DNA of 32,731 nt from a bacterium (GTDB taxonomy: Bacteria; Planctomycetota; Phycisphaerae; UBA1845): assembly GCA_024231775.1 (NCBI GenBank), contig JAAEQG010000742.1, forward strand, positions 1-32,731, written 5' to 3'. Positions 1 through 32,731 of this stretch are shown here, in pieces. Position 1 is the first letter of the stretch; each line of letters begins with the position of its first letter. Under the pieces are notes generated by a model. The model searched no databases. It was not told the origin of the DNA and saw nothing but the letters and a program-made list of their open reading frames with translations. The position numbers and the translations under genes are program-made.

Positions 1-216
1 AAGTCAGGCCGTGCTTGGGAGCATAAACGGCCCGGAAGAACGAACGAAGATGTTGGGAGATTCCTTTGTTCGGCGGATTCTCCGGGGTCCCATTGGAATC
101 CGCCACGTGGAAGGAAAGTCGTCTCTTCGGGCAGGCGGGATGGATCCGGATCGCACCGTTGAACGCACTTATCGCCAACGACTTGGCGGCAGCGTTGCCC
201 ACGATCACTGGAGCAC

Positions 217-1671
217 GTGATGGTACAGGTAGCCTCTCGAAGCAGTGCGGTGATCTACGGTCTCGATGATCGGCCGCCGTTTGTTCGGGCGGTGGTGCTG
301 GCGTTGCAGCATACGCTGACCATGTTCGGGGCTACGGTGGCGGTTCCGCTGTTGCTCGGGCCGAGCATGGGTATGGATCAGGTGCAGATCGCCGTGCTGA
401 TCTCCTCGGTGATGCTGTGCAGCGGGCTGGCGACGTTTATTCAGGTGACGTTCGGCTCGCGCCTGCCGATCATTCAAGGCGTCTCGTTCAGCTTCCTGGC
501 GGCGTTCTTCGCGATCATCGCCTATGGGCAGGACCCTGCTCATCCGCTCGGTCCGGCGGAGATCATGCAGTACATCGCCGGGAGCATCATCGTCGGGGCG
601 GTCCTGGAGATTGTCGTCGGGTTCACCGGGCTGGTCGGCGGGCTGCGGCGAGTGCTGAGCCCGGTGGTGGTGGGGCCGGTGATCATGCTGATCGGTCTGG
701 CGCTGTTCAAGCATGGCGCTCCGAAAGCCGGTACGCACTGGCCTACCAGCGGTCTGACCATTCTGCTGGTGATTGTGTTCTCGCTGGTGCTCGCCCGGCG
801 GATGCGCTTCTTCCGCATCTTCCCGATCCTGTCCGCCATCGTCATTGTCTGCGGGTTGTGCGCCGTCTTGTCGTTCACCGGGGTGATCGAAGCCGGGCAC
901 CCAGCTTTCGTCAGCCTCGAACCGTTGCATTCCAGCGACTGGGTGCGGGCCAATCCCGCCGACGTTGTTTTTCCATGGGGCGTGCCGAGGTTTCGGCTTG
1001 GCTTTGTCGTTGCGGTGCTGGCGGGCTACCTGGCATCGATCATTGAGTCGTTCGGCGATTACCACGCCTGTTCGTATATGGCTGGCGCGGGCGACCCTAC
1101 GGCGAAACAGGTTTCGCGTGGGATCGGGTGTGAGGGAGTTGGGTGCCTGCTGACCGGTTTGCTGGGCGGATTCAGCTCGACTTCGTACTCGGAGAACGTC
1201 GGACTGATCGGGCTGACCAAGGTGGCTTCACGCTATGTGGTGCAGATCGCCGCGGTGCTGCTGATCGTGCTGGGGATCTTCGGCAAGTTTGGCGCTCTGG
1301 CGGCGGCGATCCCCGGACCGGTGGTGGGGGGGCTGTACTGTGCGTTGTTCGGACTGATCTCCGCCGTGGGGATTCAGCAACTCGCCAAAGCCGACCTCTC
1401 CAGCGACCGCAACCTGTTCATCGCCGGGTTCAGCCTGTTCATGGGCCTGAGCGTTCCGGCGTACTTTGACGGTTCCGCCGCCGCCGTGTATCCCCCAGGG
1501 GTCGGTCCGCTGCTCGAAACCCTCCCGCCGATGCTGGCGGACCTGCTCAAGGCGATTGGCGAGACCGGTATGGCCGTCGCCGCCATCATCGGCATCGTGC
1601 TCGACAACCTCATCCCCGGCACACCGACGGAACGCGGGCTGACCGTCCCCGGCGGGTCCATGACAGCTTAG
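217..1671 (+). CDS. NCS2-family uracil/xanthine permease
   Basis: 484 aa ORF; multi-TM; N-terminal LALQHTLTMFGATVAVPLLLG and QGVSFSFLAAFFAI motifs typical of UraA/XanQ-type NCS2 transporters. Confidence 0.92.
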   Translation: MMVQVASRSSAVIYGLDDRPPFVRAVVLALQHTLTMFGATVAVPLLLGPSMGMDQVQIAVLISSVMLCSGLATFIQVTFGSRLPIIQGVSFSFLAAFFAIIAYGQDPAHPLGPAEIMQYIAGSIIVGAVLEIVVGFTGLVGGLRRVLSPVVVGPVIMLIGLALFKHGAPKAGTHWPTSGLTILLVIVFSLVLARRMRFFRIFPILSAIVIVCGLCAVLSFTGVIEAGHPAFVSLEPLHSSDWVRANPADVVFPWGVPRFRLGFVVAVLAGYLASIIESFGDYHACSYMAGAGDPTAKQVSRGIGCEGVGCLLTGLLGGFSSTSYSENVGLIGLTKVASRYVVQIAAVLLIVLGIFGKFGALAAAIPGPVVGGLYCALFGLISAVGIQQLAKADLSSDRNLFIAGFSLFMGLSVPAYFDGSAAAVYPPGVGPLLETLPPMLADLLKAIGETGMAVAAIIGIVLDNLIPGTPTERGLTVPGGSMTA

Positions 1672-1714
1672 GCGGGCTGATGCGGCCCACTGCGCGTCCA
1701 TGTTGCCAACGCCT

Positions 1715-1905
1715 CGAGCAGCCCCAACGGGGCGTCATAGATCAGCCCAGGGCAACGCCCTGGGTTCTCGTGATCGAGACAAACGCGAGCCCTGACGGGG
1801 CGGCATGGCTTTACTTCGCCCCTTCAGGGCTTACGTTGCTTCGGGCAATCCTGCCCCAGGGCGTTGCCCTGGGCTGTCATAGAGCGCCCTTTCAGGGCGA
1901 AGAAG
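1715..1905. repeat. Intergenic palindromic repeat element (array of GC-rich hairpins)
   Basis: GCCCC-AAC-GGGGC (1721-1733); CAGCCCAGGGCAACGCCCTGGG (1743-1764) and its exact reverse complement CCCAGGGCGTTGCCCTGGGCTG (1855-1876), each arm itself an 8-bp hairpin; CGCCCT-TTC-AGGGCG (1885-1899). Confidence 0.8.
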
Positions 1906-2096
1906 GGTGTCCAGACGCAGCGATGTTCGCGCGGAAACAGTTGCTCGGCGACAGAACGCTCAAAAGCCCGCCCATACTGTCACGCGCCCGTCCCCGGCGG
2001 CATGTCGTCGCCGCCGTAGCCGAACCCGGAAGCGACTGCTAACATGGCCGCCTCATACATGCGGTCCGGGCTGTCCGGGATCTGCGGAGTGCTCCC

Positions 2097-3443
2097 ATGA
2101 AGACGATTATCGAGCCGTTTCGCATCAAAGTTGTTGAACCCATCAAGATGACCACTCCCCAGGAGCGGGAGGAGGCCTTGCAGAAGGCGGGGATGAACCT
2201 CTTCCTCGTTCCGGCTGAGGAGGTGCTGATCGACCTGCTCACTGACAGCGGGACCGGGGCGATGAGCAGCGAGCAGTGGGCGGGGATCATGCGCGGGGAT
2301 GAGTCCTACGCCGGGGCTAAGAGCTACTTTCGATTCGAGGAACGCCTTCAGGAGATGACCGGGTTCGACCACGTTCTGCCCACCCACCAGGGGCGGGCCA
2401 GCGAGCGCATCCTCTTCGAGCTGGTCGGCGGTGAGGGCAAGGTCGTACCCAACAACAACCACTTCGACACCACCCGGGCCAACATCGAGCATTCCGGCGC
2501 GTCGGCTGTCGATTTGGTGGTCGATGAAGGCAAGAACCCGCGCGATCGCTCACCCTTCAAGGGCAACCTCGACGTCGCCAAGCTCGAACGCCTGTTCAGC
2601 GAGGTCGGGCCGGAGCGCATCCCCCTGGTGATGATTACGATCACCAATAACAGCGGCGGGGGTCAGCCGGTCAGCCTGCAAAACATCCGCGACGTCCGCG
2701 AGGTCTGTCGCAAGCACAACAAACCGCTCTTCCTCGACGCCTGCCGCTTCGCCGAGAACGCTTATTTCATCAAGCTGCGTGAGCCCGGTCAGGGCGACCG
2801 CTCGGTGGCAGCCATCACCCGCGAGATGTTCGGTCTGGCGGACGGGGCGACCATCAGCGCCAAGAAGGACGGTATGGTCAACATCGGCGGGGTGCTGCTG
2901 CTCCGTGACGAGGAGCTCTATCGTCAGGCCCAGAACCTGCTCATCCTGACAGAGGGGTTTCCCACCTACGGCGGGCTGGCGGGGCGCGATCTGGAGGCGA
3001 TGGCCCAGGGCTTCGAGGAGGTCCTGCACGAGGACTACCTGGCCTATCGCCTGCGTAGCACCGAGTACCTGGGCGTCAGACTGCTGGATATGGGCGTTCA
3101 GATCGTCGAGCCGCCGGGCGGCCACGCGATCTACATCGATGCCAAGAGCTTCTGTGCCCACCTTCCGCCGGAGCAGTTTCCGGGCCAGTCCCTGGTGTGT
3201 GCCCTCTATCGCCACGGGGGGATCCGGTCCTGCGAGATCGGCAGGGTCATGTTCGGGGAGAACGCCACCATGGAACTGGTGCGGATGGCCATCCCCCGGC
3301 GGGTCTACACCCAATCGCATGTGGACTACGTGATCGAGGTGATCGGCGAGGTCTACGAGCGGCGGCAGGCGCTGAAGGGCCTGCGGATGGTCTACGAACC
3401 CCCTGCGCTGCGGCATTTTACGGCGACTTTCGAGGAGGTCTGA
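2097..3443 (+). CDS. tnaA: Tryptophanase / beta-eliminating lyase (PLP-dependent)
   Basis: 448 aa; LPTHQGRASERILF, NNNHFDTTRANIEHSGA, PLPlysine-type SAKKDGMVNIGG; high resemblance to TnaA/tyrosine phenol-lyase fold. Confidence 0.88.
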   Translation: MKTIIEPFRIKVVEPIKMTTPQEREEALQKAGMNLFLVPAEEVLIDLLTDSGTGAMSSEQWAGIMRGDESYAGAKSYFRFEERLQEMTGFDHVLPTHQGRASERILFELVGGEGKVVPNNNHFDTTRANIEHSGASAVDLVVDEGKNPRDRSPFKGNLDVAKLERLFSEVGPERIPLVMITITNNSGGGQPVSLQNIRDVREVCRKHNKPLFLDACRFAENAYFIKLREPGQGDRSVAAITREMFGLADGATISAKKDGMVNIGGVLLLRDEELYRQAQNLLILTEGFPTYGGLAGRDLEAMAQGFEEVLHEDYLAYRLRSTEYLGVRLLDMGVQIVEPPGGHAIYIDAKSFCAHLPPEQFPGQSLVCALYRHGGIRSCEIGRVMFGENATMELVRMAIPRRVYTQSHVDYVIEVIGEVYERRQALKGLRMVYEPPALRHFTATFEEV

Positions 3444-3653
3444 GACCGCTCCCCAGGCGGAGCCTCCGGAAGCGATCGTTCCTTGACGGATGCGGCGGCA
3501 CCCACGAGAATGACTCCGGGTAGTGGCGTACCTTGCGCTGCGACCGACCGGCGGGTGCGGGTATTGGCCAGCCGGATTCCGAGGCGCACACCGGAACTCC
3601 CGGAGCGAACGAAGTTCGTTTTCCGAATAGTTACTCGGTTGGAGGAACTGTGC

Positions 3654-4997
3654 ATGGCGGCTGCCAGAGCGCAAGCAAAGGGTGGAGTAAGCGGGATTCA
3701 CATTTGGCTGATCGTGTTCGTTGCCCTGTGGCTGACGTCCACGGTTCTGCTGGTGCTCCTGTACACCGATCAGAAGGACCTGGTGTCTCGGAACGAAGAT
3801 CTCCGGCGAGATCTTGACGCCAACCAGGCCAACCTCAGCGATGCCCGCGACATCCAGCAGGGTATTACCGAGGTGGCTGTGGGCAGCGCCGACACCACCC
3901 TGCAGCAGGTTCGTGAGCGGCTTGGCGAGCTGAGCACGCGGATTGCGGGCGACCAGCGGGTCCCTGAAGCTGCGGCCTTTGCCGACGCGTCCTATCACGA
4001 TGCCCTTTCTCTGCTCTACGATGCCTTCAGTGCCCAGGCGGACCTGCGCGAACAGGCGGATGCGCGCAATCGAGAACTCGGCGACGAGACCGCAGCCCTG
4101 GGCGCCGCCAACGAGCAGTTGAAGACAGACTACGACGGGCGGATTGCCGAGCAGAGTCGCCGTCTGGATGAGCTTGCGGACGCCTCCGAAGAGTATGCCA
4201 AAGCCCGCGACCGCGAGGTCGACACTTTCGAACAGAAGCTCGAGAACGTCTACACGGAGGCGAATCGGGACATCCAGGAGATGCGCGACCGGATCAGGCG
4301 TCTCACCGGGGAGTTTGACGACCTGCAAAGCCGATACACCGAACTCAAGGACCGGCTTGGGGAACTCCAGATCAGGCCGCAGGAGCTCATCACCGCCCGT
4401 CAGGCGGATGGGCAGGTGGTCACCGCCAAGCCTGGAGAGGGCGTGGTCTACATTGACCTGGGTCGCGACGCCGGGCTGGTGCTGGGGCTCCAGTTTGCCG
4501 TCTACAACGGATCCGCCGGAATCCCTGCGGACGGGAAGTCCAAGGCTCGCATCGAAGTGGTCAACATCTTCGACCAGGCGGCGGAGTGTCGCGTGGTGGA
4601 GGTGCATGGCCGCATGCCCATCCTCGAAGGAGATTGGGTCGCCAATCCCGTGTTCGACAGCGAACAGGCGCTGCAGTTCATGGTGGTCGGTCGCTTTGAC
4701 GTGGACGGGGACGGTGAGTTTGATGGCCAGGGCGCCGGCCACATCGAGTCGCTGGTGGATCAGTGGGGAGGCGAGCGGGTGGATGAGCTGTCCGCCCGGG
4801 TGGACTTCCTGGTCTTGGGCGACGCTCCGCCCAAACCGATCACGATCGGTGACCCCACACCGGAAGCGGCGGCCCGCTATGCCGCCGCCGAGAGGGTGCG
4901 CAATGAATACGATGAAACCCTCAGGGCAGCACAGGCCCTGTCGATTCCCATCCTGACCCAGAACGTATTTATGCACTTCCTGGGGTATGCTGGATGA
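3654..4997 (+). CDS. Membrane-anchored coiled-coil protein of unknown function
   Basis: In-frame ATG at 3654 preceded by GGAGGAA; MAAARAQAKGGVSGIHIWLIVFVALWLTSTVLLVLLY TM helix followed by long heptad-rich region and a C-terminal globular part. Confidence 0.75.
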   Translation: MAAARAQAKGGVSGIHIWLIVFVALWLTSTVLLVLLYTDQKDLVSRNEDLRRDLDANQANLSDARDIQQGITEVAVGSADTTLQQVRERLGELSTRIAGDQRVPEAAAFADASYHDALSLLYDAFSAQADLREQADARNRELGDETAALGAANEQLKTDYDGRIAEQSRRLDELADASEEYAKARDREVDTFEQKLENVYTEANRDIQEMRDRIRRLTGEFDDLQSRYTELKDRLGELQIRPQELITARQADGQVVTAKPGEGVVYIDLGRDAGLVLGLQFAVYNGSAGIPADGKSKARIEVVNIFDQAAECRVVEVHGRMPILEGDWVANPVFDSEQALQFMVVGRFDVDGDGEFDGQGAGHIESLVDQWGGERVDELSARVDFLVLGDAPPKPITIGDPTPEAAARYAAAERVRNEYDETLRAAQALSIPILTQNVFMHFLGYAG

Positions 4998-5151
4998 CCT
5001 CGCTGCGGTGATCGGGGGTTGCCCACCGAACGGCACTGTTAAAATAGGTAAACTGACAAGTTCTCCCGGCCAGGGTCCTGACGGCGTGTGTCGCACGCGG
5101 TGGCAGGCTGCTCAATCCTGCCTGGTAGTTCGTTCCTGACCGGCTGTGGAT

Positions 5152-5180
5152 TTGACGGGACGGTACACCGGTTGTATACT
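5152..5180 (+). promoter_or_regulatory. sigma70-type promoter upstream of dnaG-rpoD
   Basis: TTGACG - 17 nt - TATACT. Confidence 0.65.
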
Positions 5181-5316
5181 GTAATGTCTAACCATAGACG
5201 CTTGTTTTTGCGTTCCAATAGCTGTCATTCTGGGTTGGGGTAGAGTATCCCGTTGTAGAGCAGGGCTTTCGTTACGGCGACCTTGAGGTCCCGCGTGATA
5301 GGGGTGTGCGGTTCCC

Positions 5317-7164
5317 TTGCATAGCTTCCAGGACGTCAAGGAGCAGATCCGCCGGAGCGTCGATCTGGTGGACTTGGTGTCTGAGCATGTATCGCTCAGG
5401 CGCGCGGGGCGCAACCTCAAGGGCCTGTGCCCGTTCCACAAAGAGAAGACTCCTTCCTTTAACGTCCTTCCCGATCGACAGATTTTCAAGTGTTTCGGAT
5501 GTGGTGTGGGAGGCGATCTCTTCAAGTTCGTCCAGCTGACCGAGAACGTCGAGTTCGTGGATGCCCTGCGCATCCTGGCTGACCGCGTCGGGGTCGAGTT
5601 GGCTCCACCTCGGCCGTCGGCGCCGGGGGAGACGACGGTAGGTCGTGCGGACTTGTTGCGGGTCAACGAGTGGGCGACGCGTTGGTTTCGCGAGCAGTTG
5701 CTCGGCGCCGTGGGCGGCGAGGCGCGGGCCTACCTGGAGCGTCGCGGAGTGTCCGCGGAGATCAGCGAGAGGTTCCAGATCGGACTCGCTCCGGGTTCGG
5801 GCGAGTTGCAGGTTGCCGCCCGTCGCGCCGGTCTCAGTCAGGAGTTGCTGACCGCGACGGACTTGGTCCGCGCCGGGGACCACGGAGGAGTATACGAAAC
5901 GTTTCGCGATCGGCTGATGTTCCCGATCCGCGATGCGAGCAACCGGTGCATCGGGTTCGGCGGCAGGACGCTGTGCGATGCTCCGGCGAAGTACCTTAAT
6001 ACCGCGAGTAACGAGCTGTTCGACAAAGGACGCTGCCTCTATGGACTCCCGTTGGCTCGGGCAGCGATAACCGAACGTAGCGAGGTCATCGTCGTCGAGG
6101 GTTATACGGACTGCATCGCCTGTCACCAGCATGGTTTTGCCCACGCCGTCGCTACCTTGGGGACCGCCGCGACGGAGGAGCACATGCGTGCGCTCCGGCG
6201 CTACACGGACAGCGCGGTTCTGCTGTTCGATTCGGACGCTGCGGGACAGGCGGCTGCGGAGCGTGCTTTGGCGGTGGGTTTGCAGCAGAATCTGACCGTG
6301 CGGATCGCTCAGATCCCGGAGGGGGGCGATCCCGCGGATTACCTCCAGAGTACCGGACCTGGCGAGTTCACCGAGTTGTTGAAATCGGCTTCTGAGGCGC
6401 TAGGATTCATGTGGGAGCGCACCCGCGCCCGCTTCAACGGTCCGGAGGGAGGTTCGGCTCGCCGCCAGCCTGTGGTCGAGTTTATCGACCTTGTTGCGGA
6501 ACTGAGTCGATTCGGCGCCGTGGACGCCATTCAGAGGGGGATCATCATTCATCAGGTGGCCCGACTGCTGGTTTTGCCCGCGGAGGAGGTCTCCGCGCTG
6601 ATTACCCAGCGTGCCCGGCGTTTGCGGACCGGCGCTCAGCGCGCCTCCCAACCGGAGGAGGCGGTGGTTCAACCGCCCGCGCTCGACGCTCGCCAGCGGG
6701 TCCTGGTCAGCATGTTGGAGGTGCTCATCGGAGAACCGGGGTTATTCGGTTCGGTGGCTGAGGTGTTCCGCCCGGCGCAGTTTGCGGACCCAACGTATCG
6801 ACACATTGCGGAGGTCTTCGTGGAGATGGCGGGGCGGTACGGGGAATTCGACGTTGCGGAGCTGCTCTCCGCCCTGGAGTCTCCTACAGAGGCCCAATGG
6901 GTGACGGACATGGTGCTCCGCTCTGCCGCATATGATGACCCGGGCGCCACGCTCGTGGAGTTGCACGTTCGCTGGGAGCAGTTTGACGGTGTTCAGCGCG
7001 GTCGAGATGCTGCGGACAAGGTCCGCAAGCCCCCGTCGGGCGGGGGGCAGGACATTACGGAGGAAGAGGTCGACGCTTGCCTGGCGGCTGTGCAGCAGAG
7101 CTGTTCGCAGCACCACTTTTCGTCGGCGAAGGCGGCGGTAGGCGGCGAGGGCATCGGCAGATGA
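5317..7164 (+). CDS. dnaG: DNA primase
   Basis: N-terminal zinc-binding CPFHKEKTPSF...FKCFGCGVGGDLF; Toprim VEGYTDCIACHQHGF and DSDAAG motifs; TTG start. Confidence 0.97.
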   Translation: MHSFQDVKEQIRRSVDLVDLVSEHVSLRRAGRNLKGLCPFHKEKTPSFNVLPDRQIFKCFGCGVGGDLFKFVQLTENVEFVDALRILADRVGVELAPPRPSAPGETTVGRADLLRVNEWATRWFREQLLGAVGGEARAYLERRGVSAEISERFQIGLAPGSGELQVAARRAGLSQELLTATDLVRAGDHGGVYETFRDRLMFPIRDASNRCIGFGGRTLCDAPAKYLNTASNELFDKGRCLYGLPLARAAITERSEVIVVEGYTDCIACHQHGFAHAVATLGTAATEEHMRALRRYTDSAVLLFDSDAAGQAAAERALAVGLQQNLTVRIAQIPEGGDPADYLQSTGPGEFTELLKSASEALGFMWERTRARFNGPEGGSARRQPVVEFIDLVAELSRFGAVDAIQRGIIIHQVARLLVLPAEEVSALITQRARRLRTGAQRASQPEEAVVQPPALDARQRVLVSMLEVLIGEPGLFGSVAEVFRPAQFADPTYRHIAEVFVEMAGRYGEFDVAELLSALESPTEAQWVTDMVLRSAAYDDPGATLVELHVRWEQFDGVQRGRDAADKVRKPPSGGGQDITEEEVDACLAAVQQSCSQHHFSSAKAAVGGEGIGR

Positions 7165-7200
7165 TCGCCGCCTCTGCGGTTGTGGGCAGGTGGCGGAAGG

Positions 7201-8916
7201 ATGGAGGATCAAAAGTTGATCATGACCACGGAAAGTAATCCGGGCAATCCGATCGAGACTGCGATTGTCGAGTTGATACAGCTTGGGCAGAAGCGGGGCT
7301 ACCTCACCTGGGAAGAGCTGAACGAGGCTATCCCCGACGAGGCGGTCACCCCCGACCACCTGGATGCGATCCTGCTCCGTCTGGAGGAGCGCAAGATCGA
7401 CATGGTCGATGAGATCGAAGCCGAACGGCTGGAGGCCGGCAGGAAGTCCAAGAAGTCGAAGCGCGATGGGGACGGCAAGACAGATCCGCCCCGCACCGCT
7501 ACGGCGGACGAGGTTCCGGTACGCAGAATCGACGACCCCGTGCGGATGTACCTGACCCAGATGGGCGAGATCCCTCTGCTAACTCGCAAGGAAGAGATCC
7601 GCCTGGCCAAGAAGATCGAACTTACCCGCATGGCCTTCCGCCAGAAGGTGCTGGAGAACGACTACTGCGGGTCTCAGGCGGTGGACATTCTCCAACAGGT
7701 GCGCGACGGACGCCTGCCCTTCGACCGCACCATGAAGATCTCCACGTCCGAACAGGCCGCCAAAGCCACAGTGCTGGCCCGCATGATCGCCAACCTGCCG
7801 ACGGTCCGGGGTATGCTGGAACAGAACGAAGCGGACTGGAACAGCCTCCAGGGCGGCCGGGTGCCGGCGGCGGTCCGGCGCGAGACTGCCCTGCGTCTCA
7901 AGCAGCGCCGGCGAAAGATCTCCAAACTGCTCGAAGAGCTTTCCCTGCGCACCAGCCGGGTGCAGCCGCTCATGCGCAAGCTGATGAACCTCAACCTCAA
8001 GATGAGAGATCTGGAGCGGCGCCTCGTCGCCCAGAAGAAGCGCCAGACCGTAGCCGATGACGATCTGGCGGCGATGAAGGAAGAATGCCAAGGCATCCGT
8101 TCGCTGGTCCTGGAGGATAGCGACTCGCTGACCCGGCGTCTGACCGGTATCCAGCGGGTCTTCGGCGAGTACGAGGACTCCAAGCGCAAGCTCTCCGGCG
8201 GGAATCTGCGCCTGGTGGTGAGCATCGCCAAGAAATACCGCAACCGTGGCCTGAGCTTCCTGGACATTATCCAGGAGGGGAATACCGGATTGATGCGGGC
8301 GGTCGATAAGTACGAGTACAAGCGCGGATACAAGTTCAGCACATACGCGACTTGGTGGATTCGCCAGGCCATCACCCGGGCCATCGCCGACCATGCCCGC
8401 ACCATTCGCATTCCGGTACACATGATCGAGACCATGAGCCGCCTGCGCAACATCAGCAAGCAGTTGCTCCAGGAACTCGGCCGAGAAGCCACCATCGAGG
8501 AAATCGCCACCCGCGCGTCCATGCCGGTCAGCGAAGCCCGCCGGGTGCTCAAGATCAGTCGCCAACCCATCTCCCTCGATCGTCCCGTGGGCGAAAGCGA
8601 AGACTCCTACTTCGGCGACTTCATCGAAGACGAGGCGGCGGAGTCTCCCATCAGCACTGCCGGCGGGGGTATGCTCTCCGAACGCATTGAGGAGGTCCTC
8701 AAGACCCTGACGTACCGCGAGCGCGAAATCATCAAGCTCCGTTACGGAATCGGAGACGGATACACCTACACCCTCGAAGAAGTCGGAAAGATCTTCAAGG
8801 TCACCCGGGAACGGGTCCGCCAGGTGGAAGCCAAAGCCATTCGCAAACTTCAACATCCGGTGCGGGCGCGCAAGCTGGAAGGCTTCCTGGACGTCCTCGC
8901 CCAAGCTAGTCAGTAG
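7201..8916 (+). CDS. rpoD: RNA polymerase primary sigma factor
   Basis: Region 2 [61 protein letters not shown]; region 4 [33 protein letters not shown] open from 7180; ATG at 7201. Confidence 0.97.
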
Positions 8917-9009
8917 TCCGAAACGCGCTCCGCAGTCGTGGGGGAAACCCGTGGAGCCGGCGCCTGCGCACCAGCGACAGGCCGCCCGGCCCAGGCGGCG
9001 TACGCCCCA

Positions 9010-9034
9010 AAAGAGCTGCGTCCTCGTTTCGACA
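9010..9034 (+). repeat. 25-nt repeat copy 1 (left flank of HEPN locus)
   Basis: AAAGAGCTGCGTCCTCGTTTCGACA, one mismatch to copy 2. Confidence 0.85.
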
Positions 9035-9045
9035 CCCGCCCCAAC

Positions 9046-9070
9046 AAAGAGCTACGTCCTCGTTTCGACA
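9046..9070 (+). repeat. 25-nt repeat copy 2 (left flank of HEPN locus)
   Basis: AAAGAGCTACGTCCTCGTTTCGACA. Confidence 0.88.
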
Positions 9071-9252
9071 TCTGGAGAAAAAGCACTCAGGAGCAACAGA
9101 TTAGATGCGATTGCCCTGCCCCTTCTGTTGGAGTAGTCAGCATGGAATTGACGCGATAGCGCGAACCTGCGATACTGCCCCGTTTCGAGTATTGAATGGC
9201 CCCTGGGGACGCTACCGGTTTGCGCGCGAGCACGAATAAGGGAGTCACGATC

Positions 9253-10480
9253 ATGCAACTTCGAGATAAAGACATTCGTCATCATCTTTGGAAGACGTTT
9301 CAGTCTGCGCTTGCTGCGCTTGAGGACAGACCAATATCTGCGGCGATATGCAGGGGACTGGTGGGGGGACGCCCCCCCCCCTTCTCTGATGACTGACGAT
9401 CGGCTTCATGTCGTTGATGAAGCCATAGAGCAACAGAGCCTCTGCTGCTTCTTTGAGGACAAAGTGGTAGCGGGTCTGCCCCACCCTCGCTACTGCACAT
9501 CAGAAGACCTCGTCTCCGCGTTCAGGACGCAGATGGTCTCGTCTATCGCGGTCGCCGAGCCTATCGGTGCCGCGGAGTTTGATGAGGTCTATGAGCGGTT
9601 TATGCTTGCCGTTGACGCGTTCTGCGGCGAGGAGCACGTGTCTGAACCGATTCCAATCGTGACTAGCGGTCTTGCGAAGGGCGCTGCCGTAAACCCTGTT
9701 CGGTTCTGGGGTGGTGGCAGTTTTCTCACGGCTGATCGATTCCGCGTTTGGGTTGTTGGCAGCCTGCCGTACATGTACGACCCTGCATGTGAAGATCCCG
9801 GTTCTTGTGCGTCGCGGTGCGTTTATGTGTCGATCTGTGCGACTTGTACTAAGGATGCGTTCAGGAAGCTAACAGAGGAGTTGCCAGCAGTATTGCGCGT
9901 GCTGTTCTCGTCAGACGTGCTCGTTAATTGGAACGGCTGGCCCGAGGATTTTGGAGTGGCGCCCGCACTCATCGACATGTACTTCAGCAATGTAAAGACG
10001 AAGGACTCCATTGATAGACGCATCCGGAATGCAATCCAGTTACTTATCGACGCGGATTCTAACTGCAGCCGAGGCGTAAGTATCGCCCTCAACGTGGCGG
10101 CGTTGGAGGCGTTGTTGGGAGAAAGGACGGATAGTATTGCAGGTTCTCTCGCCGATAGCACTGCGGTCCTTCTGGAGCCGGACCTTAACTATCGGTCAAG
10201 AGCGGTCCGGCACATAAAACAACTCTATCACATACGTTCACGGGTGCTGCATGGACAGCAGCTTGAAGGGGAAGTAGGGATCCTGTCTGATGCACGACAG
10301 GTAGTCTCCGGGGCGATGAGGGCTATTGTCGAGAGATGTCAGTTCATGAGGCGAATCGACCAAACCCCTGAGAGGCCAAGCGACTTGCTGAAAGAGCTGA
10401 AGGAGAGCAAGTTCGGCGGTGGCCCACCGGCGGGTGTCTCTGAGTCTTCGGTTACCGGGTTATGGAGGCACGCGCCGTAG
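9253..10480 (+). pseudogene. HEPN (Apea-like) domain protein, frame-disrupted at a C10 tract (phase-off allele, true pseudogene or homopolymer error)
   Basis: Frame 1 ORF from ATG 9253 (MQLRDKDIRHHLWKTFQSALAALEDRPISAAICRGLVGGRPPPFSDD*) runs into a C10 tract; frame 2 then encodes the remainder (SLMTDDRLHVVDEAIEQQ...). C-terminal HEPN-like helices with R-x4-H (RSRVLHG, 10235-10252). Confidence 0.6.
9372..9381 (+). repeat. Homopolymeric C10 tract in the HEPN gene
   Basis: GGGGGG ACG CCCCCCCCCC at 9363-9381. Confidence 0.95.
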
Positions 10481-10489
10481 GCCACGGAT

Positions 10490-10512
10490 TCGAAACGAGG
10501 ACGTAGCTCTTT
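10490..10512 (-). repeat. Inverted copy 3 of the flanking repeat (right flank of HEPN locus)
   Basis: TCGAAACGAGGACGTAGCTCTTT is the exact reverse complement of 9046-9068. Confidence 0.9.
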
Positions 10513-10528
10513 CTTGACGCGGGTTGCA

Positions 10529-10557
10529 CTCCGCTCCCTCACGGTCGCGGCTCGGTT
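10529..10557. repeat. Dispersed repeat family A, copy 1
   Basis: CTCCGCTCCCTCACGGTCGCGGCTCGGTT; identical 29-mer at 17176 and 22393. Confidence 0.9.
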
Positions 10558-10607
10558 TGTGGCTCGCTTGCGTTCCGCGGTCCACGGAGGGCACGTCGAA
10601 TCTCGGG

Positions 10608-13598
10608 CTACTTGCGCACCGTGGGCGTGATCTGCAGCTTGACCTGCTTGTCGTCGCGCAGGACCACGATCGAGACCGCCTGGTCGGGCTTAACGGCGTT
10701 GAGCACGACCGAGTAGTCCTCCAGGCTGCGGATCTCCTGGCCGGCGAACTCGATGATGATGTCACCGCCCTGGAGCCCCGCCTTCTGGGCGGGGCTGTCG
10801 CCACTTACGCCGCTGATCTTCATTCCGGCGACGTTGCCGGCGGCGAAGTCAGGGACCGTGCCGGTGAAGATGCGCCGGCGACCTCCACCGCCGCCCTTGG
10901 GAGTGGCTCGTTTGACCTCGGCGTATGCCGGGGAGGTGGCACGTTGGACGAGTTCGATTCCCAGCTCCCGGGCGAAGCGGGCGATTCGAGTCATGCCCAG
11001 GTAGTTCAGCGTATCCGCATCGTCGGTGGGGCGGTTGTAGTCGTCGTGGATGTCGGTGAACATCGAGAGCACGGGTACTCCCGCGGGGTAGAACGCCGTG
11101 GTGTCGGTGGGGAGGTAGGGATCGTCCTGCAGTGACAGATTCAGCGGAACACGGACGTTGATCCTCTCTATCCAGGAGCGCCACTGCGGCGACGACCCCA
11201 CCGCCTGGACCAGCAGCTTGCCCGCCTGCATGCGCCCGACCATGTCGAAGTTGACGTAGGCTTTGATCCGGTCGAGCGGGCAGGGAGCGTGCTGGGCGAA
11301 GTACGAAGATCCGATGATCCCGATCTCCTCACCAGACCAGCAGGCGAAGATCGTCCCGCGCCGGGGCTGATGATCGCCTGCTTGCTGGTGGGCCTGGGCG
11401 AGCGCCGCAGCCAGTTCGAGCACGGTCGCGGTCCCCGAGGCGTTGTCGTCCGCCCCGTTGTGGATCTGTCCTTCCTCGCCCGCCAGCGCTCGCGAGCCGC
11501 CCGCCTCTCCGTGGCCGATGTGGTCGTAGTGGGCGCCGAACACGATGAACTCGTCAGCCCGTTCGTCGTCGCCGGTACCGGGCAACATGCCGACGACGTT
11601 GCGGCAGCGACCTTCGCGCCGTTCGAGATGCATGGTCGGCCCGACGTATGTCTTGGTGACGCCCTTGAAGTCGTCGGGGATGCTCCCGGTGTCCAGCAGG
11701 GTCTGCCATTCGCCCAGGTTCTTACCGCTCTGCTGGAGCAGGCGATTGGCGGCATCGACCGTCAGGCAAGCCGCCACAATGCCCGCGTCACTTGCGGAAC
11801 GCGAAAGGGACAACAGCTCGCCGGCGCCGGGGGTGTTCGGCCCGACGACCAGCAGGAAACCGGTGGCGCCGTGCTGCTTGGCTTGCATGGCTTTGTAGCG
11901 GGGGTTGCTGTACAGGCCGTACCGGATGCGCTGCTCGGTCTCAAGCTTCTGCGGTACGTCGTCCAGCACCAGGACGATCTTCCCGGCGACGTCCAACCCC
12001 GCGTATGAATCGTACTTACCCTGGCCTTTCTCTTCGGGGACCACCAAGCCGTACCCGACGAAGACCAACTCGCTATGCACCGCGGCGTTGGCGGTGAAGG
12101 ACAGCGGTCGAAAGTCCTGCTCGGGGGTCAGCGGATCGAACGTCGTCGCGTGGGGGTTGTCGGTGAATCCCAACTCGTTCTTCTCGGGGATCATCTCCAC
12201 GCCCTGGGGGAAGGGGAACTCCTGGAAGTAGCTCCCGTTGTCGCCCAAGGGTATCAGCCCGGCTTCCTTGAACCGTGCGGCGATGTATTCCCCCGCCGCG
12301 TTCACACCCTTGGTCCCGGTCATGCGCCCTTCCAAAGCGTCCGCCGCGAGGAAGCTGACGTGAGCGTAGAGATCGTTGCTGGTGATTGCGGGCTTGAGGT
12401 CGCCCTTGGCCTTGGGCGGCGGACCCGCTTCCCAGCCGCCGTTGGGTACATGGGCGGAGGATTCGGGTTCGGGAGTCCCGCGCGACGGCGCGGCGCGCAC
12501 TGCTGCGAGGGCTGCTTGGTGGTCCCAGTCAGCCAGGAAGAGTTGGGCGCGGCCGCGTCCCGGGGTGTTTCGTCCGCTAGTCCAACTGAAGGTCTTACCG
12601 CCCGGAGCGAACACCGGCAGGCCGTCAAAGCCGTCCGTGTGGGTCACGCGCACCGGTTGCTTCTCTCCGGATGCGGCGGCGATGTAGATCTCGAAGTTGG
12701 CGAACCCCAGTTTGTTCGAGCCGAACGCGAAGTAGTCACCCGAGGGGTGCATGTACGGAGCCCAGGACATGCACTTGAAGTCGGTCAACTTGCGGCGGTC
12801 GCTACCGTCCAGCTTCATCGTATAGACGTCGCAGAGCAATCCGTTCTCTTCGAAATGACGCCAGATGATCCGCCGGCCATCGGGGGTGAAGAACGGCCCG
12901 CCGTCCTCGCCAGGCCACTCGGTCAACCGGCGCTGCTGCGAACCGTCCGCGTTCATCAGGTATATCTCGCAGAAGTGCGCGGGTGAGCGCTCGAAGCGAG
13001 CCTGATCCTCCGGCGACATCTGGTCCGTGGGATAGACCTGGCGGTTGGAGGCGAAGACGATCAGCTCGCCGTCCGGCGAGTAGGCACACTCCGCGTCATA
13101 TCCGAGAGTCTCGGTGAGGCGGAGGGGGTTACGCCCGCGGGAGTCGGTGGCGAAGATGTCGTAGTGTTCGTCGTAGTCCCAGCGACGGCGCTCCCGGGTG
13201 GGGTTGTTCCGTTCCGCGTATTCCTCTTTCTGTTTGTCGCGGGCTCGGGGATCGAGGTGGGTCGAAGCGAAGAGCACCTGGTCGGTCCCCGGACGGAAGA
13301 ACGAGCACGTCGTCCGTCCGAATCCGGGGGAGATCAGACGGACCCGCCCGGTGGTCAGATCGAGCGTGTGGATCTGGAAGAACGGGTTTCCCGGATAGCG
13401 CTCGCTCTGGAAGATCAAGTGCGCTCCGTCCGGTGAGAAGTAGCCCTCGCCGGCGCGCCGCCCCTCGAACGTCAGTTGCCGCGCCTGGGTGATGAAGCGG
13501 TCGGACGCAACCGTTTCCGCCGCGAAGCTCCCGGCGGTTGCGCCGAAGGTCATCGCCCAGACCGTACCGATCATCAACCGTTGCCACTGGATGTACAC
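10608..13598 (-). CDS. Secreted M28-family metallopeptidase with N-terminal TolB/PD40-like propeller repeats and C-terminal PDZ domain
   Basis: Repeated YFSPDGAHLIFQSER / AYSPDGELIVFASNR / FFTPDGRRIIWRH; GAHYDHIG, NGADDNASGTA, WSGEEIGIIGS M28 motifs; C-terminal PDZ GVSGDSPAQKAGLQGGDIIIEFAGQEI. Confidence 0.92.
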   Translation of the reverse strand: MYIQWQRLMIGTVWAMTFGATAGSFAAETVASDRFITQARQLTFEGRRAGEGYFSPDGAHLIFQSERYPGNPFFQIHTLDLTTGRVRLISPGFGRTTCSFFRPGTDQVLFASTHLDPRARDKQKEEYAERNNPTRERRRWDYDEHYDIFATDSRGRNPLRLTETLGYDAECAYSPDGELIVFASNRQVYPTDQMSPEDQARFERSPAHFCEIYLMNADGSQQRRLTEWPGEDGGPFFTPDGRRIIWRHFEENGLLCDVYTMKLDGSDRRKLTDFKCMSWAPYMHPSGDYFAFGSNKLGFANFEIYIAAASGEKQPVRVTHTDGFDGLPVFAPGGKTFSWTSGRNTPGRGRAQLFLADWDHQAALAAVRAAPSRGTPEPESSAHVPNGGWEAGPPPKAKGDLKPAITSNDLYAHVSFLAADALEGRMTGTKGVNAAGEYIAARFKEAGLIPLGDNGSYFQEFPFPQGVEMIPEKNELGFTDNPHATTFDPLTPEQDFRPLSFTANAAVHSELVFVGYGLVVPEEKGQGKYDSYAGLDVAGKIVLVLDDVPQKLETEQRIRYGLYSNPRYKAMQAKQHGATGFLLVVGPNTPGAGELLSLSRSASDAGIVAACLTVDAANRLLQQSGKNLGEWQTLLDTGSIPDDFKGVTKTYVGPTMHLERREGRCRNVVGMLPGTGDDERADEFIVFGAHYDHIGHGEAGGSRALAGEEGQIHNGADDNASGTATVLELAAALAQAHQQAGDHQPRRGTIFACWSGEEIGIIGSSYFAQHAPCPLDRIKAYVNFDMVGRMQAGKLLVQAVGSSPQWRSWIERINVRVPLNLSLQDDPYLPTDTTAFYPAGVPVLSMFTDIHDDYNRPTDDADTLNYLGMTRIARFARELGIELVQRATSPAYAEVKRATPKGGGGGRRRIFTGTVPDFAAGNVAGMKISGVSGDSPAQKAGLQGGDIIIEFAGQEIRSLEDYSVVLNAVKPDQAVSIVVLRDDKQVKLQITPTVRK

Positions 13599-13895
13599 AG
13601 GCTCACCTCCTCGTCAGTCCCACGCCGTGGGCGTTTTGCGTTCGTAACGCCGCCCGCGTCTCGATGCGTTCATGGAGACGGGGGCAGCAGCCGGCCGGAT
13701 CGAACGGTGCAAGTGACTCGATTTCCGCGGGGCCGTCAAGGTGAGTATCGGTGGGGGGACGTCGATGGCGTGCCCGGTGGAGGTCTGCTAGACTTGCTCG
13801 CCGGTCTGGTGAAGGCGTCGTGGGGGGCTTGCTCCGCGGGTACGAAGCGCCGTACCTGCTCGCGGAGGCTGTGGCTGGACGAATAGAGACATCGC

Positions 13896-14420
13896 GTGGA
13901 CGTGTGCGGAATCGATCCCGGGTTGAACATTACCGGATACGGCCTGCTCCGGTCCGGCGGCGGCGGTCTTTCGGTGGTGGATGCGGGGGTGTGTCGGTCG
14001 TCGGCCAGTGATCCGCTGGAGCGGCGCCTGGCGGATATCGAGGCGGATGTCGCTGAGCTGTTCACCCAGCATTCCCCGGCGGTGGTCGCGGTCGAGAAGC
14101 TCTACGCCCACTACAAGCATCCTCGAACGGCGGTGGTGATGGGTCACGTGCGTGGCGTGATTCTGGCGGCGGCAGCTCGGTGTGGGATCGAGGTTCGCGG
14201 GTACAACGCCACCCAGATCAAGCGCTACCTCACCGGAAACGGGCGGGCGAGCAAGCGCCAGGTGCAGCAGGCGGTGATGCGCGAACTTCGGTTGGCTACG
14301 CTTCCCGAACCGGCGGACGTCGCCGATGCTCTCGCTGTGGCGCTTTGTTGCGCCGGAGATGTATTCGCAAACCCTGAGAGGGGGAGCGACACCGTATCTA
14401 CGCGCACCGCACGGGTTTGA
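13896..14420 (+). CDS. ruvC: Holliday junction endodeoxyribonuclease RuvC
   Basis: GTG start; DVCGIDPGLNITGYGLL, VEKLYAHYKHPRTAVVMGHVRGVILAAA, DVADALAVALC. Confidence 0.95.
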   Translation: MDVCGIDPGLNITGYGLLRSGGGGLSVVDAGVCRSSASDPLERRLADIEADVAELFTQHSPAVVAVEKLYAHYKHPRTAVVMGHVRGVILAAAARCGIEVRGYNATQIKRYLTGNGRASKRQVQQAVMRELRLATLPEPADVADALAVALCCAGDVFANPERGSDTVSTRTARV

Positions 14421-14457
14421 ACAAGCGACCGCGGTGCGCGGGCGCGGGGCGGACTTT

Positions 14458-15090
14458 ATGATCGTACGCATCACTGGAATCGTAGCCGACGTGTATGAGG
14501 ATCACGTGGTCCTGGATCGCGATGGTCTGGCCCGCGAGGTGCTTGTGCCTCACTACGCCGTCGGTGAGTTAGCGGCCTGCCGCGGTCGCGAGGTTACACT
14601 GCATACGCTCGAGTACCTGGAGGGTAACCAGTCCACGGGCAATCTCACCCCGCGTCTGGTGGGTTTCGCCTATCCGGACGACAAGCGGTTCTTCGTACGC
14701 TTCATATCGGTGAAGGGTATCGGTCTGCGGAAGGCGCTCAAAGCCCTGGCTGAGCCGGTGACCCGCATCGCCGCGTCGATCAAGAACGCGGACACCAAGG
14801 CCCTGACCCGCCTGCCGGGTATCGGCACCCGCGCAGCCCAACTCATCGTCGCCGAGCTACGCGGCAAGATAGACGAGTTCGTCCATGGCGCCGACGTCGT
14901 CTCCGCCGAGGATCTCGCCGGCCTCACCTCTCAGCAGAAGGACGCTCTCGACGTGCTGGTGGCTTGGGGAGACGCGCGCCAGGACGCTGAGAGGTGGCTG
15001 CAACGCGCCGCCCAGATTCACCCGGAGATCGAATCGCCCGACGAATGGGTCCGCGCCGCCTATCGGATCAAGACCGGTACGGAAACATAG
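14458..15090 (+). CDS. ruvA: Holliday junction helicase subunit RuvA
   Basis: ATG 14458; OB-fold N-terminus MIVRITGIVADVYEDHVVLD, HhH motifs FISVKGIGLRKALKAL and LTRLPGIGTRAAQLIVAELRGKI. Confidence 0.93.
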   Translation: MIVRITGIVADVYEDHVVLDRDGLAREVLVPHYAVGELAACRGREVTLHTLEYLEGNQSTGNLTPRLVGFAYPDDKRFFVRFISVKGIGLRKALKALAEPVTRIAASIKNADTKALTRLPGIGTRAAQLIVAELRGKIDEFVHGADVVSAEDLAGLTSQQKDALDVLVAWGDARQDAERWLQRAAQIHPEIESPDEWVRAAYRIKTGTET

Positions 15091-15145
15091 CCCGCCCCGT
15101 GTCGTTCCTTACTTGTTGAATTGCTGGTGAGACGTGGCTCCGGAG

Positions 15146-15967
15146 CTATCCAACGCCGTCGGCCAGCCCTTCGACGAACTGGGCTACGGATTCGACGATG
15201 GCGTCGCGGGGTTGGCCGGCATCCAGGGCATCGGTGATTCGGCGTACGATGGCGCTGCCGACGATGGCGCCGTCGGCAACCGTACACACCTGACGAACGT
15301 GCTCGGCGGTGCCGATCCCGAAGCCCACGCAGACCGGTAGGCTGCTGACCGCGCGCAGGTGCTCCACGCGGGTCCGCAGATCGTGGGGCAGCTCGTCGCG
15401 CTCTCCGGTGATGCCCCGGGTTGACACCAGGTAGACGAACCCGGAACTGCGCCGGGCGATCTCCTCCGCCCGGGCGGCTGGGGTGGTGGGGGCGACCAGC
15501 ATGACGTGCCGCAGCTGGTGGGCCGCGGCGGAGGCGCCAAGGTCAGACGATTCTTCATAGGGGATGTCCGGGATAATCAGTCCGTCGAACCCGGCGTCCG
15601 CCGCCCGGTGTACGAATGCTTCCGTCCCCACGCGCCGGACGATCGAGAACGACACCATCGCTACGAGGGCGGCTTGCACCTGAGACCGCAGTGCCGCCAC
15701 CATCTCGAAGAGCTGCTCGGTCTTCTGACCGCCCTCCAGGACACGATAGAACGAGTCTTGGATCACCGGGCCGTCGGCGATGGAGTCTGAGTAAGGGAAC
15801 CCGATTTCCACCGCCGCGACTCCACGCCGATCGAATCGGCGGATCCACTCCGCAGTGGCGTCGAGGTCGGGATAGCCCCCGGTCAGATAGGGCATCAAGG
15901 CACCATGGCCGGCGGCAGCCGTCAGGCGAAGGTCGATTCGATTAGCGCCGTTTGCTTCGGTTGACAT
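15146..15967 (-). CDS. trpA: Tryptophan synthase alpha chain
   Basis: LMPYLTGGYPDLDAT, VEIGFPYSDSIADGPVIQ, GLIIPDIPYEES, FVYLVSTRGITGER, VCVGFGIGTAEHV, GAIVGSAIV. Confidence 0.95.
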   Translation of the reverse strand: MSTEANGANRIDLRLTAAAGHGALMPYLTGGYPDLDATAEWIRRFDRRGVAAVEIGFPYSDSIADGPVIQDSFYRVLEGGQKTEQLFEMVAALRSQVQAALVAMVSFSIVRRVGTEAFVHRAADAGFDGLIIPDIPYEESSDLGASAAAHQLRHVMLVAPTTPAARAEEIARRSSGFVYLVSTRGITGERDELPHDLRTRVEHLRAVSSLPVCVGFGIGTAEHVRQVCTVADGAIVGSAIVRRITDALDAGQPRDAIVESVAQFVEGLADGVG

Positions 15968-16192
15968 GGGCGCAGACTATACCTCGGGTCAAGAAAAAAA
16001 TCTTCACAATGTGGCAATCGGCGGGCCATGCCGCCACCGCACCCCAGGGAAGATCATAACATCCTTGTTCAACGGGGGTAGCGCGCCACCGCCCCGACGT
16101 CTCCGACGCTCGGTGATCGGGCACTATTCGGATCGCCTCCGGCACACACTTTGCGGGGGCCATCAATACTTGCGCAAGAAATATATTTCGCT

Positions 16193-16221
16193 TTGGTCAG
16201 CGTGTTGGTCGATGGTAAAAT
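16193..16221 (+). promoter_or_regulatory. Putative sigma70 promoter of the structured ncRNA
   Basis: TTGGTC - 17 nt - TAAAAT; predicted +1 falls at about 16228, the first base of the closing stem. Confidence 0.5.
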
Positions 16222-16227
16222 GCGGTA

Positions 16228-16433
16228 GCCCAATGAAGATTCTGCCATGCTCGTCAGGGAGAACACATTGGTTGAGCCGTAGAGCGAACCCAGGGAGATC
16301 GTTGACACGGCGCTGAACGACGTACCGACTCGATAGGGTCGGCGGTCCGAGCGGCTGGCGGTCACCCACCTATAAGCGAGGTTCGACAATCCTCTCCCAA
16401 CGGCATTGCGGTGGTCTCTTCACCACATTGGGC
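16228..16433 (+). ncRNA. ssrS: Rod-shaped structured RNA, 6S RNA candidate
   Basis: Closing stem GCCCAATG (16228-16235)/CATTGGGC (16426-16433), CTGCCATGC (16242-16250)/GCATTGCGG (16403-16411), GGGAGA (16257-16262)/TCTCCC (16393-16398), ATTG(G)TTGAG (16267-16276)/TTCGACAAT (16382-16390), apical CCGAC/GTCGG (16325-16342); promoter upstream and terminator downstream. Confidence 0.55.
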
Positions 16434-16441
16434 GATCTGAG

Positions 16442-16479
16442 GCGGGCTTACCGTTTTAACGGATAAAGCCCGCTTTTTT
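16442..16479 (+). terminator. Rho-independent terminator
   Basis: GCGGGCTT accgttttaacggata AAGCCCGC TTTTTT. Confidence 0.85.
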
Positions 16480-16671
16480 AACGGTTCTCTTCCCGAGAAG
16501 TTAGTGGATCCGGCGAGGGCGAAGCCCTGGCGGGAGGCCCAGGCTCCGATGGGGCAGAATGAACGTGCTACCCGAGCTTCGACGGTGGGTGATTAAGACC
16601 CTGCGGACCGGGCAGGTGGCACACCCGCCCGGTCCGTCGAAGTGCATCGCCCCGGAGGGGCGCATGGCTGT

Positions 16672-16702
16672 AGCCAGGGGTGAAGCGCAGCGCAACCCCT
16701 GG
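16672..16702. repeat. Dispersed repeat family B, copy 1
   Basis: AGCCAGGGGTGAAGCGCAGCGCAACCCCTGG; two substitutions from the copy at 26595-26625; CCAGGGGT/ACCCCTGG stem. Confidence 0.82.
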
Positions 16703-16851
16703 AAACTGAACCACCCAACGCACCCGCCCCGGCAGGGGTGGTGGACGGCGAGCGCACGAAGTTTCCGGGAAGACAAACCGAATCCGCGTACGCAGCATTC
16801 GACATGTGCCCGTGCCCTTTCGGGGCACCGAGAGGGTCAGGGTGTTCTGGT

Positions 16852-16906
16852 CCAGGGGTTCCCCCTTGACTTGCGGCACAGCCGCAAGTCAAGGATTCAC
16901 CCCTGG
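16852..16906. repeat. Nested hairpin related to family B
   Basis: Outer CCAGGGGT/ACCCCTGG; inner perfect 14-bp stem CCTTGACTTGCGGC-ACA-GCCGCAAGTCAAGG (16864-16894). Confidence 0.8.
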
Positions 16907-17111
16907 CTAAATGCCTTGGCCCCGATTTGAGCATCTTCGTGGCCATTCTGTCCCCACCTGGAGATCCGCCCGTGGGTCGGATCAACGAGATGGGGCACCC
17001 GGCGCGACGATGACGCACGGGCAAACGAGCTTGCCCATGTCACCCGCCGGAAGAGGGCGGAACGCAACCGATGAAGTCCAATCGGAACGCCCGAGCCGCG
17101 CAAGCCCCCAC

Positions 17112-17128
17112 CCTTTGTTGAACAAAGG
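17112..17128. repeat. Short hairpin within the repeat mosaic
   Basis: CCTTTGTT-G-AACAAAGG, flanked by GCCCC...GGGGC. Confidence 0.6.
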
Positions 17129-17153
17129 ACGGGGCACCCGGGCGGTTCTTTTG

Positions 17154-17226
17154 CGGGAACGTTCGTCTCCGGCATCTCCGCTCCCTCACGGTCGCGGCTC
17201 GGTTCAGTAGACGCCCTCGGCACCCG
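17154..17226. repeat. Dispersed repeat family A, copy 2
   Basis: GGGAACGTTCGTCTCCGGCATCTCCGCTCCCTCACGGTCGCGGCTCGGTTCAGTAGACGCCCTCGGCACCCG; closely similar to 22371-22444. Confidence 0.88.
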
Positions 17227-17268
17227 ATCACAGTCATCCCGGACCCGGCATCATGCCAAGTGCAGTCT

Positions 17269-18708
17269 TCAGAACTGGCCCCAGAGGTACTGGTTGGTCA
17301 CCTCATGGTGGAACATGACCTCGCCGCGTTTCACCAACGCCCCCAACTCGCGCGGGCAGCGGTCGGCGGAGCGCTGCTTGGCATCGAGCAGACGCGACTG
17401 CACGTCTTCGCCCAGCAGCTCGGTTACCCAGCGGCTGCCTTTGAACAGGCGAAGCGCGTCGTAGATGTTGCCCGGTAGGAACCGGGTGCGCGGCCGTTTT
17501 TCCTCATCCACCTGGTCCGGTCGGGGACCTTCGAGCCCGGTGCGGAGCAGGGAGTATATCAACAGGTACGGGTTGGCGTCCGGGCCCACTGAGCGCACCT
17601 CGATGCGCGCCGTGCGCTGGTTGGCCAGGGGGATTCGCACCATCGCCGCCCGGTTCACCGCGGAGACTTTGATCTGGTTGGGGGCTTCAAACTCGGGGTC
17701 CAGCCGGCGATACCCGTTCACGCTGGAGTTGAGCACCAGGCAGATGTCCGGAGCGCTGTGCAGGATGCGGTCGATGAACTCCCAAGCCGTCCCGGACAGT
17801 CCGTCACGACCGTCGGCTTCGTAGAAGATGTTCTTCTCCCCGCGCTCCAGCGAGATGTTGGTGTGCATGCCGCAACCGTTGATGCCCGCGACCGGTTTGG
17901 GCAGGAAGCTGGCAGTCATCCCCAACCGCTGAGCCACCTGGCGACAGAGCAGTTTGTAGAGCTGGATCTGGTCGGCGGTGATACACGCCTCGGCGTAGGA
18001 GAAGTTCATCTCGAACTGCGAAGGGGCGACCTCCGGGTGGTCCTTCTCGTTTCCGAAGCCCATGGCCCGCTGCACCTCGGCGGCGGCGTCCATGAACTGA
18101 CGCAGCGGGTCCTGCGGAAGCGAGTGATAGTAACCCCCGGTGGAGATGAACTCGAAGCAGCCGGTTTCGTGGTAGCGCCGCTCGGCGTCCGGACCTTTGA
18201 ACAGAAACCCCTCGATCTCCGGGGCGACGTAAGCGGTCGTCCCGTCGTGTTTGTGCATCCGGTCGGCGTAGCGGTGCAGGAGTGATCGGAAGTCTCCGGG
18301 GTACGGAGAATCGTCGCGGTTGCGGACCTCGGCGAAGACCACGACCTTGCCCGGGCCGAACACGTCGGCGGGTAGCCAGTAGAACGCCGGCCAATCGATG
18401 GATAGCTTGAGGTCGGACTCAGCCTGAACCGCGAACCCGCGGATCGATGACCCGTCGAAGGTCAGATTGTCCGCAGATCGAAGGAGGAAGTTCTTGTCGT
18501 AGTCCAACATGTGCAGGCGACCCTCGACGTCCGAGAAGCACACCGTAACCGCCTTGATTCGCTTCTCGTCCGCCAAGTAGCGGCGACGCTCCTCCTCGAC
18601 CTCGGCGGGGTCCGCGCGCTCAGCCCGCTGCCTCTTGGCGGCCAGGTTTCGGTCTTCCAGCTCCGCGTAGGACAGCTCCAGAAAGTCTCTCAACCCAGGA
18701 CTGCTCAT
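17269..18708 (-). CDS. glnA: Glutamine synthetase (type I family)
   Basis: MSSPGLRDFLELSYAELED start at 18708 with GGAG upstream; NLTFDGSSIRGF, APSQFEMNFSY, FLPKPVAGINGCGMHTNIS, ANQRTARIEVRSVGPDANPYL. Confidence 0.9.
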   Translation of the reverse strand: MSSPGLRDFLELSYAELEDRNLAAKRQRAERADPAEVEEERRRYLADEKRIKAVTVCFSDVEGRLHMLDYDKNFLLRSADNLTFDGSSIRGFAVQAESDLKLSIDWPAFYWLPADVFGPGKVVVFAEVRNRDDSPYPGDFRSLLHRYADRMHKHDGTTAYVAPEIEGFLFKGPDAERRYHETGCFEFISTGGYYHSLPQDPLRQFMDAAAEVQRAMGFGNEKDHPEVAPSQFEMNFSYAEACITADQIQLYKLLCRQVAQRLGMTASFLPKPVAGINGCGMHTNISLERGEKNIFYEADGRDGLSGTAWEFIDRILHSAPDICLVLNSSVNGYRRLDPEFEAPNQIKVSAVNRAAMVRIPLANQRTARIEVRSVGPDANPYLLIYSLLRTGLEGPRPDQVDEEKRPRTRFLPGNIYDALRLFKGSRWVTELLGEDVQSRLLDAKQRSADRCPRELGALVKRGEVMFHHEVTNQYLWGQF

Positions 18709-19233
18709 ATCACTGCTCCGTGTCGTTATGTTCGATCTCGCATCTGTATCACTCCAGCGTGTTCCCATCTATACGGCCAATCTGCAACAAGAATCAAGCT
18801 TTTTATTATGAATCGGAGCAACTGAAGCTTAAATATGGCAATGGGTAGGCTAGGGCATGTCGAATTAGGCTTACTCCTGTGTGCTCAGGCATGGTTTCGG
18901 ACGTTCTTGGCGTGGAGTGGTCCTCTGGAGCCCGTTCGGAGAATGTGCCCCAAGGCCTGTGGGCCTCGAATCAGGCTAGCGAGGGCCGAATCCCCCCCAG
19001 GCCTGCGCGAGATTCCACATGTGCCCCGATGGAGGGCTGGCCTGCGGTACGCCTCCGGCGCCTTCTACGCTCCCATCCTCGGCGGTTAGTTCCGGCTGAG
19101 GTTGGTTTTTCGGACCTGGGGGTACATTCGGCACAGCGGTTGCATCCGGGGACCACGGACGCTATCAGACCGGTTGAGCAAGGCCAGGCCGGGCGGCGTT
19201 GACAGCGAGCCAGCTCGAACCAGCACGGTGATC

Positions 19234-20871
19234 ATGAGCACACAAACAATCGAGAATGCGGGTGGGATGAGGACCGAGATTCTGCTTGGAGACGAGGCTG
19301 TAGGACTGGGCGCGCTCCATGCGGGCATATCCGGGGCCTTCTCTTATCCAGGCACTCCGGCTACGGAGATCCTGGAGTACATCAGCGGGTGCAGCCAGCG
19401 CGGTGATTGTGTGAACGGGCGCAAGCCGGTCGCGGCGAGCTGGTCGGCGAATGAGAAGGTCGCGTACGAAGAAGCCCTGGGCATGTCCTACGCGGGCAAG
19501 CGCGCCCTGGTGAGCATGAAGCACGTCGGTCTGAACGTGGCGGCGGATCCGTTCATGAGTTCGGCGTTGACCGGAGCCAACGGCGGGCTGGTGGTCGTCG
19601 TCGCGGACGACCCGGGAATGCACTCCTCGCAGAATGAGCAGGACAGCCGGTTCTACGCCCGGTTCGCCCAGATACCTGCTTATGAGCCCTCGGATCAGCA
19701 AGAGGCCTACTACATGACTTTGGAGGCTTTCGAGCAGTCCGAACGCCTCAAGCTACCGATCATGATCCGCCTGGTGACCCGGTTGGCCCACAGCCGCGGA
19801 AACGTGAAGGTGCTGGAGCACGGCAAGAGCCAGACTGCTCTGGACGCGGTCCAGGATTCCGCGGACTGGACGCTGATGCCGATGAACGCGCGCAGGCGTT
19901 TCGCTCGGCTGGTGGAGACCGAGGCGGAGCTTGATCGCCTGGCGGACGACTCGACGCACAACGTGCTGAAACTCGCGGGGCGGATGGGGATCATCTGCTC
20001 GGGGATTGCCTACGGATACGTGTTGGAAAACGTAGGGCCGGCGACGGATTTCTCCATCCTCAAGATCACCCAGTATCCGCTGCCGAAGGGGAAGATTCGC
20101 CAACTGGCGGAGCACTGCGACGAGATCACCGTCATTGAAGACGGCTATCCGTTCATCGAGACCCAGCTCAAGGGTGTTCTCGGAGCGGAGGACAAGGTGA
20201 TCCACGGGAAACAGAGCGGGCATTTGCCCAAGACCGGTGAGCTCACCCCGGACCTGGTGCGGGCTGCGCTGGGACTGGAGCCGCGTCCGTCCCGTGATCG
20301 GGCCTCGGACCTGGGCGCACGACCGCCGCGGCTGTGCACGGGCTGTCCCCATACGGATTCGTACCGTGCGATCGGTGCGGTCCTGGAGGCGCACGATCAT
20401 CCGGTGGTGTTCAGCGATATCGGTTGTTACACCCTGGGGGCTCTTCCGCCGTACAACGCGATCCAATCGTGCGTGGACATGGGGGCTTCGATTGGAATGG
20501 CCCGGGGGGCATCGCTCTCGGGGGTTCATCCGTCGTGCGCGGTGATCGGAGATTCGACGTTTACCCATTCCGGCCTGTCGCCGCTGTTGGGCGCGGCGCG
20601 GGACAACAGCAACATGACCGTGCTCATTCTGGACAACTCGACGGTGGCGATGACCGGGGGCCAGGAGGGTCTGGTTTCCGGCGAGGAGCTCGTGGAGTTG
20701 GTCTGCGGTCTGGGGGTGGATAAGGAGCACGTGCGCACCATCGTTCCGCTGCCGAAGGCCCACGAGGATAACGTGCGGGTGATTCGTGAGGAGGTCGACT
20801 ACGAGGGACTGTCCGTAGTCGTATCAGCCAGAGCGTGTGTGCAGGTCAAGAGAGCGGGGAGCCCGACATGA
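19234..20871 (+). CDS. iorA: Indolepyruvate ferredoxin oxidoreductase alpha subunit lacking the usual C-terminal ferredoxin domain
   Basis: LLGDEAVGLGALHAGISGAFSYPGTPATEILEY; SMKHVGLNVAADPFMSSALTGANGGLVVVVADDPGMHSSQNEQDSR; TPP domain FSDIGCYTLGALPPYNAIQSCVDMGASIGMA; ORF ends after VVVSARACVQVKRAGSPT. Confidence 0.9.
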   Translation: MSTQTIENAGGMRTEILLGDEAVGLGALHAGISGAFSYPGTPATEILEYISGCSQRGDCVNGRKPVAASWSANEKVAYEEALGMSYAGKRALVSMKHVGLNVAADPFMSSALTGANGGLVVVVADDPGMHSSQNEQDSRFYARFAQIPAYEPSDQQEAYYMTLEAFEQSERLKLPIMIRLVTRLAHSRGNVKVLEHGKSQTALDAVQDSADWTLMPMNARRRFARLVETEAELDRLADDSTHNVLKLAGRMGIICSGIAYGYVLENVGPATDFSILKITQYPLPKGKIRQLAEHCDEITVIEDGYPFIETQLKGVLGAEDKVIHGKQSGHLPKTGELTPDLVRAALGLEPRPSRDRASDLGARPPRLCTGCPHTDSYRAIGAVLEAHDHPVVFSDIGCYTLGALPPYNAIQSCVDMGASIGMARGASLSGVHPSCAVIGDSTFTHSGLSPLLGAARDNSNMTVLILDNSTVAMTGGQEGLVSGEELVELVCGLGVDKEHVRTIVPLPKAHEDNVRVIREEVDYEGLSVVVSARACVQVKRAGSPT

Positions 20872-21542
20872 TCAAGAACGTCGTGCTGGCGGGAGTGGGG
20901 GGGCAGGGCATCCTCTCGATTGCGTACTGCATCTGCAAGGCGGCGCTGAACCGTGACTACCAGATCAAGCAGTCCGAGGTCCACGGAATGGCTCAGCGCG
21001 GGGGCAACGTGGAGAGCCACGTGCGCTACTCGGATTCGAGTATCGCCAGTGCCCTGATCCCTAAGGGCCAAGTCGATCTGGTCATCGCAGTCGAGCCGGT
21101 GGAGGGACTGCGCCAGGAGGACCATCTCAGACCGGACGGCTGTATCGTCAGCAGCGTGACCTCGATCATGAACTTCGACGGTTACCCCGATCCAGCCGGC
21201 TTGTTGGAGCGGATCGCTGCGGTGGAGGATCATGTCCTGGTGGACAGCAAGCACCTGGCTAAGATCGCGGGGAACGCCCGGGTGGAGAACATCGTCATTC
21301 TCGGAGCCGCCAGCGATCGCTTGGGCCTTCGGCTCGACGAGTTCGACAAGGTGCTGGAGGAGTTGTTCGCTGCCAAGGGCGATCGGGTTGTGCAGGCGAA
21401 TCAGCGCGCCCTACGGATCGGTCGTCGCGCCGCCGAGTTCTATCGCGAGCGGGTGGCCGGGAAGGACACGCCGCAGCAGGTTCTCCAGCACGTCAAGGAG
21501 CTTCCGGTCGAGACGCTCTGTCCCGCGGAGTCCGCGGTCTGA
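20868..21542 (+). CDS. iorB: Indolepyruvate ferredoxin oxidoreductase beta subunit
   Basis: ATGA overlap with iorA stop; VLAGVGGQGILSIAYCICKAALNRDYQIKQSEVHGMAQRGGNVESHVRYSD. Confidence 0.92.
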   Translation: MIKNVVLAGVGGQGILSIAYCICKAALNRDYQIKQSEVHGMAQRGGNVESHVRYSDSSIASALIPKGQVDLVIAVEPVEGLRQEDHLRPDGCIVSSVTSIMNFDGYPDPAGLLERIAAVEDHVLVDSKHLAKIAGNARVENIVILGAASDRLGLRLDEFDKVLEELFAAKGDRVVQANQRALRIGRRAAEFYRERVAGKDTPQQVLQHVKELPVETLCPAESAV

Positions 21543-21837
21543 GGCCTACGTTCACTCTCCGTTCCCTTGCGAATCTCGTTTTATCTGGACGCCCCGTCGG
21601 TGCAGATGATTGACGTCGTGTCCGGGCGTTGGGGCGAGCCTGTTTGGAGATGCCAGGTTGCCCTTTCGGTCGCTCTGTGCAGATGCTGCGATTAAGAGTC
21701 TTAAGCGGAAATTGGCGAGCGGAGCTCGTGTCCCGTTTCCGCTCGTACGGGCATGCGTCAGTCGCGTTGAAGGGAAGTGCCTGGATGGGTGGCGAATCCA
21801 GGATGGGCTCCTGGCGGCTGGAGAGGTTTCAGATAAC

Positions 21838-22269
21838 ATGAGCATCATGGACACTACTTTCGCCACCGCGCTCAACTGTATGGACGGTCGGGTCCAGCTA
21901 CCCGTCAATGCGGCAGTACGCGCCATGTTTGGGGTTGCTTATGTGGATACCATCACCGCGCCGGGGATGGTCAGATTCCTCGCTGACGAGTGCGATGCCG
22001 CCGAGACCAAGGCTGTGCTGTCGCATACTCGAGTCAGCCTGGACAAGCACGGATCGCGCGGCATCGCCGTAGCCGCCCACCATGATTGCGCCGGGAACCC
22101 AGGCAGCGAACAAGCCCAGAAGGATCAATTGGCCAAGGCGGTCACTTTCTTAAGAGCGCGATTCGCCACCTGCAGGATCGTCGGGTTGTGGGTGGATGCT
22201 GACGGCGCGGTGCAGGTTGCCGTTCCCGCTCCGTCAGGACACCCCGACCGGGTAGAGGCACCGTCGTAG
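21838..22269 (+). CDS. Carbonic-anhydrase-like protein
   Basis: FATALNCMDGRVQLPVNAAVRAMFGVAYVDTITAPG ... IAVAAHHDCAGNPGSEQAQKDQL; Cys/His/Cys pattern of putative beta-CA-like (Pro_CA_2-type) proteins; GGAGAGG upstream of ATG 21838. Confidence 0.72.
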   Translation: MSIMDTTFATALNCMDGRVQLPVNAAVRAMFGVAYVDTITAPGMVRFLADECDAAETKAVLSHTRVSLDKHGSRGIAVAAHHDCAGNPGSEQAQKDQLAKAVTFLRARFATCRIVGLWVDADGAVQVAVPAPSGHPDRVEAPS

Positions 22270-22370
22270 TCCGAGAGAGCAGACGTACGGTTGGGGGCTG
22301 ATCGCCAGTGCACCGAATCGCTCGAAGCTGCGGGTCATCCGAGCCGCGCCTGTCAGGAAGCGGTCTTATC

Positions 22371-22444
22371 CCGGGACGTTTGTCTCCGGCATCTCCGCTC
22401 CCTCACGGTCGCGGCTCGGTTCGGTAAACTCCCTCGGTACCCGT
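22371..22444. repeat. Dispersed repeat family A, copy 3
   Basis: CCGGGACGTTTGTCTCCGGCATCTCCGCTCCCTCACGGTCGCGGCTCGGTTCGGTAAACTCCCTCGGTACCCG. Confidence 0.88.
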
Positions 22445-22521
22445 GAATCCAACAGAGTCGAGGCGCCGGGCTGACCGGCGGGGAGCGTGCTACGCGTGGC
22501 TTCGTGGCGATACTGACACGC

Positions 22522-23922
22522 TTATCTTCCGGCGACTCCGGGGTTCTTTCGCGGGACATACGCGCCGTGGCCGTTCTGGCCGACGAACTTGTAGCCGTCG
22601 ACGATCACCTTCCCGCGGCAGAGGGTCGTCTCCGCGAAACCAGCCAGGTCCCAGCCTTGGTAGGGGCTCCAATCGGCGTTGGTCTCCATCTTCCGCCAGT
22701 CGACTTTGATGGTCTTCTTGGGGTGGATGATGGCGAGGTCCGCGTCGGTTCCAACGTCCAGACTGCCCTTCCGCGGATACATGCCCATGATCTTGGCGGG
22801 ATCGGAGCAGCACTTCTGCACGAACTGCTCGAGGCTGATCCTCCGCTTGAGCACGCCGTGGGTGTAGACGATCGGCAGAAGGGTCTCCAGTCCGGGCAGG
22901 CCCATGGGGATCTTGCTGTAGTCGCCCTTCCAGATGGCCTTCTGCTTGGTGGTGAAGGTACACGTGTCCGTGGAGACGTTAGTTAGCGTGTTGTCGCGCA
23001 AGGCCTTCCAGAGGCGCTTCTGGTCTGCCTTGGTCTTGATCTGGGGCTGGCTGGCGTAGAGGTGCCCGTCCTTGCGGGCGAACACCGAGTCATCGAGCAC
23101 CAGGTACTGGGCGCAGGTCTCAGCCAGGACATTGACGCCGCGGTCCTGGGCTTCCTTGATGAGGTCCGCTCCGGCGCCGACGGACATGTGGACGATGAAC
23201 AGCTTGCCCCCGGTGACCTCACACCAGGTGATCGCCCGCTGGATCGCTTCGGCTTCGATATACGGCGGGCGGGTCATGGCGTGCAGCTTGGCGCCGTACT
23301 TCTTCTTGAGCTTGGGATCGTCCGCCCGGGCCATCAGCAGATCGAGGGCGCTGGACGACTCGGCGTGGATCATCAGCATTGCGCCCGCCCGCTTGCACTC
23401 CTCGAGCCCGGCGATAATAGCGCCGTCGTCACTCTGCCAACCCATGGCGGCGTAGATCATGAACTCCTTGGCAGTGGGTATCCCGCGCTCGACCATGCTG
23501 GGCAGCTCTTTGAGGTGCCGACGGTGGTCGGTGATCGTGCCATGAAAACCGTAGTCCACACAGGCGATGCCCTCAGCCTTCTTGAACCAGTTGTCCACCG
23601 CCTGACTCATGGACTCCTTGCCGTAGGGGATGGCGAAGTCGATTGTGGTGGTGATCCCGCCGCGCGCCGCAGCCCGATGCCCACTGTTGTAGTCGTCGGA
23701 CGAGTTAGAGCCCATGAACGGCAGGTCGAGATGAACATGCACGTCCACCCCCGCGGGGATCACGTAACGTCCCTTGGCGTCGATGATGAGCGCGTTGGTA
23801 TCAGCGCTAGCCAGGTTCCGTCCGATCGCGGCGATTCTCTCGCCGCGGATGCCCAAGTCGCCACGAGTGCGCCCCATGGCGGTGACCAAAGTTCCCCCGG
23901 TGATGATCGTGTCGAATCTCAT
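22522..23922 (-). CDS. Dihydropyrimidinase / hydantoinase (amidohydrolase superfamily)
   Basis: VIPAGVDVHVHLDLPFMG, KEFMIYAAMG carboxylysine region, LMIHAES, LFIVHMSVGAG, VSTDTCTF, GTDADLAIIHP. Confidence 0.9.
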   Translation of the reverse strand: MRFDTIITGGTLVTAMGRTRGDLGIRGERIAAIGRNLASADTNALIIDAKGRYVIPAGVDVHVHLDLPFMGSNSSDDYNSGHRAAARGGITTTIDFAIPYGKESMSQAVDNWFKKAEGIACVDYGFHGTITDHRRHLKELPSMVERGIPTAKEFMIYAAMGWQSDDGAIIAGLEECKRAGAMLMIHAESSSALDLLMARADDPKLKKKYGAKLHAMTRPPYIEAEAIQRAITWCEVTGGKLFIVHMSVGAGADLIKEAQDRGVNVLAETCAQYLVLDDSVFARKDGHLYASQPQIKTKADQKRLWKALRDNTLTNVSTDTCTFTTKQKAIWKGDYSKIPMGLPGLETLLPIVYTHGVLKRRISLEQFVQKCCSDPAKIMGMYPRKGSLDVGTDADLAIIHPKKTIKVDWRKMETNADWSPYQGWDLAGFAETTLCRGKVIVDGYKFVGQNGHGAYVPRKNPGVAGR

Positions 23923-24022
23923 GGCAGTCCTTCCGTATGGCTAGCACTCTCGCAAACGGTTCTCAGAATGAGAGCGTCATGGGTACAGGTAGCAGCTGCA
24001 CAACCGCATTGTATAGCAGATT

Positions 24023-24811
24023 TCAGCTTCGCCCAGACGACGAAGTGCCATTCTCCGTTGGATTCTGAGTGGATTTCCGCATTAGGTAGAAGACGTAGCC
24101 GTAGGAATCACCGTAGCGGTCGTAGATGGCGATCTCGCGCTCAGTATCGTCGAGAACCTCGGCCAGGGCCGAGTTGGTGTCGGCCTCCTCGCGCAGTCGA
24201 GCCACCCGTTTTCTCAGCGGCGTGTAGTACTCATTCCACCAAGCCGAGGGCGGAAGCGTGAAGTGGTCGAGGACTTCGTACCCACAGTCTGTTGCAGCTC
24301 TGATGTTCCCTTCCACGGTCGTTATGGCCGGATATTCCGCATGCCAGAACGCCTCGGCTTCCTCCGGTGGGTCGTCGGTCAACCAGGTTGCCTCGCTGGC
24401 GACCAGCAAGCCTCCGTCACGCAGAAGCGGGCGCCAAAGTCGCAAGCCTGCCTCGAACCCGACAATGTAGATGGCGCCTTCGATCCAGATCAGGTCTACG
24501 CTATCGGGCTGCTCTTTGAGTTCTTCCATGCGACCGAGTCGCGTGCTGACCAGCTCGGATAGTCCCTCACCCTCGGCAGATCGTCGGAGATGGGCCAAGT
24601 AGGGAGCGTGGAAATCCACGGCAATGATCGGCGTCTGGTATTGTCGGGCGAGAACGAGCGTCTGCTTGCCGGGGCCGCAACCCAGGTCGAGTATGCGTGG
24701 TCTAGGGGGCAGGGGTGGCAACCGCCGAATCGCGTCACTGGTGGCCTCGTCGCTGCCCGGTCCCTCGCGGGGAATGTCACGATGCAGAATGAAGAGAGCG
24801 TCCAAGTTCAT
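24023..24811 (-). CDS. Class I SAM-dependent methyltransferase
   Basis: Motif I PRILDLGCGPGKQTLVLARQ, IIAVDFHAPYLAHLRR, VDLIWIEGAIYIVGFEAGLRLWRPLLRDGGLLVASE; likely start ATG 24811. Confidence 0.85.
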   Translation of the reverse strand: MNLDALFILHRDIPREGPGSDEATSDAIRRLPPLPPRPRILDLGCGPGKQTLVLARQYQTPIIAVDFHAPYLAHLRRSAEGEGLSELVSTRLGRMEELKEQPDSVDLIWIEGAIYIVGFEAGLRLWRPLLRDGGLLVASEATWLTDDPPEEAEAFWHAEYPAITTVEGNIRAATDCGYEVLDHFTLPPSAWWNEYYTPLRKRVARLREEADTNSALAEVLDDTEREIAIYDRYGDSYGYVFYLMRKSTQNPTENGTSSSGRS

Positions 24812-25132
24812 TGCAGTCACTCGCTGGTGGTCATGGTCCGGGTTTTCGTACATCCTTGCCGTTGAACCGCTTTCGTCAACCGCAGTCGAAGCCACAACAA
24901 GCGGAGGTCGCATCGGCGGTTGGCGGGCGTAGCGAACCGATTGCCGCCGGACTCCACCACGGTTTGTGGGTGACGCCGAACATCACGACGCTAACCCATT
25001 CCAGCAGGACCACTTACGGTGCTTCTGGCGCATGGACCTATCATCAGGGTATTGTGCTGCCCGGCTCTGCGCCGGTCAATGAGGCATGATTGGTCACGAC
25101 GGTGTGAGGGGTGCTCACGCACAGCGGATCGG

Positions 25133-25405
25133 TCATCCGAGAGGCCGACGGAGGAGGGCTTGCTGGCAGGTGTTGCACAGGTCGAAGCGAAGTCGCCGAT
25201 AGGTCTGGTCTTCGATCTCGTCCGGGTTGGCGGTGTAGAGCTGCTCGACCAGCTCCTTGATCTCGGAGGTGTGGTCCTTGGCGAGCTCACTTTGGCTGAA
25301 CTCGAGGGGAGCGGCAGCGGCGTAGACTTCCATCTTGACGATGAACCGCCGGGGATCGTTGGCGGTGAGGCTACAGCCGCACTTGTCGCACTCGTAACGG
25401 ATCAC
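25133..25405 (-). CDS. Small protein with paired CxxC motifs (possible zinc ribbon)
   Basis: 90 aa; MIRYECDKCGCSL ... FDLCNTCQQALL; overlaps the trpD stop codon (ATGA-type). Confidence 0.65.
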   Translation of the reverse strand: MIRYECDKCGCSLTANDPRRFIVKMEVYAAAAPLEFSQSELAKDHTSEIKELVEQLYTANPDEIEDQTYRRLRFDLCNTCQQALLRRPLG

Positions 25406-26406
25406 GCGTTGGTCAACTCGACAAGGCGGTCCAGGGTCTTCTTGGCGCGGTGGTCGTCAATCGCTTCGCCTGCGGCGCGGAATCCAGCGGGCAGGTCATC
25501 CGCTCGGCCAGCCACAACGAGCGCGGCGGCGGCGTTGAGCAGGGTGTGGTCTCGGGCTGGTCCGGGGGTCCCGGATAGGATTCCCCGCACAACCTGGGCG
25601 CTCTCCTCCGCAGAATTCACCGCCAGGTCAGCCAGGCAGGCGCGCGGGACGCCCAAATTCTCCGGACTGATCCGGCGCGTCTCGATTCGTCCGTCGCGCA
25701 ACTCGGTGATGCGCGTCTCCGCCGTGACGGTCAGGTCGCACAGACCGTCCAGGCCATGCACGACCATGGCATGCACCGCTCCCAGTTGCCCGAGTACCTC
25801 GGCGATCGTTTCGGTAAGCTCCGGTCTGGGCACGCCCAGAACCTGGCGCTGGGCTCCGGCGGGGTTGGTCAAAGGTCCGAGCAGGTTGAAGATCGTCCGA
25901 ACGCCCAAAGCCCGGCGGGCGCCCGCGGCGTGCTTCATGGCTGGATGCAGCGCCCGGGCGAATAGGAACCCGATCCCGATCTCTTGCAGGCAGCGCTCCA
26001 CGGTGGTCGGCGGGCAATCGATGCGCACGCCCAGAGCCTGCAGAACCTCTGCGCTACCGCTGACGCGCGTGTTGGTTACGTTGCCATGCTTCGCGACGGT
26101 CGCCCCCGCTGCCGCAGCCACCAACGCGGCGGTGGTCGATACGTTGAACGTGCTGATCCCATCCCCGCCTGCTCCGCAGGTGTCGATGCAATCCTCTGCG
26201 CAGTGGATGGGCGTGGCGTGGGTCCGCATCGCCTGGGCTGCACCGGTGATCTCCTCGACGGTCTCGCCCTTGACGGCGAGCGCGGCGAGAAACGCACCCA
26301 GCAGGGCATCCGGCGCTTCGCCTGCCATGATGGTCTCGAAGGCCTGGGCGGATTCCCCGCAGGTCAGATCCTGGCCGGCAATGAGTTTTTCCAGAAGAGT
26401 CCGCAC
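25402..26406 (-). CDS. trpD: Anthranilate phosphoribosyltransferase
   Basis: GTG start at 26406 with GGAGGT upstream; DTCGAGGDGISTFNVSTTAALVAAAAGATVAKHGNVTNTRVSGSAEVLQALG; GVRTIFNLLGPLTNPAGA. Confidence 0.94.
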   Translation of the reverse strand: MRTLLEKLIAGQDLTCGESAQAFETIMAGEAPDALLGAFLAALAVKGETVEEITGAAQAMRTHATPIHCAEDCIDTCGAGGDGISTFNVSTTAALVAAAAGATVAKHGNVTNTRVSGSAEVLQALGVRIDCPPTTVERCLQEIGIGFLFARALHPAMKHAAGARRALGVRTIFNLLGPLTNPAGAQRQVLGVPRPELTETIAEVLGQLGAVHAMVVHGLDGLCDLTVTAETRITELRDGRIETRRISPENLGVPRACLADLAVNSAEESAQVVRGILSGTPGPARDHTLLNAAAALVVAGRADDLPAGFRAAGEAIDDHRAKKTLDRLVELTNA

Positions 26407-26594
26407 GAGCCACCTCCGCATAGCGCCGACCGAGCACGTCCATTGTCCAGCGTAGCCAATTGCACCACAGATCACCGCCGGATACAAGAATATCGTCTTG
26501 CGATGGTTCGTACTCGTCCGGGGCACTGGAGTATGATGGGGTCCGCATCCAGGGGACTTGGTGAATGCGTCGCCCCGAAGGAGCGCACGGTTCT

Positions 26595-26625
26595 AGCCAG
26601 GGGTGGAGCGCAGCGGAACCCCTGG
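26595..26625. repeat. Dispersed repeat family B, copy 2
   Basis: AGCCAGGGGTGGAGCGCAGCGGAACCCCTGG. Confidence 0.82.
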
Positions 26626-26719
26626 ACACCGGACCGCGCACAGACTTCGCCCCGGCAGGGCGGGGGAAGATTAGGCGCACAGATGCCGCCCCGGTAGGGG
26701 CGGTGGACTAGAAGCTGTT

Positions 26720-28141
26720 TTGCCGAACGAACTCATGTTCGATGTATTGGATGACACGATCGCGGCAGTCTCTTCGCCGCCCGGGTACGGGTTGCGAGGG
26801 ATCGTGCGGGTCAGTGGTCCCCAGGCTATCGCGATCGCCGCGGTTATGTTCTCCGACGATGAGGCTGGGCCTCTGGCGGAGCGGCGCGGTTCTTGCCGTT
26901 ATCCCGGACAGATTCACCTCGAACCCCACGCCACCGTGCCCGGTGAGCTCTATCTCTTCCGCGCTCCGCGCAGCTACACCCGCCAGGATGTCGTCGAGTT
27001 TCACACGCTCAGCTCGCCGCCGGTGCTGGCTATGTTGCTCGAACGGATCTACGAACAGGGCGCTCGCGGTGCGGAACCGGGTGAGTTCACCGCCCGGGCG
27101 TTCTTCAACGGGGCCTTGAGTCTGGATGAAGCCGAGTCGGTGGGGGCGCTGATCCGGGCGCGATCGGATGCCCAGTTGCGTAGCGCCCATGCTTTGCGCA
27201 ACCACGCGCCGGCCCGCACCGCTCAGGTCTGGAGTGAGCAGCTCGCCGAGGTGGTCGCTCTGGTCGAGGCGGACATCGACTTCGCCGAGGAGCCCATCGA
27301 GTTCATCACCCCCGGAGAACTGATCGCCCGGTTGAAGACGTTGCGCGCCGAGCTGGACGCTCTGCTATGCAGCGCAGACAGCGTCGAGCGCTTCGAGGTC
27401 CTGCCCACGGTCCTGCTGGTCGGACCTGCCAACGCCGGGAAGAGCTCCTTGATGAATGCGTTATCGGGTGTCGAGCGGGCGATCTGCTCGGCGGTCGAGG
27501 GGACCACGCGCGATGTGCTGACCGCACCGCTTGCCCTGCCGGCCATGGATTGCCTTCTGGCGGACGGGGCCGGTCTGAACCGCACTGACGATGAGCTGTT
27601 GCTCCTGGCCCAGTCGATGACCCGAGAAACCGCCGCCCGGGTGGACCTACTGTGTCTGGTACTGGACATCTCCCGCGAGGTTCCAGGCGACGTCTTCGAG
27701 ATTCTCCGCCATCATCCCGAGAAACGCGCAGTTATCGCTGCCAACAAGACCGACCTGCTAGGCGCGGATGTCGTCGGTGCGAGGATCAAGCGGATGGTTG
27801 CGACGGCGTCTTTCCCGGTAATCGGCACCAGCGCCATCTCCGGAACGGGCACCACCGAGCTTAGGAGGGCGATCCAGGCCCAGCTCGGCGAAGATCGAGG
27901 CGGTGCCGAAGACCGCTCGATCCTCCTGGGGACCCGACAGCGCAACGCACTCCGGGCGGCGTCTGACGCACTGGACCGGGCCATCACGCACAGCCGGGCG
28001 ATCGACTCGACCATAGAGCGAGCCGATCTGATCGCGTTCGATCTGCGCGAGGCGCTCGAGGCCCTTGCGGCGGTGTGTGGGCAGGTGAGTACCGAAGACC
28101 TGCTGACTCAAGTCTTCAGCCGCTTCTGCATCGGTAAGTAG
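26720..28141 (+). CDS. mnmE: tRNA modification GTPase MnmE
   Basis: DTIAAVSSPPGYGLRGIVRVSG; GEFTARAFFNGALSLDEAESVGALI; P-loop GPANAGKSSLMNAL; NKTD; C-terminal FCIGK. Confidence 0.95.
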   Translation: MPNELMFDVLDDTIAAVSSPPGYGLRGIVRVSGPQAIAIAAVMFSDDEAGPLAERRGSCRYPGQIHLEPHATVPGELYLFRAPRSYTRQDVVEFHTLSSPPVLAMLLERIYEQGARGAEPGEFTARAFFNGALSLDEAESVGALIRARSDAQLRSAHALRNHAPARTAQVWSEQLAEVVALVEADIDFAEEPIEFITPGELIARLKTLRAELDALLCSADSVERFEVLPTVLLVGPANAGKSSLMNALSGVERAICSAVEGTTRDVLTAPLALPAMDCLLADGAGLNRTDDELLLLAQSMTRETAARVDLLCLVLDISREVPGDVFEILRHHPEKRAVIAANKTDLLGADVVGARIKRMVATASFPVIGTSAISGTGTTELRRAIQAQLGEDRGGAEDRSILLGTRQRNALRAASDALDRAITHSRAIDSTIERADLIAFDLREALEALAAVCGQVSTEDLLTQVFSRFCIGK

Positions 28142-28410
28142 CCGGGTCATTCGTGTCCTGTTAAGTCTGACCGGATTAATGCCGTTACGACCGCAAGTCT
28201 GCACCAGGACAAGGAACAGGTTCCTTCGCCGTCCTCCGTTCGGTACAATCAGACCATTGACGTTCCGCTGAAGCAGCAATTGCTTTTCGGGGGACGGCGT
28301 TGGCGGGACGCCTGTGTCGACTTAATGGCACTCACCGCGAGGGGAAATGGCGCACCGTTGGCAACACGGTGACGGACAGCCAGCCTCCAAACAGAAGAGG
28401 AACCGACATC

Positions 28411-30561
28411 ATGCGGCGGTCTGGCATTGTGATCGTATTGATAGCGTTGATGGTGACGCCGGCGGTGGTGGCGGTGGCCCCCCCGGGTATGCTCGTGCGG
28501 GCGGCGGATGACGAGGTGAATCCTCTGCCGCGCCACCGGACGTCGTGGGAACGACAGCACCCGGTCCCGCCCATCCCGCTCGAGCAATTCACGCAGAGGA
28601 CTCCGCCTACAGGTGCGGTGTACTGCCCGCCCGAGTACGCCCCGAATGAGGGGATGCTGATTCGCTGGGGCGCGTACAACTCTGTGCTGACCGAACTCAC
28701 CGTGACGGTCACCACGCTGGACCCGGATGCGATGGTGTACATCGTAGCCACCGTAGCGCAAGGGGACAGTGCCGCGGTGACGCTGGATGGGGCAGGTGCT
28801 GATATGTCCCAGGTCGAGTTTATCACCTACACCTCCGACAGCGTGTGGATGCGCGATTACGGTCCGCGTTTCATCTTCGAGGACGGCGCGCGGGCCATTG
28901 TGAATCACACGTACAATCGTTCGTTCCGTGCGTACGACAACGCATTCCCCGGCATCCTGGGGACGCTCTGGGGGGAGACTGTCTACGACATACCGCTCGT
29001 GCATGGTGGCGGGAACTTTCACCTGTTCGCCAATGGTGATGCTTTCATGAGTTCGCTGGTGCTCGGCGAGAACCCCAGCCTGAGCGAGCAGGACGTTAAG
29101 GATCTGTATCAGGACTACCAGAACCTCGACCTGACCATCTATCCCGGGTTCCCTACCGGTTTCGATTCGACGCAGCACATCGATATGTGGATGATGCCGC
29201 TGGGGGACGACAGCGTAGTCATCGGGGAGTACGATGTCGGTACGGGGCAACCATACACGATCAGCGAGAACGCGGTCACCGATCTGAGTGGACGTGGATA
29301 CACCATCCATCGCACGCCCGGGTGGAATGACGGTGGTACCCACTATACCTATACGAATGCGGTGATCCTCAACGACCTACTGCTCATTCCCGCGTTCGGC
29401 GCTCCGTACTTGACCGAAGACGCAGCCGCTCAGGCGGTCTTTGAGGGAGCGCTGCCCGGGCATACGGTTGTTCCGGTGGACTGCTCAGATATCATCCATG
29501 CCGCCGGAGCCATTCACTGTGTGGTCATGCACGTACCTGCGTACGCCAACCCTTTCCCATCCGTCACCGTGTTGACTCCTGACGGCGGAGAGTCCTGGGC
29601 GTCCGGACAGGCCGTGGACATCACCTGGCAGGCGACCGACGATGTAGGCGTCACTGGGATTGACCTATACTGCTCCACGAACGGAGGCAGCAGCTATCCC
29701 CATCTGATCGCTACGGGGGAGGTGAATGACGGAGCGTATGCCTGGACTGCACCGTCGATGTGGACCGATCGCTATCGCATCAAGGTCGTGGCGCATGACG
29801 CGGACCTGAACATGGGGGAGGACGAGTCCGACGCGGACTTCACCGTTGGCCGGGCTCCGGTGCTGGCCCACGCCTTTACGCTGGACGTTGATCCCGGCTG
29901 GACTGTCGAGGGCGATTGGGAACATGGCGTACCGACCGGCGGTGGAACCCACAATTACGATCCCCAAAGTGGTTACACCGGCGCCAACGTCTATGGATAC
30001 AACCTCGAAGGTGACTACCCTCGCAACATGTCGGAGACCGAGTACCTTACCTCAATCCCCCTGGACTGTCAGGGGCTGTCCGCGGTGGAGCTGCGCTTCT
30101 GGCGCTGGCTGGGGGTGGAGTCGAGCGAACCCGAGTTTGACCATGCCACTGTGGAGGTGTCCACCGACGGTCAGGCGTGGCAGCCGACCTGGGAGGCTGC
30201 GGGCGCCGACATCGGGGATACAGAATGGACTCAGATGGTTCTGGACATTTCAAGCGTCGTCGATGACCACGCGACGGTCTACCTGCGCTGGGGCATGGGG
30301 CCGACGGACGGTTCGGTCACGTTTCCCGGATGGAACGTTGATGACATCGAGATCTGGGGAGCGTCACCATGTGATCTGAGTGGCGACGGTCTGGTCGATC
30401 CTGCGGACCATGCGTTCTTCGAGCGATGTCATGCCGGGCCAGGCGTCGGCGTACCCAACCTGCTCGACTACGACTGCGCCGCCTGCGACCTCAGCGGCGA
30501 CGGCGATGTCGACTTGGCGGACTTTGCCGTCCTTCAGAGCTGTTCTGCCCCGGCTCCGTGA
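28411..30561 (+). CDS. Secreted agmatine/peptidylarginine deiminase-family protein with Ig-like and dockerin-like C-terminal regions
   Basis: Signal peptide MRRSGIVIVLIALMVTPAVVAVA; SVWMRDYGPRF, VHGGGNFH, STQHIDMWMMPLGDDSVVIGEY, AAGAIHCVVMHVP; C-terminal CDLSGDGLVDPADHAFFERC and CDLSGDGDVDLADFAVLQSC. Confidence 0.85.
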   Translation: MRRSGIVIVLIALMVTPAVVAVAPPGMLVRAADDEVNPLPRHRTSWERQHPVPPIPLEQFTQRTPPTGAVYCPPEYAPNEGMLIRWGAYNSVLTELTVTVTTLDPDAMVYIVATVAQGDSAAVTLDGAGADMSQVEFITYTSDSVWMRDYGPRFIFEDGARAIVNHTYNRSFRAYDNAFPGILGTLWGETVYDIPLVHGGGNFHLFANGDAFMSSLVLGENPSLSEQDVKDLYQDYQNLDLTIYPGFPTGFDSTQHIDMWMMPLGDDSVVIGEYDVGTGQPYTISENAVTDLSGRGYTIHRTPGWNDGGTHYTYTNAVILNDLLLIPAFGAPYLTEDAAAQAVFEGALPGHTVVPVDCSDIIHAAGAIHCVVMHVPAYANPFPSVTVLTPDGGESWASGQAVDITWQATDDVGVTGIDLYCSTNGGSSYPHLIATGEVNDGAYAWTAPSMWTDRYRIKVVAHDADLNMGEDESDADFTVGRAPVLAHAFTLDVDPGWTVEGDWEHGVPTGGGTHNYDPQSGYTGANVYGYNLEGDYPRNMSETEYLTSIPLDCQGLSAVELRFWRWLGVESSEPEFDHATVEVSTDGQAWQPTWEAAGADIGDTEWTQMVLDISSVVDDHATVYLRWGMGPTDGSVTFPGWNVDDIEIWGASPCDLSGDGLVDPADHAFFERCHAGPGVGVPNLLDYDCAACDLSGDGDVDLADFAVLQSCSAPAP

Positions 30562-30594
30562 TTCGGGCTCTGCGGCGGAGGGGCGACCGGCGTC

Positions 30595-31767
30595 TCAGGG
30601 CTCATTGTTGCTGAGCACGACAAGTGAGGTTTCCGGCGGGGCGAGGAAGCGCATTCGGGGCGCCTGTCCGCGTTCATGGCCCACGCCGCGGCTGACATAG
30701 ATGCGGCGACCGTTCAGCTCGTGGTATCCTCCCGCGCCCACCGATCGGGGAACTGTTGTCGCCGTAACCAACGGACCGATCAACGGCAAGCACACTTGTC
30801 CCCCGTGGGTGTGGCCGGCGACGACGAGATCGACCCGCGTGTCCTCCGATAGAGCCTGCACTGCGTCCGGGGTGTGGGCAAGTAGGATCCTGATGTCGTC
30901 AGCCCCAGCCGCGCCCTCCAGTTGCTCCACAGTCTGCCGTGCCTCGGCTGACGAATAGGAGAACTCGATACCTCCGATTCGCAAACGCCGATCGCCAACC
31001 CGCGTCTCGACAGTCTCATTCACCAGCAGCCTGATCTGCGTTCCCTCTACGATCCGCTGCACCCAGCGGGGGCGATCGATGTTGCCGAGCACGCAGAAGA
31101 CGCCGCCGGGTGCGGAAAGCTGCGACAGTAACTCGCGCAGGGCGATCTCTTCCCGAGCGAACATATCCGCCGTTCCCTGAAACAGATCGCCGGGCAACAG
31201 GATCACGTCGGGTTCGAGGGCCATCAACTGCGCGACAGCGGCCCGTTCGTAATCCGTGACCCTGTTCGTCTGGATGTCCGCCAACACGCCGACCTTGACG
31301 TCGTCCTCCCCTTCGCGCTGCACGTGCACCGGCACGTATGCAGTCTCCATCTGTAACCAGTACGGTTCGACGAATGTGGCGTAGACGCCCACGGGAACCG
31401 GGATCAGGCAGGCGGCTGCAATGATCCGCGCGAGGCGAGTAGCGCGGCGGACCGGGCGACCGCCACATCGCACCCAGGCAAGCGTCAGGAGGACAGCGCC
31501 GACAATCGGGACCGCCACTGCTAGTTCGAGGTATGCAAAATGGACGAATCCAAACCTGTTCACGCCCAGCGAAAGCAGCAGTGGCAACTTGGCTACGAAG
31601 AGGCTTCCCGCCGCCAGCCCCGCAAGCACAGCGCGAAAAACGGTGATCACCGGACGATCATCGCCGCCAGCTAGCCTCCAGGGACAGAGCAGCACGGCCA
31701 GGGCGGCGCTCGCATCGAAGAGCGCGCACGCCAGGGGGAACACGAAGAACCAATCTGCGTCCATCAT
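30595..31767 (-). CDS. Membrane-anchored calcineurin-like metallophosphoesterase
   Basis: N-terminal TM helices; GVLADIQTNRV, LLPGDLFQG, VLGNIDR, LLAHTPDAV, VAGHTHGGQVCLP. Confidence 0.85.
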   Translation of the reverse strand: MMDADWFFVFPLACALFDASAALAVLLCPWRLAGGDDRPVITVFRAVLAGLAAGSLFVAKLPLLLSLGVNRFGFVHFAYLELAVAVPIVGAVLLTLAWVRCGGRPVRRATRLARIIAAACLIPVPVGVYATFVEPYWLQMETAYVPVHVQREGEDDVKVGVLADIQTNRVTDYERAAVAQLMALEPDVILLPGDLFQGTADMFAREEIALRELLSQLSAPGGVFCVLGNIDRPRWVQRIVEGTQIRLLVNETVETRVGDRRLRIGGIEFSYSSAEARQTVEQLEGAAGADDIRILLAHTPDAVQALSEDTRVDLVVAGHTHGGQVCLPLIGPLVTATTVPRSVGAGGYHELNGRRIYVSRGVGHERGQAPRMRFLAPPETSLVVLSNNEP

Positions 31768-31884
31768 CCACCAAGTCTCGGTTGCGCCAGATTCTGCTGC
31801 TCCATTTCCAGATGTACGGCTGATGGCGGATTAGTGTTCATGGTGTTCTGTAATGAACTTGACCGCTAGCGTGCCCGGGCAGGA

Positions 31885-32731
31885 TCAGTCGAAGGCGATG
31901 GTCTTGTTCTGGCTGACCAAGATTTTGTCCTCGACGTGCAGGCGTACTGCGCTGGCGAGGACGGTGCGTTCGAGATCGCGGCCTTTGCGGACCAGGTCGT
32001 CGATGTTGTCCCGGTGGTCGATGGGCATGGTGCTCTGGGCGATGATCGGTCCCTGGTCGAGTTGCTCGGTCACGTAGTGGCTGGTGGCGCCGATGAGCTT
32101 GACCCCGCGCTGGTACGCCTGGTGGTAGGGCCGCGGACCGGCAAACGCCGGCAGGAAGCTGTGGTGGATGTTGATGATCCGTTCGCGGTATGGGTCCACC
32201 AGCGCCGGGCTGAGGATTTGCATGTAGCGGGCCAGCACCACGAAGTCCACATCAGCATCTGTCAGCATACCCAGCAGACGTTGCTCCTGGGCGGCCTTTT
32301 CACCTGGCGTCATCGGAAGATGGTGGAACGGTAGTCCGCACTCCTCCACCTGCGGTTTGAGATCCGGGTGGTTGCCCGCCACGAAGGGGATGTCCACGCC
32401 CAACTCGCCCGACCGCCAACGCCAGAGTAGATCGTTGAGGCAGTGGCTCTCCCGGCTGACCAGAATCGCCATGCGCTTCACCCGGTCACCCCAGTGCACC
32501 TGCCAACTCATCTGATGCCGGTCGGCCACCTCCTGCCACGCCGGGGCAAACGACTCTGCATCGAGTTGGAAACCATCGTGTTCGACCTCCACGCGCATGA
32601 AGAACTCGCCATGCTGCGGGTCGGTGTGCTGGTCGGATTCCAGCAGGTTGCCATCGTATCGGGCGATGAAACCCGCTACGGCGGCTACGATCCCTCGCCC
32701 ATCGGGACACGAGATCAACAGGCGTGCGGTG
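31885..32731 (-). CDS. purU: Formyltetrahydrofolate deformylase, 5' end truncated by the window edge
   Basis: (TAR)LLISCPDGRGIVAAVAGF; RMAILVSRESHCLNDLLWRWRSGEL; ARYMQILSP; INIHHSFLPAFAGPRPYHQAYQRGVKLIGATSHYVTEQLDQGPII; frame remains open to the last base. Confidence 0.93.
   Translation of the reverse strand, partial: TARLLISCPDGRGIVAAVAGFIARYDGNLLESDQHTDPQHGEFFMRVEVEHDGFQLDAESFAPAWQEVADRHQMSWQVHWGDRVKRMAILVSRESHCLNDLLWRWRSGELGVDIPFVAGNHPDLKPQVEECGLPFHHLPMTPGEKAAQEQRLLGMLTDADVDFVVLARYMQILSPALVDPYRERIINIHHSFLPAFAGPRPYHQAYQRGVKLIGATSHYVTEQLDQGPIIAQSTMPIDHRDNIDDLVRKGRDLERTVLASAVRLHVEDKILVSQNKTIAFD

Follow-up and report, generated by a model that had tools for sequence, protein, structure and literature searches.

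Is the C10 run near the 5′ end of this putative RNA-targeting gene a dedicated switch that takes the gene in and out of frame, or has the sequence simply gained a base there? The gene lies in a 32.7-kb window, the whole stretch of DNA analyzed here, which is contig C742 of a draft genome (G000; 6.7 Mb in 1,677 contigs); apart from C10, no C/G run in the window reaches 8 bases. By direct reading, the frame opened by ATG 9253 crosses the tract and terminates after 47 amino acids, and coding continues one frame over for 363 codons, in a frame that is itself open right through the tract (Table 1). The original prediction placed a break of the reading frame at C10, held that C9 would unite the two frames, and pointed to a G6/C6 stem at the site. 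All three observations are confirmed: removal of one C joins the frames, and the runs, separated by ACG, pair as a 6-bp hairpin in the minimum-energy fold and in the centroid fold alike. The fold of the region as a whole is no better than that of shuffled sequences (z −0.76), and the region is thus not unusually structured overall. A change of tract length moves the frame between open and closed at C10, as it would at a contingency locus.

Table 1. Features at and around the C10 run (window coordinates)
Feature	Position	Strand	Remarks
Left arm of 35-nt inverted repeat flanking the gene	9034..9068	+	Direct copy of its core, AAAGAGCTACGTCCTCGTTTCGA, at 9010-9032
Weak sigma-70-like promoter match, TTGACG-17-GATACT	9148..9176	+	Upstream of ATG 9253; 1 found vs 0.4 expected by chance
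AATAAGGGAG-like Shine-Dalgarno candidate	9235..9243 (approximate)	+	About 10 nt 5′ of ATG 9253; read from the sequence
Frame-1 open frame	9253..9396	+	47 codons plus TGA 9394-9396; 43 codons to tract end; probable true N-terminus
Upstream extension of the frame-2 ORF from TTG 9311	9311..9388	+	Probably not the true start; the invariant proline follows after 59 residues
G6 run	9363..9368	+	Pairs with the C run in a 6-bp stem
C10 run	9372..9381	+	+1 break of the reading frame; read from the sequence
Overlap of ATG 9389 and frame-1 stop TGA 9394, ATGACTGA		+	Read from the sequence
Frame-2 body	9389..10480	+	363 codons plus stop; orphan RxxxxH (RSRVLHG) protein
C-terminal all-helical domain with invariant RSxxLHG	9962..10480	+	Model pLDDT 90
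Right arm of 35-nt inverted repeat	10490..10524	-	91% repeat

The interpretation of the break depends on which of three candidate starts is the true one. Eight planctomycete homologues were compared (L003, L007, L009, L010, L018, L019, L020, and L021), each of which consists of one open frame of 422 to 482 residues from its likely start, with 70 to 88 residues before an invariant proline. The corresponding count in the window gene is 78 for the joined frames read from ATG 9253, 59 from TTG 9311, and 33 from ATG 9389. This agreement in length favors ATG 9253, which, on comparison with the family, is probably the true gene start. Hence, the suspicion that the automatic TTG 9311 start misdescribes the gene is probably right, and the finding that had been named in advance as telling against a broken gene, homologues whose N-terminus begins after the tract, was not encountered. 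The N-terminal region thus agrees with the family in length, but the similarity of the 43 residues themselves is weak. A 22-column block in this region scores 11.8 in frame 1, a value matched by 0.16% of 20,000 shuffles (p 0.0016), as against 8.3 in frame 2, which puts frame 1 modestly ahead; the same score is reached at nine positions across the six frames of the window, this site included. When scored with a profile HMM of the whole family, the 43 residues add nothing (238.3 bits for the joined protein, 238.7 from TTG 9311, and 239.2 from ATG 9389), and the amphipathicity of the N-terminal helix is no better than that of shuffled sequences. Residues 35 to 44 of the L007 model, the counterpart of the tract, have a pLDDT below 50, which places the C run in a variable linker. 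The tract is not conserved among the homologues, the matching linker being variable in all eight.

One alternative is that the break is of no consequence, with the functional protein made from ATG 9389 (or TTG 9311), possibly through termination and reinitiation at ATGACTGA after a short upstream frame. The in-frame position of ATG 9389, its overlap with the TGA, and the openness of frame 2 through the tract are all compatible with this, as are the codon statistics for the 39 codons upstream of the tract, which do not favor frame 1 (log-likelihood ratio [LLR] −6.3, against +0.5 for frame 2), a comparison of low power in a gene that is codon-atypical throughout. However, a start at either position would leave the protein with an N-terminus 11 to 55 residues shorter than that of every homologue and would remove the predicted helices 4-9 and 12-30 of the L007 model, and neither start is preceded by a Shine-Dalgarno sequence. 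We regard an internal start as rather unlikely. Nevertheless, the overlap of ATG 9389 with the frame-1 stop means that the C10 state need not be fully OFF: translation reaching TGA 9394 could reinitiate at ATG 9389 and yield an N-truncated protein even from the longer tract.

A further possibility is that +1 slippage on the C run, by the ribosome or during transcription and whether programmed or basal, allows the full protein to be produced from the C10 gene. The shift required is indeed +1, CCC-C is presented as a classic +1-prone site for tRNA-Pro in PMC4519876 and PMC7577736, and a hairpin adjoins the run. Against this, the hairpin is built from the slippery run itself instead of lying downstream; the tract is not conserved in any homologue; and neither a stop nor a rare codon directly follows the run, frame 1 continuing for four codons. 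Taken together, slippage of this kind appears most improbable.

The original prediction had taken the protein for a putative HEPN effector. The R, S, L, H, and G of RSxxLHG are invariant in nine aligned sequences, giving the R-x4-6-H motif of that superfamily, and the C-terminal model (pLDDT 90) shows a helix (75-96) ending in R92...H97, followed by a loop and a second helix (105-131). The motif is thus predicted to close one helix of a helical bundle and lead into the loop that follows, as it does in HEPN domains (PMC3710099). To this extent the assignment stands, but it gains nothing from database comparisons: Pfam, NCBIfam, and PADLOC profiles gave no match, PF18739 (HEPN_Apea) gave none at E<=10 either to the window or to the loci of the homologues (nine genomes), and a sequence search of the PDB returned none. 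Likewise, two Foldseek searches yielded nothing significant (best E 0.019 and 0.30; top TM about 0.2 or below). We accordingly describe the product as an uncharacterized RxxxxH, HEPN-like protein, for which HEPN identity is plausible at the level of the motif; any RNase activity is putative.

The gene has rpoD (7180-8916) on one side and, on the other, an M28-peptidase/PDZ gene encoded on the opposite strand (10608-13598); it stands alone beside rpoD. It is absent from both congeners and from 112 of the 114 genomes of the order, one other genome of which has it. Homologues were not found in plasmids, phages, or viral contigs, and a scan of genome contigs recovered only an already known relative. 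This solitary site, the absence from the congeners, the single further occurrence in the order, and the 35-nt inverted repeats flanking the gene together indicate that it likely arrived horizontally. Degenerate copies of the flanking repeat occur on six other contigs and in neither of the two congeners; given that these are degenerate single copies, transposon ends and a dispersed intergenic repeat are equally likely interpretations. Some relatives are found in more suggestive company: at L097:2664-9969 a type I-like N6 methylase and a PDC-S28-like helicase stand directly ahead of the homologue, in what is possibly a defense operon, and others neighbor a GajB-like helicase (L095) or an integrase (L098). 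Further relatives sit among unrelated genes.

Whether the tract is exceptional can be judged from the rest of the genome, in which C/G runs were listed by pattern search and a set of 9- to 10-base runs was taken for gene-level inspection. Thirty-two separate runs of 10 or more are present where 55 to 88 would be expected (independent bases, 60-63% GC); such runs are therefore rarer than expected, and a C10 run is in itself unremarkable. They are neither over-represented nor selectively placed in contingency rather than housekeeping genes. Two further genes are broken at such runs. The first is fdhD (L027, G000:C217:3861-4888), split at a G10 (C217:4323-4332), where the PF02634 match passes from one frame (positions 1-84) to another (83-236); fdhD of the congener G002 (L094) is intact, with one 282-aa frame and the nine bases GGCGGAGGG at the site. 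The second is an enoyl-CoA hydratase-family gene (L072 = G000:C665:100-4100) split at a C9/G9 run (G9 complement at L072:2053-2061); its PF00378 match (3-104, 40.7 bits) ends at the G9 and extends to 3-178 and 64.8 bits after a frame shift there. These two genes and the window gene are each one base too long at the run, although three of three breaks in the +1 direction is not significant. Neither fdhD nor the enoyl-CoA hydratase gene is a plausible contingency gene, and hence a generic cause is to be preferred to a switch. The locus L081 (G000:C957:4200-8200) was considered as another broken gene and set aside: its frames for a CbiX-like protein and a tetrapyrrole methylase adjoin at a G9 (L081:2034-2042) and may represent two neighboring genes or a broken fusion. 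Separately, we observed C/G runs of 17 to 21 within about 130 nt of five contig ends (C336, C399, C1021, C1454, and C1512), which suggests that the poly-G sequence there is artifactual.

The original prediction had seen here the layout of a contingency locus. On such a reading, slippage at the C run would toggle the gene in and out of frame and generate a mixed population. Its attractions are the 5′-proximal position of C10 beside the G6/C6 hairpin, the defense-like setting of some relatives with the type I-like methylase and helicase or the GajB-like helicase, and the precedent of poly-G switching in the defense gene pglX (PMC4365076). The proposal is nonetheless not borne out: equal +1 breaks occur in two housekeeping genes, long C/G runs are not enriched genome-wide, no comparable frame break was noted in any of the eight homologues, and no allele of another length was seen in the single draft assembly, which has no strain-level comparator in the searched collections. 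We consider it decidedly improbable. In a more elaborate version, the gene would belong to an RxxxxH family not yet described, would travel as a single-gene cassette flanked by the inverted repeats, and would be truly switched by tract length, with reinitiation at ATGACTGA giving an N-truncated product at C10; this is very improbable.

We instead favor homopolymer length error or incidental slippage, rather than a dedicated ON/OFF switch, as the probable explanation. The sequence as written would carry one base too many at C10, the intact state having one C fewer; the extra base may have arisen as a length error at the homopolymer, in a draft assembly that is fragmented, or it may be an incidental slippage allele at a run kept for no purpose, and the breaks in the window gene, fdhD, and the enoyl-CoA hydratase gene would share one cause. 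Taken singly, sequencing error has slightly less than an even prospect, and incidental natural slippage is unlikely. As part of the same explanation, and with it probable as a whole, the joined protein of about 408 residues would be a real single-gene planctomycete protein of patchy distribution, with C10 predicted to fall between N-terminal helices, in a linker of low conservation. The N-terminal length, the +1 breaks in the two other genes, and the contig-end poly-G favor this explanation. Further, the body is open over 363 codons with the invariant residues of the family, indicating that gene decay is not advanced. On the other side, nine inspected runs of 9 to 10 inside clear long genes keep their frame (those encoding NuoL-like, TldD/PmbA-like [786-aa], RHS, amidohydrolase, sodium:solute symporter, dockerin, amino-acid kinase, and FtsH proteins, along with a 256-aa frame), so runs of this length do not generally carry consensus errors; the weak N-terminal sequence similarity also counts against it. 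A lesson on method follows: with controls from the same assembly (other breaks at C/G runs) and the intact fdhD of a congener, a contingency locus can be told apart from a generic homopolymer problem without first consulting reads.

Several parallels are offered by known systems. Homopolymer frameshifts in metagenomic assemblies (PMC3277595; also PMC8808543) resemble the present case in that a one-base error splits an otherwise intact gene. In metagenomic Illumina contigs, such errors are found in about 1% of genes (PMC3277595), a rate that is an average over genes. The HEPN superfamily RNases, including ApeA/BMEI1217 (PMC3710099), share with the window protein an R-x4-H at a helix end in an all-helical domain, and some relatives of the window gene lie near restriction genes. 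Unlike them, the window family lacks a profile match (PF18739, Pfam, NCBIfam, or PADLOC) or a fold match in the PDB; and whereas ApeA-NTD1 is described as mostly beta, the N-terminal region of the window protein is mostly helical with a short beta segment. The closest parallel for a switch is pglX of the phage growth limitation system of Streptomyces coelicolor (PMC4365076), in which a C/G homopolymer likewise lies inside a gene of a GC-rich bacterium, a one-base change of length breaks the frame, and the context is one of defense. Switching rates and tract changes were measured for pglX, whereas the window gene is known from one draft assembly and one allele. Poly-G switching of a defense gene is already known from pglX, and a real switch here would add a further case of that kind; a literature search turned up no phase-variation study for Planctomycetota. 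Were the switch real, the window gene would be a phase-variable putative RNA-targeting gene in that phylum and a second GC-rich example beside pglX.
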